Virus record (IMG/VR): IMGVR_UViG_3300036399_001501
Span: 1-38,839 of that record
From: a virus
DNA length: 38,839 bases
Strand: one strand, 5' to 3'
The position numbers were made by a program, and so were the translations under genes. This document shows positions 1 to 38,839 of this stretch, one piece after another (within the stretch, counting starts at the first letter, position 1; each line of letters starts with the position of its first letter). Under the pieces are notes generated by a model. The model made no database searches and had not been told where the DNA came from. It saw only the letters and a program-made list of their open reading frames with translations.

Positions 1-127
1 CCCCAGCGGGTTTTGTCCAAGTGCCAGAAGACGTGAAGATTTGGATATTGGCGCTTCCAGTAGATACCGGAACTTCATTTCCAGCAGAATCTTTAATATA
101 TGGTTTATTATCGCTTTTTATGTAAAA
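1..127. repeat. Terminal direct repeat, left copy (contig closure)
   Basis: The first 127 bases are identical to the last 127 bases of the window (38713-38839). The repeat lies inside one open reading frame that continues correctly across the join. This is best read as a k-mer-length assembly overlap marking a circular or circularly permuted genome, not a biological terminal repeat. Confidence 0.97.
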
Positions 128-211
128 AGCGGCATCGCCAGAATTTGGCGTGATGCCGGTAGATTGCGTGAATATAGCTGCATTTGCAAAATGTCTGTCT
201 GGTGGTGGCAT
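1..211 (-). CDS. Glycine-rich tail fibre, N-terminal part (continues at 38712)
   Basis: This is the 5' part of the gene whose remainder lies at 37943-38712. Joining the two across the circular closure gives 981 bp, or 326 aa. The ATG at 209-211 has a good Shine-Dalgarno (AAAGGAG) nine bases upstream. The N-terminus starts MPPPDRHFANAAIFTQSTG and reads like a virion-attachment segment of a fibre. The frame then runs into a TWTKPAG motif and a glycine-rich domain in the other half. It lies between a 79-aa gene upstream and a small fibre-associated gene downstream on the circle. Role: virion-surface host recognition, inferred from the domain type. It looks partial here only because the linear window cuts it. 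Confidence 0.85.
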   Translation of the reverse strand, partial: MPPPDRHFANAAIFTQSTGITPNSGDAAFYIKSDNKPYIKDSAGNEVPVSTGSANIQIFTSSGTWTKPAG

Positions 212-214
212 AAA

Positions 215-454
215 TTAAAACTCCTTTTGTTTCCACTGACGCTCGACCCGATCATCAAACCAAACGAGGTTTGGTTCCCACTCGCCGTCTAAAGGCATGT
301 CGATTTTGACGACTGGGACGATCTGCGGATCGACCCAATTTTCGGGGAGAGGATATGGCCGGATTGTATCGATGCGTGGCTCGTCGTTTTCGTCCAGCAC
401 GATGCTGGAGAGTTCTTGGCGTCCGTCTGCGAATATAAGTCCGTATGTTCTCAT
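215..454 (-). CDS. Small hypothetical protein between two fibre genes
   Basis: A 79-aa acidic, tryptophan-rich protein with no signal or membrane segment. The frame is open further upstream to 658, but that extension is antisense-like, proline/serine-rich, and overlaps the end of the preceding fibre gene (468-2141). The ATG at 452-454 fits better: it leaves a 13-nt gap after that gene. The end of the protein (VWFDDRVERQWKQKEF) lies 3 nt before the next fibre start at 211. The position between two fibres suggests a fibre-associated or assembly role, but I recognise no domain. No clear Shine-Dalgarno is visible. Confidence 0.65.
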   Translation of the reverse strand: MRTYGLIFADGRQELSSIVLDENDEPRIDTIRPYPLPENWVDPQIVPVVKIDMPLDGEWEPNLVWFDDRVERQWKQKEF

Positions 455-467
455 GGTGTGTGTTTGG

Positions 468-2141
468 TTAAGTTCCGTATGCGATTTCGACGGCATCGAC
501 GCTGGCGACCCAGCGCCAGATTTCGCTGGTGATGCCTGTGACTTCGACTTTGAGCGCGTCGTTGGTGTCGTTGGCAGAGAGTGCGATGGATGTGCCTGCG
601 GCGTTGTCTGTGCCGATGGTGATGGGCGCGTAAACTTCGCTTGTCGTTCCACTGACATTTTTTAAAGCATACTGGCGCAAGTAGTGTGCTACTGCTGTGC
701 CGTCTGACTTCACGCCAGAGATGTTGATCGTGAAGGCGAAGATTTTCCCGCTGGGGATCGTGAGGCGAGTTGCGCTGCCGTCCAAGAACAATTCGACTGC
801 CGCGTTGGTCGTGGTCTTGTTGCGGAGGACGAAGCGAGCGCGTTGGGCGTCGCCGTTGGCTGCAAATCGACCATTTGCGTGAGATTGTTGCCCGTAGCGG
901 TCTGCTAAACCTGCGAATCCGCCAAGAATGGAAGTGTAGGAAGCAGATGTTGCATTTCCTAAATTAACGTCTCCTCCACCAGCAATAACAGAAGAAAGGC
1001 CTGATGCAACATTTGTTCTGCCGCCACCCACAAAAATTGTGGTTGATGTTGCTGCTGAATTTGAGAGTCCGCCACAAATAACGCTGTATGATCCTGTGCA
1101 CGAATTTGAGTTTCCTCCAACAACCAATCCGAAAATATTAGATGCTGTATTATTTGCGCCTCCTAAAATTGCAGAATTTGATCCGCTTGCAACCTGAGTG
1201 TTTGCTGTTTTTACTAATTGCAAATCCACCGCACTTGCCCCCCTTGCATTTCCACCAACCGTAGTCCCGTCTGGCTTGGGGCCAAGTATAAACGCCCCCG
1301 TGCCTTTCGGCGTGAGGACGAGGCTGGAGTTGGTCTGACCAGCATGGTCGTTGCGGATGGCTACATTGTTCTGGGTGGCGGTGGTAGCATCGTCGATCAC
1401 GATGTCGCTGCCCTGCACAGCATAACCACCTGTGCCATTTGCCCGGGGAACTGCGTTATCTACGGAGCCAGCGGGGCCACCGATAGCACGGATTGCTGTT
1501 CTAAATGAGTCTTGTGCTGCTCCAAATCCAAGTCCATTAAAGCTGATATTAGCACCATTATATAATTCGATGCCTCCAGAACTTATTCCTGTTTTTGCTT
1601 CATCATTATCTGGACTAAAATTTCCAACTTGGAGGTATCCAGCTGAAATATTTAAACCACCTGACATCGTGTCGCCAGTTTTGGCAACCGCTCCAATGTC
1701 GGCGGGAGTGGGCAGCGGAGCAAATGGGGCCCAAAAAGATGGGCTAGAATTTGGCGATTCATCACTTGCTGGCGATACACATAAATAAAAATCACCCGCA
1801 TAGCTCACGACATTATTCACTTGGTAGTTAACCTGGTTGCTATACCCTCCTTTGTATAAAAAGGCTGAGTCAGCTTTGGCCCCTTGCGCTGCGGTTGCTG
1901 CGCCAATGTCAGCGGGCGTGAGCGCATCCGCGCCGCCCGTGGCGTGGGTAGTGGCGTGCGCGTCGGGGGCCCCTCCGCCTCCACCAGCAGAAGGCGTCTG
2001 CGGCACATACTCGTCGATGGAGGACGAGTAAACGAGTGTCTGCCCATTGGTGGGCTTCACCCCGGACACGAAAGTGCCGTTGATCTTGAGCGCGTCCGCC
2101 GTTCCCGAGTCAGGATAGAGGGGCGAGGTGGAAAAACCCAT
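468..2141 (-). CDS. Tail fibre with CBM5/12-like module and YadA-head-like repeats
   Basis: A 557-aa virion fibre candidate. Around residues 95-145 there is a pattern Y-x-V-x-N-x-V-x-Y-x-G-x-x-Y ending in S-x-x-F-W, like the small carbohydrate-binding ChiC/CBM5/12 modules found in phage fibres. Residues about 320-410 carry repeated GG-x-x-N-x-A / S-x-I-x-GG units, which resemble the left-handed beta-roll of YadA-type trimeric adhesin heads. The C-terminal approximately 150 aa are beta-rich. Start ATG at 2139-2141, 3 nt after the stop of the preceding gene, so probably translationally coupled. Role: receptor or surface-glycan recognition, inferred from domain architecture. The central stretch is more AT-rich than its flanks, as expected for a swapped receptor module. 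Confidence 0.8.
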   Translation of the reverse strand: MGFSTSPLYPDSGTADALKINGTFVSGVKPTNGQTLVYSSSIDEYVPQTPSAGGGGGAPDAHATTHATGGADALTPADIGAATAAQGAKADSAFLYKGGYSNQVNYQVNNVVSYAGDFYLCVSPASDESPNSSPSFWAPFAPLPTPADIGAVAKTGDTMSGGLNISAGYLQVGNFSPDNDEAKTGISSGGIELYNGANISFNGLGFGAAQDSFRTAIRAIGGPAGSVDNAVPRANGTGGYAVQGSDIVIDDATTATQNNVAIRNDHAGQTNSSLVLTPKGTGAFILGPKPDGTTVGGNARGASAVDLQLVKTANTQVASGSNSAILGGANNTASNIFGLVVGGNSNSCTGSYSVICGGLSNSAATSTTIFVGGGRTNVASGLSSVIAGGGDVNLGNATSASYTSILGGFAGLADRYGQQSHANGRFAANGDAQRARFVLRNKTTTNAAVELFLDGSATRLTIPSGKIFAFTINISGVKSDGTAVAHYLRQYALKNVSGTTSEVYAPITIGTDNAAGTSIALSANDTNDALKVEVTGITSEIWRWVASVDAVEIAYGT

Positions 2142-2144
2142 GTC

Positions 2145-2936
2145 TTAGATGTAGAGCGCGGTCATGTGCAGGTTTGCCGATCCGAGAGTCTTGGTCGGGC
2201 CGGTCGTGGAGTTTGTCACCGCGATGCCGGCGGAGAGTGGGATGCCCACAAGCCCCGCGTTAAAGGAAAAGGTCGTCTGCGCTGGCACGGCCAGCACCAT
2301 CACAGGCACAGAGCCATCGGCCGGGATCGTGGCTGAGTTGAAAAGGTGGATGAATTGAGCCGGTCCCGAGTTGTAGCCTGAGATCGAGTAGAGCGTGCCA
2401 GCCGAGTTCTTGAATACGCGCCCGCTTTCGTAGGCTGTGCTATTGCCCAGCAGGACGGCGCTTGGCGTCACCGGCAGGGGCGTGCCGGAGGCGGAGCCTT
2501 GCACGGTGAGCACATCCGCGCTTGGCGTGCCAGCCGTGCCCAAGGCAGGTTGCTTGGCAGCAGTGGCCGCACCGGCAGGCAGGGCGGAGCTGGAGACAAC
2601 CACCGCGCCGGTATTGCAAGCCGTCACCTTGCCGTCGAGGCTGGTCAGGCGCGTGGTCTGCGTAGTCTGAGCGGCTTCCGTGGCAGGAGCGGCGATGATC
2701 TTGGCCAGGATCGCGGCCGAGGTCGTTTCCGTGGCAGCGCCGGTGGGAAGCGTGGAGGATTTTACTACGACGCCGTTGGTCGTGCCAGCGGTCGTCTGGT
2801 CGATAGAGACCGTGCCGATTGAGACCGTGCCGGAAAAGGCCAGGCCGACATCGAGTTTGCCGTCGGAGGTGACAGCGACTGGGCGCACGATGCCGGACGC
2901 GTCACGGCCAGCAATGAGGGAGGCGGGGGAGTTCAT
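2145..2936 (-). CDS. Virion structural protein, fibre/baseplate-like
   Basis: A 263-aa Ala/Thr/Ser-rich protein with low lysine and few charged residues. The N-terminus (SLIAGRDASGIVRPVAVTSDGKL) resembles surface-exposed virion proteins found beside fibres. Internal near-repeats (VVVKSSTLPTGAATE and VVVSSSALPAGAATA) point to a duplicated beta-structured unit. No catalytic motif is visible. Its ATG at 2936 lies 6 nt downstream of a TTGACAC/TATAAT-like box (2943-2963), and its stop lies 3 nt before the large fibre start. Probably a tail or fibre-base protein; the family is unassigned. Confidence 0.7.
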   Translation of the reverse strand: MNSPASLIAGRDASGIVRPVAVTSDGKLDVGLAFSGTVSIGTVSIDQTTAGTTNGVVVKSSTLPTGAATETTSAAILAKIIAAPATEAAQTTQTTRLTSLDGKVTACNTGAVVVSSSALPAGAATAAKQPALGTAGTPSADVLTVQGSASGTPLPVTPSAVLLGNSTAYESGRVFKNSAGTLYSISGYNSGPAQFIHLFNSATIPADGSVPVMVLAVPAQTTFSFNAGLVGIPLSAGIAVTNSTTGPTKTLGSANLHMTALYI

Positions 2937-2942
2937 GGGTTA

Positions 2943-2963
2943 ATTATAGGTAGAGGGTGTCAA
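2943..2963 (-). promoter_or_regulatory. TTGACAC-N-TATAAT box (site 3)
   Basis: On the minus strand TTGACA and TATAAT occur 9 nt apart, ending 6 nt before the ATG of 2145-2936. Almost the same string occurs at 9366-9386 and 34669-34689. The 9-nt spacing is too short for an ordinary sigma70 promoter, so its function is open. Confidence 0.45.
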
Positions 2964-2970
2964 GTGGGGG

Positions 2971-3678
2971 TTATTGGAAGGTGGCGGAGTAGCGGCGAAC
3001 CTCGCCTCGGCGGAGCCAGGCGTCGTCCATGCGCTGCATCAAGACGCCTTCGGCGCGGACGAATTGGAACTGGCTCTTGTCGTATTGCCCGTCCTCAGCC
3101 AGCGTCTCGGCAACGGCGTAGAATTTAATGTAGTCCGCCAGGAAAGTCGGGATGCGGTGGCGGAGCCAGAACGTGGTATCTGTCGGGAGGTTGCCGGTCG
3201 TCGCTTGGATTGCCTCGTAGCAGTCGCCGGTCGTGTTGTAATAAACCAAGTCGCCCTTGGCATAAGTCGTGCCGGAGCTAAAAGCCGTGTCGGTAAACCG
3301 GGGAATGGGCAGGGCAAAGAACACATACACATCGCCGGTCGTGTAAGCCGCGTCTGTGATGGTGAGGGCGTCATCCGTCAAAACAAATTCCAGCTCATCG
3401 GCGATGCCCGTGGCGGCGGGGTCCGAAGCATACACAGCCTCGACAGCGCCAATCGGCGTGAGGCCAGTTTGGTAGAGCGCAATGCTCCCTGCCACCACCG
3501 CTCTCTGCTCGATCTGCGTGGTGTCGGGCCAATCATAAAACCCCCAAGCCAGCGCGGCCGCCGTCGTCGCATACTCGGCAATCGCCGATGCCTGCGAAGG
3601 CAGCAAACTCTGCTCAGGATCAATGCCCATGCGCTGGATGATCCCATCGCGGATCGTGCGGTAAGGTGTCGTCTTCAT
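2971..3678 (-). CDS. Head-tail connector/adaptor-like protein
   Basis: A 235-aa protein starting with ATG at 3678, in a 4-nt ATGA overlap with the portal stop, which supports co-translation with the portal. The N-terminal approximately 60 residues are helical (TIRDGIIQRMGIDPEQ, AIAEYATTAAALAWGFYDW), as in short-tailed phage adaptor proteins placed right after the portal. Residues about 140-175 (YAKGDLVYYNTTGDCYEAI followed by a FW motif) resemble the carbohydrate-binding-like module of the fibre at 468-2141. Function is inferred from position and fold pattern: it probably forms the ring between portal and tail. The adaptor assignment is moderate, and a tail-tube-like role is possible. Confidence 0.7.
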   Translation of the reverse strand: MKTTPYRTIRDGIIQRMGIDPEQSLLPSQASAIAEYATTAAALAWGFYDWPDTTQIEQRAVVAGSIALYQTGLTPIGAVEAVYASDPAATGIADELEFVLTDDALTITDAAYTTGDVYVFFALPIPRFTDTAFSSGTTYAKGDLVYYNTTGDCYEAIQATTGNLPTDTTFWLRHRIPTFLADYIKFYAVAETLAEDGQYDKSQFQFVRAEGVLMQRMDDAWLRRGEVRRYSATFQ

Positions 3679-5765
3679 TGCGCGGCTCCTTGTTGCAACG
3701 CGGGCAGAGTGCCTTGGCGGCCGATCTGGGCGTTTTGTTGTTGCTGGAGTTGGAAATTGAAGCCCTTCATGCGGGCGTCGATCATGTTGCGGAAAATCTC
3801 ATCCTGCTGGTAGCGCTGCTGCACGGCGGGGTTGGCCTGGATGATTCCCTGCAAGACTTGGGCGCGGAGCTGGTGGTTCTGCCCTTCGCCTGGGAGTTCC
3901 GGCTCGGTGCCTGCGGCAATCTTTGTGTAGGCCAGTTGCTCCTCGTTGGCTTCGATAGCGGCGGCGGGGCCGGGGTCGCGCACCAATAGGTCGGCAAGGT
4001 TGGGATCCACAGCGGCCATGATAAATTTCACAAGCCCGGCGCGGTCGATGACACCGGCGACGTCCATCGGGACGATGGCTTGGCTGATGTAGTTCAGCTT
4101 CACGCCGAGGGCTTCGGCGTCGAGGTTTCGGGAATCCCAATCCACCATGAGGTCGAACTTTCCCTGGATGCTCTCGCGGTCGGCTTGGAATGGTAGAGCC
4201 TGCCCGCCGGAGACGCGGAGGATTTGCACCGGCAGCATGTATTGCTGCATGAGCTGGTAGGTTTGGGTGATGATGGCTTTGAAGTCGCGCAGCCAGCGGT
4301 CCACCGTGTGCTGCGTGACCAAAGCGACATAGTTGGGGTCCACTCCTTCGCCTGCCATGCCGAAGTATTCGTTCACATCGCGGCGCACGGCGCGTTCGAT
4401 CTCGATGGTGCCCTGGTCGAAGGGCGGCGGCTGCATCCAGCCAAACTCATTCGGGCGGCGCTCGGGAATTTGCACGGCGGGGCCGAGCACGATGTCAAGT
4501 TTCCCCCTATTGCTCGGTATGCGCATTGGGGGAAGGATGGCGATTCCGGCGCGGTCGGTGCGGTAGTCGCGCTGGGTCTTGATCTCCGCCTGCATGGTCG
4601 AGACGATCTCGGGGATGCCACGGGCCTCTAGTATGCACCGGCTCACGCGCTCGCGGGCCAGCTCGATGAAAGGATACTCGCCGTGTGAGTAGGGGGAAAT
4701 CTCCTCCTTGGCGAAGATGTCCACATTCGGGTGCATGACGCGGCACATGACCTTGGTGGCCCCGGTCTTCTCGTCGGTCTCCTTGCTGTAAACATGCCAG
4801 ATTTCCACCAGGTCGCGGTGGTCTTGCCAGAGGATTGAGTCGCGGCGGTTCTGGTTCTGCTGCGAATACACCGGCCACAGGCTTGCGCCTTTGTAGTTCT
4901 CGGCCTTCTCGTAAAAATCTTGGGGGTAGCCTTCGGTAAGCGTGCGCTCTTCCAGCTCCTCGCAAGTCACCATCTCGCGGCGGGCGATCCATGGGGCACG
5001 CTGCAAGTCGTAGGTGGCGGTGGGGAAGATGATGTCGTTGAAAGGCTCAAGGGCCGTCCATTCGGGTTTGCTCTCGAAGATGTATGGCTCCGTGTATTCC
5101 ACCGCGCCGCCTTCGCGCAGCTTGCGGATATTGGCAGCCGTGCCGGTGCCGGGGGCGAATTGCTCGGCAAGCTCAATGGCGACTTCCTCTTGGAGAGGGT
5201 CGAGGATGGCACCGATAAACATGGCGAGCGGTGAGTTTGGGTCGCCTTGCTCTTGGGCCATGATGATGATGTCTTCGAGGCTAATGGATTTCTCCTCAAT
5301 GCGTGTCGTCGTTTTCCAAAACACACCCATGATGGCGAGGCCGTAGGTGGCGCGGATGTTGAGGGCGAGTTCCAGTTCGCGTCGGAGGTCGGAGGCGCAG
5401 TGGGTGAAGAGCATCCATTTCAGCACCGATTCGGCAGCCGTGCGCGACATGGCGTCGGTTGACTCCACCGGCATCATCTGCAAGCGGGCGGCAAAGGTGG
5501 AGGTGAGGCAAAGCTGGGTCTCACGATTGCAAACCAGATCAGCCAAGCGGATGCGGGCATCGCTCGCTCCTTCCCAGGGGAACACATTTTTGCCGAGGTT
5601 CTCAGCCCACTTGCGGCCATCCGAGGACTGCCCATCCCAGAGCGACATGCGGGTGTCATAGTTCCGGCTGCGGACGCTGGAGAACCAACTGCCATCGGTG
5701 GCGGCTTGCGTGAGCTCGCCCACCCAATACTTCGTGTCGCGGTCTGGCTTGTCGTCTTCGGTCAT
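3675..5765 (-). CDS. Portal protein
   Basis: Approximately 696 aa, matching the large portals of P22-/SU10-like podoviruses. Features: a KYWVGELTQA-type N-terminus, a long helical wing region, a central stem zone (FGMAGEGVDPNYVALVTQHTVDRW) and a Gln-rich helical C-terminal barrel (RMKGFNFQLQQQQN). Portals form the dodecameric vertex that binds terminase and passes DNA. The frame is open up to an ATG at 5840, which would add 25 aa. I prefer the ATG at 5763-5765 because the extension is unlike a portal start. Neither start has a strong Shine-Dalgarno. The downstream adaptor gene overlaps by 4 nt. A tRNA gene lies just upstream. Confidence 0.85.
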   Translation of the reverse strand: MTEDDKPDRDTKYWVGELTQAATDGSWFSSVRSRNYDTRMSLWDGQSSDGRKWAENLGKNVFPWEGASDARIRLADLVCNRETQLCLTSTFAARLQMMPVESTDAMSRTAAESVLKWMLFTHCASDLRRELELALNIRATYGLAIMGVFWKTTTRIEEKSISLEDIIIMAQEQGDPNSPLAMFIGAILDPLQEEVAIELAEQFAPGTGTAANIRKLREGGAVEYTEPYIFESKPEWTALEPFNDIIFPTATYDLQRAPWIARREMVTCEELEERTLTEGYPQDFYEKAENYKGASLWPVYSQQNQNRRDSILWQDHRDLVEIWHVYSKETDEKTGATKVMCRVMHPNVDIFAKEEISPYSHGEYPFIELARERVSRCILEARGIPEIVSTMQAEIKTQRDYRTDRAGIAILPPMRIPSNRGKLDIVLGPAVQIPERRPNEFGWMQPPPFDQGTIEIERAVRRDVNEYFGMAGEGVDPNYVALVTQHTVDRWLRDFKAIITQTYQLMQQYMLPVQILRVSGGQALPFQADRESIQGKFDLMVDWDSRNLDAEALGVKLNYISQAIVPMDVAGVIDRAGLVKFIMAAVDPNLADLLVRDPGPAAAIEANEEQLAYTKIAAGTEPELPGEGQNHQLRAQVLQGIIQANPAVQQRYQQDEIFRNMIDARMKGFNFQLQQQQNAQIGRQGTLPALQQGAAQ

Positions 5766-5872
5766 GTGGAGAAAGAGTTGCCAGAGGCCGCTTTTGATGC
5801 GGTTACGGCCTGCGCGTAATGAATGACCAGGGAAAAACATAACCCCGCCGCAATGCGTATGCTGGCAAAAAG

Positions 5873-5946
5873 TGGTAGCAGGCCACGGAATTGAACCGTG
5901 TTCTCAAGGGTATGAGCCTTGCGAGTTGCCGTTTCTCTCGCCTGCA
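5873..5946 (-). tRNA. tRNA with CAT anticodon (Met or lysidine-type Ile)
   Basis: A 74-nt cloverleaf read on the minus strand. Acceptor stem: six pairs plus a U:U at the first position. D arm GAG/CTC. Anticodon stem CAAGG/CCTTG with a 7-nt loop CTCATAC, so the anticodon is CAT. Variable loop AGAA. T arm CACGG/CCGTG with loop TTCAATT. Discriminator A, followed by an encoded CCA. The anticodon stem lacks the three consecutive G-C pairs of initiator tRNA, so an elongator Met or Ile(CAU) tRNA is more likely. It sits inside the virion operon, between 5962-6309 and the portal, so it would be processed from the late transcript. Confidence 0.85.
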
Positions 5947-5961
5947 ATGTGAAAATATCCA

Positions 5962-6309
5962 TCATGCTGCTTTGAGGCCCGGCATGAGAATCATGGTCTT
6001 GCCTGTGCCGCCGCACCGCACGGTGCATTGCGGGAAGTTGCGCTTAAACCAGGCAATGAAATCGGGATCGTTCCAGCAACCGGGCACTTTCCAGTTCCAG
6101 AAGTGGTAGATCTGTGGGTCCACGGAAAGCGTCATAGCGCCCACGCCCTCAATCGAGCGGAGGTCCTGCTTGGCATGGTCGGCAGCGATGAGATGCTGGC
6201 GGGCGTCGGCCTGCACAGCCTGGGAGTTCCACTGCGCGAAGAGTTCGTTCTTGGCCCCTTCGGCCACTTCGCCAGGTATGTCGCTGAGTGCTTCTTTGAG
6301 GATTTCCAT
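5962..6309 (-). CDS. Hypothetical virion-module protein
   Basis: A 115-aa soluble protein with an acidic helical N-terminus and a compact Trp/Cys-containing C-terminus (PQIYHFWNWKVPGCWNDPDF). No domain is recognised. It lies between the major capsid and portal genes, 15 nt before the tRNA. Upstream, the 12-bp hairpin at 6337-6371 separates it from the capsid gene and may lower its expression. Plausible roles are head completion or decoration, from position only. Confidence 0.6.
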   Translation of the reverse strand: MEILKEALSDIPGEVAEGAKNELFAQWNSQAVQADARQHLIAADHAKQDLRSIEGVGAMTLSVDPQIYHFWNWKVPGCWNDPDFIAWFKRNFPQCTVRCGGTGKTMILMPGLKAA

Positions 6310-6336
6310 TTGGTAAAACTAAATCCCCTGCCCCGT

Positions 6337-6371
6337 TTGCCGGGGGCCATCGTCGAGACGGCCCCCGGCAA
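6337..6371 (-). terminator. Strong GC hairpin after the capsid gene
   Basis: A perfect 12-bp inverted repeat (TTGCCGGGGGCC / GGCCCCCGGCAA) with an 11-nt loop, 16 nt downstream of the capsid stop. There is no clean U-tract, although a TTTAGTTTT stretch follows some 20 nt on. Probably an attenuator or transcript-end stabiliser that keeps capsid expression above the following genes. Confidence 0.6.
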
Positions 6372-6387
6372 GGGCTGGGGGGCGGGA

Positions 6388-7398
6388 TTATGTGGTCGCT
6401 GCGAATTTTCCGAGAACCTGCGGGTTCGAGACCGCTACGCCGAAGATGGCGTCGCAGAAGCCACGGCGGCCACCGCCACGGTCTTCAAGCTCTTCCATGC
6501 GGGGCTTGCGGTTGAATCCGATGGAGACCAGATCCATGTCGAGCACGTAGCCACGGGCAGCGGAGACCGCTGCGGCCGCGCCATTGGCAAGGTAGGTGGA
6601 AACGTGGAGGGCCAGGATGCCGAAGTCGCCTTCGTAGATGTCGATGGTGTTCACGATCTTCTTGTCTTCCGCGTTGGAGTTGAAGGTGCGCACGGTGCTC
6701 ATCACGTTGGTCGATGCCGTCGCAGTCCGGATGAAGTTTGTGAACGCACGCTTGAGGGCGACGCCGCAAACGAGGTCGTAGTTCCGGCGAGCGCGGCGCA
6801 CACTGTAGATCGACTGGAGCACGTCGATCACGTTGTTCTCAGTGAGAGAAGTGGTCGCGGTCGTGTTGATCGAGGCGGCGGGGGTGCGGAACGTGGAGTC
6901 CACGGCGGTCGCTGTATCGGCCTGCGCGGTGGCTTTGATCCACTCGCCGATGCCACGGGTGCGGTAGGGGGTCGATCCCGATTGCACCACGCTGTCGTTG
7001 TCGGAGCCCATGATGGCCTCGATGTCGATCTTCAGCTCAACGAGGGCCTTGGCTGCGGCTTTGTTGAAGGCTTGCTTTTTGCCAACGCCTGCGAGGTCGG
7101 CGACATTCTCAACAAGGTCGTCCACTTGGAACGCCCGGCGCACCTTTTGGATGCGGCCCGAGAGGAGAACGCGGTTGGCGTGCTCGTCGTCGAAGGTGGA
7201 AACGTCGTCGTTAGCGAGGACGCCTGCGGTTTGTGGGTCGGAGTAGCGGTCGGCTGGCCATTGGAAAAGCACGTTGGCTGGCTCCTTGGACTTTTTGCAC
7301 ATGGAGAACAGAGGTGTGTCGCCGGGCTCGATGAGGACCATTGCGTCGGAGATGTCCTCGCGCTGGCCTTTGACTGTGGTGATGGGTGTAGCTGCCAT
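6388..7398 (-). CDS. Major capsid protein, SU10-like (DUF5309-type)
   Basis: A 336-aa protein with the N-terminal pattern of the SU10/DUF5309 major head proteins: EDISDAMVLIEPGDTPLFSM near residues 14-33, then a long helix about residues 85-130 and a beta-rich C-terminal half. It would form the HK97-fold icosahedral shell. Context agrees: scaffold-like gene directly upstream (7446-8486), portal downstream, and a strong hairpin after the stop (6337-6371). Start ATG at 7398; only a weak Shine-Dalgarno is visible. Family assignment is from remembered sequence pattern. Confidence 0.85.
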   Translation of the reverse strand: MAATPITTVKGQREDISDAMVLIEPGDTPLFSMCKKSKEPANVLFQWPADRYSDPQTAGVLANDDVSTFDDEHANRVLLSGRIQKVRRAFQVDDLVENVADLAGVGKKQAFNKAAAKALVELKIDIEAIMGSDNDSVVQSGSTPYRTRGIGEWIKATAQADTATAVDSTFRTPAASINTTATTSLTENNVIDVLQSIYSVRRARRNYDLVCGVALKRAFTNFIRTATASTNVMSTVRTFNSNAEDKKIVNTIDIYEGDFGILALHVSTYLANGAAAAVSAARGYVLDMDLVSIGFNRKPRMEELEDRGGGRRGFCDAIFGVAVSNPQVLGKFAATT

Positions 7399-7445
7399 AG
7401 TATTCTGGGGGTGGGGTTAGGTTTGGGGGGGGGTATTAGGGTTGG

Positions 7446-8486
7446 TTAGTTGAAAAGTGAGGCGACGAAATTCTCGGCGGCATCACGGTTTCCAGACTTC
7501 TTCAGGGCTTCAAGCGGATCGGATTGGGATTTGGTCTTGGGGGCGGCTGAGGGACTGACAACCTTGGGAGCCATAGTGGGCTTGGCGGCTGCCGGTGCGG
7601 CAGGCTTGGCCTTGGCTGTGGCGGCTTTCTTTTGGATGGCCTCGGCTTGCTGGAAGCGGAGGGCTTGTCCACGAATCGCGTCGCCTATCACGAGTTCCAG
7701 ATTCGGCAGCTTGCCGATGCCGGGATACGCTTTCAGCGTAGCCATCATCATCTGGCGGGCTTGGGAATCATCCTGGAACAACTCGGGGTAAGCCTGCCGG
7801 GCTTCAGCCTGGAAACTCTCGCGCTGGGCGAGGTAGGTCCGGCGGGCAGGCTCGGCCTTGAGGATCTGGCGGGCAAGGCGCAGGCGTTCTTGAAGCTCTT
7901 GCTTCGTAAACTTGCGCGTGCTGCCGTTTCCCATAGGCACTTCCACTTCGCCGCCTTCGTAGTCGGCTTTGGCAATGAGGTCGGGCACATTGTCGAGCAC
8001 GGTATTGGCTGCGGCCAGTCGGCTTTCCAGCGCCTCGGGCGTGGCGACATCCGCCAATGGGTCGGCGGCATCTTGCACCACGATAGGTTGGGCGCGGGTA
8101 AGAGCGTCCTTGGCGGCGGTGAGTTCGGCTTGCAGGCTGGTGGCTTGCTCCTCGGCGCTCTTAGCGCGGGCGGTGAGCTTGTCCACTCGCTTGGCGAGCT
8201 TCTTCACAGCGGGGGTTTCGGCGGCTTCGGGGTCTTCCTCTGCGTCGTCGTCTTCGTCCTCGGTGGCGTCTTCGGGTTGTTCAGGATCTTCCGTGGAATC
8301 GGCGTCCGTTTCCGGCGCGTCGGTTTCCTCGGTCTGGTCCTCGGGGTTTATGTCAGTAGTGGTCTCATCCGCGACTGCTTCCTGTGCGGCCTCTTCGGTC
8401 GCCGGAGTCTCATCAATGGTCGGGAGCTTGACTCCCAGCGCGTCGATGACTTCGCCGATGCTGAATCCTGTTTCTGTCTGTTCCAT
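7446..8486 (-). CDS. Scaffolding-like protein
   Basis: About 346 aa in three parts: an extremely acidic segment (residues about 25-95, rich in E/D/T), a predicted coiled coil (about 95-140), and a helical region followed by an Ala/Pro/Lys-rich basic C-terminal tail ending VASLFN. Acidic-helical-basic layout directly upstream of a capsid gene is typical of scaffolding proteins, whose C-terminal tail binds capsid subunits. I chose ATG 8486; an in-frame TTG at 8504 would add six residues. Function is by layout and position, not motif. Confidence 0.75.
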   Translation of the reverse strand: MEQTETGFSIGEVIDALGVKLPTIDETPATEEAAQEAVADETTTDINPEDQTEETDAPETDADSTEDPEQPEDATEDEDDDAEEDPEAAETPAVKKLAKRVDKLTARAKSAEEQATSLQAELTAAKDALTRAQPIVVQDAADPLADVATPEALESRLAAANTVLDNVPDLIAKADYEGGEVEVPMGNGSTRKFTKQELQERLRLARQILKAEPARRTYLAQRESFQAEARQAYPELFQDDSQARQMMMATLKAYPGIGKLPNLELVIGDAIRGQALRFQQAEAIQKKAATAKAKPAAPAAAKPTMAPKVVSPSAAPKTKSQSDPLEALKKSGNRDAAENFVASLFN

Positions 8487-8689
8487 GGTTTTTGTTGCGT
8501 CCAAGTCGCGGTGTCAGAACTGAGGTCTGGTGCGGGTCCGACATTTTCACGGGCTCGCGGCGAGCAGTTCAGCACTCGCGCTGATACGGGATATGCCTGC
8601 AAAAATTGCAGAGCGAAACACACCCGCGCCGGAACCGACCGGAACCGACAGAAAACGACTGAAACCGCCCGTAAATTTATTGCGGGATG

Positions 8690-8717
8690 ACCATTTTCGT
8701 GGCGTCAGGAAAATGGT
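8690..8717. other. Perfect 9-bp hairpin between 8717-8953 and the scaffold gene
   Basis: ACCATTTTC and GAAAATGGT flank a 10-nt loop, immediately after the TAA stop of 8717-8953. No U-tract follows on the minus strand, so an mRNA-stability or processing element is as likely as a terminator. The rest of 8505-8716 contains imperfect GGAACCGAC-type repeats and no convincing gene. Confidence 0.5.
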
Positions 8718-8953
8718 TATTTCTTGGAAAGGAATGCCTCGGCGCGTGTGCGCTCGATCTCTTCGCGCAAGGTGCGAAGGGCTTCCAAGCCGCCTGCGCT
8801 GTGGGCGAGCAGGCCGGGGTTCTGCGCCGTCTGCGGCATGCAGGTAATCTCGGCCGCGTCTTCGATGGCATCATTCAATTTGGCAATGACGGCACGAAAC
8901 CAAAGCTCCTCCGGCGGCACACACCAAGCGGTTTCTAAGTCTTCAGCACTCAT
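8717..8953 (-). CDS. Hypothetical protein, helical
   Basis: A 78-aa protein with a TAATG overlap to the upstream gene (its ATG at 8951-8953 shares a base with that stop). The C-terminal half is helical and acidic/basic (GGLEALRTLREEIERTRAEA). There is a CMPQTAQ segment but no metal-binding pattern. Position between the SSB-like gene and the scaffold, plus tight coupling, suggests a co-regulated DNA-packaging or head-assembly accessory. Function unknown. Confidence 0.6.
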   Translation of the reverse strand: MSAEDLETAWCVPPEELWFRAVIAKLNDAIEDAAEITCMPQTAQNPGLLAHSAGGLEALRTLREEIERTRAEAFLSKK

Positions 8954-9207
8954 TAAAAGGGAATGTCAGGAGACTCGGAAAGCGGCACGTCCACTTGCTC
9001 TGCGGCGGGCGCGGCCTCTGTTTTCTTCGCCTCAAAGTAGAGCTTGAAATACTTTTCTCCCGAGTCGCGGTTTGTGTTCACAAAAGCGCTGATCCAATAC
9101 GGCACGCCCTCAATCGTGCAGGAGCCTTTATGCGAAGGCTGCGTTGACTTTTCCTGATTCTTGTTCCGGCTCAGAGAGCCCACAAAGTCTGTGCGTTTCT
9201 CGCTCAT
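8953..9207 (-). CDS. SSB-like small protein with DIPF tail
   Basis: An 84-aa protein ending in acidic-proline PDIPF, like the C-terminal protein-interaction tip of single-stranded DNA-binding proteins. The body (TIEGVPYWISAFVNT, KYFKLYFEAKK) reads like an OB-fold beta barrel, shorter than bacterial SSB. The ATG at 9205-9207 is in an ATGA overlap with the preceding stop, which settles the start against the longer open frame to 9240. Inferred role: ssDNA binding or recruiting host factors via the tail. Confidence is moderate because the tail is short. Confidence 0.55.
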   Translation of the reverse strand: MSEKRTDFVGSLSRNKNQEKSTQPSHKGSCTIEGVPYWISAFVNTNRDSGEKYFKLYFEAKKTEAAPAAEQVDVPLSESPDIPF

Positions 9208-9356
9208 GCCAATTTTTCCAGATCGCTTGAGCGATACCAAGCGCGACTCCCGCGCTTGCGTATGGGTTTAATCAACGCACTTTCGACAAGCGTTCGGAAT
9301 TGTCTCTCAGTAACCCCAAGACGGGCCATGACATCGCGGCGGCGGAGAAGTTTCAT
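9204..9356 (-). CDS. Small helix-turn-helix protein (excisionase/MerR-like)
   Basis: A 50-aa protein: RRDVMARLGVTERQFRTLV forms a helix-turn-helix, followed by a wing-like IRKRGSRAWYRSSDLEKL. This is the size and pattern of excisionase-type winged helix proteins that recognise DNA through a minimal HTH. It lies directly after terminase, preceded by the TTGACAC/TATAAT box at 9366-9386 and ending in an ATGA overlap with the SSB-like gene. The frame is open upstream to 9689, but that part is antisense-like. Possible roles: packaging-site recognition, late regulation or excisionase. Confidence 0.65.
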   Translation of the reverse strand: MKLLRRRDVMARLGVTERQFRTLVESALIKPIRKRGSRAWYRSSDLEKLA

Positions 9357-9365
9357 GTTGTTTCC

Positions 9366-9386
9366 ATTATAGGGGAGGCGTGTCAA
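9366..9386 (-). promoter_or_regulatory. TTGACAC-N-TATAAT box (site 1)
   Basis: On the minus strand TTGACA overlaps the TerL stop and TATAAT follows after 9 nt, ending 9 nt before the ATG at 9356. It closely matches sites 2943-2963 and 34669-34689. No Shine-Dalgarno is evident between the box and the ATG. Confidence 0.45.
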
Positions 9387-11086
9387 TAGCTCCCTCCTGG
9401 GCGGGCTCGCAGCATGGCGGGGTCTTCGTAGCCCACGCCGGAGAGCGTGATGTAGCGGAGAATGTCGATCCAGTCTTTGGTGGCTCCCTTTTTGCCGTCG
9501 GCACCGGTCCATGTTTTCAGCGCATAGATGAGATTCTGACAGCGTTCGGAGATGTAGAGGCGAGGCGAGTTCAGCGCATCCACCGGCGCGTCTTCGTTGT
9601 AGGCGAGCCAATCGTTGATGAGCGTGACACCTTCCACAATCGCTTGCCCGCTGGTGGCGCGGAAGTCGAGGCCGATGCGGTCGCTGCATTGCTCGATGAG
9701 GGTTCGCACGCCTTCCTGCGTCATCGTCGGCGTGTTGCCATAGCGGCTATCCATCCAACGCTCGGAGGGCTCGGCGGAGTCGGCTTTCTCGGCAGCGTCG
9801 ATGATGCGTTTGTAATCCTCAAAGCCAAAGCCCGCACAGGCTTTTTGTGCGGGACCAGGGCGGCCGTCTTGCAGTTTGCCATCCGCCTCGGCCCACGGGC
9901 CGGGGTAGCCCACGCCCTCGATGTAGTCGAACTGGTCCGGCCACTCGCGGTAAATCCAGCACCGGCCATCCGGCGTGTAGCGGATCCAAAGCATCGCCCA
10001 TGTCTTGCCCTCGCCGGGGTCCACAAAATGAAAGACCGTGCCATCCCCCGGCACCTTGTCGGCAGGCACCACATGAACCGTGTCGCGGAATTTGGGAAAC
10101 ATCGACATCCGGGCCTTGGTCGGAACGCCATAAGCACGCATCAGGATGCGCTCGCGGTTGCTCCCGCGTAGCTCCGTCTCCATCGCCTCGGGGTTGCCGT
10201 AGGGATTGTCCGAAGTATGGAAATAAACCACGCGGGCTTTCTCGCGGGTGCATTGCTGGATGCGCGGCACTTGCTCCACGCCGATCAGGCTGCCCTCGCG
10301 GTAGCGCGGCAGGAGCGGCGCATCGCATTCCTCCAGCGTCTTTGCCCCGTCGAGGTATTCTTTGACGGTAGTGGTGTAGCCCTCAATCGGCGTGAAGCCA
10401 ATGCCCAGCTCGCCATCTCGCGTGAGCAAACGGAAACGCAACGCCTCCAGCCAATCCGGCGTCACCAATTCATCCGCCCATACGAAATCCAACTCCGAGC
10501 CTTCGATGCTGGTGACATCCATCGAGTAGAATTTGAACCAACACTGCGAGCCATTCGGGAGAACGAACGAGTTCTCGGTGAAACCGCCCTTCTGCGAGTA
10601 GGTGATATTTGCCACCGCGCCCTTCTTGAGCTTGCCGCTGGCGGAGGGTTTCCATTCTTTTGGCAAATACTCCCACAAATAAGGCTGCTGGCTCTGGATC
10701 GAAGCGGCCTCCGTGCTTTGCAGGCACCACACCTTTGCGCCGGGCTTATTGACCAGGTGTTGCATGGCCCGCCGCGCATAGTAGCGCGACTTGCCGGAGC
10801 GGTTGCCGCCGAGGATGAGAAGCTCCGTGACGCCCTTGGGAAAAAGCGCACGCAACTCCGAGAACCCCGCATCCGCCCGCGCCCAAGCCGGATTCTCCCA
10901 CCCGTAGCGCCAAGGGTCCTCCACCATGCGGGCAATCTGCTCCTCCCGCTCGCGGTGTATGGCGAGCAACTGCGCCTCAGTGGCTCCCAGGCGTCGCCCC
11001 CGATACTGCACGACAAAGGTGCCATCCGGTCGGCGGCCCTCGATGACGATTTCTGGAATGACCGGGCTTTTAGTTTGAGGAATCAT
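9383..11086 (-). CDS. terL: Terminase large subunit
   Basis: A 567-aa packaging motor. The ATPase half has a Walker A (GGNRSGKS, about 93-100) and a Walker B (LDFVWADE, about 199-206). The nuclease half has candidate metal-binding acids at D356 (FVDPGEG), D446 (MDSRYGN) and D538/D541 (KDWIDILRY), in the RNase H-like order expected. Length and layout match TerL. The ATG at 11086 overlaps by 4 nt (ATGA) the stop of a 60-aa gene, so the two are probably co-translated. It cuts and translocates concatemeric DNA through the portal. No clear small subunit lies beside it. Confidence 0.93.
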   Translation of the reverse strand: MIPQTKSPVIPEIVIEGRRPDGTFVVQYRGRRLGATEAQLLAIHREREEQIARMVEDPWRYGWENPAWARADAGFSELRALFPKGVTELLILGGNRSGKSRYYARRAMQHLVNKPGAKVWCLQSTEAASIQSQQPYLWEYLPKEWKPSASGKLKKGAVANITYSQKGGFTENSFVLPNGSQCWFKFYSMDVTSIEGSELDFVWADELVTPDWLEALRFRLLTRDGELGIGFTPIEGYTTTVKEYLDGAKTLEECDAPLLPRYREGSLIGVEQVPRIQQCTREKARVVYFHTSDNPYGNPEAMETELRGSNRERILMRAYGVPTKARMSMFPKFRDTVHVVPADKVPGDGTVFHFVDPGEGKTWAMLWIRYTPDGRCWIYREWPDQFDYIEGVGYPGPWAEADGKLQDGRPGPAQKACAGFGFEDYKRIIDAAEKADSAEPSERWMDSRYGNTPTMTQEGVRTLIEQCSDRIGLDFRATSGQAIVEGVTLINDWLAYNEDAPVDALNSPRLYISERCQNLIYALKTWTGADGKKGATKDWIDILRYITLSGVGYEDPAMLRARPGGSY

Positions 11087-11265
11087 GGGCGGGCAGGCTT
11101 GAGTTCATTTTCATGGAGGCTCAACCAAGCGACGGCCTTCCCAGCATCGCCGACATCATCGACCGTGACGCACAGGTCGGAGATAACCCCGGCATCTTGC
11201 AGGAGGTTCAGCGCATGGGTGGCATCGATCCGGCGGAAAGCGATGTAGTCGCGGAGGGAGTTCAT
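11083..11265 (-). CDS. Hypothetical 60-aa protein coupled to terminase
   Basis: The peptide (starts MNSLRDYIAFRRIDATHALN, ends in basic KPARP) is a small acidic helical protein. The ATG at 11263-11265 gives a compact gene whose stop overlaps the TerL start by 4 nt. The open frame reaches 11328, but its extra residues look like read-through of the preceding gene's end. It occupies the usual place of a small terminase subunit but is too short to claim that. Confidence 0.5.
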   Translation of the reverse strand: MNSLRDYIAFRRIDATHALNLLQDAGVISDLCVTVDDVGDAGKAVAWLSLHENELKPARP

Positions 11266-11266
11266 G

Positions 11267-11407
11267 TTATTTCCCGCAGTTGGGACATATCGCTTTCCCG
11301 TATGGAGTGTAATTGACCGACGATCCACATCGGTGACAAAACCCGATAAAGTTAATCAGTTTACGCCAATAATAGCGCACCCGATAGCCAAGAATAGTGA
11401 AACTCAT
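11267..11407 (-). CDS. 46-aa zinc-ribbon protein
   Basis: A very short protein with two CxxC knuckles (CHRC near residue 24, CPNC near 41), expected to bind one zinc ion. An Arg/Tyr/Trp-rich hydrophobic N-terminus precedes it. It starts at the ATGA overlap with 11404-11574 and has GGGAGGGCG as ribosome binding site. No DNA or protein partner is known; transcription or translation modulation is a common role for such proteins. Confidence 0.6.
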   Translation of the reverse strand: MSFTILGYRVRYYWRKLINFIGFCHRCGSSVNYTPYGKAICPNCGK

Positions 11408-11574
11408 TTCGCGCCCTCCCCACTGGACAATTCCTTTTTTCGATTGTGATAGAACACAAAAGGAATGGCGGGCCACACCAGCAGAATTAAAACGCTCCAA
11501 GTTAGGCATACGCCCACGCAGAGCGGCACGGCAAAGATACTTCCAATGGCATACCAAAACGGGCTTTGTTTCAT
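11404..11574 (-). CDS. Small membrane protein
   Basis: A 56-aa protein starting MKQSPFWYAIGS with two hydrophobic stretches (IFAVPLCVGVCLT and VLILLVWPAIPFVF) followed by a basic tail. The ATG at 11574 has GGAGG upstream. The C-terminus GEGAK is encoded by the Shine-Dalgarno-plus-ATGA junction of the next gene. Function unknown; a role in superinfection exclusion or the membrane is a guess. Confidence 0.6.
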   Translation of the reverse strand: MKQSPFWYAIGSIFAVPLCVGVCLTWSVLILLVWPAIPFVFYHNRKKELSSGEGAK

Positions 11575-11759
11575 TTTGCGCCCTCCTTCCATGTAAAAAC
11601 CGATTTCGTGTCGTATGGGGTCGCCAACTTCATTTCTGCGTATCCTCGTTTTATTGCTTCTTTTTTAAGTGGATCAACTGTAGTTATTAGCCCCAACAAC
11701 CCAGTGACAAGAATTCCTGTAAATAACCCGACCAAAAACGCTGATCCTGTATCACTCAT
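11571..11759 (-). CDS. Small membrane protein
   Basis: A 62-aa protein with one strong hydrophobic segment near the N-terminus (FLVGLFTGILVTGLLGLI), then a soluble helical tail. It begins at ATG 11759 with GGAGGGCG at the right distance, and its C-terminus KEGAK overlaps the next start by ATGA. Likely inserted with N-out or N-in single span; function unknown. Confidence 0.6.
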   Translation of the reverse strand: MSDTGSAFLVGLFTGILVTGLLGLITTVDPLKKEAIKRGYAEMKLATPYDTKSVFTWKEGAK

Positions 11760-12007
11760 TTCGCGCCCTCCTTGATTTTGTCGAGTTCGGCGCGGTATGC
11801 GTCGGAAGTCCCAACAGGGTCGCCGCTTTCCATTTCTTCAATCGCCCTCTCCGCAATGTCTTGCAGTTTGGCGTTTTGCTCCCGCGCCTCATCTCGCTCG
11901 CGCTTCAGTTCACGGGCATACTCAATGTCAACGCATGGCACTTGGTAGCCGTTGTCGTTGATCGCGTAGATGATTGGCTGGTCATCTGTCTTAAGCGTTC
12001 CGCTCAT
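11756..12007 (-). CDS. Hypothetical coiled-coil protein
   Basis: An 83-aa protein; residues about 30-60 form a charged helical stretch (RELKRERDEAREQNAKLQD) consistent with a coiled coil shared with the larger upstream gene product 12004-12528. ATG at 12007 has GGGAGGGCGGGAA just upstream. It ends KEGAK at an ATGA junction. Probably pairs with itself or its neighbour; no enzymatic motif. Confidence 0.6.
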   Translation of the reverse strand: MSGTLKTDDQPIIYAINDNGYQVPCVDIEYARELKRERDEAREQNAKLQDIAERAIEEMESGDPVGTSDAYRAELDKIKEGAK

Positions 12008-12528
12008 TTCCCGCCCTCCCTGCCGTAAATCGCGTTTTGGAGTCTGTGATATTCGCTGTTTATCAATATAAAACAACCGATTGGCAGTTGTTTGTTTATC
12101 GCAACCAATAGGCGACTCGCTGCGTCATGGACTTTTTGGTGGTCTTTGTAGGCTACCCATTCGCCAGCGGGAATTGCGGCTCGCGCCTCGTCTCGCTCGC
12201 GTTCTGCTTTTTCACGCATTTCTTGGTGGTAGTCCGAGTTCTGGCAGTAAAGCCGCGCCGTTTCCTCCCATTTGTCTCGTTCGCGCAAAGTGTTCATGTG
12301 CAATTCCCTCACCTCGTCGCGCTCGCGCCTTGCTTCCAGAACACGTTCGCCCTCCCTTAATGCTCGCTGGTGTTCTTCGTCCCAAGACGCAATGGCAACA
12401 CGCTCACGCTCCCGCGCCTCGTCGCGCTCGCGCTGCGCCTCGCGCAAAAGCTCCCATGCCGCCAGTTCGCACTGTAAATCATTCTCCCTCTCTGTGTTCT
12501 CTGTGTCCTCTGTGGTTAAATTCTTCAT
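12004..12528 (-). CDS. Coiled-coil protein whose N-terminus is repeat-encoded
   Basis: A 174-aa protein; after the N-terminal NLTTEDTENTERE, residues about 20-120 are almost continuous charged coiled coil (ERDEARERERVAIAS and similar heptads). The N-terminus comes from the dispersed ACCACAGAGGACACAGAG repeat at 12490-12519, fused in frame just after the start ATG at 12528. The stop of 12525-12770 overlaps the start (ATGA), which supports 12528 as the true start. The C-terminus GREGGK is again the Shine-Dalgarno junction. Function unknown; perhaps a structural bundle or scaffold for the neighbouring small proteins. Confidence 0.6.
   Translation of the reverse strand: MKNLTTEDTENTERENDLQCELAAWELLREAQRERDEARERERVAIASWDEEHQRALREGERVLEARRERDEVRELHMNTLRERDKWEETARLYCQNSDYHQEMREKAERERDEARAAIPAGEWVAYKDHQKVHDAASRLLVAINKQLPIGCFILINSEYHRLQNAIYGREGGK
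12490..12519 (-). repeat. Dispersed repeat copy A
   Basis: On the minus strand the copy reads as the TTAACCACAGAGG consensus followed by ACACAGAGAACACAGAG. Same orientation as the copies at 17454-17483, 32567-32598 and 36830-36860. Here it lies inside the first codons of 12004-12528. Confidence 0.85.
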
Positions 12529-12770
12529 AAATCGCTTTCAAAAGTCCGCGCCTTCACCACCAACCGCCGCGCATTTTCCAGCAGGTCAAAATAAACCTCC
12601 TGCGCACCAATATCCCGCGTGTATTCCGGAGGCTGCGCATAATGCAACACAGCCCGCAGAGTCGCCGCCAAGTCCGTTGCCAGCTTGCATGTGTGAGCCA
12701 CGCCCGGATGGTCCTGCCACTCACGGTGGCAGGACGGGCAGGCTATCGCTGAATCAGATACTATTGTCAT
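12525..12770 (-). CDS. Hypothetical protein with a zinc-finger-like motif
   Basis: An 81-aa protein with CPSC, then H and C (CPSCHREWQDHPGVAHTC) near residues 11-28, a possible zinc site, and a helical C-terminal half. It ends in an ATGA overlap with the coiled-coil gene. ATG 12770 lies immediately before the 85-aa gene. Probably a small DNA- or RNA-binding accessory; assignment tentative. Confidence 0.55.
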   Translation of the reverse strand: MTIVSDSAIACPSCHREWQDHPGVAHTCKLATDLAATLRAVLHYAQPPEYTRDIGAQEVYFDLLENARRLVVKARTFESDL

Positions 12771-12772
12771 AT

Positions 12773-13030
12773 TTAATAAATTGTTAATGGTTTCACTTCA
12801 AAAAGACTTAACTCGATGCGGTGAATCTCGCTCTCGATCTCCGCCAGCATCGACCACTGCTCGCGGGTGTAGGTGCCTGAAAACGGAAACGAACACTTAG
12901 AAAATTTGCCGTTTTCGAAGGTAATGATCACCTTACCCAAAGTGTCCGGACACTTTGGCTCAGGCGTGTCCGAGGTAAGTTGGAAATGATATTCCGTGAT
13001 GCTGCGTGTGGATTTGTGGCTGATGGTCAT
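12773..13030 (-). CDS. Hypothetical protein
   Basis: An 85-aa beta-rich protein (STRSITEYHFQL, GKVIITFENGK) with a helical C-terminal segment. Its coding sequence contains the 22-bp perfect palindrome at 12937-12958. Upstream of the ATG lies an A/T-rich stretch with GGAGTCCC some 18 nt away. No recognised domain; position in the accessory block. Confidence 0.55.
   Translation of the reverse strand: MTISHKSTRSITEYHFQLTSDTPEPKCPDTLGKVIITFENGKFSKCSFPFSGTYTREQWSMLAEIESEIHRIELSLFEVKPLTIY
12937..12958. repeat. 22-bp perfect palindrome inside a gene
   Basis: CCAAAGTGTCC followed directly by its exact reverse complement, no spacer. It encodes PKCPDTLG of 12773-13030. An uninterrupted palindrome of this length is much rarer than chance in this window and resembles an operator or cruciform site, but no protein is known to bind it. 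Confidence 0.6.
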
Positions 13031-13099
13031 GGTGTAAAAAAGTTTTTAAAAAAAAGGGACTCCATTTCAAAATTGCTTTATGTAAACGTTTCATTTTAA

Positions 13100-13870
13100 T
13101 TATTTAGCAATTCTAAGCATCGTGTCCGCAATGTTATCTAAAAAACCGCTTTCCTTGAGCGCATTAAGTCTTTCGCAAAGATCAACAAATTCTTTTAACC
13201 TAGCTATTTCTTCTTTGTAATCGCCACCTAGAAAAAACTGCCTTATTTCTTTAAGAGGCCCGGTCATTTGGGAAGTTTCTGTTACCATTGCAAACCTAGT
13301 AGCTCGAATATCTTCAAGGTGTCTTTTTGTATCTGCTCTAAACCTTTCCATATCTCCACCTATACCACCTGCAAGTTCATCAATAATTCTTCTAGCATCC
13401 TGAGCTGCAAGAACATTTGGACGAGTTTCTTTTGGAAGTTTTGCTATCTCATTGCAAATTGCAATCTTTAGATCGTCCATATTCATCATAGGTTGGCCAT
13501 TCACCATTATTACTTTTATACCTGAACTGCTGATGTATTCTTGATTAGGGACTATTGGAGCGCCGCTTCCGTTTATGTTTATAGTATTCATTTTTTTATG
13601 TTTCTTTTTGGTTGTGCGTTTGTGTTGTTGTTTTGGTATTTCCGAAAGTTTTTGTTGCTTAATTTCAGGGGGCTTTGCCCACCATGGAGCTGGAGCCGCC
13701 ACGCGGGCGGCGACTCGATCTATTGGAGTCCTTGTCGGGTTTCCTCCGTCTATTCTTTCTCGTGGTTTGGGTTTCCATATTTTGTGAGATTTTGGTTCTG
13801 GCATGAGCGCCGGTTTTTGCAGGACACGCACATAGTCGAATGCTTCCTGCAATGATCGGAACTCGCTCAT
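13100..13870 (-). CDS. Hypothetical two-part protein, AT-rich 3' half
   Basis: A 256-aa protein. The first approximately 100 residues are basic and Pro/Lys-rich, with a Lys/His-rich linker. From an internal Met (MNTININGSGAP, encoded at 13589-13591) the second part is a helical acidic protein with a clearly AT-richer codon use. It might be a fusion, or the downstream Met could be a second start. The stop-start junction with the helicase gene is adjacent (13871/13870). Function unknown; the compositional break suggests transfer of the second part. Confidence 0.55.
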   Translation of the reverse strand: MSEFRSLQEAFDYVRVLQKPALMPEPKSHKIWKPKPRERIDGGNPTRTPIDRVAARVAAPAPWWAKPPEIKQQKLSEIPKQQHKRTTKKKHKKMNTININGSGAPIVPNQEYISSSGIKVIMVNGQPMMNMDDLKIAICNEIAKLPKETRPNVLAAQDARRIIDELAGGIGGDMERFRADTKRHLEDIRATRFAMVTETSQMTGPLKEIRQFFLGGDYKEEIARLKEFVDLCERLNALKESGFLDNIADTMLRIAK

Positions 13871-15238
13871 TTATTTCTGCCTCTCGTTCTGGTTGTTGCT
13901 ATACGCCTTCTGGGTCACATTTTTGAAAAGCGTGTGCTGGCCCACAAAGTTCAGTTTGATCTCCGGCGTCGGGCCGTTTCTTTGTTTTGCAAGGATGAGC
14001 AAGGTGTTGTGATCCATCGGTTCCTCGTCGGCGTCGGATTTTTTCTTGTTTTTGTCCAGGCGGTGGATGAGTAGCACGGTATCAGCGTCTTGCTCGATGC
14101 TGCCGGATTCGCGGAGGTTTGAGAGCTTCGGCTTCGAGCCCTCGTCGGCGTCGCGGTTGAGCTGCGCCAGGGCGATGATGGGGATGTTCAGCTCCTTAGC
14201 CGTGGTCTTGAGCGCCTTGGAAATCTCGCTCACTTCCAGCGCCCGGCTCTCGCCTGCCCGCTTGGAGGATCCGTGCATGAATTGCAGGTAATCGACCACG
14301 ATGAGGCCGAGGCCGTGCTGCGACTTGGCCCGCCTTGCCCGGCTGCGGAATTGCGCCACGGTGAGGCCCGGCGTGTCGTCGAGGTAGAGCTTGCTCTGCA
14401 CCAGCCGGGTGGCGGCCCCGGAGACATTGCCCATGGCGCGGCCGTCAAAAAACCCGTCGCGTGTGCGCTGGAGGTCCAAGCCTGCCTCGGAGCAGATGGC
14501 TCGGGTCATGAGCTCTGTGCTTGGCATTTCCACCGAAAAGACCAGCGTCGGCACGGCATTCTGCATAGATGCGTGCAGGGCGATTTGCATCCCAAGCGCC
14601 GATTTGCCACACGCAGGGCGAGCGGCGATGACGATCATCTGCCCGCCGAGGAATCCGCCGGTGGAGCGGTCCAGATCGTGGATGCCGGTCTCCAGCCCCA
14701 CGGTCTCCCCACGGCTGTGATACACCTTCTCGATATGCTCCACGGCGGCCAGCACGGCGGTTTTGCAGTGCGAGACAGGGTTTTCCCTTGTCGAGTGGTC
14801 GCGGAGAGCGTAGAGGGCCTGCTCGCAGCGTTCCTGGGCATCCTCTGTGGTGAGCGCATAGTCGTTTGCCGCCTCGGCCATGGCGAGGGCCGCTTGGCGC
14901 ATGGCACGGCGTTTCCATACATCCAGCACCTCGGCAGCGTAGTGCCGCCAATTCATCGTGATGGCGACTTCCTGCACCAGCTCAGTCACATAGCTGTAGC
15001 CGCCACACTCCTCAAGCTGGCCCGCCTTCTCCAGCTCAGTCGTCACCAGGATAAGGTCCACCGGCCGGGCAGCCTGCCTCATGGTGGCAATGATGCCCAT
15101 GATGCACTGGTGCGCGGGATAGACAAATTGCTCCGGCGTGAGCGCCTCTAGCACGCTATCCGCCGTGCGCCCATCGGTGATCGCTGCGCCGACCACGGCT
15201 TTTTCGGCGATTTGATTTTCGGGAAGGGGGTTTTTCAT
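13871..15238 (-). CDS. dnaB: Replicative DnaB-type DNA helicase
   Basis: A 455-aa RecA-fold hexameric helicase. N-terminal DnaB domain residues about 1-150 (PLPENQIAEKAVVGAAI); C-terminal ATPase with Walker A (ARPACGKSA, about 206-214), Walker B (GLIVVDYLQFM, about 311-321) and the DnaB ESG-IEQDAD sensor motif about 380-390. It would unwind DNA ahead of the phage fork. The start ATG 15238 overlaps by 4 nt the stop of the 109-aa gene, so it is coupled to the initiator-like block. Length normal for DnaB. Confidence 0.93.
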   Translation of the reverse strand: MKNPLPENQIAEKAVVGAAITDGRTADSVLEALTPEQFVYPAHQCIMGIIATMRQAARPVDLILVTTELEKAGQLEECGGYSYVTELVQEVAITMNWRHYAAEVLDVWKRRAMRQAALAMAEAANDYALTTEDAQERCEQALYALRDHSTRENPVSHCKTAVLAAVEHIEKVYHSRGETVGLETGIHDLDRSTGGFLGGQMIVIAARPACGKSALGMQIALHASMQNAVPTLVFSVEMPSTELMTRAICSEAGLDLQRTRDGFFDGRAMGNVSGAATRLVQSKLYLDDTPGLTVAQFRSRARRAKSQHGLGLIVVDYLQFMHGSSKRAGESRALEVSEISKALKTTAKELNIPIIALAQLNRDADEGSKPKLSNLRESGSIEQDADTVLLIHRLDKNKKKSDADEEPMDHNTLLILAKQRNGPTPEIKLNFVGQHTLFKNVTQKAYSNNQNERQK

Positions 15239-15564
15239 TTTTTTGGCAAACGGGAAGCGGCCATGGCCGTGGCCTTACGGAGCGAGGATCCAAAGCCGAG
15301 AAGGTGGAAGACCTTGCAACAGACTCTCGGATTTTGCTCATAGCCGAGTAAGCGGAATTGCTCCGCCCCGTCCGCGCTCACCACCGGCGAGCCATCCGGA
15401 TGCGTCATCGGCGTGTAAATGGGGTCATCCATAGGGCGGCTTTCGTAAGTGCCGACCTGCCAGCGAAGAAAGTCATTCACAGACTCCTCGTTATGTCGCG
15501 TCACCACACAGAAGGCTTCCGTGGCGGTGGCTTTAATTTCAACGGTTTCGATTACGTTTATCAT
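15235..15564 (-). CDS. Hypothetical protein upstream of DnaB
   Basis: A 109-aa beta-rich protein with Cys-Cys-Lys (RVCCKVFHLLGFGSSLRKATAM). ATGA overlap to DnaB at its end suggests co-translation. It lies 11 nt after the stop of the initiator-like gene. A role as helicase loader or accessory is possible from position but no motif shows it. Confidence 0.55.
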   Translation of the reverse strand: MINVIETVEIKATATEAFCVVTRHNEESVNDFLRWQVGTYESRPMDDPIYTPMTHPDGSPVVSADGAEQFRLLGYEQNPRVCCKVFHLLGFGSSLRKATAMAASRLPKK

Positions 15565-15575
15565 GTTGGTGTTTT

Positions 15576-16478
15576 TTATGCTGCGGCGAGTTCGCGTTGT
15601 TTTTCACGAACCCAAAATTTCATGCTGTCGGGCAGATTTGCCCAGGTGGAGAGGTTCACTTCGGGAAATTCCGTCTCGATAAGATCGCGCCATCCATCGG
15701 GTTCCGTGGATACAGGAGCCGTCGCGCTCACGCTCGCCCCGCTGCGTGCTGCCCAATCCCTCGCCCGGCTCACTTCGGTGAGGATGTTATTCAAAAGCGT
15801 AGCTAAGTCCTTGCGGCGAAACTGCGCCGCCGCGCCTTCTTTTTGCCGATAGGCCCATTCGAGAAACCGCCAATCCTCTTCGCTCACGGCCGCCGCCGCT
15901 TTTTTATTTTTTTCCCAAGCACGGCTCGAGGAGGCATCAAGAGGAGTCGATTCTCGAAGGTTGAAGAGGTTTCGGAATCGGGTCAGGGCAGGATGCGGTG
16001 GTGCCGGTGTTGGTTCGCATTCGATGACCAACTCTATGTCCCCTTGGGGACTTATAGGGGTATTATCTATTCTATTCTTATCTAGCTTCGCATGGTGTTC
16101 GCTTTCCGTTCGCATCGGTTGCGCACAAGAATCCTTCGGTTTGCGAACAAACTGCATACGCTTTGCCTCGGTAGACCTTCTCTTTGCAGACGCTCCATTG
16201 TGCTCATCGAAGCGTGCAATCTCTACGCCGTCTTCGCTTTCCAAAATCCAGCCGATTTTCACCAAGGCGGCCCCGAGCCCTTTCAATCCCGTCTTGCGGT
16301 CGATAGCTCCGAGGGAGAGCCCTTCCAGCCGTCCATCCGTGCTCTGATCGTCGGCCATTGACCATATCCAATACAGCCCACCGATGACCTCGCGCTCGGG
16401 CTTGTTTGTCATGTCGCAAATCTTGGCGATCCGAGGATCATCCCAAAGGTTGCTACGCATTTTTATCCAGTTTGACAT
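15576..16478 (-). CDS. Replication initiator-like protein
   Basis: About 300 aa: an N-terminal winged-helix-like part (MSNWIKMRSNLWDDPRI, then IGGLYWIWSMADD) resembling phage replication O-type or DnaD-type proteins, a polar linker, and a helical C-terminal half. It stands two genes upstream of the helicase, the usual place for an initiator/loader. I took ATG 16478 because the open frame further upstream is antisense-like. The initiator assignment comes from the pattern and its neighbourhood. Confidence 0.65.
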   Translation of the reverse strand: MSNWIKMRSNLWDDPRIAKICDMTNKPEREVIGGLYWIWSMADDQSTDGRLEGLSLGAIDRKTGLKGLGAALVKIGWILESEDGVEIARFDEHNGASAKRRSTEAKRMQFVRKPKDSCAQPMRTESEHHAKLDKNRIDNTPISPQGDIELVIECEPTPAPPHPALTRFRNLFNLRESTPLDASSSRAWEKNKKAAAAVSEEDWRFLEWAYRQKEGAAAQFRRKDLATLLNNILTEVSRARDWAARSGASVSATAPVSTEPDGWRDLIETEFPEVNLSTWANLPDSMKFWVREKQRELAAA

Positions 16479-16480
16479 AC

Positions 16481-16681
16481 TTATTTTTTCTTTCGATTTT
16501 GAAGCTGAGAGTCCCACCAAACGCTGCGCGTCCGGACCCCGCGACTTTCCAGCCAGCGGTCGCAGGCAGCCGAGAACGCCCGGCTGTCGCGCACCGACAT
16601 CCACCCCACCCGTGCATCGTCCGGCCCGAGCGAGGGCACGCTCCGGTGTTGGCTGGACTTTTCGTAACCCTCCAGGCTCAC
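16481..16681 (-). CDS. Hypothetical 66-aa protein
   Basis: Small basic protein. Starts with an ATGA overlap to the exonuclease gene, ends 2 nt before the initiator ATG in a Lys run. No domain visible. Kept because both junctions fit the coupled operon. Confidence 0.5.
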   Translation of the reverse strand: MSLEGYEKSSQHRSVPSLGPDDARVGWMSVRDSRAFSAACDRWLESRGVRTRSVWWDSQLQNRKKK

Positions 16682-17262
16682 GCCACGGCCTCCTGTGTGC
16701 GCGGAGACATCTCGACAAGCCGACGCAGCCGGTGGAAGCAGGCCAACGTCATGAGCGCATCTTCCAGCGCGTTGTGCGTCTTGCCAGATCGTGAGAACCC
16801 GAGCGCCGCCGCGATATGGTCCAGAGACAGGCGAGGCTGCCCATCTTTACCTACCGGCAGGTTCAGCGCCCCCACCTCGTAGGCGAGCCACGCCGCCGCT
16901 TGCAGATCCACCATCTTGCCCATAGGCCAAGTCAGGAAATTGCGAGCAAAGGCCGCCCGCAGGAAGTCACGGTCGAAGGTGACATTGCAGCCAGCCATCA
17001 CCGAGAACCGGCGCGTGCCCAGCCATAAAGCGAGATCCTGCATCACATCCAGCTCCGGCCGTCCGTTTTTTTCCAGAAAATCGAGAGTAAAACCATTCTT
17101 CGCCAACGCCTCGGGCTCACAAAGCCACTCAGGATTTGGCTTAATAATCGCAGTAAAAGCCTCGTTATCCAAAGAATCCACCGCCGCCACGCTCAAAAGC
17201 GCATTCTTCGAGGGGTCAAAGCCCCCCGTTTCCACATCGATGACAATCAATCGCGTCTTCAT
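16678..17262 (-). CDS. DnaQ-like 3'-5' exonuclease
   Basis: A 194-aa DEDDh exonuclease. Motif I VIDVETGG gives D9/E11; motif II NVTFDRDF gives D97; motif III HNALEDA gives H163 and D168. It removes 3' nucleotides, for proofreading or processing of phage DNA. ATG 17262 has a strong AAGGAGG ribosome binding site 4-5 nt away. The stop overlaps the next small gene's start. Full length for a stand-alone DnaQ domain. Confidence 0.88.
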   Translation of the reverse strand: MKTRLIVIDVETGGFDPSKNALLSVAAVDSLDNEAFTAIIKPNPEWLCEPEALAKNGFTLDFLEKNGRPELDVMQDLALWLGTRRFSVMAGCNVTFDRDFLRAAFARNFLTWPMGKMVDLQAAAWLAYEVGALNLPVGKDGQPRLSLDHIAAALGFSRSGKTHNALEDALMTLACFHRLRRLVEMSPRTQEAVA

Positions 17263-17489
17263 TTCGCCTCCTTCGGTGGATTCGGCAACGGCATCCAATG
17301 CAAAACTGGGTCATAGTCGTAAATTCTTGCACCAGCTACATTTCGCCAGACATCGCCATCAATAAACCCTGTCCAAACTTCACCATCCTTCGTGTGGATG
17401 ATGACCGTCTCGCCGTCATCAGGAAGCGTCACTGAAGCATTCCGCCACTTCATCTCCGTGTCCTCTGTGTCCTCTGTGGTTAATTTCAT
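17259..17489 (-). CDS. DUF551-like small protein with repeat-encoded start
   Basis: A 76-aa protein; its body (WRNASVTLPDDGETVIIHT ... DPVLHWMPLPNPP) matches the DUF551 pattern of a Trp start, a LPDDGETV turn and a terminal HWMPLP. The first 12 residues are encoded by the dispersed repeat at 17454-17483, with the ATG just outside it. An internal ATG at 17453 is an alternative start after the repeat. The C-terminus KEAK encodes the Shine-Dalgarno of the exonuclease. Function of the family is unknown. Confidence 0.65.
   Translation of the reverse strand: MKLTTEDTEDTEMKWRNASVTLPDDGETVIIHTKDGEVWTGFIDGDVWRNVAGARIYDYDPVLHWMPLPNPPKEAK
17454..17483 (-). repeat. Dispersed repeat copy B
   Basis: Same family and orientation as copy A; here it encodes LTTEDTEDTE at the start of the DUF551-like protein. 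Both A and B place an ATG a few bases upstream of the repeat unit. Confidence 0.85.
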
Positions 17490-17577
17490 TTTTTCGGGGT
17501 TGTTTTTTTTTGCTCAATAAAACGGCGATAGAGCGCAACGCTCACAGCCGCAGACTGAAACAGGGTTGTTGTTTTTT

Positions 17578-17853
17578 TCATAAAGTGCCAATAGCAGGGG
17601 AGAATCGTTGTTTGAGTGGAGACCAAATGTCCCGCTCATCAGGCATTGCCGGGATCATCTCGCCAGGGCGGTAGAACCGGCTGTCCTTCACGCGCATCAG
17701 CGCCACGCGCATCGTGCCCGCCTCGCCCGTAGGAATCTGCACTTGCACCAAGTAGCGGTTCGGAGTCGGGCGATACACCTTCACCTTCACAGGCTCCGGC
17801 GGCGTCCCAGCAGCGGCCTCCGCCGCGTTTTTTTTATTTTTTGACTGATCCAT
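17578..17853 (-). CDS. Hypothetical protein
   Basis: A 91-aa protein: Lys/Ala-rich N-terminus, then beta-strand-like KVKVYRPTPNRYLVQVQIP and a C-terminal FYRPGEMIPAMPDERDIW. Adjacent to the HTH gene (3 nt from its stop). An 88-nt T-rich leader separates it from the DUF551-like gene (17490-17577), where I see no further gene. Function unknown. Confidence 0.55.
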   Translation of the reverse strand: MDQSKNKKNAAEAAAGTPPEPVKVKVYRPTPNRYLVQVQIPTGEAGTMRVALMRVKDSRFYRPGEMIPAMPDERDIWSPLKQRFSPAIGTL

Positions 17854-17856
17854 AGG

Positions 17857-18831
17857 TTAGTTAGTTGAAAGCTCCTCAGCGGCCTCCTGCGACGAAGAGA
17901 CCCCTTTGCATAAAATTTTCTGCTCACCCAAATCAGTGGGTGTCATAGGGGGGGTGTCCAAAAATCCAGACCCCCTCCCCCCCTCCTGATCGACCCGCCG
18001 GGCGTCGGCCTCGACCGGCTCGACGGCGCAAGTGGTGCCCAAAGTGGCGACCCGCAGCCCTCCTGCGTAGGTAGAGCCTTCTGATTCGTTATCAGTGACC
18101 GCATCAACCAGGCACTCCGATCCGCTTCCGGCGCCCGATCCGTCCGGCCCCTTTTGTCCCGACCCGCACCCGTGTAAACCGGTTAGCGGCACCACCTCGG
18201 CTTCGAGCACCGGCAGGCTTGCCAGCATTTCTGAGAGCTTGTCTTGGGAGACCTCCACCTTCTCGATCCGGCTTGTTGCCTCACCCGAAAGTAGCTGCAT
18301 CTTATCCACCATCACCGCTGCGACGATGGCCGCGTCTTTGGCTGAGTTGATTGCTGGCACCAGCTCGATAGCCCGCTCGACAGAGAGCCTTGCCGCACGG
18401 CGCACATCTCGGAGTAACTCTTTTTTCTCCTGCTCTATGGAGATTCCTTCCCGCTCTCTCACAGCCGTCACCGTGTTCCGGCTCACCGAAAGCGCTCGGG
18501 CCGTCGCTGAGATACTCAATCCCTCAGCCGCCATGATCACCACAGCGCGGTAAGCCTCCGGACGGCGGGCAAGCAACCGCTCACCAGTGAACTCCCCAGC
18601 AGCTTCCAGTTTCTCAAACCCGATTTCCTGCTCCGAAAATAAAAAAGGCGCGGCGGATTTGGCGGCCTCAGCCTCTTGGAGGGGCGTTGCGACCTTTGCG
18701 GCCTGCTCCATCATCGCCCGTTCCGTAGCGTTGAGCGTTCCCCCAGCCTTCACCTTCTCGACGATATTCCGCACATTGGCGGCGAGCACTTTGGCCGCTA
18801 CCTCGGCATTGAGATTTGAGGGCTCAGGCAC
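17857..18831 (-). CDS. HTH DNA-binding protein, possibly small terminase-like
   Basis: A 324-aa protein. The N-terminus (NIVEKVKAGGTLNATERAMM) resembles small-terminase or related DNA-recognition proteins, and residues about 105-130 form an HTH (GLSISATARALSVSRNTVTA). A helical region follows, then a Gly/Ser-rich, acidic and low-complexity tail. The start is GTG at 18829-18831, preceded by AGGAGGTGCAAC, a near-perfect ribosome binding site, and overlaps the PLD gene by 8 nt. It could be a small terminase, a transcription regulator or a transposition-type regulator. Confidence 0.6.
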   Translation of the reverse strand: MPEPSNLNAEVAAKVLAANVRNIVEKVKAGGTLNATERAMMEQAAKVATPLQEAEAAKSAAPFLFSEQEIGFEKLEAAGEFTGERLLARRPEAYRAVVIMAAEGLSISATARALSVSRNTVTAVREREGISIEQEKKELLRDVRRAARLSVERAIELVPAINSAKDAAIVAAVMVDKMQLLSGEATSRIEKVEVSQDKLSEMLASLPVLEAEVVPLTGLHGCGSGQKGPDGSGAGSGSECLVDAVTDNESEGSTYAGGLRVATLGTTCAVEPVEADARRVDQEGGRGSGFLDTPPMTPTDLGEQKILCKGVSSSQEAAEELSTN

Positions 18832-19480
18832 GTTGCACCTCCTGCATCCATTCCAGATGCCAATTCAGCAACTCCTCATCATTCCAGATGGCAAATTGCT
18901 CGATGTTGTCGCTCGACCGCAGATTGGCAGATCCCTCCACCACGAAAAAATCCGGCGACGCAGAGATGAGTATCACCTTCGCATGGGTGCGAGCCACCAC
19001 CACGGCATCCCCGAGTAGCCCCTTCACCTCCCGATATGTCCCCGTCTTATCGACCTGCGAAAAATAATGGCTCACCAGCAAAAAAAGGCGGCGCACTTTG
19101 CCCTCGGCCAACATCTCAGCCAGCATCGCGGCATTTTCCCGGCTCATTCCCAGCGTAGAGATTCCCACCAAGGCCGCGACTCGATCCCCTAAAATGAGCG
19201 GGATAATGTCTCCCATCACAAAATCCCCGCGCACCACCGCATGCGTGCAATCGCCCGGCTCCGGCAGATATTTTGCAAGCGTCGTCGCATTTTCCGGACG
19301 CACCATGCGCTTGATCCCACGGCGAGAGCGCTTATCGGCGGCCTTTACGGCATGGAATTGCGTCATGTAGCGGTTTTGCCGCAGCGCAAACGACATCTCA
19401 GCCGGAGCGCACTCCAAGCCCGCCACATCAATATCCACGACCAACGGGGATTCAAAATTGGTGTTTTCCATGAAAAACAA
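18824..19480 (-). CDS. PLD/HKD-motif protein
   Basis: About 218 aa. Residues H166 and K168 (THAKVI) and the GSANL near residues 183-187 form one HxK...GSxN half of a phospholipase-D/Nuc motif; the Asp usually expected after the lysine is not at the normal place, so activity is uncertain. PLD folds cut phosphodiester bonds and work as dimers when only one motif is present. Start ATG at 19480 (or 19471). It overlaps the HTH gene, so the pair may act together on DNA. Confidence 0.6.
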   Translation of the reverse strand: MFFMENTNFESPLVVDIDVAGLECAPAEMSFALRQNRYMTQFHAVKAADKRSRRGIKRMVRPENATTLAKYLPEPGDCTHAVVRGDFVMGDIIPLILGDRVAALVGISTLGMSRENAAMLAEMLAEGKVRRLFLLVSHYFSQVDKTGTYREVKGLLGDAVVVARTHAKVILISASPDFFVVEGSANLRSSDNIEQFAIWNDEELLNWHLEWMQEVQRA

Positions 19481-19491
19481 AAAAAGCGGCG

Positions 19492-19710
19492 TTATAGAGT
19501 GGCGGCCAACCCACGCGGCGGGCGGGTATAGAGCCCCGATCCCGAGCGGCCGGCATCCAGGGCACGCTTCACGCTCGACTCCGGCACTAAAATGCGATCT
19601 CCCAGGCGCACATGAGGGAACGTCCCATCATGCAACCGTCCATGCAGGGCAGTGCGCGAAATCCCAAGCAGCTTGCAGAGCTGCGCTGGTGAATAATGTT
19701 GCTCGATCAT
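19492..19710 (-). CDS. Excisionase/MerR-like HTH protein
   Basis: A 72-aa protein with an N-terminal helix-turn-helix (SPAQLCKLLGISRTALHGRL) and a wing (FPHVRLGDRILVPESSV), the usual HTH_17/excisionase layout. ATG 19710 has GGAGGATGGGAGA upstream and overlaps the preceding small gene by ATGA. It could be the integrase excisionase or a repressor. No experiment or homology is available here. Confidence 0.7.
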   Translation of the reverse strand: MIEQHYSPAQLCKLLGISRTALHGRLHDGTFPHVRLGDRILVPESSVKRALDAGRSGSGLYTRPPRGLAATL

Positions 19711-19814
19711 TCTCCCATCCTCCAGGCGAGCAACGCGAGGGCCGCAGCCGGTCCGAGAGCACAAAAAGCCTCCCAGGTCCAACCGATGAAATGAATCGCA
19801 TCTGGGGTGATCAT
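19707..19814 (-). CDS. Small membrane peptide
   Basis: A 35-aa single-span peptide (hydrophobic ALGPAAALALLAW). ATGA overlaps at both ends: with 19811-19957 at its start, and its TGA lies within the ATG of 19492-19710. It is absent from length-filtered ORF calls, but the coupling on both sides is good support. Confidence 0.5.
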   Translation of the reverse strand: MITPDAIHFIGWTWEAFCALGPAAALALLAWRMGE

Positions 19815-19957
19815 TTGTCTACCTCCACGGAAAACGGCCTCAGTCCGAAAATTTCAAAAAAACGGCGGCGTGCTGCCTCCCGGCTCGACGCCCTCACATA
19901 GTCGCCAAACGGACCGCGCAGCGGATCCATCGCTCGACACAAAAAACGGCGGCTCAT
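19811..19957 (-). CDS. 48-aa basic peptide
   Basis: Arg-rich small protein (starts MSRRFLCRAMDPLRGPFGDY). The ribosome binding site GGAGGGCCAGAT precedes ATG 19957, and its TGA overlaps the next start by ATGA. It is shorter than typical ORF cut-offs. Function unknown; possibly RNA- or DNA-binding. Confidence 0.5.
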   Translation of the reverse strand: MSRRFLCRAMDPLRGPFGDYVRASSREAARRRFFEIFGLRPFSVEVDK

Positions 19958-20385
19958 ATCTGGCCCTCCTGTGCTTGACGGAAACCCTCATTCTTGCTCG
20001 ATTGCGACAACACCGAGATCATTCCCATGAGGCGAGGCACATCCCACACGCAGAGAGTCCCCATGTCCGAGAGGTCATCTAATGGCACGCAGTCATGCCA
20101 CAGCACGGTCTTAGCCACTCTTCTCACCCGGCCCTCGATCTGATCCAGTTCCTCCGATGTCAGAAGACGACCTTCTTTCCACAATTCAGAATAAGAATAC
20201 TGCCCAGCTTCTGCGGGATGCTGCCGGATATAAACCCGATTCCCATCCCGGGCTTGTTCATCGTTATGAGATTGAGCGGAGAAAAAACGCTGTATCCCGC
20301 GTCCAAAACTGGATTGCCATAGCCATCTCCATCCTTTCTCTGGCTGTTTCTCTTTTCGCCCTGGTAAAATAAAAGCAGCGCTCAT
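19954..20385 (-). CDS. Hypothetical protein, start uncertain
   Basis: A 143-aa frame from ATG 20385, which has a GGAGGGTCAGAT ribosome binding site and ATGA junctions at both ends. The C-terminal half (LLTSEELDQIEGRVRRVA ... CVWDVPRLMGMISVL) resembles small phage proteins built from a TSEEL-type helix and a DVPRLM helix. The N-terminal part lies antisense to a plus-strand membrane-protein frame (20157-20372); the real start may be an internal TTG near residue 67. I keep the long version with this caution. Confidence 0.5.
   Translation of the reverse strand: MSAAFILPGRKEKQPEKGWRWLWQSSFGRGIQRFFSAQSHNDEQARDGNRVYIRQHPAEAGQYSYSELWKEGRLLTSEELDQIEGRVRRVAKTVLWHDCVPLDDLSDMGTLCVWDVPRLMGMISVLSQSSKNEGFRQAQEGQI
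20157..20372 (+). CDS. Small membrane-anchored protein, plus strand
   Basis: A 71-aa protein: soluble N-terminal part, a basic RYEIERRKNAVSRVQ stretch and one C-terminal hydrophobic span (WIAIAISILSLAVSLFALV). It looks like a real tail-anchored protein. It overlaps the minus-strand gene 19954-20385 fully and has no clear ribosome binding site. If real it begins a plus-strand pair with 20441-20743. Confidence 0.5.
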   Translation: MSEDDLLSTIQNKNTAQLLRDAAGYKPDSHPGLVHRYEIERRKNAVSRVQNWIAIAISILSLAVSLFALVK

Positions 20386-20855
20386 ATCTGACCCTCCGTT
20401 TGCGCTTGCGCAGTTTCTTGCACCTTGGTTTTATCCCCCCATGGCAGACACCCCCGCAGAATGGCTCCTCTGTGTTGAAAAAGCCCTTGGCATACTCCGG
20501 GCAGCTCGCGACTTGTTGCCACGGCCCGCAGATCGAGAAGCACTCCAGCAAGCATTGCGGCAGGCCGAAGAAGAGCTCGCCATAGCCAAGTCACAAGCCG
20601 CTCAGTCACTCGGCTACGACCTATGTCGCTGCGCCTATCCGCCCGGCATATCCATCCGTCAACCAGATGGCAGTCATTGCTGCGAAAAATGCGGGCGCAA
20701 TACCGATGAGGATTACTCCTCAAGAGGCGGCGGAGCATACTGAAGCCCCCATACCACCCCTTTGCTAAAGCATAATCTCCCGTCTTGGCCAACGTCAGGC
20801 ACGACGCCCAGGTCAGCCACATTCCCTCGCTGCGGAAAAGAAATCCCTCACTCAT
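20382..20855 (-). CDS. Alternative minus-strand frame (weak)
   Basis: A 157-aa frame starting at ATG 20855 with a GAGGAGGGCAAAAT ribosome binding site and ATGA overlap with the RHH gene, and ending with ATGA into 20385. The junctions look real, but most of it is antisense to the convincing zinc protein 20441-20743. A different minus frame (stop at 20713) gives a sensible C-terminus GVVWGLQYAPPPLEE from a GTG at 20820, so the true gene may be frameshifted or short. Confidence 0.25.
   Translation of the reverse strand: MSEGFLFRSEGMWLTWASCLTLAKTGDYALAKGWYGGFSMLRRLLRSNPHRYCARIFRSNDCHLVDGWICRADRRSDIGRSRVTERLVTWLWRALLRPAAMLAGVLLDLRAVATSRELPGVCQGLFQHRGAILRGCLPWGDKTKVQETAQAQTEGQI
20441..20743 (+). 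CDS. Zinc-ribbon phage protein
   Basis: A 100-aa protein: helical N-terminal half (EALQQALRQAEEELAIAKSQ) then LGYDLCRCAYPP, PDGSHCCEKCG, with CxC and CxxC knuckles. I recall this arrangement (LGYxLCxC-PP-PDGxHxCxxCG) from many small phage proteins, so it is very likely a real plus-strand gene even though it opposes the surrounding operon. No good Shine-Dalgarno is visible before ATG 20441. Function unknown. Confidence 0.65.
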   Translation: MADTPAEWLLCVEKALGILRAARDLLPRPADREALQQALRQAEEELAIAKSQAAQSLGYDLCRCAYPPGISIRQPDGSHCCEKCGRNTDEDYSSRGGGAY

Positions 20856-21001
20856 ATTTTGCCCTCCTCTTGCTGCTTGGATTTTACCAATCGGATCAGG
20901 AAAGACCTGATCACCTGTCCGGGCTTGAGGCCCTGTTCATCAGCCATGCGGGCTATTTCCCGATGGAGATCGTTCGGTATGCGAATGCTGAATGTTTTCA
21001 T
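20852..21001 (-). CDS. Ribbon-helix-helix regulator (Arc/CopG-like), leftward
   Basis: A 49-aa protein with a ribbon strand KTFSIRIP, then helices LHREIARMADEQG and GQVIRSFLIRLVK: the classic MetJ/Arc fold that binds DNA as a dimer of dimers. It opens the leftward early operon, divergent from a second RHH gene 82 nt away. It has no Shine-Dalgarno, so its mRNA may be leaderless. Its position argues for a Cro- or Arc-type control role. Confidence 0.7.
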   Translation of the reverse strand: MKTFSIRIPNDLHREIARMADEQGLKPGQVIRSFLIRLVKSKQQEEGKI

Positions 21002-21082
21002 TGCGGGTGTGTTTGTGATTCAAACAGACCCGCCAGTCAACAAAAAAATTGCGGAAAATTTATTTGTGATACATTGCAACTA
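21002..21082. promoter_or_regulatory. Divergent control region of the RHH pair
   Basis: 81 nt between the two divergent regulator genes. ATTGCGG recurs at 21000 and 21048, and TTTGTGATWCA at 21012-21022 and 21063-21073, giving a repeated two-part box that would suit operators. GTTTG/CAAAC forms a short inverted repeat. A TGTGATACAT element ends 8 nt before the plus-strand ATG, compatible with an extended -10 and a leaderless transcript. Confidence 0.55.
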
Positions 21083-21430
21083 ATGAAAAAGACCAAACCC
21101 AAAACGCAATTTTCAGTCCGACTCCCCGAGGAGGTCATTACATTGCTTGACGAAATCGCCGCAAATACCGGCCTCAACATCACCCGCAACAATGTCGTAG
21201 AGCAGGCGTGCGAATGGTTTGTCCGCACCTACCGAGCAAACGGCGACCGCTCCCTCACCGAAGCCGACATGCGCGACCTCGAAGCCTTCCTGATCGAAAG
21301 ACTCGCACCGGGAAAAGCTCTTCTCAAAAGCCAGCCCGACTCTGCTGGTGTCAAAACCCTGAGAGCGTCCGCGAGTTTAGATTCTACGCCCTCAACAGCT
21401 ACGACCAAAAGCTCCCACACGGCTGGATAG
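21083..21430 (+). CDS. RHH-type regulator, rightward (candidate repressor)
   Basis: A 115-aa protein. Residues about 9-55 (TQFSVRLPEEVITLLDEIA ... NNVVEQACEWFVRTY) fit a ribbon-helix-helix fold with the strand QFSVRLP and two helices; the rest is a flexible Ser/Thr/Ala-rich tail. It is divergent from the other RHH gene and is the first gene of the lysogeny module, so a CI-like repressor role is a reasonable inference. The ATG at 21083 lacks a Shine-Dalgarno and may be leaderless. A longer open frame upstream to 20762 is not gene-like. Confidence 0.65.
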   Translation: MKKTKPKTQFSVRLPEEVITLLDEIAANTGLNITRNNVVEQACEWFVRTYRANGDRSLTEADMRDLEAFLIERLAPGKALLKSQPDSAGVKTLRASASLDSTPSTATTKSSHTAG

Positions 21431-21463
21431 GCCAGATCCACGACATTACTTCTTGACTCGCAT

Positions 21464-21901
21464 ATGGATTATTTTGAGGAGCCCCCTTGGTATACAAAAT
21501 TGCTTACTTGCATAAGCTGGTTCATCCTTTCAATAATCACCGCTGCAGGTTTGTCCAAGTTTGATTTGGTCGGGTGTTTTGTTGGTTTTATTTCTGTCTG
21601 GTTTTTGAAGCGCTGCATAAACGAAACATCATTTAATATTTTTCTTGTCATAACAGTTTGTGGAGTTCAGCTCTGCGCTGCAGCGATTTTTGGCATGGGA
21701 GACAATTTAATGGCAGAAGGATTTATTTTAAGTAACTCCATATTAATAGCTCTTGTCATTTACCCCCTCATGCAAAAAAACAAAAAGCTACGCAGCGATC
21801 TTGAAGAGGAAATCTACTATTCCGAATTTGAATGGTATCGAAAAGCCAGACACGAGCGGCATCAAAAAGAATACGAAGCCATTTTAAAAAAACAAAAATG
21901 A
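21464..21901 (+). CDS. Polytopic membrane protein, lysogenic-conversion candidate
   Basis: A 145-aa protein with about four hydrophobic spans (residues about 12-32, 36-50, 58-75, 85-102) and a charged helical C-terminus (LEEEIYYSEFEWYRKARHER). AT-richer than the surrounding genes, as expected for a moron. It ends in an ATGA overlap with the lipoprotein gene. Its position beside attP puts it at a prophage end, so superinfection exclusion or envelope modification are inferences. Confidence 0.65.
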   Translation: MDYFEEPPWYTKLLTCISWFILSIITAAGLSKFDLVGCFVGFISVWFLKRCINETSFNIFLVITVCGVQLCAAAIFGMGDNLMAEGFILSNSILIALVIYPLMQKNKKLRSDLEEEIYYSEFEWYRKARHERHQKEYEAILKKQK

Positions 21902-22314
21902 AAACCTTACCCTTTTTGCTCGCCCTCGTCCTTGCCTCATGCGCCAGTCCTGACCCTCGCGAGACATTTGCTCCGCGAGCCTTGCCAGTGGCGCAACCCA
22001 TGGAGATCCTGATTGAAACCAGCCCGCCCGGCGGCATCGTCGATTGGAATGGAAACGTGCTAGGAGCCTCACCCGTAACCCTAAAAATCCGTCCCGAGCT
22101 CGATTTCACCGGCCATCCGCGTTGGCCAAACACCGGCGCAAACGCCCACATTTTTCGAGCCCGATGGCCCAACGGAGCCCGCGCCGCCGAGATGTTTATG
22201 GCCGACGAATTACCTCCCCAACACATCGCCATTATCTGCCCCGCTGCCCGTAATCCTCTCCTCGAAATTATTGCCGCAGAAAATAAAAAGCTCACGCAAA
22301 AGAAAACCCCATGA
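21898..22314 (+). CDS. Lipoprotein with PEGA-like domain
   Basis: A 138-aa protein: signal LPFLLALVLASC with lipobox LASC at residue 15, then a short linker and a PEGA-like strand turn (ILIETSPPGGIVDWNG ... SPVTLKI). PEGA-type domains usually bind cell-wall or surface partners. ATG 21898 lies in an ATGA overlap with the membrane-protein gene. Likely a host-envelope lipoprotein made from the prophage. Confidence 0.7.
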   Translation: MKTLPFLLALVLASCASPDPRETFAPRALPVAQPMEILIETSPPGGIVDWNGNVLGASPVTLKIRPELDFTGHPRWPNTGANAHIFRARWPNGARAAEMFMADELPPQHIAIICPAARNPLLEIIAAENKKLTQKKTP

Positions 22315-22497
22315 CCTTTAGAGATTGATTTTATCAGCCTTCGCGAGTGTCAAGCACTTTCTAAAAAAATATTTTCAAAAAATTCAAAGTAATTTTTGCC
22401 CTGCGTTTGGATTCGCCCAACAACGCAGCCAAGCCACCGGCCGTCCCGATGAACCCACTGCCGAATAACTCCTCAAAATAAAAATGTAAAAGCCTTG

Positions 22498-22767
22498 CAA
22501 GTGGCCTCCAAAGTGGCTACCTTAAACATAACTCACTAATAATGAAATCAACATTAACAAACTACGGATCAGAAGGTTTGAGGTTCGACTCCTCATGGCT
22601 GCACTCCCCTCTCTTCTTCCAGAGTGGCATCCTTGTGCCGTTTTCCCTACACAGCACTCAGAAGATGGCGTGCTTTACTGGTGGATGGGGCTTTCCTTGC
22701 TTTCTTCTAAATGCGGTGTTTTCTTGCTTTAAGTGGCGACCAAAGTGGCAACCTAAAGTGGCAAATT
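22498..22767 (+). other. attP region: tRNA-Arg-like core with tandem integrase boxes
   Basis: The core (22562-22603) has the 3' half of a tRNA: loop CTACGGA (anticodon ACG, Arg), stem strand TCAGA, variable AGGTT, T arm TGAGG-TTCGACT-CCTCA, acceptor TGGCTGC, discriminator A. There is no complete gene because the 5' half is missing. Tandem 12-13-nt boxes of type AAAGTGGCnACC flank it: two at 22498-22523 and three at 22730-22767, all in one direction, as arm-type integrase sites. The 481-nt non-coding stretch 22315-22795 also has an A/T-rich segment (22360-22390). The integrase starts 29 nt after the last box. Confidence 0.75.
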
Positions 22768-22795
22768 TTACCTTTCTGACTGAGGAAACAATATA

Positions 22796-23890
22796 ATGAG
22801 AAAACATGGCGAGATTACGGTGGAATGGCGGGCGGCGAAGAATGCTTGGTATTTTCGCGTGCAGGAAAATGGCAAGCGGGTGGCGAAGTCTACTGGCGTG
22901 CGGATCCAGTCTGCGAGCGGGCGGGCGGCGGCTGTGGCTAAGGCTAAGGCGATTGCGGGGGCGCTGGCTACCGCCGACGAGCACAAGATTGCTGCGGTGG
23001 TGAAGCGTCCGGGCTTTGCGAAGTGCGGCGAGGTGGCGCAGATTTACAAGGAGCATGGACCGGCGGCGTCCGTGACGAAGAGCCTGAGCCGGTTTGCGGC
23101 TTTTGTTAAGGAGGTGACCAGTCGGCAGGATTGGGAGGAGCAGAGCACGCACCAGGTGTTGACGGCCTCGGCGATGCGGGGATGGATTGAGGCCCAGAAA
23201 AAGGCGGGGCGCTCGGAGAGCGGCATTCACACTGATGTGCAGACGATCAAGAGCGTGGTGGCCCGCAAAAGATTTTACCTGTTTGAAAAATTGAAGCTGC
23301 CGAATCTGACGGATTTTTGGGCGGTGTCGGGGGGCTCGGCGACGACGGAGGGCTATCAGCCTATCGACCGCGAGGCGCTGCGGCGTATGGATCGGGCGGC
23401 GAGGATCCCGCTGCGGCGTTTTGATGCGCGGGTGTGGGCTATCTACTGGCTGATGCGCAAGGCGGGCCTGCGGAATGACGAGGTGCAATATCTCAAGTGG
23501 AGCTGGGTGGATTGGCAGCCTGACGGGACGGCGGATCTGGTATTGATCCGGCGCGAGGATTGGACTCCGAAGGGCCGGAGCGGGCGTGTGCCGCTGCGGG
23601 CGAGGATGCTGAGGCTGATCCAGAAGGCGCTTGGAGGCGAGGGCGAGTATGTCATCCCCAGGACAACCAAGACGGAGGCTTTTGACCTGACGCATTACGG
23701 GATCAATGAATTTGTGAGGCAGTTTATTCCTGACGGGGAAAAGGGCGCTTACAATTTGCGCAAGGAATACGGTGCTCAGATTGCGGGGCGCGATGGCATA
23801 GAGGTGGCGAGCCGGTTGCTACGGCATAGGGACATCCAGACGACGTTCAACCACTACCACAATCTTATTAAGCGGCCGAAGCCGCTTTAG
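22796..23890 (+). CDS. int: Tyrosine recombinase, phage integrase
   Basis: A 364-aa integrase. N-terminal arm-binding region, core-binding SAM-like part (about 80-165) and catalytic domain (about 185-364). Catalytic residues: R226 (GLRNDEV), K259 (TPKGRSGRV), R322 in YNLR, H344 (LLRHRDI), and nucleophile Y354 (HYHN). The usual box II His is Tyr319, so the H of HxxR is replaced. It would recombine attP with a tRNA-Arg-like attB. ATG 22796 has TGAGGAAACAATATA upstream, a weak Shine-Dalgarno. The stop converges on the end of the minus operon in a shared hairpin. Confidence 0.92.
   Translation: MRKHGEITVEWRAAKNAWYFRVQENGKRVAKSTGVRIQSASGRAAAVAKAKAIAGALATADEHKIAAVVKRPGFAKCGEVAQIYKEHGPAASVTKSLSRFAAFVKEVTSRQDWEEQSTHQVLTASAMRGWIEAQKKAGRSESGIHTDVQTIKSVVARKRFYLFEKLKLPNLTDFWAVSGGSATTEGYQPIDREALRRMDRAARIPLRRFDARVWAIYWLMRKAGLRNDEVQYLKWSWVDWQPDGTADLVLIRREDWTPKGRSGRVPLRARMLRLIQKALGGEGEYVIPRTTKTEAFDLTHYGINEFVRQFIPDGEKGAYNLRKEYGAQIAGRDGIEVASRLLRHRDIQTTFNHYHNLIKRPKPL
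23870..23887. terminator. UUCG-tetraloop hairpin at the convergent ends
   Basis: AAGCGGC pairs with GCCGCTT; on the minus strand the loop is TTCG closed by C-G, an exceptionally stable tetraloop. It sits at the 3' ends of the integrase and of 23887-24069, i.e. where both operons converge, so it may act as a bidirectional terminator although no U-tract is present. Confidence 0.55.
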
Positions 23891-24069
23891 CGTTGGCTGT
23901 AGCGGTCGTTCTCCCGCATGGTTCGTGCTTCGCCGCGTGTGCGGAGCCAGAAGTATTCTTGCCGTAGGGCGGTGACTTGGGGCGGCATGTTGAGCCGGTA
24001 TCTGGCTTTGACGATGCCTTCGATGTCTTCCGCCTGGCGTTTCTTAACGCGAAATTTGACCTTGCCCAC
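23887..24069 (-). CDS. Hypothetical small basic protein at the operon end
   Basis: 60 aa with high Lys/Arg content (KVKFRVKKRQAEDIEG ... RLNMPPQVTALRQE). Overlaps the 3' end of the giant-protein gene by 26 nt and its stop by the convergent hairpin. No domain recognised. A DNA- or RNA-binding role is possible from charge only. Confidence 0.5.
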   Translation of the reverse strand: MGKVKFRVKKRQAEDIEGIVKARYRLNMPPQVTALRQEYFWLRTRGEARTMRENDRYSQR

Positions 24070-27000
24070 TTGACTCGGCGGCTGCGCCAGATAGGTTTAT
24101 TCCACCTGGGGTGCCTACAGAACCTGCCTGAATGACAGCATCCGTAGTAGCCGGCGTCGCGTTGGTTGTGGCGTTTGTCGGAGACCCTGACAAAGCGGCT
24201 GGAGGTGGAAGTAATTCCACTTTTGCTACCCCCTTGAATTGCCGATCGCGCAGTTCAAGGGGGTATTGCGTTACAAAACCAGAATCAAAAGGTTCTTGGT
24301 CAAGGAAAACTCCTTCTCTAGTTGTAACCACCATGTGGGTTTTTCTTCTATATTTTCTGAAATAGAGCACTTCAGAGCCTGCATAAACTTTTACCGGAGC
24401 GTTTTGGATTGTTTCTGGGACAGCTGCTAACCATTGAGCTTTTTCAGGATCGAGTTCACGCACGTTGCTCCCCTTTTTTAACTCGCGACCTGTGGCATGT
24501 TCTGCGCGGTTCTTGATTTTGTCTGAGTAGGCGCCTCGAGTTTGCGGATTGGACAAAAGCACCGTAACGCCTTTGCGATCTACGGCGCTTTTAACTTCGG
24601 TTAAAAATCGAGTTGCGTTTACAACAACCTCGTCTTTAGACCGACCGATTGTAAAAGCGGGAGCATCGACATCCTCACTTGGCAAAAAACGCTTCACACT
24701 ATTCCAGTTGTCGCCGTTTTTAACTTTTGACCAATTATCAACGATGCGACCATCAGGCATTCTGACATCCGGCATTGCCTGCCCTAGCAGGTCTTTTGAC
24801 AAGTCTGGGAGCGGGTTTGATATTTCCGGAAACAAATTGCCGTTGGCTTTATTGTAGTCGAAGTGGAAACCCTGGCGACCGGTTCCGATGGCGGCGTCCA
24901 CGCGGTCGAGGCGGAATTGTTTGATCGCGCTGCCAGGCCCGAAAGAACCATTGAGCGGGTTTTTATTACGATTGTTGTTGGTGGCAATTCCGACAAGGGC
25001 ATTAAGGGCGTCGCGCTTTACGGTGCCAATTCCCGCTTCTCCCGGCAGGTTGGCACGGTGGTTTTCCATCCATTGTTTTAGGTCGGATTCAATCTGGCCG
25101 ATCTCCCAATTAAACGGCGCAAGGGCCTCATTGCGGTTGTTAATGGCGCGCAAAGCGCGGTTGCGGAATTGGGTGAGGTCCAGGACGACGGCGTTGAGAT
25201 TACCAGCTTTTGTGAGTTGCCATTCAAAAGGGACTACCTCGCGCGTTATGGCCACGAGATTACCAAGGTTTTTGATGCGAAATGCTCCAGTGTCTCCGCT
25301 GCCTATGGCGTGGTATCGCACCTGCATACTCTCACCAGTCTGGCCAAATTGCTCGAACTGGCGGGCAAAGTTTCGGATGTGCGGCATGAATCCGTTTAGG
25401 AAGTCAAATTGCGGCGGTAAAATCTTACCACGGATTAAGACCCTGCCATCAGAAGTTTTCTTGGGACCGAGAATTGGGTTGTTTGGTTCAAGTAGTTTTG
25501 ATCCACCAAGGGCTTTGACCTGTTGCCGGATTTTGTCGTGGGCAGCGTTCAGGTCGCGTTGATCGCGCAGCATGGCTTGGCCAGTGGCGGGGTTTTCAAT
25601 GGCGAATGCGTTGGCTTTTATTCCATCTCCCCGGTCGTAGAATGTGACTTGTGGGTTGTTGGAAATGTCGCTGGCGCGAGCGGCCGGGGCTACGCGGACT
25701 CCGGCTGGCTTTTCATGGCCTGGGTTATTGGCCCATTGGCGGTAATTTGAGATGTAGGTTCCGAGCTGCTTGACAAGCGCTTTGTCAGTGGCGAGTAGAG
25801 GGTTTTTAGCAAAGAGGTCGGCGGGCTTTTCTAGCGGGGCTCCGGTTTGAGGATCGATGCGGACTCCGCTGGCTGAAAGGGCCCGCGCTTGAGCCCCAAG
25901 TATAGCCTCGGCAAAAGTGAGAAAATTTTCTCCAGCCGGGGCTCCTCGGCGAATGGCGTTGAAATCCATTGATTCGCTGGCCTTGGCAAAAGTCTCGGCA
26001 AAAATCTCGTCTCGGGCCCAGTCCAAGCCATCCATATCGCCCCGGGCAAGGCCTCCTTGCGAGAGGTTATCCATCTCGCTTGTAAGCGTGGCAGGAGATA
26101 TTTTGAGATCTTCACTTGGAAATGCTTGGGCATTTTTAGCGAGGATGATGTTGCTGGCATATTCAGCCGCTCGTGCCTTGATGCCATCCAGCCCATAGGT
26201 TTTATCCACCCAAGCGCGGGCCGCATATTTCTGCTGCCCATCAAGGGCACCGCTGGCAATCAGAGCGTGGCCGAATTCATGCGGTTCGATACCTTGGCGT
26301 TTTGCATCGAGGTTTATATAGACCTTGGCACGCTCCCCGGCGGGGGCCTGCACAAATAGCCCAGCAGACCCTGCTCCGCCATTGGCTGCCACATTGGCAT
26401 TGTAGTCGGTGGCGTTGAGCGGGATGAAATCCAGACCATTGCGGAATGTGCCTTGAAGCGATGCAAGTTTTATGAGGCTCTCAGGCGTCTGCGTGGACAT
26501 CATTTTACCTACATCGCCACCGGCAAGTTCCACATCGACAAGCATGCGGGAAACATCGGAGATGGCAGCTTGTTGGCGGCGTTGTTGCAGGCTTGTGAAG
26601 CGATCCACGCCACCTCCTAAAGCACCAAAGGCGGCACCGGCTCCCAACATCGCGGCGGCTTCTTCGTCATCACCGGCATTGGTTGCAAGCAGAGCAAAAG
26701 GGGCGTTGACAGCCGTGCCTTTCACAGCACCCTTGGCAAGCGCACTGGCTCCACGCACCGATTGCACAATGGTGGGATTTGAAAGCCTGCCCATAAGCCC
26801 ACGCATCTGCGGTGACAGGGATTGCTCAGCCGCGAGGCGGGCAGGAGTGCTTTCGATCGGAATAAAATTAGTCGGGCGCTCCAGCACCTCCTTGAAGACC
26901 TTCGGCACAGAGGGATTGGCCAGCACAGCGGCGCGTGCGGCTTGGTCCAGACCATTGGTGGCATCGGCAGATTCGCGCAGGATGATCTTTGCAGCCCCGG

Positions 27001-28243
27001 CTCCGGTTTCAATTTTGCGGAGCACGCCCATGCCTGCCTTGTAAGCCGGGTAGAATCCGGCAATAGCAGCCGTGACTTCCGGAGGCGCTCCGAGAGTCGC
27101 AGCCCCTGCCGCCAAGCCCCCGCCCACGCTGGAGCGGGTGAGAGTTGTTACTACATTACCAGCAGTAGAAGGAGTAAGGCCGGTCGTATTTGTAACGACA
27201 TCGACAAAACGGTTTGCCAAAGCTTCGCCGCCATCCGCAAGGCCTCCAGCGACCTTTCCAATTACTCCAGCAGTTTTAGCGCTGACCGTTTTGCCAAACC
27301 GAGAAACGCCGAGGGCTTTTGCTCCTGCACCAAAAGGGATCAAGTTCGTCGGGTCTGCCACAATTTCCAAAACTCCTGCTTGAGCAATGTTTGGAGTCTC
27401 CTGCTGGTTTCTTCCTGTCACTAAGCGCGTGAGCAATTCGGTAGGCGCAGTCTGCTCTCCCAGGGCTTGGTATTCGGCATCGATGCCCTTTTTGGCAATG
27501 TAGTTCTGAAACTCGTAGTCCTTGATGTCGTCCTCGGTTGTCGGGCGGAGTTTGCGTCCGGCATCCAATGCGTTTTGGAGTTGGACTTCGTTGTTGTAGA
27601 AGAAAAAATCGCCGGTCTGCTCATCGCGGTATTTTGGAGCGCCCTGCATAGCCTCTGCCGCCCAGCCGCCAAGCTGCATCGCACCGAGCGCGGCACGGCC
27701 GATGCCGGTCTGAAGCGTAGCTGCAGATTTGGCCGATGTCTCAAGCGGCGAAAAGACAGCCGTATTAAACGCATCAAGCGCCGTGACGACGAGCCCCCCT
27801 ACGGCCTTGGCGGCGAGTTCTGCGGTGCCGGGCAGTTTGCCTTCGGCTTTGAGCCGGTCCTTGGTGGCCTTTAGGTCGAAATACTCGTCGCGTGTTGGCG
27901 CATAGTTGGGGTCGTCAAAGAGACGGGCAGCTTCCATGTCCAACTGCTCGGTAGTAAATTCCTTTGGCTTGCTGGCTTTTTCCAGCACATCGAGTTCCTC
28001 TGTGGTGTATTCCCGCGATGCTTCAAGCTGGGCCACAGGCCCCATGGCGGGCCCACGGGATAGAGACGCCCCCTTCCCGCTGATCAATTCGGGGGAGCCT
28101 GTCGGTTCAGGCGCTGTGAGTGTGCTTGCTACGGGAGCAGAGGCCGTTGGGGGAATAGGGCTATCCTGCACCGGCAGCTCGGCTGCGGCCATGGCGTCCA
28201 ACTCCTCGGTGGTGAATTCTCTAACGAGGGATCCAGTTGCCAT
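24044..28243 (-). CDS. Giant virion/ejection protein with zincin and nuclease-like ends
   Basis: A 1,399-aa multi-part protein. Residues about 8-110 carry three (E)F/Y-TTE-E/Q-LD units; a hydrophobic/Gly-rich region follows (about 150-550). H655-E-F-G-H659 with a later DEIFAET fits an HExxH metallopeptidase (zincin). The C-terminal approximately 130 aa (VKVYAGSEVLYFRKYRRKTH then DQEPFDSGFV) resemble the nuclease-like ends of phage polyvalent proteins. No such function is proven. Such proteins are often packaged and ejected to process host targets. It overlaps neighbours on both sides. Confidence 0.65.
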   Translation of the reverse strand: MATGSLVREFTTEELDAMAAAELPVQDSPIPPTASAPVASTLTAPEPTGSPELISGKGASLSRGPAMGPVAQLEASREYTTEELDVLEKASKPKEFTTEQLDMEAARLFDDPNYAPTRDEYFDLKATKDRLKAEGKLPGTAELAAKAVGGLVVTALDAFNTAVFSPLETSAKSAATLQTGIGRAALGAMQLGGWAAEAMQGAPKYRDEQTGDFFFYNNEVQLQNALDAGRKLRPTTEDDIKDYEFQNYIAKKGIDAEYQALGEQTAPTELLTRLVTGRNQQETPNIAQAGVLEIVADPTNLIPFGAGAKALGVSRFGKTVSAKTAGVIGKVAGGLADGGEALANRFVDVVTNTTGLTPSTAGNVVTTLTRSSVGGGLAAGAATLGAPPEVTAAIAGFYPAYKAGMGVLRKIETGAGAAKIILRESADATNGLDQAARAAVLANPSVPKVFKEVLERPTNFIPIESTPARLAAEQSLSPQMRGLMGRLSNPTIVQSVRGASALAKGAVKGTAVNAPFALLATNAGDDEEAAAMLGAGAAFGALGGGVDRFTSLQQRRQQAAISDVSRMLVDVELAGGDVGKMMSTQTPESLIKLASLQGTFRNGLDFIPLNATDYNANVAANGGAGSAGLFVQAPAGERAKVYINLDAKRQGIEPHEFGHALIASGALDGQQKYAARAWVDKTYGLDGIKARAAEYASNIILAKNAQAFPSEDLKISPATLTSEMDNLSQGGLARGDMDGLDWARDEIFAETFAKASESMDFNAIRRGAPAGENFLTFAEAILGAQARALSASGVRIDPQTGAPLEKPADLFAKNPLLATDKALVKQLGTYISNYRQWANNPGHEKPAGVRVAPAARASDISNNPQVTFYDRGDGIKANAFAIENPATGQAMLRDQRDLNAAHDKIRQQVKALGGSKLLEPNNPILGPKKTSDGRVLIRGKILPPQFDFLNGFMPHIRNFARQFEQFGQTGESMQVRYHAIGSGDTGAFRIKNLGNLVAITREVVPFEWQLTKAGNLNAVVLDLTQFRNRALRAINNRNEALAPFNWEIGQIESDLKQWMENHRANLPGEAGIGTVKRDALNALVGIATNNNRNKNPLNGSFGPGSAIKQFRLDRVDAAIGTGRQGFHFDYNKANGNLFPEISNPLPDLSKDLLGQAMPDVRMPDGRIVDNWSKVKNGDNWNSVKRFLPSEDVDAPAFTIGRSKDEVVVNATRFLTEVKSAVDRKGVTVLLSNPQTRGAYSDKIKNRAEHATGRELKKGSNVRELDPEKAQWLAAVPETIQNAPVKVYAGSEVLYFRKYRRKTHMVVTTREGVFLDQEPFDSGFVTQYPLELRDRQFKGVAKVELLPPPAALSGSPTNATTNATPATTDAVIQAGSVGTPGGINLSGAAAESSGQGQISR

Positions 28244-29249
28244 TGGGCTGTTGGATAAATGTTTTGCCGCCGATTACGCGGGTGGCGGGTTGTTGGGGTT
28301 GGGCCGTTGCGGATGGCGGTGCGGCTTGGGCAGTATTAGCAGCGCTCGCTTGCGGGGCGTTTGCTTGGGAGCGGGCTTGGGCTTGGGCGAGAATGCCGTC
28401 AAAGTCCATGAGGGCTTTATTAAACCCCTCTTCTGTCTGGCGCGGATTGAGTCGCGCAATGGCAGCTGTGGCTTTTGCGCCTTCCTGCTCGGTGATTTGG
28501 CCTCCGCCTTTGAGATTATTGAAGGCTTGCATGAATGTGCCCCCCTGCACCTGTTCGAGCAAAGTGTAAAAGTCCGCAGCCCTAGTGCCGCTTATAGGTT
28601 CTTTCTTTATGCCAAAAAAGTATTCTGGCCCCTTCGCTCCAACCGAAGTGCTCATACCGGGATGGCTTTTTAGCTCCGCCAACATCTGTCGCATATTGGA
28701 AATCTCGGAGGATGCCGCTTGCTTGCGTGATTCCATTTGCGCGACTTCGGCTTGCGATTTCTGCAAGTCGAGCTTGGCATTTTCCAAGCGAGCCTGAATT
28801 TCCGGCGAGTTTACGATCATGTTATTCACCATATCCACCTTGCGGCCGTCGCTGGTTGTCACGGTCTGGACTTGGTTGGCGCGGGAGCGTTTCACGCTGT
28901 CCTGGTAGATGCGCACGGCGTTGTTGGAAGTAATCTGACCGCCGGAAGACATGGCAGCGCGAACGACTTCCTTCTGGTGCGGAGACATGGCATTCCACTG
29001 CTCTTTGCTTGTAATGCGAATGCGACGGCCTGCGGCAAGCTGTGCGGCCAAGTCGTCCAACGGTTCCTCTTCCTGACCGTCCATGGCATCCATCGCGCTC
29101 CCGACAGGCTGTTGTGCCGTGGCGGGATCGCTGGGGTCGAGAGCCGATAGCGCCGGGCCGGTAGGAAGGATGCTGTTTGGGTCCGGGTCGTTGGTAATCG
29201 ACGGCAACGGCACGGTGTTTACGAAAGCAGTTTGTGCGCGGGAGGACAT
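28221..29249 (-). CDS. Internal virion-like protein
   Basis: 342 aa, helical and Gln/Ala-rich, with a coiled coil (RLENAKLDLQKSQAEVAQ, about 155-190), a GGGQITEQEGAKATAAIARL motif near 250-275 that I recall from ejected virion proteins, and a C-terminal Pro/Gln/Ala tail ending KTFIQQPNGNWIPR. ATG 29249 follows a TTGACA/TAAAAT-like pair (29256-29275). Overlaps the giant gene by 23 nt. A DNA-ejection or core role is inferred. Confidence 0.65.
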   Translation of the reverse strand: MSSRAQTAFVNTVPLPSITNDPDPNSILPTGPALSALDPSDPATAQQPVGSAMDAMDGQEEEPLDDLAAQLAAGRRIRITSKEQWNAMSPHQKEVVRAAMSSGGQITSNNAVRIYQDSVKRSRANQVQTVTTSDGRKVDMVNNMIVNSPEIQARLENAKLDLQKSQAEVAQMESRKQAASSEISNMRQMLAELKSHPGMSTSVGAKGPEYFFGIKKEPISGTRAADFYTLLEQVQGGTFMQAFNNLKGGGQITEQEGAKATAAIARLNPRQTEEGFNKALMDFDGILAQAQARSQANAPQASAANTAQAAPPSATAQPQQPATRVIGGKTFIQQPNGNWIPR

Positions 29250-29255
29250 GGCAAT

Positions 29256-29275
29256 ATTTTACTGCCAGATGTCAA
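29256..29275 (-). promoter_or_regulatory. Weak TTGACA-N8-TAAAAT pair (site 4)
   Basis: TTGACA and TAAAAT are 8 nt apart, ending 6 nt before the ATG of 28221-29249, like sites 1-3, but it overlaps the end of the upstream coding sequence (GIDIWQ stop), so it may be chance. Confidence 0.25.
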
Positions 29276-29753
29276 TACCATCGGCGACTTCAACCGAGAG
29301 GGCTGGATTGGAACCTCCGCCACCACCGGCGAGGGCGGCTTTCTGATTCGCGAGGATTCTGGCTTGATTGTATTGGTTGTTTTGATTATAGCGGGTTTGG
29401 AGATTTTCCATTGCGGGCATAAAAGCCATCATGGCTCCTGCCATTTTGTCAGGGTTGTTTCCTGCCTTACCCAGTTCCGCTTGGAGCGCTTGCCCGAGCG
29501 CCATGCCCTCTTTTCCATACTGCGGGAGGATGGCTTGCATAGCGGAGCCTGTGGCTTGCACGCCTTCGAGCTTGGCCGTGGTTTCCCGAGATTTGGTAAT
29601 GGCTCCGGTGATGCCGCCTGCAAAATTTGTCACGCCGCTGGCTATGCCTTGAGCGAGGGCTTCATTGCCAGCGGCTTTGATTTCGGCGGAGCGGGCTTTG
29701 GAGGCTCCGAGGATCTGGCCGGAGTTGTCGTTGACGGTAGGGTTGTAGGTCAT
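29259..29753 (-). CDS. Virion-module helical protein
   Basis: 164 aa: N-terminal polar, then Ala/Gly helices (EALAQGIASGVTNFAGGITG) and a Gln/Asn-rich end. The ATG at 29751-29753 lies in an ATGA overlap with the YkgJ-like gene, which shows the start although the open frame extends to 30020. Typical of internal virion proteins next to T7 gp14-type genes; function unproven. Confidence 0.65.
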   Translation of the reverse strand: MTYNPTVNDNSGQILGASKARSAEIKAAGNEALAQGIASGVTNFAGGITGAITKSRETTAKLEGVQATGSAMQAILPQYGKEGMALGQALQAELGKAGNNPDKMAGAMMAFMPAMENLQTRYNQNNQYNQARILANQKAALAGGGGGSNPALSVEVADGIDIWQ

Positions 29754-30046
29754 GGTGTGGGGAGGTGTTTGGATTGGCGGGCTTCTATGCAGAGTGGGCT
29801 GCCAGGCTGGAAGGACCGGCAGGCGGATGGGCGAGCATGATATATTGCGCAGGCGACTCCTCGGCCCACCTCGCCACGGAGGGCGATGCAGCGGCCGCAG
29901 GGGTCGGTTCGTAGGAGGGGATAGTCTGTGCGTATCCAGTCGTGCGGGATGCCGGTGGCGTCGGAGCGGTCGCGCTTGAGCACGGGCCAGCTCCAACGGT
30001 GCGAGCAACATGCGCCACACCGTTGACAGTCGTATTGGGATTCCAT
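29750..30046 (-). CDS. YkgJ-family metal/Fe-S-binding protein
   Basis: A 98-aa Cys-rich protein. CQRCGACC near residue 7, CGRC near 50, then CAIYHARPSACRSF near 66-80 make the eight-cysteine YkgJ/UPF0153 pattern that binds metal or Fe-S. ATG 30046. Most of the gene (262 nt) overlaps, in a different frame, the 3' end of the PAPS-reductase-like gene; the two may be frameshifted parts of one product. Its partner is probably that enzyme. Function of the family remains unclear. Confidence 0.7.
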   Translation of the reverse strand: MESQYDCQRCGACCSHRWSWPVLKRDRSDATGIPHDWIRTDYPLLRTDPCGRCIALRGEVGRGVACAIYHARPSACRSFQPGSPLCIEARQSKHLPTP

Positions 30047-30879
30047 GTGGGTTTGAAGCCTTGCTCTGGGATGGCGTTGTCTTCGTAGGGGGCGAGGTGG
30101 GCGATGCTGTTCACCTCGCTGCGGAGCTTGGGGCACCACACGGGGGCTGAGAGGTGGCGATTCACGCAGTTCCAGCAGATGGGGTAGTAGTCGGCGTTGT
30201 GGGATTTGTCCTGCTTGTGGCCCCACTTGCCCGAGGCGCGGTCGTAGCGGGTGGGGTCCATCGGGACGCCTTCGGCTTCGAGGTAGTCGAAGATGTCGTC
30301 GTCGGTCCAATGCCGCATGAGGAAAAGCTGGGTAGGGCTGTCATCCACACGGCGCACATCCTGGGCGAGCGGCACGCCGCCTTTGATGAGATCGACATCG
30401 GCGCTTTTCTGCCCGTGGAATGCGGCGTCCCACGGCCAGTTGAATGAGCCGGTGGGGCGCTGGAGGACATCGGTGAGGCCGCACAGGTAGGGCTCGCCTT
30501 CCTTGGGGTGCTCGGTGCCGAGGCTGAGGACGAGGGCGCTGTGGTGGCCCCACTGGTAGTATTTGAGGAAATCGAAACGGGCCTCGCCGGTCTCGATGTC
30601 GAACCCGTCTTGGATGGCGATGCGGCCGGGAGCGTAGTCGAAAAGGGTCAAGTCCCACCAGCGGGCGAGGAGGTCGCTGTGGGCGTAGCGGTGGCGGAAG
30701 CGGGGTTCACGCCATTGGACGCAGGGGAGCCGCACGCCGAGCTTGAAGATGAGGAGGTGCAGCATGGCGGTGCTGTCCTTGCCGCCGCTCCAGAGGACGA
30801 CGGGGTTGCGAAATTCCCGCAGCCAATACTCGGCGCGGGTCAAAGTTTCATCGACGAGGTTTTGCAGGTGTTGTGTCAT
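29785..30879 (-). CDS. PAPS-reductase-like PP-loop enzyme
   Basis: 364 aa as an open frame. PP-loop SGGKDSTAMLHLL at residues 31-43, then an N-type ATP-pyrophosphatase layout and a Cys-His C-terminal core (YPICWNCVNRHLSAPVWCP, about 245-263). Phage PP-loop enzymes of the CysH/DndC kind use adenylated substrates, sometimes for DNA modification. Beyond residue about 278 the sequence is antisense-like, low-complexity and out of frame with YkgJ, so the true C-terminus is probably near 30046. ATG 30879 is in a TAATG overlap with the upstream gene. Confidence 0.75.
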   Translation of the reverse strand: MTQHLQNLVDETLTRAEYWLREFRNPVVLWSGGKDSTAMLHLLIFKLGVRLPCVQWREPRFRHRYAHSDLLARWWDLTLFDYAPGRIAIQDGFDIETGEARFDFLKYYQWGHHSALVLSLGTEHPKEGEPYLCGLTDVLQRPTGSFNWPWDAAFHGQKSADVDLIKGGVPLAQDVRRVDDSPTQLFLMRHWTDDDIFDYLEAEGVPMDPTRYDRASGKWGHKQDKSHNADYYPICWNCVNRHLSAPVWCPKLRSEVNSIAHLAPYEDNAIPEQGFKPTWNPNTTVNGVAHVARTVGAGPCSSATAPTPPASRTTGYAQTIPSYEPTPAAAASPSVARWAEESPAQYIMLAHPPAGPSSLAAHSA

Positions 30880-31850
30880 TAAATAGCAAGAGCGGTCATG
30901 CCGAGCACCATGCCGCCAGCGGCCATGCCGGAGCCCATCATGGAGTTTTGGGATGCGCCAGCGGTGGCTCCGGCTTGCATGGCCGCTCCGCGCAGGGCGG
31001 CTTGGTTGTTTTGGAAGCTGTTGTAGCGCGACTCCAGCATGTTGTTGTTGAAGCTGGCGACATTTCCGGCCATCTGGTTGGCTTGGTTGTAGGTGTTGCC
31101 GATCATCTGGCCGGAGTTGCCCAGTGTGCTGCCTCCCAGGCCGAGGGCGGGGTTCATGGCGCGGGAGTAGGGGTCTATGGTTATGTTGGCTCCGGCCAGG
31201 CTGGTGCGCAGGTTGGCTTGGTTGAGGCGCGTGTTGGCGGCTTGGCCGAGGATATTGCCTACGAGGCCGAGGCGGTTCTGGCGGTTGCCGACGAGCATTT
31301 GGTTGGTGGATCCGGCGAAGTTCCGGCGTTCGGCCTCGCGGGCGCTGGCGTAGGCGTCGCGGTTCAGCACTTCGGCGGCGAGGGCTCCGGTGCCGGTGCC
31401 CAGTCCACGGGCGGACATCCCAGCGCGGGCTTGCTGGGTGGCGGCGCGTTCCTGCTCGGCGCTGAGGCTGCGGCCCAGGGCGAGGTCGCCTTCGGCTTGG
31501 CGTTGCAGCTCACGCTCGATGTCGGTGCCTTGCAGGTCAGCGGTGGCTTGTTGGCCAAGCTGCTCGGTAGATGCCGCTATGCTTCCAAGCTGGGTTGCCT
31601 GGTCTTCGGCGGCGAGGAGTTGGTTGGTGGCTCGCTGGGTGTAGGCGTTGTTGTTGCCAGAGAGTTGGCTGGAGAGCTTGCCGATTGTGCCGAGTTGCAG
31701 GGCTTCGAGTTGCGGGTAGGTTTCGATCTGCGCGGCCGCTTGGTCGCGGTATTGCGACTTGGCCTGCTCGTTGCTCTGCGACATAAGCGCGGCGTAATCG
31801 ATAGGCTGCGCTTGTGGCACGGATTTCTTCTTGGATTTCTTATTAGCCAT
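30879..31850 (-). CDS. Internal virion protein, T7 gp14-like in style
   Basis: 323 aa: Lys-rich N-terminus, then long helices (GTIGKLSSQLSGNNNAY, DIERELQRQAEGDLALGRSL, QERAATQQARAGMSARGLG), with Gly/Ala/Gln-rich C-terminal low complexity (MGSGMAAGGMVLG). This pattern is typical of small ejected core proteins of podoviruses. TAATG overlap with the PAPS-reductase-like gene. Function inferred from style and position. Confidence 0.7.
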   Translation of the reverse strand: MANKKSKKKSVPQAQPIDYAALMSQSNEQAKSQYRDQAAAQIETYPQLEALQLGTIGKLSSQLSGNNNAYTQRATNQLLAAEDQATQLGSIAASTEQLGQQATADLQGTDIERELQRQAEGDLALGRSLSAEQERAATQQARAGMSARGLGTGTGALAAEVLNRDAYASAREAERRNFAGSTNQMLVGNRQNRLGLVGNILGQAANTRLNQANLRTSLAGANITIDPYSRAMNPALGLGGSTLGNSGQMIGNTYNQANQMAGNVASFNNNMLESRYNSFQNNQAALRGAAMQAGATAGASQNSMMGSGMAAGGMVLGMTALAI

Positions 31851-31876
31851 TAGGTGTTAGGGGGTAAGGGGTGAAT

Positions 31877-32524
31877 TTATGCTTTGATGCAATACAACAT
31901 GGCGATGTTGTCGGGGCGGGTCTCGGTGGTGCTTGCGGGGCTTTGGCTGGAGGTGGTAAAGCCGTGCTGGTGGCGAGTGCTTGCGCCACCTGTGCTGGTT
32001 CCTGTATATGCGCCACCTGTGCTTGCATTTATTCCGCCTCCCCCTGTATTTTGGTTTGATGGTGAAATTCCATGCGTATGATCTGGTGAATCTACTTCAG
32101 TGGTTCCCGAATGCGTATGCGGTCCAACGGCATCCGCTTGCTTGGCTCCAAAAGTGCCAGCGGCAACGCCATCGCTGTTTGTTCCTGAACCGCGCACGAA
32201 ATATCCACGTAAGTCAGGCAGGGCAAATGTGGTGCTGCCATCGCCAGCACCGTAAGTTGTCCCGATGGCCGCAAAGAGGGCGGCGTAAGTTGTGCGAGAC
32301 ACTGCCGATCCATTAGCAGCGAGCCAACCACTTGGCGCGGAGTTCATGGCAAACGGCATGATGGCCCCAGCGGGAAGAAGTGCCTGCTGGGTTAAGGGAG
32401 CTAACTTTACCGTAGTCACCTCACCATCCGCCAGCGCCACGGTCGGCGTGCCGAGCAGGTTGAGGTTTGTCGGGGTGACGATTTCGTTTGAGGTAAAAAT
32501 TTTGCCTGGGGTTACGGTAGCCAT
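31877..32524 (-). CDS. Tail collar-domain protein
   Basis: 215 aa. Residues about 50-110 hold the collar consensus: PSGWLAANGSAVSRTTYAAL, then FALPDLRGYFVRG. A His/Gly-rich middle (PHTHSGTT, DHTHG, RHQHG) and a terminal ETRPDNIAMLYCIKA complete the microcystin-dependent/collar fold seen on many tail fibres. ATG 32524 is separated from the 688-aa gene by the repeat 32531-32598. Probably a virion surface fibre or spike. Confidence 0.85.
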   Translation of the reverse strand: MATVTPGKIFTSNEIVTPTNLNLLGTPTVALADGEVTTVKLAPLTQQALLPAGAIMPFAMNSAPSGWLAANGSAVSRTTYAALFAAIGTTYGAGDGSTTFALPDLRGYFVRGSGTNSDGVAAGTFGAKQADAVGPHTHSGTTEVDSPDHTHGISPSNQNTGGGGINASTGGAYTGTSTGGASTRHQHGFTTSSQSPASTTETRPDNIAMLYCIKA

Positions 32525-32530
32525 GGTGTG

Positions 32531-32598
32531 AGTTTTAAGTTTTAAGGATTAAGTTTTAAGAGGCGTCCTCTGTGGTCTCTGTGTCCTCTGTGGTCAAT
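32531..32598 (-). repeat. Composite repeat copy C (TTAAAACTTAA block + CACAGAGG block)
   Basis: Two joined elements: a TTAAAACTTAATCC-type block (32531-32560) and a CACAGAGG-type block (32567-32598). The second provides the stop TGA of 32594-34660; the first lies just before the collar-gene start. Same arrangement and orientation as copy D at 36795-36860. Confidence 0.9.
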
Positions 32599-34660
32599 TC
32601 AGCGTGCGGGTGGTTTGCGAATCCGCCCCGGAGCGTGTCGCTTCGGCGGTGAGGGCGCGCAGGAGCGGGCGGCCGGATGTGGTGCGGAAGCGCAGGTCGA
32701 GCGCGGTGGCTTTGCAGCGCAGCGGGGCTTTGATCGTGTAGTCCTCGCTCACTCCGCTGGTGTTGGTGAGGGCGGCGATCTGGAAATCGTTGTCGTAGTC
32801 GGTCGTCACCGCTTCGAGGGTGCAGGCCGCACCGGCATCCAGCACTACGCTGGCCTTGGATCGCAGGAGGCGCTTGGTGTCCAGGCTGCCAAAGCCATAG
32901 CGGCGCGAGAGCAGGAGGCCGTTCACGGTCGTAGTGCCCAGGCCGCTCAGTGTGTCGTCGGTGCCGGTCTCATGCTCATCGAGCAGGAAGAGCTTGCCGG
33001 TCGTGGTGGATGCGAAGAGGCGGCGTTCTGTGCCGTAGTCCGAGACAAGCAGGCGGTCTATGGCAAAGCCGTAGGTGTCGCGGCTTTCCCATTGTTGGTT
33101 GAGCATGTTGAAAGCAAAGAGGCTGTTCGGCTGTGTGCTGGTGCCCAGCGGGAGGGCGAGATAGTAGCGGTTGTTGAAATAAATCCCGTTGCTCAGGTAG
33201 GCCGCTTGCGCATTGATGCCGTCTACCAGGTCGGCGATGGGGTCCGAGAGCGTCTGCGTGGATCCGCGCAGCTTGAGGTCAAATTGATTGTCGAGGCGGT
33301 AAACGCCGTTGTCCGATAGGAAAAACACATACACGCCTGCGGTGGCAATGCTCCGGCGGGCGGAACAGCCGACTTCATTGGTGAGGAGTTGCAGGCTGCT
33401 ATTGGCGGCATCCATCGACACGCCATCCGTTCCAATGGCCGCTGTGGCAAGCCAGATGGATTTGCGGCAGAAGACGAGCACTTGCCCTTCGGCATACGGA
33501 TGCAAGGCCACGATGTAGTCGTTGGAGCCCGCATTGGCGCGGAAGCTCTTCAAAACGGGGTCGTAGGTCTCCGCGTCGAAGACATCGGACATAAGCACTT
33601 CGTCGCGGTTGCGGGCGATGATGAGTTGGTTATTGAGGTAGGTTGCCGTGCTTGTCGATGGCAGGCGCGAGTAGGTGACGCCGAGCGGATGCGATCCTTG
33701 GGCCACTCGCGCAAAGGTGTTGGTGAGCACGCCATCCCACACCAAAGCGGGCTGCACACGCTGGGCGATGATTTGCCCGGTGTCCGGCGTGACTGTGCCC
33801 GAGGGCACCGAAAAGGAAAATTGCGTCGAGCTGATGCGTGTCACTTGGAAGTCTGCCAGGTATCCCGCATTTACCGCTCCGCTTATGCGCACCACCTCGC
33901 CTGTCTGGTAGGGGTGCGTGCCGCTAGTAGTTGCCGTGGCCGTGCCGCTTGTCTGCGTGAGGCTGGAAAGGCGGATGAGCGATTCTGCCCGCGTGCGGAG
34001 CAGGTAGAGCTTGTCAAATGCTTGGATAATCTCGATGTCATCCTCGGCGACAAGGGTATCGGTGGTCGGGTAGGCGATGCTTTGCAGGCTCGCTCCATTC
34101 CTCCAGAGATAGGCGGTATTTGGACCGGCAAGGACGATGTATTCGTTTGAGTTGTCCAGGCGCGGCGAGGAGTAGATGCCAGCGCCTATTATGCCGCCTG
34201 TGTAAGAGGTTTGCACTACCGGCCCACGATTGGCTATGAGCGTGCCGCTGGCCGATGCGCCGGGATCCGCTGTCATGGTGTAGGTGAAAGTATTTGGCCC
34301 AGGGACGGTGATGTAGAAGTTCCCGTTGTATTGCGATTGAGCGGCACCGCGGATGTTCACATAGTCGCCGGTCGCGTAGCCGTGCGCGGTGAGAGTCGCT
34401 GTGGCCGTAGTGGTCACGCGAGTTATGGAGGTGATGGATTTATCCACCCCAAGCTGGAATGGCACCGTGAGCGCTTCGCCGATATTGCCGATGGCCTCTG
34501 CCAGCCGTTTTGCGCCCTTGCGCGTCTGGGCCACGCCACGGTCTAGGCGCATATTTTCGCAGTATTGCACCATGCCTGGTTGGAGTTGCAGCGGGTTGAG
34601 ACGCGACGCCATACCGAGAAATCCGGCATCTCCTTCAGTGATTGTGGCGTCGTCTGGCAT
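32594..34660 (-). CDS. Large tail/stabilisation-type structural protein
   Basis: 688 aa. The N-terminus (GFLGMASRLNPLQLQPGMVQ, then ENMRLDRGVAQTRKGAKR) fits a virion protein family in podoviruses that starts with this RLNP-LxPG-NMR-RKG pattern. The rest is beta-rich, with repeated T-x-T-x-T segments, like a beta-propeller or tail nozzle. Start ATG at 34660 follows AAAGGAGC and the TTGACAC box of 34669-34689. Role: tail assembly or DNA gating, inferred. The stop lies inside repeat C. Confidence 0.75.
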   Translation of the reverse strand: MPDDATITEGDAGFLGMASRLNPLQLQPGMVQYCENMRLDRGVAQTRKGAKRLAEAIGNIGEALTVPFQLGVDKSITSITRVTTTATATLTAHGYATGDYVNIRGAAQSQYNGNFYITVPGPNTFTYTMTADPGASASGTLIANRGPVVQTSYTGGIIGAGIYSSPRLDNSNEYIVLAGPNTAYLWRNGASLQSIAYPTTDTLVAEDDIEIIQAFDKLYLLRTRAESLIRLSSLTQTSGTATATTSGTHPYQTGEVVRISGAVNAGYLADFQVTRISSTQFSFSVPSGTVTPDTGQIIAQRVQPALVWDGVLTNTFARVAQGSHPLGVTYSRLPSTSTATYLNNQLIIARNRDEVLMSDVFDAETYDPVLKSFRANAGSNDYIVALHPYAEGQVLVFCRKSIWLATAAIGTDGVSMDAANSSLQLLTNEVGCSARRSIATAGVYVFFLSDNGVYRLDNQFDLKLRGSTQTLSDPIADLVDGINAQAAYLSNGIYFNNRYYLALPLGTSTQPNSLFAFNMLNQQWESRDTYGFAIDRLLVSDYGTERRLFASTTTGKLFLLDEHETGTDDTLSGLGTTTVNGLLLSRRYGFGSLDTKRLLRSKASVVLDAGAACTLEAVTTDYDNDFQIAALTNTSGVSEDYTIKAPLRCKATALDLRFRTTSGRPLLRALTAEATRSGADSQTTRTLN

Positions 34661-34666
34661 GCTCCT

Positions 34667-35128
34667 TTAATTATGGGGAAGCGTGTCAAGTAGGGCGCGA
34701 ATGGCCGGTGCGTGGATGCGCGGCTCGCCGCTCCAACGGCAGCGGTCGGCGATGTGGGCAGGGCTGTAGCCTTGGTAACGCAAACAGGTTTGAGTGACAC
34801 GCTCGAGGAGGTGGGGCGGGATGCCTTCTACGGCAGCGGGCGGTTTGACGGAAATCTTGGTGGTTTTTTGCGTCGCTTTTGGTTCGGCTTTTTCGACGAT
34901 GCGGTAGCAGGTCACAGGGATAGCTTTCATGGAAGCGGCGTCCCACTCGGTAAATTTCCTTTCCTCGATGTCTTTGGCAGCAATGGCATCGGCAAGGTCT
35001 TCGCGGAGGTCGCGGGGATTTACTCCCAGTTCGCGGGCTACTTGGGTGCGGGTCTTCCAGCCTTGTCCTGGCGGGATGCGGTGCTTGGCCGCTTTGTGTT
35101 TAATGACGATGGCGGTAAAAGATTTCAT
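34667..35128 (-). CDS. HTH-containing hypothetical protein
   Basis: 153 aa with an HTH-like segment (TRTQVARELGVNPRDLREDL, about 26-45), a central beta part and a C-terminal helix (PPHLLERVTQTCLRYQGYSP). The end overlaps the TTGACAC box. ATG 35128 is coupled by ATGA to the phosphoesterase stop. It may be a transcriptional or packaging regulator inside the virion operon; a small terminase is an alternative. Confidence 0.6.
   Translation of the reverse strand: MKSFTAIVIKHKAAKHRIPPGQGWKTRTQVARELGVNPRDLREDLADAIAAKDIEERKFTEWDAASMKAIPVTCYRIVEKAEPKATQKTTKISVKPPAAVEGIPPHLLERVTQTCLRYQGYSPAHIADRCRWSGEPRIHAPAIRALLDTLPHN
34669..34689 (-). promoter_or_regulatory. TTGACAC-N-ATAATT box (site 2)
   Basis: Nearly the same as site 1: TTGACACGC then CCCC and ATAATT, ending 8 nt before ATG 34660. 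Part is coding (the DTLPHN C-terminus of 34667-35128). The box may be an intra-operon promoter, a regulator site or an RNA-level element. Confidence 0.45.
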
Positions 35129-36114
35129 GGCGATTTTGGTTTGAGGAGGAGGCTGGCGTAGCTCGTGCCTTCGTTAATGGTGATGTTAGTCATCTGGAAG
35201 TTGCCGGTCTTGCGGCTGATGAAGCGCACGAGGTAGCCGTGTGTCCACTCGGTGGGGCGGGTGTTGGCGTAGAGAGGTTGGCGTTTGCAGAGGCAGCCGG
35301 GGTTCCACGCGCTGATGAGGCCGACGCCGGGCAGGTGCATAGGCTTGAATGCGGCGCGGTGGGTGTCGAAGAAAACGATGTTTCCTGCGGCCTTGGCCAT
35401 GGCTTGGCCAGCGGCGTCGCGGGCGTTGGAGATCTTGTGGACGAAGAAGGCTTTGTCGATTTTCACCCAGCCAGGCGTGTCGCAGTCGCCGTGCGTCTGG
35501 CCTTGCCGGTAGTAGCGGATGCCTCGGTCTTTCAGTCGCAAGACATGCTCGGGGCAGAAGGTGCGGCGGAGCAAATCGACATCCTTGTGGTGGGCGAGGC
35601 GTTGCGTGAGTGCCCATCGCTCCACGCGCCATTCATGGTTGCCTTCTACATAATGGACCTCGGAGGGTCGAGCGGCATCAAGGATTTGGTCCAGGAGGGA
35701 GTTGGAAACGGCAACATCCTCTTCGTAGGAATCTTCGGTCTCAGCGACATAGCCGAGCGTGTGGTGTTCAGCAAGGAAGCCGCCGCAGTCAATAAAATCG
35801 CCGCCGATGATGAGTCGGTCGGGTCGGAGAGTGCGGAGGTCGCCCAGAAAAGCGGCCATGGCAGCAGGGTCGTGTTTGTTGCCGTGGACATCGCTAAAGA
35901 TGACTTCCACAATATCTCCCGTTCCTGCTTTGGATGTTGCCGGGGTGATCTTCTTGGGAGCCTTGGCAAAACGAGAGCGCTCCAGAGCTTTGACCGTCTC
36001 GGAATGGGCGCGGCGCTCGGCTTCGAGCTGGGCGCGGGCCATGGCGGCGTCGTTCTCGGCGGCGGTGACTTTGCTGGCGTTGACTACTTCAAGTAGGCTG
36101 CGTTGGTTTTTCAT
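35125..36114 (-). CDS. Metallophosphoesterase
   Basis: 329 aa, calcineurin-like fold. Metal motifs: D75/H77 in FSDVHGN, D106 in GGDFID, N159/H160 in GNHEW, a later THR that resembles the GHTH motif. The N-terminal approximately 60 aa are coiled-coil-like. Enzymes of this kind cleave phosphate mono- or diesters with two metals; substrate unknown. ATGA overlaps at both ends. Phages carry such enzymes in DNA metabolism or tail modules. Confidence 0.8.
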   Translation of the reverse strand: MKNQRSLLEVVNASKVTAAENDAAMARAQLEAERRAHSETVKALERSRFAKAPKKITPATSKAGTGDIVEVIFSDVHGNKHDPAAMAAFLGDLRTLRPDRLIIGGDFIDCGGFLAEHHTLGYVAETEDSYEEDVAVSNSLLDQILDAARPSEVHYVEGNHEWRVERWALTQRLAHHKDVDLLRRTFCPEHVLRLKDRGIRYYRQGQTHGDCDTPGWVKIDKAFFVHKISNARDAAGQAMAKAAGNIVFFDTHRAAFKPMHLPGVGLISAWNPGCLCKRQPLYANTRPTEWTHGYLVRFISRKTGNFQMTNITINEGTSYASLLLKPKSP

Positions 36115-36341
36115 ACTTCCTCCTCCTCTTCTTCGTCGTCTTCTATCGGGAACAATATGTCGCTCGTCCTATCGGCAAGCGCCTCGACGGCGTATTGGTT
36201 GCCGAATTTAAGGTCCATGTGGTAGGTGGTGCCACCCTCCTCCCAAGAGACCACCGCGAGGCCGCAGTCGAATTGGTCCACAAGTTCCTTGCGGATGCGC
36301 TCCAGCACGGCCTTGCGGGTTTGTTGCTTGGTTTTGCTCAT
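36111..36341 (-). CDS. Small acidic protein
   Basis: 76 aa ending in EDDEEEEEEV. ATG 36341 overlaps the endolysin end and its TGA overlaps the phosphoesterase start by ATGA. A basic N-terminus is followed by an acidic tail. Unknown; may modulate the enzyme. Confidence 0.55.
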   Translation of the reverse strand: MSKTKQQTRKAVLERIRKELVDQFDCGLAVVSWEEGGTTYHMDLKFGNQYAVEALADRTSDILFPIEDDEEEEEEV

Positions 36342-36790
36342 GCGAATATGTCCTTTGCCGCAGCCACACGCTCCCGCATTTGCGCGAGAGTGCGGCCGGT
36401 TGGCACTTCGTAGTGCGGGGTGTCTTTGAAAGATTTGAAATCCCCTCCCCATGTGAGCCCCAGGCTGCGGGCGGCTTGGCCGATCTCGGTGTAGATGGGC
36501 GAGTCGGTGAGGTAAGTTTTGCCCTTGAAGAGACCGATGTCCCAGGCCGTGCCGAAATTGTGATTGGAAAAACCCGCTCGGGCATTAGTCACTTTCGGCC
36601 CCGGCGTCGTGCGTCCCTTGGCGTAGAGCGCATCCTGCTCGGCGTAGCTGCGGAGTCCTGAGATGATGCGCACCACCACGCCATGCTTGCCTGCAAGGTC
36701 GGTTGCCAAGCGCATAAACTCCCGCGCTCGCGGCTGCACAGCCGGGTGCAAAGTTGAGATGTTGCGTTCCGTGCGTTCGTCGTAGGTCAT
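36338..36790 (-). CDS. Endolysin, M15 peptidase
   Basis: 150-aa peptidoglycan peptidase of the VanY/L-Ala-D-Glu type. Zinc ligands: H77 and D84 in SNHNFGTAWD and H126 in DTPHYE. The SGLRSYAEQDALYAKGR segment belongs to the same family. It cuts peptide cross-links. No signal peptide, so it needs a holin from the neighbouring genes. ATG 36790 is preceded by the TTAAAACTT block of repeat D. Well supported. Confidence 0.88.
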   Translation of the reverse strand: MTYDERTERNISTLHPAVQPRAREFMRLATDLAGKHGVVVRIISGLRSYAEQDALYAKGRTTPGPKVTNARAGFSNHNFGTAWDIGLFKGKTYLTDSPIYTEIGQAARSLGLTWGGDFKSFKDTPHYEVPTGRTLAQMRERVAAAKDIFA

Positions 36791-36794
36791 CGAA

Positions 36795-36860
36795 AGTTTT
36801 AAGTTTTAAGGATTAAGTTTTAAGTTCCGCCTCTGTGCTCTCTGTGTCCTCTGTGGTCAT
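36795..36860 (-). repeat. Composite repeat copy D
   Basis: TTAAAACTTAATCC-type block (36795-36824) plus CACAGAGG-type block (36830-36860). The second part gives the stop TGA of 36857-37021. Same order and strand as copy C. Confidence 0.9.
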
Positions 36861-37021
36861 TTATCCTTGAGGGCTGGCACCTCGGGGAGCGTGTAGCTGA
36901 ATTGCCCGTAGTCCGTCTGGAGCGAGACGCCCAGCGTGGTGCACCCGCCGAGGAGCAGGAGCCCTGCGACGGCAAAGGCTGTAGCGGCAATCACGGCGGT
37001 GAGGCGGGCTGGGTGGATCAT
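36857..37021 (-). CDS. Small lipoprotein of the lysis cassette
   Basis: 54 aa: hydrophobic signal AFAVAGLLLLGGC with lipobox LGGC at residue 27, then a short mature peptide. Too short for ORF cut-offs, but the ATGA overlap with the 55-aa membrane gene supports it. Position between membrane proteins and endolysin fits an outer-membrane spanin-like subunit; a partner inner-membrane spanin is not evident. Its stop lies inside repeat D. Confidence 0.7.
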   Translation of the reverse strand: MIHPARLTAVIAATAFAVAGLLLLGGCTTLGVSLQTDYGQFSYTLPEVPALKDK

Positions 37022-37185
37022 TTGGTTTCCTTGCGGAAGACTTCGATGAGGGCGATCACGGCTGCCACGGCGGCGGCGATGGCGTTCACCTGGGCGGGGT
37101 CTATGGCGAGGCCAAAGAGCCCGGCGAGGATGGCGAGGCCGCGAAATGTGGAGGGTTCTTTAAGGCGGGCGAGGATGGTGTTCAT
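37018..37185 (-). CDS. Small membrane protein, holin candidate
   Basis: 55 aa: polar N-terminus (ILARLKEPSTFRG) and two hydrophobic segments (LAILAGLFGLAI, VNAIAAAVAAVIALIEVF), ending RKETK. The size, N-in layout and place before a signal-less endolysin fit a holin. It overlaps the lipoprotein by ATGA, and no strong Shine-Dalgarno is seen. Together with 37223-37408 it may form a holin/antiholin pair. Confidence 0.65.
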   Translation of the reverse strand: MNTILARLKEPSTFRGLAILAGLFGLAIDPAQVNAIAAAVAAVIALIEVFRKETK

Positions 37186-37197
37186 GGGAGGTAGGGG

Positions 37198-37227
37198 AGT
37201 TTTAAGTTTTAAGAATTAAGTTTTAAG
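37198..37227 (-). repeat. Repeat copy E (TTAAAACTTAA block only)
   Basis: A single block near-identical to those in copies C and D (ATT in place of ATC in the middle), without the CACAGAGG partner. It spans the stop of 37223-37408 and lies before the holin candidate. Confidence 0.85.
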
Positions 37228-37408
37228 GGTCGTGGGGCGGGGACTTCTTGCGGAGGATGGCGTAGAGGGAGGCGATGCCGACGAGGCAACCGATAAGGAG
37301 CGAGGCGATGCGCAGCCAGGCTTCGATTTCTGGCAGGAGCGACACCGTGAGCCCTGTCGCCGTGGCGAGCAGGCCGGTGAATGAGGCTGTGACTTGGTGG
37401 GTTTCCAT
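37223..37408 (-). CDS. Second small membrane protein, holin/antiholin candidate
   Basis: 61 aa with two hydrophobic spans (FTGLLATATGLTVSLL and IASLLIGCLVGIASLYAIL) around a short EIEAWLR segment, and a basic C-terminus. Adjacent to the other membrane gene and the endolysin, so lysis timing or DNA-exclusion roles are likely. Start ATG 37408; no clear Shine-Dalgarno. Confidence 0.65.
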   Translation of the reverse strand: METHQVTASFTGLLATATGLTVSLLPEIEAWLRIASLLIGCLVGIASLYAILRKKSPPHDP

Positions 37409-37417
37409 GGGGTTAGG

Positions 37418-37786
37418 TCATAAAAATTCTGCACTGAGGATTGGCTCTTTGCGGGCGCGAAGGCGTTCGGCAGCGGCGGCGATGCCCGTTGGGTCGTCCC
37501 AGAAGGCGCGGGTGCGCCAGGAGCCTTCGTAGTCGTAGGTGTAGAGTGTGTTGCTGCCCGGCGGATAGAGGTAGGCTGTGATTGCATGGCCGACTGGCCG
37601 ACCATCGCGGGTGTAGCTGTAGCGCACGACACGGGCTTGGATGCCTTGGCGGTTTAGACCCTGTGTCATAGCGACCGCTGTCGGCAGGCAGGCATTGCGC
37701 TCGCGGGCCATCCATTGCTCTACATTGCGCGGAGTCGAGGTGCAGGCGCTGAGGCAGAGGCAGACGATCGAAACGGCGAGTTTCAT
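37418..37786 (-). CDS. Lipoprotein with cysteine-peptidase/transglutaminase-like motif
   Basis: 122 aa: signal VSIVCLCLSAC with lipobox LSAC (C15), then C33 (NACLPTAV), H67 (VGHAI) and D85 (YTYDYEG), ordered Cys-His-Asp as in transglutaminase-like or BTLCP peptidases. Such enzymes cut or join peptides; the target is not known. It is placed before the lysis genes and overlaps the 52-aa gene by 4 nt. Whether it aids lysis, envelope binding or exclusion is open. Confidence 0.6.
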   Translation of the reverse strand: MKLAVSIVCLCLSACTSTPRNVEQWMARERNACLPTAVAMTQGLNRQGIQARVVRYSYTRDGRPVGHAITAYLYPPGSNTLYTYDYEGSWRTRAFWDDPTGIAAAAERLRARKEPILSAEFL

Positions 37787-37941
37787 TGGTCAGGGCGCTC
37801 AGGGAGAGTTGAGAAATCTACCTCGGAGGCGATGACGGCTTTCGTGCCATTGGGCGGTTGCCATGTTTTGAGGTTTCCGTCCCAGAGGACTATATTTTCC
37901 AGCCAACCGCCATCGATGTTGATGATCGCGTAGTTCTCCAT
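37783..37941 (-). CDS. Small fibre-associated protein
   Basis: 52 aa (MENYAIINIDGGWLENIVLW, then DGNLKTWQPPNGTKAVI). I recall this pattern from short proteins found directly after fibre genes. ATG 37941 starts 1 nt after the tail-fibre stop. The open frame to 38034 is discounted. It may help fibre assembly. Confidence 0.65.
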   Translation of the reverse strand: MENYAIINIDGGWLENIVLWDGNLKTWQPPNGTKAVIASEVDFSTLPERPDQ

Positions 37942-37942
37942 A

Positions 37943-38839
37943 TCAAAAAAATGTTGTGATGATTGCCATTCCAGCCCCGCCCGTTCCGCCGTTGCCCGAT
38001 TGAGTGCCGTCCTGAGTCGCGCCACCACCTCCACCGCCGCCTGCTGGGAACCCTCCGTCGCCTCCGTTGCCGCCAGAATTTGTTATGGACGACCCGCCGC
38101 CACCGCCACCTGATCCTACAGCAAATAAGCCAAGTACTGCGTTGGTATTATCAAGGCCATTGCCGCCATTGCCGCCATTAGTCAGCCCCGCAGTCCCTCC
38201 AGCAAGGTTAAGTGCGTTAGAACGCCCACCAGCTCCGCCTTGAGTCTGCGAATTACTGGTTCCTAATCCGCCGCCGCCGCCGCCCCCCGCTCCACCGAAT
38301 TGAGAGGTGGCTAATGTGTTTCCCGGACTTCCAGTAGCTCCAGCAGCTCCATTTGCTCCAGCAGCCCCACCGTTGTTGGCCTGCATTGCCCCATTGCCAG
38401 CAGCGCCTGCTGCTGCTGTTCCACCGTTGCCCGGCGAGCCTCCAGGAGCAATTAGAGAGTTAAATCTTGTGGAGCCTCCGCTTGATCCAATCACTCCATT
38501 ATTACCTGTTAGGGTTGCTCCTGCTCCTCCAGCTCCCCCCGCGCCAATAGTAACGGATTCCGTTGCGCTTAAAATGCTTGCTGGCAGAGTAATGTTAATA
38601 ACCGACCCCCCACCTGCTCCACCCCCACCGCAGCGAGCTGTTGCAGTAATATCTTTCCTTCCGCCCCCGCCACCACCAGCACCCCCAAAAAGTTGCACAT
38701 TGACAGAGACAGCCCCAGCGGGTTTTGTCCAAGTGCCAGAAGACGTGAAGATTTGGATATTGGCGCTTCCAGTAGATACCGGAACTTCATTTCCAGCAGA
38801 ATCTTTAATATATGGTTTATTATCGCTTTTTATGTAAAA
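37943..38839 (-). CDS. Glycine-rich tail fibre, main part (joins 1-211)
   Basis: The 3' part of the 326-aa fibre that starts at 211. The frame is continuous through 38712/1. After the attachment segment a TWTKPAG motif leads into a C-terminal domain of about 250 residues that is almost all Gly with Ala, Asn, Ser: a polyglycine-II-type sandwich like those in the adhesin tips of S16-type phages. It is highly variable in such phages and binds receptor surfaces. The last 127 bases duplicate the window start. Confidence 0.88.
   Translation of the reverse strand, partial: FYIKSDNKPYIKDSAGNEVPVSTGSANIQIFTSSGTWTKPAGAVSVNVQLFGGAGGGGGGRKDITATARCGGGGAGGGSVINITLPASILSATESVTIGAGGAGGAGATLTGNNGVIGSSGGSTRFNSLIAPGGSPGNGGTAAAGAAGNGAMQANNGGAAGANGAAGATGSPGNTLATSQFGGAGGGGGGGLGTSNSQTQGGAGGRSNALNLAGGTAGLTNGGNGGNGLDNTNAVLGLFAVGSGGGGGGSSITNSGGNGGDGGFPAGGGGGGGATQDGTQSGNGGTGGAGMAIITTFF
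38713..38839. repeat. Terminal direct repeat, right copy
   Basis: Exact copy of 1-127; see the left copy. It marks circular closure of the assembly. Confidence 0.97.

Follow-up and report, generated by a model that had tools for sequence, protein, structure and literature searches.

The locus examined here raises the question of why a short repeat of 27-30 bases should recur at the edges of protein-coding genes in a phage genome, and what the source of such a sequence might be. The window, i.e., the whole 38.8-kb stretch of DNA analysed, is an IMG/VR virus record of a phage genome that encodes a SU10-type capsid protein, terminase, DnaB helicase, tail collar protein and VanY/M15 peptidase. 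A weak phage-integrase match (E=3e-5, under the curated cut-off) suggests, at the level of sequence only, a temperate phage. The host remains unresolved, as an AT-rich repeat described below has a single match among 289 Verrucomicrobiota genomes and relatives of the MCP, found in 10 of the 289, are distant (at most 32% identity). The window carries four copies of the repeat (A to D), all in the orientation of the genes (minus strand), as had originally been predicted; their common form, read on one strand, is (TT)AACCACAGAGG(A)CACAGAG..CACAGAG. The 16-mer CACAGAGGACACAGAG has four exact and two one-mismatch matches in the window and its reversed-pattern control has none, while CACAGAGG is matched 11 times against 1.06 expected (about tenfold), a count never reached in 100 shuffles.

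Copies A and B are solo arms that open genes. Copy A (TTTAACCACAGAGGACACAGAGAACACAGAG; 12490..12519, minus strand) is read as LTTEDTENTE after ATGAAGAAT and forms the N-terminus of gene A (12004..12528, minus strand; 174 aa), an ORF opened by ATGAAGAATTTAACCACAGAG.. whose ATG overlaps the TGA of the upstream gene (ATGA) and whose product has no match among Pfam and NCBIfam profiles. No in-frame ATG directly follows the repeat, and initiation at the overlapping ATG would therefore include the peptide in the product. Copy B (ATTAACCACAGAGGACACAGAGGACACGGAG; 17454..17483, minus strand) is read as LTTEDTEDTE after ATGAAA and is the N-terminus of gene B (17268..17489, minus strand), a small ORF opened by ATGAAATTAACCACAGAG.. 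that runs from 17489 down to at least 17268 (74 codons read, with the stop outside that stretch) and encodes a small unnamed protein. Here an in-frame ATG right behind the repeat provides a second possible start, and homologues of gene B that lack the repeat begin near residue 13. Copies C (TTGACCACAGAGGACACAGAGACCACAGAGG; 32567..32596, minus strand) and D (ATGACCACAGAGGACACAGAGAGCACAGAGG; 36830..36859, minus strand) start on the TGA of the upstream gene, the stop of ORF 32594-34660 being supplied within CTGAATTGACCACAGAG and that of the gene upstream of copy D within AAATGACCACAGAG. The translation of A and B as N-terminal TTEDT(E/N)TE peptides after an ATG and the donation of TGA stops by C and D were both part of the original prediction and hold on in-frame reading of the sequence. 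Unnoticed at that stage was that every copy is in addition positioned at the beginning, or within the leader, of the next gene: copy C is located about 40 nt ahead of the tail collar gene (PF07484; 31877..32524, minus strand), and copy D about 40 nt ahead of a Peptidase M15/VanY-like gene (PF13539, PF02557; 36338..36790, minus strand) that, judged by its profile matches, encodes a probable endolysin. RNA structure, proposed as a check, is absent from the window's phage copies beyond the level of shuffles (fold z about 0 or above).

Copies C and D are each joined to a second, AT-rich repeat, CTTAAAACTTAATCCTTAAAACTTAAAAC, located with approximate ends at 32535..32566 between copy C and the collar gene and at 36799..36829 between copy D and the VanY/M15 gene (both minus strand), and a version of it stands alone at 37202-37227 (minus strand), directly before a gene start. 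The pattern of this second dispersed repeat is CTTAAAACTTAA(T/A)(T/C)CTTAAAACTTAAAAC; it occurs directly ahead of minus-strand gene starts, twice joined to a CACAGAGG arm (pattern at 32535-32560 and 36799-36824) and once alone, and CTTAAAACTTAA has six exact matches in the window with none expected.

In bacteria, the exact 21-mer is present in at least 119 contigs from many phyla, including Planctomycetes, Verrucomicrobia, Acidobacteria, Chloroflexi, Bacteroidetes, Proteobacteria, Cyanobacteria, Chlamydiae and Gemmatimonadetes as well as others, with about 20-170 copies in some genomes (maximum counted 166) and no match to the reversed control in all but one genome. The earlier statement of a broad, intergenic presence in environmental bacteria was therefore correct, and the repeat does occur in PVC genomes, but the suggested focus on that group was too narrow, as Acidobacteria, Chloroflexi, Bacteroidetes and other phyla carry it too. 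Two large plasmids of Gemmatirosa kalamazoonensis (NZ_CP007129 and NZ_CP007130) have 24 and 19 repeat places, respectively. A convergent partner is found within 250 bp of 42 of the 115 bacterial copies, and such inverted pairs are palindromes in which, by alignment, the arms match and the loops are unrelated; their RNA fold z scores range from -4.9 to -11.1. The solo palindrome has the layout TTAACCACAGAGGACACAGAG, a loop of about 30-170 nt, and CTCTGTGTCCTCTGTGGTTAA, with neither an internal palindrome nor GTAG in the arm consensus TTAACCACAGAGGACACAGAG. At two loci (L553, L555), another palindrome, of the CACAAAAGG and GCGAAG flavours, is nested in the loop of CACAGAGG palindromes. As far as these comparisons of sequence go, the phage repeat corresponds to a single arm of a palindrome dispersed in bacterial genomes, a relationship that the first reading of the window had missed.

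A first lead to a candidate agent of dispersal was a GxxExxY gene positioned 94-124 bp from the repeat in two bacterial loci. Family searches revealed a layout, likewise missed in the first reading, with a plus arm shortly 5′ of the GxxExxY gene and an inverted arm shortly after its stop, and inverted arms above the score threshold flank 35 of 44 GxxExxY genes versus 6 of 144 other ORFs in the same loci. When assessed by position, inverted arms are found at 36/48 GxxExxY, 6/18 Y1_Tnp and 20/28 TIGR02436 genes, and the arm sequence differs among the three families: nine-base C-C--AG type arms on both sides occur at 27/48, 0/18 and 1/28 (the last being the four-helix family), and CACAGAG arms on both sides at 11/48, 0/18 and 0/28, respectively. 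About half of the 48 GxxExxY genes (L479-L508) come from genomes picked for carrying the repeat, and the remainder (L509-L538) from a phylum sample not picked for it. Other GxxExxY genes have arms of the flavours CACGAAGG, CGCAAAGAA, CACGGAGG and CACAGATTA, and the left and right arm of one gene agree in flavour, whichever flavour it is. In one contig (G019), a pair of elements shares 95.5% identity over 465 bp, a stretch that reaches exactly from one arm to the other, and lies in unrelated flanks. No target-site duplication is obvious at these two elements and no clean one was found in the analysis as a whole, in which clean empty sites were few; transposition itself was not observed.

Association is also apparent among genomes. 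GxxExxY is present in 40/41 Verrucomicrobiota genomes with the 16-mer versus 124/248 without it (289 genomes, p=5e-10), and in 11/15 versus 32/84 Planctomycetota (99 genomes, p=0.02), figures that are uncorrected for phylogeny or genome size; many of the GxxExxY genes in the 124 Verrucomicrobiota genomes lacking the 16-mer have arms of other flavours. In Planctomycetota, a GxxExxY match is present within 150 bp at 6 of 64 16-mer sites, where 0.03 are expected. Two of the six are remnants, degraded or partial genes (G380:C73, G344:C48), in keeping with an origin of solo palindromes by decay. Frameshifts or stops interrupt many GxxExxY genes (G013:C293:9165-9502, G008:C83, G380:C73), as would be anticipated for a mobile or selfish gene. 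A close-relative search with one query found no GxxExxY gene in viral contigs.

The role of the GxxExxY family (TIGR04256/PF13366) is unknown, and its name derives from the motif only. The protein scores 144 bits against the TIGR04256 profile (curated cut-off 35) and matches PF13366 (PDDEXK_3) with E=1e-42. Its alignment contains the invariant residues H18, E27, K79 and Q91 and the nearly invariant D67, E77 and Y95, with E77 and K79 arranged as E77-x-K79. The pattern H...D...E-x-K...Q...Y is the signature of an active PD-(D/E)XK nuclease of the RecB/Cas4 class. GxxExxY can thus be described from its conserved residues as a small PD-(D/E)XK nuclease-like protein, activity on the arms being inferred. 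A structure model built from two sequences is poor (pLDDT 59), a Foldseek fold search with that model gave no significant match, and no relative was found in the PDB by sequence.

The explanation proposed, considered reasonably likely, is that the phage repeat is an arm of the bacterial palindrome, that the GxxExxY element is the autonomous form of which the palindrome is the miniature, and that phages keep captured solo arms. The arms together with one GxxExxY gene would constitute an autonomous element of about 450 bp, and the solo palindrome its non-autonomous counterpart. The nuclease would act on the arm or hairpin, and copies would spread and insert at intergenic sites; both the movement of the repeat by GxxExxY and the route of insertion are inferred. 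In phages, only single arms captured from bacterial DNA would persist, the direction from bacterium to phage likewise being an inference. A more far-reaching version remains tentative, with doubt slightly prevailing: GxxExxY genes and their matched tandem-repeat arms may form an undescribed class of miniature mobile element spanning bacterial phyla. Its RecB/Cas4-like PD-(D/E)XK nuclease (about 120 aa) would act in cis to mobilise the palindromic arms around its gene and in trans to mobilise solo palindromes, and phages would repeatedly have turned single arms into in-frame starts, tails and stops of their genes.

The strongest alternative, although unlikely, is that the repeat is spread by another system, be it HUH/Y1 transposases (the case of REPs), replication slippage or retro-processes, and that GxxExxY is a passenger using the palindrome, e.g., as a protected intergenic niche. 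Most bacterial 16-mer copies do not adjoin GxxExxY, and several genomes carry copies without any GxxExxY match (G002, with 162 copies, as well as G313, G360, G361, G370 and G422), though these drafts may be incomplete. The inverted arms at 20/28 TIGR02436 genes also mean that bracketing is not unique to the nuclease, so that the GxxExxY protein could be a passenger, and since the inverted tandem repeats around these four-helix-bundle genes differ in sequence, some independence of the arms from the gene is possible. Y1_Tnp genes moreover occur in a large share of Verrucomicrobiota (214/289 genomes), but the armed ones carry REP-type hairpins and none of the 18 examined has CACAGAG arms, and Y1/RAYT transposases were on that ground rejected as the mobiliser. 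The shared flavour of the left and right arm of one GxxExxY gene instead fits a unit acting in cis, and the arm-to-arm duplication of one such unit likewise counts against a passenger.

TIGR02436 genes located outside rRNA have features of their own. Their inverted tandem repeats consist of units of about 7 bases, e.g., AGCTTAATGCTTAAAGCTTAAAG (20/28 tested), and the arms of the bracketed examples (L614, L622, L623, L628, L632, L634, L636) resemble the phage AT-rich repeat. This suggests that TIGR02436 genes and their arms are a second, parallel element family.

Among phages, the proposed element would thus be represented by its arms alone, and 109 of 113 phage copies are indeed solo. The viral set comprises 141 distinct copies with 56 downstream families and 64 distinct junction types. 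Dozens of phage lineages share the repeat, which had escaped the first reading. When copies are counted as coding if a start codon lies within 24 nt in the TTEDTE frame with at least 40 open codons, 75 of the 141, in 25 independent downstream families, are in frame behind a start codon; the other two frames account for 7 families and 0 families, and only 5/115 bacterial copies are in frame behind a start codon. In many of the phage cases the start codon is part of an ATGA overlap and is followed immediately by the repeat. Coding exaptation in a phage had been thought unusual, whereas the reading frames indicate that such use is real, common and not special to this window. The 9-base unit consists of three sense codons (Thr-Glu-Asp), so any number of units keeps the frame, and the outer end of the arm (TTAACC, AATGACC) supplies TAA or TGA. 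A single arm without its partner is also unstructured, and phage arms may be retained at the borders of genes because they do no harm, or are of use, in that position. The arm is read as C-terminal tails (SVHSVSSVV, SVSSVVN) in a GxxExxY protein and in phage Cys-rich proteins (L524, L027, L069). One pair of loci (L124/L050), considered as a sense in-frame 36-nt insertion, has both strands open and a more gene-like Cys-rich ORF on the opposite strand, which would make the repeat a C-terminal tail, and the pair was therefore excluded as N-terminal evidence.

Relatives at the same sites show how variable these gene edges are. In relatives of gene B, the number of units at this position is 2, 3, 4, 6 or 8, with lengths that are without exception multiples of nine bases, and two unrelated upstream flanks occur. 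Gene C relatives exist with and without the repeat, and in some of the empty alleles TAA leads straight into CTTAAAACTCC followed by ATG, while in others TTAACC is positioned right before the ATG. At site D, a bare ATGA overlap is seen in many relatives, whereas in others the repeat connects the same upstream gene to a different one; in another phage (L023, aligned with L118), a different simple repeat, TTTTTCCGCCTTCCGCCTTCCCATTTCCGCCTTCC, occupies the intergenic spot of the copy D relatives. Such arrangements could indicate that the phage repeat is mainly a recombination boundary, its short shared homology at gene edges enabling gene swaps. At sites B and D, identical upstream flanks lead via the repeat into differing downstream genes and vice versa, in keeping with this, as is the number of distinct junction types (64 for 141 copies). 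Compared with 1824 ordinary boundaries in the same contigs, however, discordant flanks are only slightly more frequent (0.32 versus 0.25 downstream, 0.235 versus 0.232 upstream); support for a gene-swapping role is weak, and recombination as the main explanation appears improbable.

Comparably doubtful is the possibility that selection maintains the repeat as a leader or ribosome-binding module, in which GAGG/AGAGGA gives a Shine-Dalgarno-like site and the N-terminal peptide is incidental. Copies do lie within a few tens of nt of gene starts, solo arms are unstructured, GAGG at site B is about 9 nt before the in-frame ATG, and an in-frame ATG follows within 8 codons of the repeat in 27/75 coding copies. 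Frame would not matter to a leader, yet the TTEDTE frame is used in 25 families versus 0 and 7, the other 48/75 coding copies lack a later ATG close by, and the arm at C and D is set apart from the ATG by some 40 nt of AT-rich repeat. A ribosome-binding role is nevertheless not excluded.

Although metagenome assembly can break at short repeats, an assembly or binning artefact or chance is scarcely credible, given that the window junctions recur in other metagenomes, unit number varies at homologous sites with conserved flanks, and control patterns are absent. Exact 35-mers across the junctions are found in contigs of other metagenomes at 6 other viral loci for A (5′ junction), 7 loci for C, 1 for D and 1 for the 3′ side of B. 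These recurrences, together with IMG/VR relatives that share the junctions and have 2-8 unit or repeat-free alleles, make local chimerism, which would have refuted the original prediction, unlikely by sequence comparison.

The preferred reading, in which phages captured arms of the proposed GxxExxY element from bacterial DNA, would offer a candidate agent for a repeat of many environmental bacteria whose origin is unnamed in the literature searched. It would also give a possible role to a protein family known by its motif alone. It would also explain the odd N-terminal (TTEDTENTE) and C-terminal (SVSSVV) tails of predicted proteins and imply that host repeat DNA serves phages as ready-made gene edges. 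No description of the repeat sequence in bacteria, of GxxExxY elements or of flanking arms was found in the literature searched; subscription papers lay outside that search, and the claim of novelty is limited accordingly. Members of the family (TIGR04256, PF13366 PDDEXK_3) are carried by bacterial elements.

Several known systems resemble the proposed element in part. The 23S rRNA intervening sequence (IVS) of Coxiella is a selfish element of 428 nt whose ends pair in a 28-bp stem and whose loop encodes a single S23 (four-helix-bundle) protein (PMC4990558). The likeness lies in the small size, the inverted repeats at the ends and the single short ORF between them, but the IVS protein is TIGR02436, its site is 23S rRNA and its arm sequence is different, whereas the repeats studied here are at protein-gene edges and 0/28 TIGR02436 genes have CACAGAG arms. 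As in MITEs, short palindromes, here proposed to be non-autonomous, share their ends with a larger coding element, in this case GxxExxY, but a target-site duplication has not been shown for GxxExxY elements and there is no DDE transposase. The REPIN/RAYT system consists of short dispersed repeats, mostly extragenic, that form hairpin pairs and lie beside a single-gene nuclease/transposase, with several repeat flavours, each of them tied to a gene of its own (PMC3116915, PMC8266576). The bacterial repeat is likewise dispersed and arranged in inverted doublets (42/115 convergent; z -4.9 to -11.1), while the phage copies are not (109/113 solo). The bacterial arms differ in being 9-base tandem units without a hairpin inside one arm, and the TTAACCACAGAGGACACAGAG arm lacks the GTAG-type tag and internal imperfect palindrome of REPs. 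The repeat does not flank a Y1/HUH transposase (0/18 Y1_Tnp with CACAGAG arms), the enzyme is the PD-(D/E)XK nuclease-like GxxExxY rather than HUH/Y1, and GxxExxY is present in many copies per genome, unlike RAYTs, which are described as single copy. By analogy, the anatomy is that of an autonomous unit (arms and nuclease) and a miniature (arms only), as in REPIN/RAYT but with another enzyme class and with mobilisation inferred, and the prediction that follows is a nuclease-driven counterpart of REPIN/RAYT in which enzyme and substrate flavours are matched.

What the first reader, a model, noticed from the sequence alone, without database searches (positions are those of the whole stretch)
24044..28243. 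1,399-aa protein: repeated TTEELD units, HExxH zincin and nuclease-like tail
Three short (E)F/Y-TTE-LD motifs near the N-terminus, an HEFGH centre at 655-659 and a toxin/nuclease-like C-terminus look like a packaged polyvalent protein. The N-terminal motifs could be packaging or cleavage signals.
Basis: inference. Interest (0 to 1): 0.75.

Follow-up and report, generated by a model that had tools for sequence, protein, structure and literature searches.

The report
Phage effector protein with swappable modules
This phage gene encodes a large protein, probably injected into the host, built as a fixed protease-containing body plus a string of interchangeable modules, and almost every seam between modules carries the same six-residue tag (GQAMPD), which looks like both a swap joint and a possible cutting site.

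Summary
The protein is a phage polyvalent/ejection-type protein: last gene of the virion operon, next to a P22-like injection protein, ending against an integrase. In 80 viral contigs and one Verrucomicrobiota MAG contig its ~1,140-aa head is conserved (HExxH and the E746/E750 helix nearly invariant). The N-terminal units are a real three-copy motif whose sequence changes in concert between lineages.

Beyond the head the protein is a string of exchangeable modules (about 26 recurrent types, 52 adjacencies), and nearly every seam carries one hexapeptide, [GA]Q[AGF]MP[DE], mostly GQAMPD (131 copies versus 0.02 expected). Homology switches at this 18-bp site: sequences 97-98% identical on one side are unrelated on the other. 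The peptide is kept with different codons in two families, and also sits in a second gene (RHH-like) of the same phages.

Best explanation: an injected modular effector polyprotein whose seam is a recombination joint (shown by sequence) and probably a processing site for the embedded zincin (inferred). The nuclease-like tail is unproven.

The parts
24044..28243 (-). polyvalent/ejection-type protein, 1,399 aa (P0001)
   Evidence: homologues
28187..28222 (-). N-terminal unit 1, REFTTEELDAMA (aa 8-19)
27980..28015 (-). N-terminal unit 2, REYTTEELDVLE (aa 77-88)
27929..27964 (-). N-terminal unit 3, KEFTTEQLDMEA (aa 94-105)
25970..26434 (-). predicted zincin (MPTase) core, aa 604-758: strands 604-609, 629-632, 639-644, helix 653-663 with HEFGH, helix 741-758 with E746/E750
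   Evidence: AlphaFold model, conservation, fold description in PMC5512222
26267..26281 (-). HEFGH zinc motif (aa 655-659)
24839..25726 (-). conserved domain of unknown fold, aa 840-1135 (model pLDDT mostly 70-90)
   Evidence: no significant PDB fold match
24767..24784 (-). module seam GQAMPD (aa 1154-1159), GGGCAGGCAATGCCGGAT
   Evidence: seam property
24047..24766 (-). exchangeable C-terminal module (aa 1160-1399); its homologue in L227 is internal and followed by another GQAMPD and a 517-aa terminal module
28221..29249 (-). upstream gene related to P22-like injection / internal virion proteins (phrog_2534), overlapping the start of P0001
22796..23890 (+). convergent tyrosine integrase just downstream

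Best explanation
P0001 is a virion-borne, injected polyvalent effector protein of a temperate phage, probably of Verrucomicrobiota. Its fixed head has a three-copy N-terminal docking motif, an embedded zincin protease and a conserved 300-aa domain. Behind the head hangs a string of interchangeable effector modules, and nearly every seam carries [GA]Q[AGF]MP[DE]. Shown by sequence: the seam is the exact crossover point for module exchange within and between phage families, and its peptide is conserved across lineages that use different codons. Inferred: the seam is also where the embedded zincin (or another protease) cuts, so that modules are released separately, either in the capsid or after injection. 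The window's copy is a short form with one module after the seam.
For: Head conserved in 80 viral contigs and one MAG contig. Zinc ligands nearly invariant, and the predicted core (three strands, HExxH helix, Glu helix) matches the published polyvalent MPTase description. Seam motif: 131 copies beyond the head versus 0.02 expected, 1 in 94,000 head residues; present in 55 of 61 complete proteins with at least 60 aa beyond the head. Crossovers: homology ends mostly 17-24 nt after the motif start, or starts mostly from -9 to +4; flanks 97-98% identical on one side, unrelated on the other. Heads 28-37% identical share terminal modules 54-80% identical. Peptide conserved with different codons between families and between genes. 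All 48 near-exact DNA copies in 449 kb are in frame, in just two genes. ART-PolyVal and LPD3 modules. Virion-operon position. Prophage in a Chthoniobacter MAG beside a GH5 gene.
Against: No biochemical or virion data. One relative (L052) has HEFGE instead of HExxH yet keeps the seam, and a clade with a good zincin (L214, L216, L217, L219) has degenerate seams. Proteins with no modules (L173, L187) keep the zincin, so it must also have another role. Within a family the seam DNA is more uniform than codon usage predicts, which recombination alone could explain. The head model has mean pLDDT 58. The motif is absent from 6 of the 61 extended proteins.
Confidence: 0.5

Rival explanations
1. The hexapeptide is only a recombination joint and flexible linker. 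Phage or host recombination acts on the short shared DNA between otherwise unrelated modules; the peptide is spread by hitch-hiking and is never cut.
For: Crossovers fall exactly on the 18-bp site. Seam DNA is homogenised within each family far beyond codon bias: GGCCAAGCCATGCCGGAT 20 of 37 in family 1, GGGCAGGCGATGCCGGAT 20 of 25 in family 2. Seam kept with a degenerate HExxH in L052.
Against: The peptide is kept while codons differ between families and between genes. At the head end the linkers of the two families cannot be aligned except for xQxMPD. The motif also sits as an optional segment in the linker of an unrelated RHH-like protein. No out-of-frame or intergenic copies.
Confidence: 0.3
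2. The seam is a recognition site for a protein other than the zincin (a host protease, an unidentified virion maturation protease, or a chaperone/ejection partner). The zincin is itself an effector against host proteins.
For: Small-Gln-small before Met-Pro resembles generic protease P3-P1 preferences (inference). The zincin is kept in relatives with no modules at all, L173 and L187. PMC5512222 allows an effector role for MPTases. The RHH-like protein carries the same peptide but no zincin.
Against: No other protease gene was recognised in the families searched in the window.
Confidence: 0.17
3. The mosaic proteins are metagenome assembly artefacts joined at a repeated 18-mer.
For: Most relatives are metagenome contigs and the shared joint is short.
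Against: An 18-22 bp repeat is shorter than usual assembly k-mers (general knowledge). The same adjacencies recur in many contigs from different samples, a MAG shows the same design, and modules differ between families by ordinary divergence.
Confidence: 0.03

Closest known systems
Polyvalent proteins of phages and conjugative elements (Iyer et al. 2017, PMC5512222)
   Same: Large multidomain phage protein, embedded zincin MPTase, ART-PolyVal and LPD modules in relatives, domain mosaicism, position by virion genes; the authors propose that MPTases process such proteins.
   Different: In the passages returned (12 of 33) and the Peptidases section I read, no inter-module motif is described, and 'linker' does not occur in the text. 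Here a repeated hexapeptide marks nearly every seam and is also found in a second gene.
Shuffling of protein fragments in phages (Nat Commun 2023, PMC10684548)
   Same: General description of ongoing domain exchange in phage proteins.
   Different: 'Polyvalent', 'ejection' and 'linker' have no occurrences in the text; I did not read the whole paper.
P22-type ejection proteins
   Same: P0001 lies directly after a homologue of a P22-like injection protein.
   Different: P0001 has no detectable sequence relationship to them.
Polymorphic toxins (Rhs, CDI, MafB)
   Same: Constant N-terminal part, variable C-terminal modules, conserved peptide at the junction (general knowledge).
   Different: Several modules in series with a seam at each; no immunity gene seen downstream in the window (integrase instead); virion rather than secretion context.

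Membership tests
Polyvalent proteins (PMC5512222) | several biochemically unrelated domains in one polypeptide | tested here: met
   Family level: zincin head plus ART-PolyVal (4.9e-9), LPD3 (7.7e-13) and DUF7178 (6.9e-7) modules. In P0001 itself only the zincin is identifiable.
Polyvalent proteins (PMC5512222) | MPTase with HExxH and a Glu on a later helix after a three-stranded core | tested here: met
   the L205 clade has HEALGH/HEGLGH, the HExxxH form also described there
Polyvalent proteins (PMC5512222) | carried with the DNA and injected early | not testable with these tools
   only indirect: operon position beside an injection-protein homologue
Polyvalent proteins (PMC5512222) | match to a curated polyvalent-domain profile in the protein itself (supporting feature, not required by the published definition) | tested here: not met
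   no Pfam or PHROG match for P0001; relatives' modules match
Polymorphic toxins | adjacent immunity gene | tested here: not met
   downstream gene in the window is a convergent integrase; related integrase found downstream in 31 of 81 loci. Immunity-like genes were not searched for in the other loci.
PBECR/BECR nucleases (for the P0001 tail) | profile or fold match | tested here: inconclusive
   no profile match; model pLDDT 35 with helices then strands

The most novel reading that the evidence does not exclude
These phages carry a true bacterial-virus polyprotein: an injected protein whose own zincin cuts at GQA|MPD to free a chosen set of effectors. The same cut site in the phages' RHH-like DNA-binding protein would put that protein under control of the incoming protease, and the cut site doubles as the recombination seam from which new effector sets are assembled.
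Probability: 0.25. Interest if true: 0.88.

Novelty: new variant of a known kind. Interest (0 to 1): 0.62.

Why it matters
Polyvalent proteins were proposed to be processed by their zincins, but I know of no cut site having been recognised. A short, repeated, conserved seam gives a concrete candidate substrate to test, a simple sequence tag for splitting huge unannotated phage proteins into modules, and a view of how phages build new effector combinations at one fixed joint. The three-copy N-terminal motif gives a parallel testable candidate for a packaging or docking signal.

Tried and rejected
HMM searches of the whole protein (Pfam, PHROGs, NCBIfam, PADLOC) and PDB sequence searches gave nothing for P0001. 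The tail model was too poor for a fold search, and two searches for viral homologues of the tail found none. I suspected that the long terminal modules share a DNA-glycosylase-like (HhH-GPD) pattern; profile comparisons and PDB profile searches did not support it, apart from a short M4/M6 similarity. I first read the L205 clade as having lost the zincin together with the motif; it has the HExxxH form described in PMC5512222, so that co-loss argument was dropped. Weak papain-like fold matches to the head were rejected: E-values above 2 and no Cys among the invariant columns. A DNA-only site was considered: all copies are in frame and codons differ between lineages. The extra reading frame after the P0001 stop has no relatives in the fetched loci. 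No paper in the library contains 'GQAMPD'.

Full report
What is there. The finding's coordinates hold one 1,399-aa ORF on the minus strand. The three [FY]TTE[EQ]LD units and HEFGH at 655-659 are as described. The record is a virus contig of 38,839 bases with terminase, major head protein, replication genes, an integrase and a tail collar protein. P0001 lies directly after a gene related to P22-like injection / internal virion proteins and ends against a convergent integrase. In relatives the upstream structural genes keep this order (72 of 81 loci for the gene at 30879, 69 for 32594, 38 for the injection-like gene), and a related integrase lies downstream in 31. P0001 has no match in 50,697 phage records, so no isolate in that collection carries it. 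One relative, L227, lies on a contig binned as Chthoniobacter flavus (Verrucomicrobiota) together with an integrase and a GH5 cellulase (E 2.3e-49), so the host is probably in that phylum; a binning error cannot be excluded.

The head. Searches with the protein and then with a head alignment gave 28 and 80 viral contigs (the 28 are largely contained in the 80). They form a close family (F1, about 50-89% identical to P0001) and more distant ones (F2 and others, about 28-45%). Across 55 heads H659, A660 and E746 are invariant and H655, E656, G658 and E750 at least 90% conserved. The AlphaFold model (mean pLDDT 58) places three strands, a helix with HEFGH and a later helix with E746/E750, which is the polyvalent MPTase arrangement described in PMC5512222. 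The domain 840-1135 is modelled more confidently but has no significant PDB fold match. The best viral structure neighbours include proteins named ART-PolyVal-like (E 3e-10) and large-polyvalent-protein (E 7e-6); TM-scores are low because the model is long and loosely packed.

The N-terminal units. The triplicate is not local to this protein. In a set of 30 non-redundant N-termini most score above all 60 shuffles, but the unit itself differs by lineage: REFTTEELD in P0001, FDPxTAxPVEE in L021, PxGFELDxEE in L187, TDxQLDxxxE in L199, RPLSDxEMDxLE in L219. Copies within a protein resemble each other more than copies between lineages. This suggests a three-fold short linear motif that co-evolves with a partner; a docking or packaging signal is the likeliest reading (inference).

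The modules and the seam. Homology between P0001 and its relatives stops at about residue 1,160. Beyond it each protein carries one to five modules, and nearly every seam carries GQAMPD or a close variant: GQAMPE, GQAIPD and GQATPD in F1; AQGMPD, AQAMPD and AQFMPD in F2. In proteins fetched by head homology alone, not by the motif, [GA]Q[AGF]MP[DE] occurs 131 times in 46,876 residues beyond the head against 0.02 expected, and once in 94,192 head residues. These counts are not independent, since relatives share seams by descent. The motif is present in 55 of 61 complete proteins with at least 60 aa beyond the head. Clustering gives about 26 recurrent module types and 52 distinct ordered adjacencies, with long modules of roughly 420-900 aa usually last and short ones in the middle. 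Identified modules are ART-PolyVal (PF18760), LPD3 (PF18798) and DUF7178; most are unknown. L173, L187, L205 and L212 end at the head with no module.

The seam is the crossover point. For pairs sharing only the upstream side, DNA homology ends mostly 17-24 nt after the motif start; for pairs sharing only the downstream side it begins mostly from -9 to +4. Pairs 97-98% identical over 600 bp upstream are unrelated downstream, and pairs 97-100% identical over 240 bp downstream are unrelated upstream. F1 and F2 heads are only 28-37% identical, yet the same terminal modules are 54-80% identical between them.

Peptide or DNA? Within a family the seam DNA is more uniform than codon usage allows, as expected if recombination spreads it. 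Between families the codons differ at several degenerate positions while the peptide is kept (GGCCAAGCCATGCCGGAT against GGGCAGGCGATGCCGGAT). The same peptide, mostly encoded GGCCAAGCCATGCCCGAC, occurs in a second, unrelated gene of F1 phages, a small RHH-like protein (Pfam support only sub-threshold). There it is an optional segment between the RHH-like domain and a conserved tail: present in 12, absent in 6 otherwise similar genes. All 48 near-exact DNA copies in 449 kb of F1 loci are in frame in these two genes. I conclude that the peptide probably has a function of its own and that the seam DNA is also the recombination joint.

The window's copy. P0001 has one seam (1154-1159) and one 240-aa module. 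In L227 the homologous module (63% identical) is internal and is followed by SSSQGQAMPD and a 517-aa terminal module; P0001 ends SSGQGQISR-stop at the matching place. So the window's gene is a short form that lacks the next module.

How it probably works. Shown: a conserved zincin-type head, exchangeable modules, a fixed seam. Inferred: packaging and injection (from operon position and relatives), and cutting at the seam by the embedded zincin or another protease. Points against zincin cutting are L052 (HEFGE, seam kept), a clade with a normal zincin but degenerate seams, and module-less relatives that keep the zincin. I put about 0.9 on the modular design with the seam as exchange joint, and about 0.5-0.6 on the seam also being a protease site, most likely for the embedded zincin.

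Novelty. Polyvalent proteins, their mosaicism and the idea of zincin processing are known (PMC5512222). A repeated hexapeptide delimiting the modules, its use as the exact exchange joint, its presence in a second gene, and the three-copy N-terminal motif are not described in the parts of that paper I read, and the literature searches found no paper naming the motif.

Noticed in passing
window 21086-21430 (+): RHH-like protein of the window (RHH_1 E 0.01, below cutoff) in the position where F1 relatives encode their RHH-like gene; it has no GQAMPD segment.
   Followed up: partly
L028:12657: The polyvalent ORF ends GQAMP followed at once by a stop codon, as if the next module had been lost exactly at the seam.
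   Followed up: partly
window 29259-29783 (-): Small gene between the collar region and the injection-like gene with a weak Ntox22 (bacterial toxin 22) match, E 0.001, below Pfam cutoff.
   Followed up: no
window 29785-30879 (-): 364-aa ORF whose first 50 residues match PAPS-reductase-type profiles (phrog_424 E 7e-10) while the rest does not; possible fragment or fusion.
   Followed up: no
L227:5269-7847: Integrase next to a GH5 cellulase on a Chthoniobacter MAG contig, the prophage-host link for this phage group.
   Followed up: partly
window 468-3678 (-): Two nearby ORFs (468-2141 and 2971-3678) have weak carbohydrate-binding module (CBM_5_12) matches, below cutoff.
   Followed up: no
window 23887-24069 (-): Open frame overlapping the P0001 stop (GKVKFRVKKRQAEDIEGIV...), no relatives found in the fetched loci; possibly a frameshifted remnant or a small gene.
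   Followed up: partly

Follow-up and report, generated by a model that had tools for sequence, protein, structure and literature searches.

Stop-codon loss as the probable origin of a long overlap between a PP-loop ATPase gene and its constant ykgJ-like companion in uncultured freshwater phages

A gene for a PP-loop ATPase and a gene for a small, Cys-rich YkgJ-like protein occur together constantly in a family of uncultured freshwater phages, and it is this joint occurrence that we regard as the lasting finding of the analysis. In the viral sequence analysed here (IMG/VR record IMGVR_UViG_3300036399_001501, positions 1–38,839; this whole stretch of 38,839 nucleotides is called the window below) the two genes also overlap by 262 nt. 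The full explanation that we consider probable is that the overlap arose by stop loss and gave the enzyme a passenger tail, that the genes have been reshuffled at their junction, and that they encode two partner proteins.

Both genes lie on the minus strand of the window. The PP-loop ATPase ORF (30879..29785) encodes 364 residues including the tail, with a conserved WSGGKDS motif and four invariant cysteines (C133, C235, C238 and C249). The YkgJ-like ORF (30046..29750) encodes a CxxCxxCC protein of 98 residues with eight invariant cysteines, and the DNA at the junction shows that its ATG start (30044..30046) shares bases with the codon for Trp279 of the enzyme (A/TGG). The two ORFs have 29785–30046 in common, in agreement with the 262-nt overlap of PAPS-reductase-like and YkgJ-like genes reported in the first-pass annotation. 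Within this span codon position 1 of the enzyme frame coincides with codon position 2 of YkgJ ('phase 1'), YkgJ being in the -1 frame, and the enzyme TAG stop (29785..29787) falls inside YkgJ codons 87–88. The first of these two codons is ATA in the window and ATA, CTA or TTA in relatives, with GAA as the second in each case. An AlphaFold2 model built with 41 sequences has a confident core up to about residue 278 (30046..30879; mean pLDDT 78–98 per block of ten over residues 1–270), with pLDDT below 50 throughout residues 279–364 (29785..30045). The whole of this 86-residue tail, which is rich in Ala, Pro, Ser and Thr and is encoded in the -1 frame of YkgJ, is thus predicted to be disordered. 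Most gene starts on the minus strand of the window, both genes of the pair included, have weak or no Shine-Dalgarno pairing.

Relatives were gathered by protein-guided scans of IMG/VR. In the pooled census the two genes overlap at 92 loci, abut at 10, are separate at 45 and lie on opposite strands at 6. At 44 of the 92 overlapping loci the enzyme frame continues through ykgJ as far as one and the same TAG, which lies 244 nt beyond the first Cys of YkgJ; another 37 end at +115 (where the stop is TGA or TAA), 6 at +94, and the others at single positions. The overlap is in the same -1 frame at 88 loci and in the other frame at four distant ones. Among related contigs the arrangements form a graded series, from separate genes through abutting ones to enzyme ends at 94–118 nt and then 244 nt past the first YkgJ Cys. 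Relatives whose enzyme stops earlier, without overlapping ykgJ, are therefore present, in abutting and separate forms: in some the enzyme stops at the YkgJ cluster or just short of it, with short C-termini such as GFRPVVWSK and GFKPVSWSKE directly before the stop, and in some separate arrangements one or two genes stand between the enzyme and ykgJ. In one clade (L222, 2878–4101) the two genes are on opposite strands and converge, with six nt between them; in another (L048, 3998–4020) ykgJ would start with CTG, again sharing bases with the conserved enzyme Trp codon (NTGG). At a further locus (L219, 2233–3080) the PP-loop gene looks frameshifted just past the P-loop, as a broken gene or an assembly error.

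This comparative series bears directly on the three options that the first-pass annotation had left standing, i.e. a sequencing error, a frameshifted fusion or a real overlap of two partner proteins. That a sequencing or assembly error removed the enzyme stop was a suspicion raised by that annotation alone, for an assembly that is metagenomic, and its probability is now close to nil: the 44 loci with the same overlap and the same TAG come from many contigs at 79–98% identity, and one of them lies on a contig binned into a Chthoniobacter flavus MAG, where the same gene pair is found with an enzyme core at 87% identity and similar neighbours. Assembly error as the cause of the overlap is refuted by these independent, concordant loci, and the overlap of the enzyme and YkgJ genes is real. 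The MAG contig also hints at a verrucomicrobial host. A programmed -1 frameshift yielding a single PP-loop/YkgJ fusion protein might be suspected from the position of YkgJ in the -1 frame and from the 88 codons over which the YkgJ frame stays open upstream in the window. However, several relatives have stops in the YkgJ frame 5–6 codons before its first Cys, YkgJ retains an NTG start at the junction, and separate and opposite-strand gene arrangements occur. Across 72 loci there was no conserved slippery site with an open downstream frame; slippery heptamers are present in 14 of the 72 and are of differing kinds, none of them shared. We therefore judge a fusion very improbable. Homologues are found as two genes, overlapping at the 92 loci but abutting, separate or on opposite strands at others, and it is the third option, a real overlap of two partner proteins, that the conserved overlap and the constant pairing support.

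The pairing itself was counted with enzyme queries only, leaving YkgJ out of the search criteria. A ykgJ gene was present at 103 of 103 checkable loci (57 overlapping, 40 separate and 6 abutting), a count that is inflated by shared ancestry, and the pairing holds across enzyme cores down to 34–40% identity and in every gene order seen. Left out of the 103 were 17 loci with a contig end within 1500 nt downstream and 2 truncated loci, and the 6 opposite-strand loci, which were found through YkgJ, are additional to them. The pairing of PP-loop enzyme and YkgJ is therefore robust, and the two most likely act together. A literature search found neither a PP-loop enzyme and YkgJ named together nor a description of their constant pairing.

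The origin of the overlap can be read from two trees. In the YkgJ tree the loci with the long overlap form a single clade (support 99/98), whereas in the enzyme-core tree they form three, and forcing them into one is rejected (AU p=1.6e-10). One YkgJ clade against three enzyme clades indicates that the tail travels with ykgJ and that the junction has been the point of exchange of enzyme cores. The trees are unrooted, so the direction of change is read from the many lineages with a short tail or none and from a complete phage protein of 265 residues that aligns to the enzyme core (TMt 0.93); these would favour stop loss over stop gain. In the mechanism that we propose, the enzyme and YkgJ would be partners encoded by two separate late phage genes, and the enzyme gene would have lost its original stop just after a Trp-containing C-terminus (GF.P.W), so that it now reads on to the first stop that the -1 frame of ykgJ offers. 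The 86-residue disordered tail would be a tolerated by-product of this loss, and its length would depend on the downstream ykgJ allele, since recombination at the junction brought various enzyme cores together with a single ykgJ lineage. The overlap itself is of a well-documented kind, since long phase-1 overlaps are expected from 3' elongation without selection (PMC3887535). It shares with those unidirectional overlaps (PMC3887535) both its geometry and the proposed origin by stop-codon loss, but differs in that the series documented here is graded and the reshuffling falls precisely at the junction. The case thus offers a clean example of how long phage overlaps arise, combining stop loss, graded tail lengths and junction reshuffling without any indication that the added tail serves a purpose.

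An open enzyme frame across the overlap might be thought improbable in itself, and this argument was rejected. With the YkgJ protein held fixed, 22–38% of synonymous recodings are also open under window codon usage and 52–70% under clade codon usage, i.e. a probability of openness of about 0.2–0.7 per sequence. The evidence for the overlap is its conservation and the comparative series, not its length alone. Within the overlap, the 4-fold divergence ratio of YkgJ to enzyme core shows no drop specific to the overlapped region: it is 0.82, 0.67 and 0.70 in three overlapped clusters and 0.86 in segment A of the +115 group, compared with 0.71 in segment B of that group, which is not overlapped. 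The tail is therefore without detectable amino-acid constraint beyond that of YkgJ. Its codon usage, examined as a test for a de novo tail, lies at the 18th percentile and is not clearly atypical.

These measurements have to be set against the alternative that the tail is an overprinted extension with a function under selection, which would either bind YkgJ as a disordered linker or docking segment or couple synthesis of the two proteins. Such a role would fit the recurrence of the overlap, mostly in one frame, across the overlapping loci, as well as the absence, at susceptible positions, of synonymous codons that would create stops. It would also fit the enzyme TAG, which is kept in 43 of 43 long-overlap loci although the first base of the YkgJ codon varies between A, C and T (ATA/CTA/TTA); in the +115 group, which does not use that TAG, a stop-forming codon is present at the same place in only 7 of 29. 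Conservation of the TAG may indicate that termination there is selected and hence that the tail is translated, but we treat it as suggestive only, because in the long-overlap group 19 of 80 degenerate third positions show no variation in any case. Against a functional tail, the susceptible positions are few and the frame would often be open by chance, synonymous divergence is not reduced specifically in the overlap, tail length varies freely among relatives and moves with YkgJ, and many lineages have no tail. On balance we think a selected tail unlikely, and the tail looks like a harmless, tolerated by-product of stop loss. The overlap as such, which recurs in most lineages and is found in another frame at the four distant loci, might nevertheless be favoured, for example for expression coupling.

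The enzyme belongs to the PP-loop fold family, for which 'PAPS reductase' is a loose label. The enzyme family is annotated as phosphoadenosine phosphosulfate reductase, and the window protein (P0001) scores 22.0 bits against PF01507 (cut-off 22.5) with a match around the P-loop only. All 41 aligned members match PF01507 (E<=0.01), all 41 contain SGGKDS (PP-loop SGGxDS), and Cys 133, 235, 238 and 249 are invariant among them. The catalytic ECGLH Cys motif of CysH was found in 0 of the 41. Both the top sequence-profile match (E=5e-13) and the top fold match (E=4.5e-6, TMt 0.57, a moderate similarity only) are to CysD, ATP sulfurylase subunit 2 (PDB 1zun_A), with which the enzyme shares the PP-loop and a W-[TS]-[DE]-x-D-[IV] segment. 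The enzyme differs from CysD in having four invariant Cys and in pairing with YkgJ; the NCBIfam CysD cut-offs are not reached (32.6 vs 195 and 27.5 vs 396.6 bits), and CysN was not found among the window proteins scanned. With CysH/APS reductase (4bwv, 6vpu, 2goy) the likeness is one of PP-loop fold family, and the single Cys plus CxxC of the enzyme resembles the three Fe-S Cys that APS reductase and DndC have in common (PMC12193691). An assimilatory PAPS/APS reductase carried as an auxiliary metabolic gene, with YkgJ an unrelated neighbour, would be in keeping with the PF01507 similarity at the P-loop and with the frequent annotation of phage genes of this PP-loop kind as cysH (PMC10914622). 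We hold it to be quite improbable, given the lack of ECGLH from every member, the CysD rather than CysH matches in family and fold, and the constant pairing with YkgJ. The same evidence carries a warning that some phage 'cysH' auxiliary metabolic genes may be one half of a constant PP-loop/YkgJ pair and not PAPS reductases. None of the isolated phages in the phage collection carried the enzyme.

The YkgJ-like protein (P0002) matches PF03692 (E=2.4e-8; 35 bits, above the gathering cut-off of 23). The four Cys of its CxxCxxCC motif are present in all 29 aligned members, the invariant Cys number eight altogether, and an invariant WSWP..xRDxSDA..I signature sets it apart from YkgJ/FliB (PF03692). 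It is not known to have an enzyme activity. FliB, which has a related PF03692-type motif and eight conserved Cys, coordinates a [4Fe-4S] cluster through the motif (PMC8598068); the protein described here shares the CxxCxxCC motif and four further conserved Cys but, at 98 residues, is smaller than FliB. By analogy it is probably an Fe-S protein and possibly a Zn protein. Its structure model (mean pLDDT 64) was too poor for a fold search, and a sequence search returned no relative of solved structure. Among phage records the only YkgJ match was on an evident bacterial chromosome fragment; the record 'Acinetobacter phage MD-2021a' (L406, CAKLQH020000013.1), with aceF, fhuA, guaB, recJ and genes of similar type, appears to be a piece of bacterial chromosome deposited as a phage.

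From these features we infer a physical partnership, together with its metal type and chemistry. The pair would be a two-component system of PP-loop enzyme and Fe-S/Zn partner carrying out sulfur-transfer or redox chemistry, because the PP-loop core is CysD-like, both proteins have invariant Cys, and YkgJ resembles the [4Fe-4S] protein FliB. The PP-loop protein would activate a substrate with ATP, and YkgJ would supply the Fe-S or thiol centre for sulfur transfer or redox chemistry. The layout of the enzyme is comparable with that of DndC (C146, C273, C280, C283; PMC12193691) in its PP-loop and in having a Cys, a CxxC and a fourth Cys, although its fourth Cys is on the opposite side of the CxxC from that in DndC. 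The match to the DndC profile (E 0.035–0.046, PADLOC) covers residues 18–45 only, i.e. the P-loop and not the whole length, and DndD, DndE and a cysteine desulfurase had no match among the window proteins scanned. The window thus lends no support to the first-pass suggestion that the two proteins might modify nucleic acids. A bolder and only tentative possibility is that the pair constitutes a so far unrecognised enzyme of uncultured phages, with two components and a sulfur- or radical-transfer chemistry, which is commonly mislabelled cysH, is encoded in an internal-virion cluster and modifies nucleic acid or a virion protein.

In the window the pair lies amid genes for probable internal-virion or ejection proteins (24044–31850). 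One of these (28221–29249) matches phrog_2534, 'released from the phage upon host infection', and the neighbours at 24044–28243 and 30879–31850 had no family match. Elsewhere in the window, 468–2141 and 2971–3678 have weak, below-cut-off matches to the carbohydrate-binding module CBM_5_12, a single tRNA-Met gene lies on the minus strand at 5877–5945, and a metallophosphoesterase gene (35125–36114) is found near the tail-fibre region.
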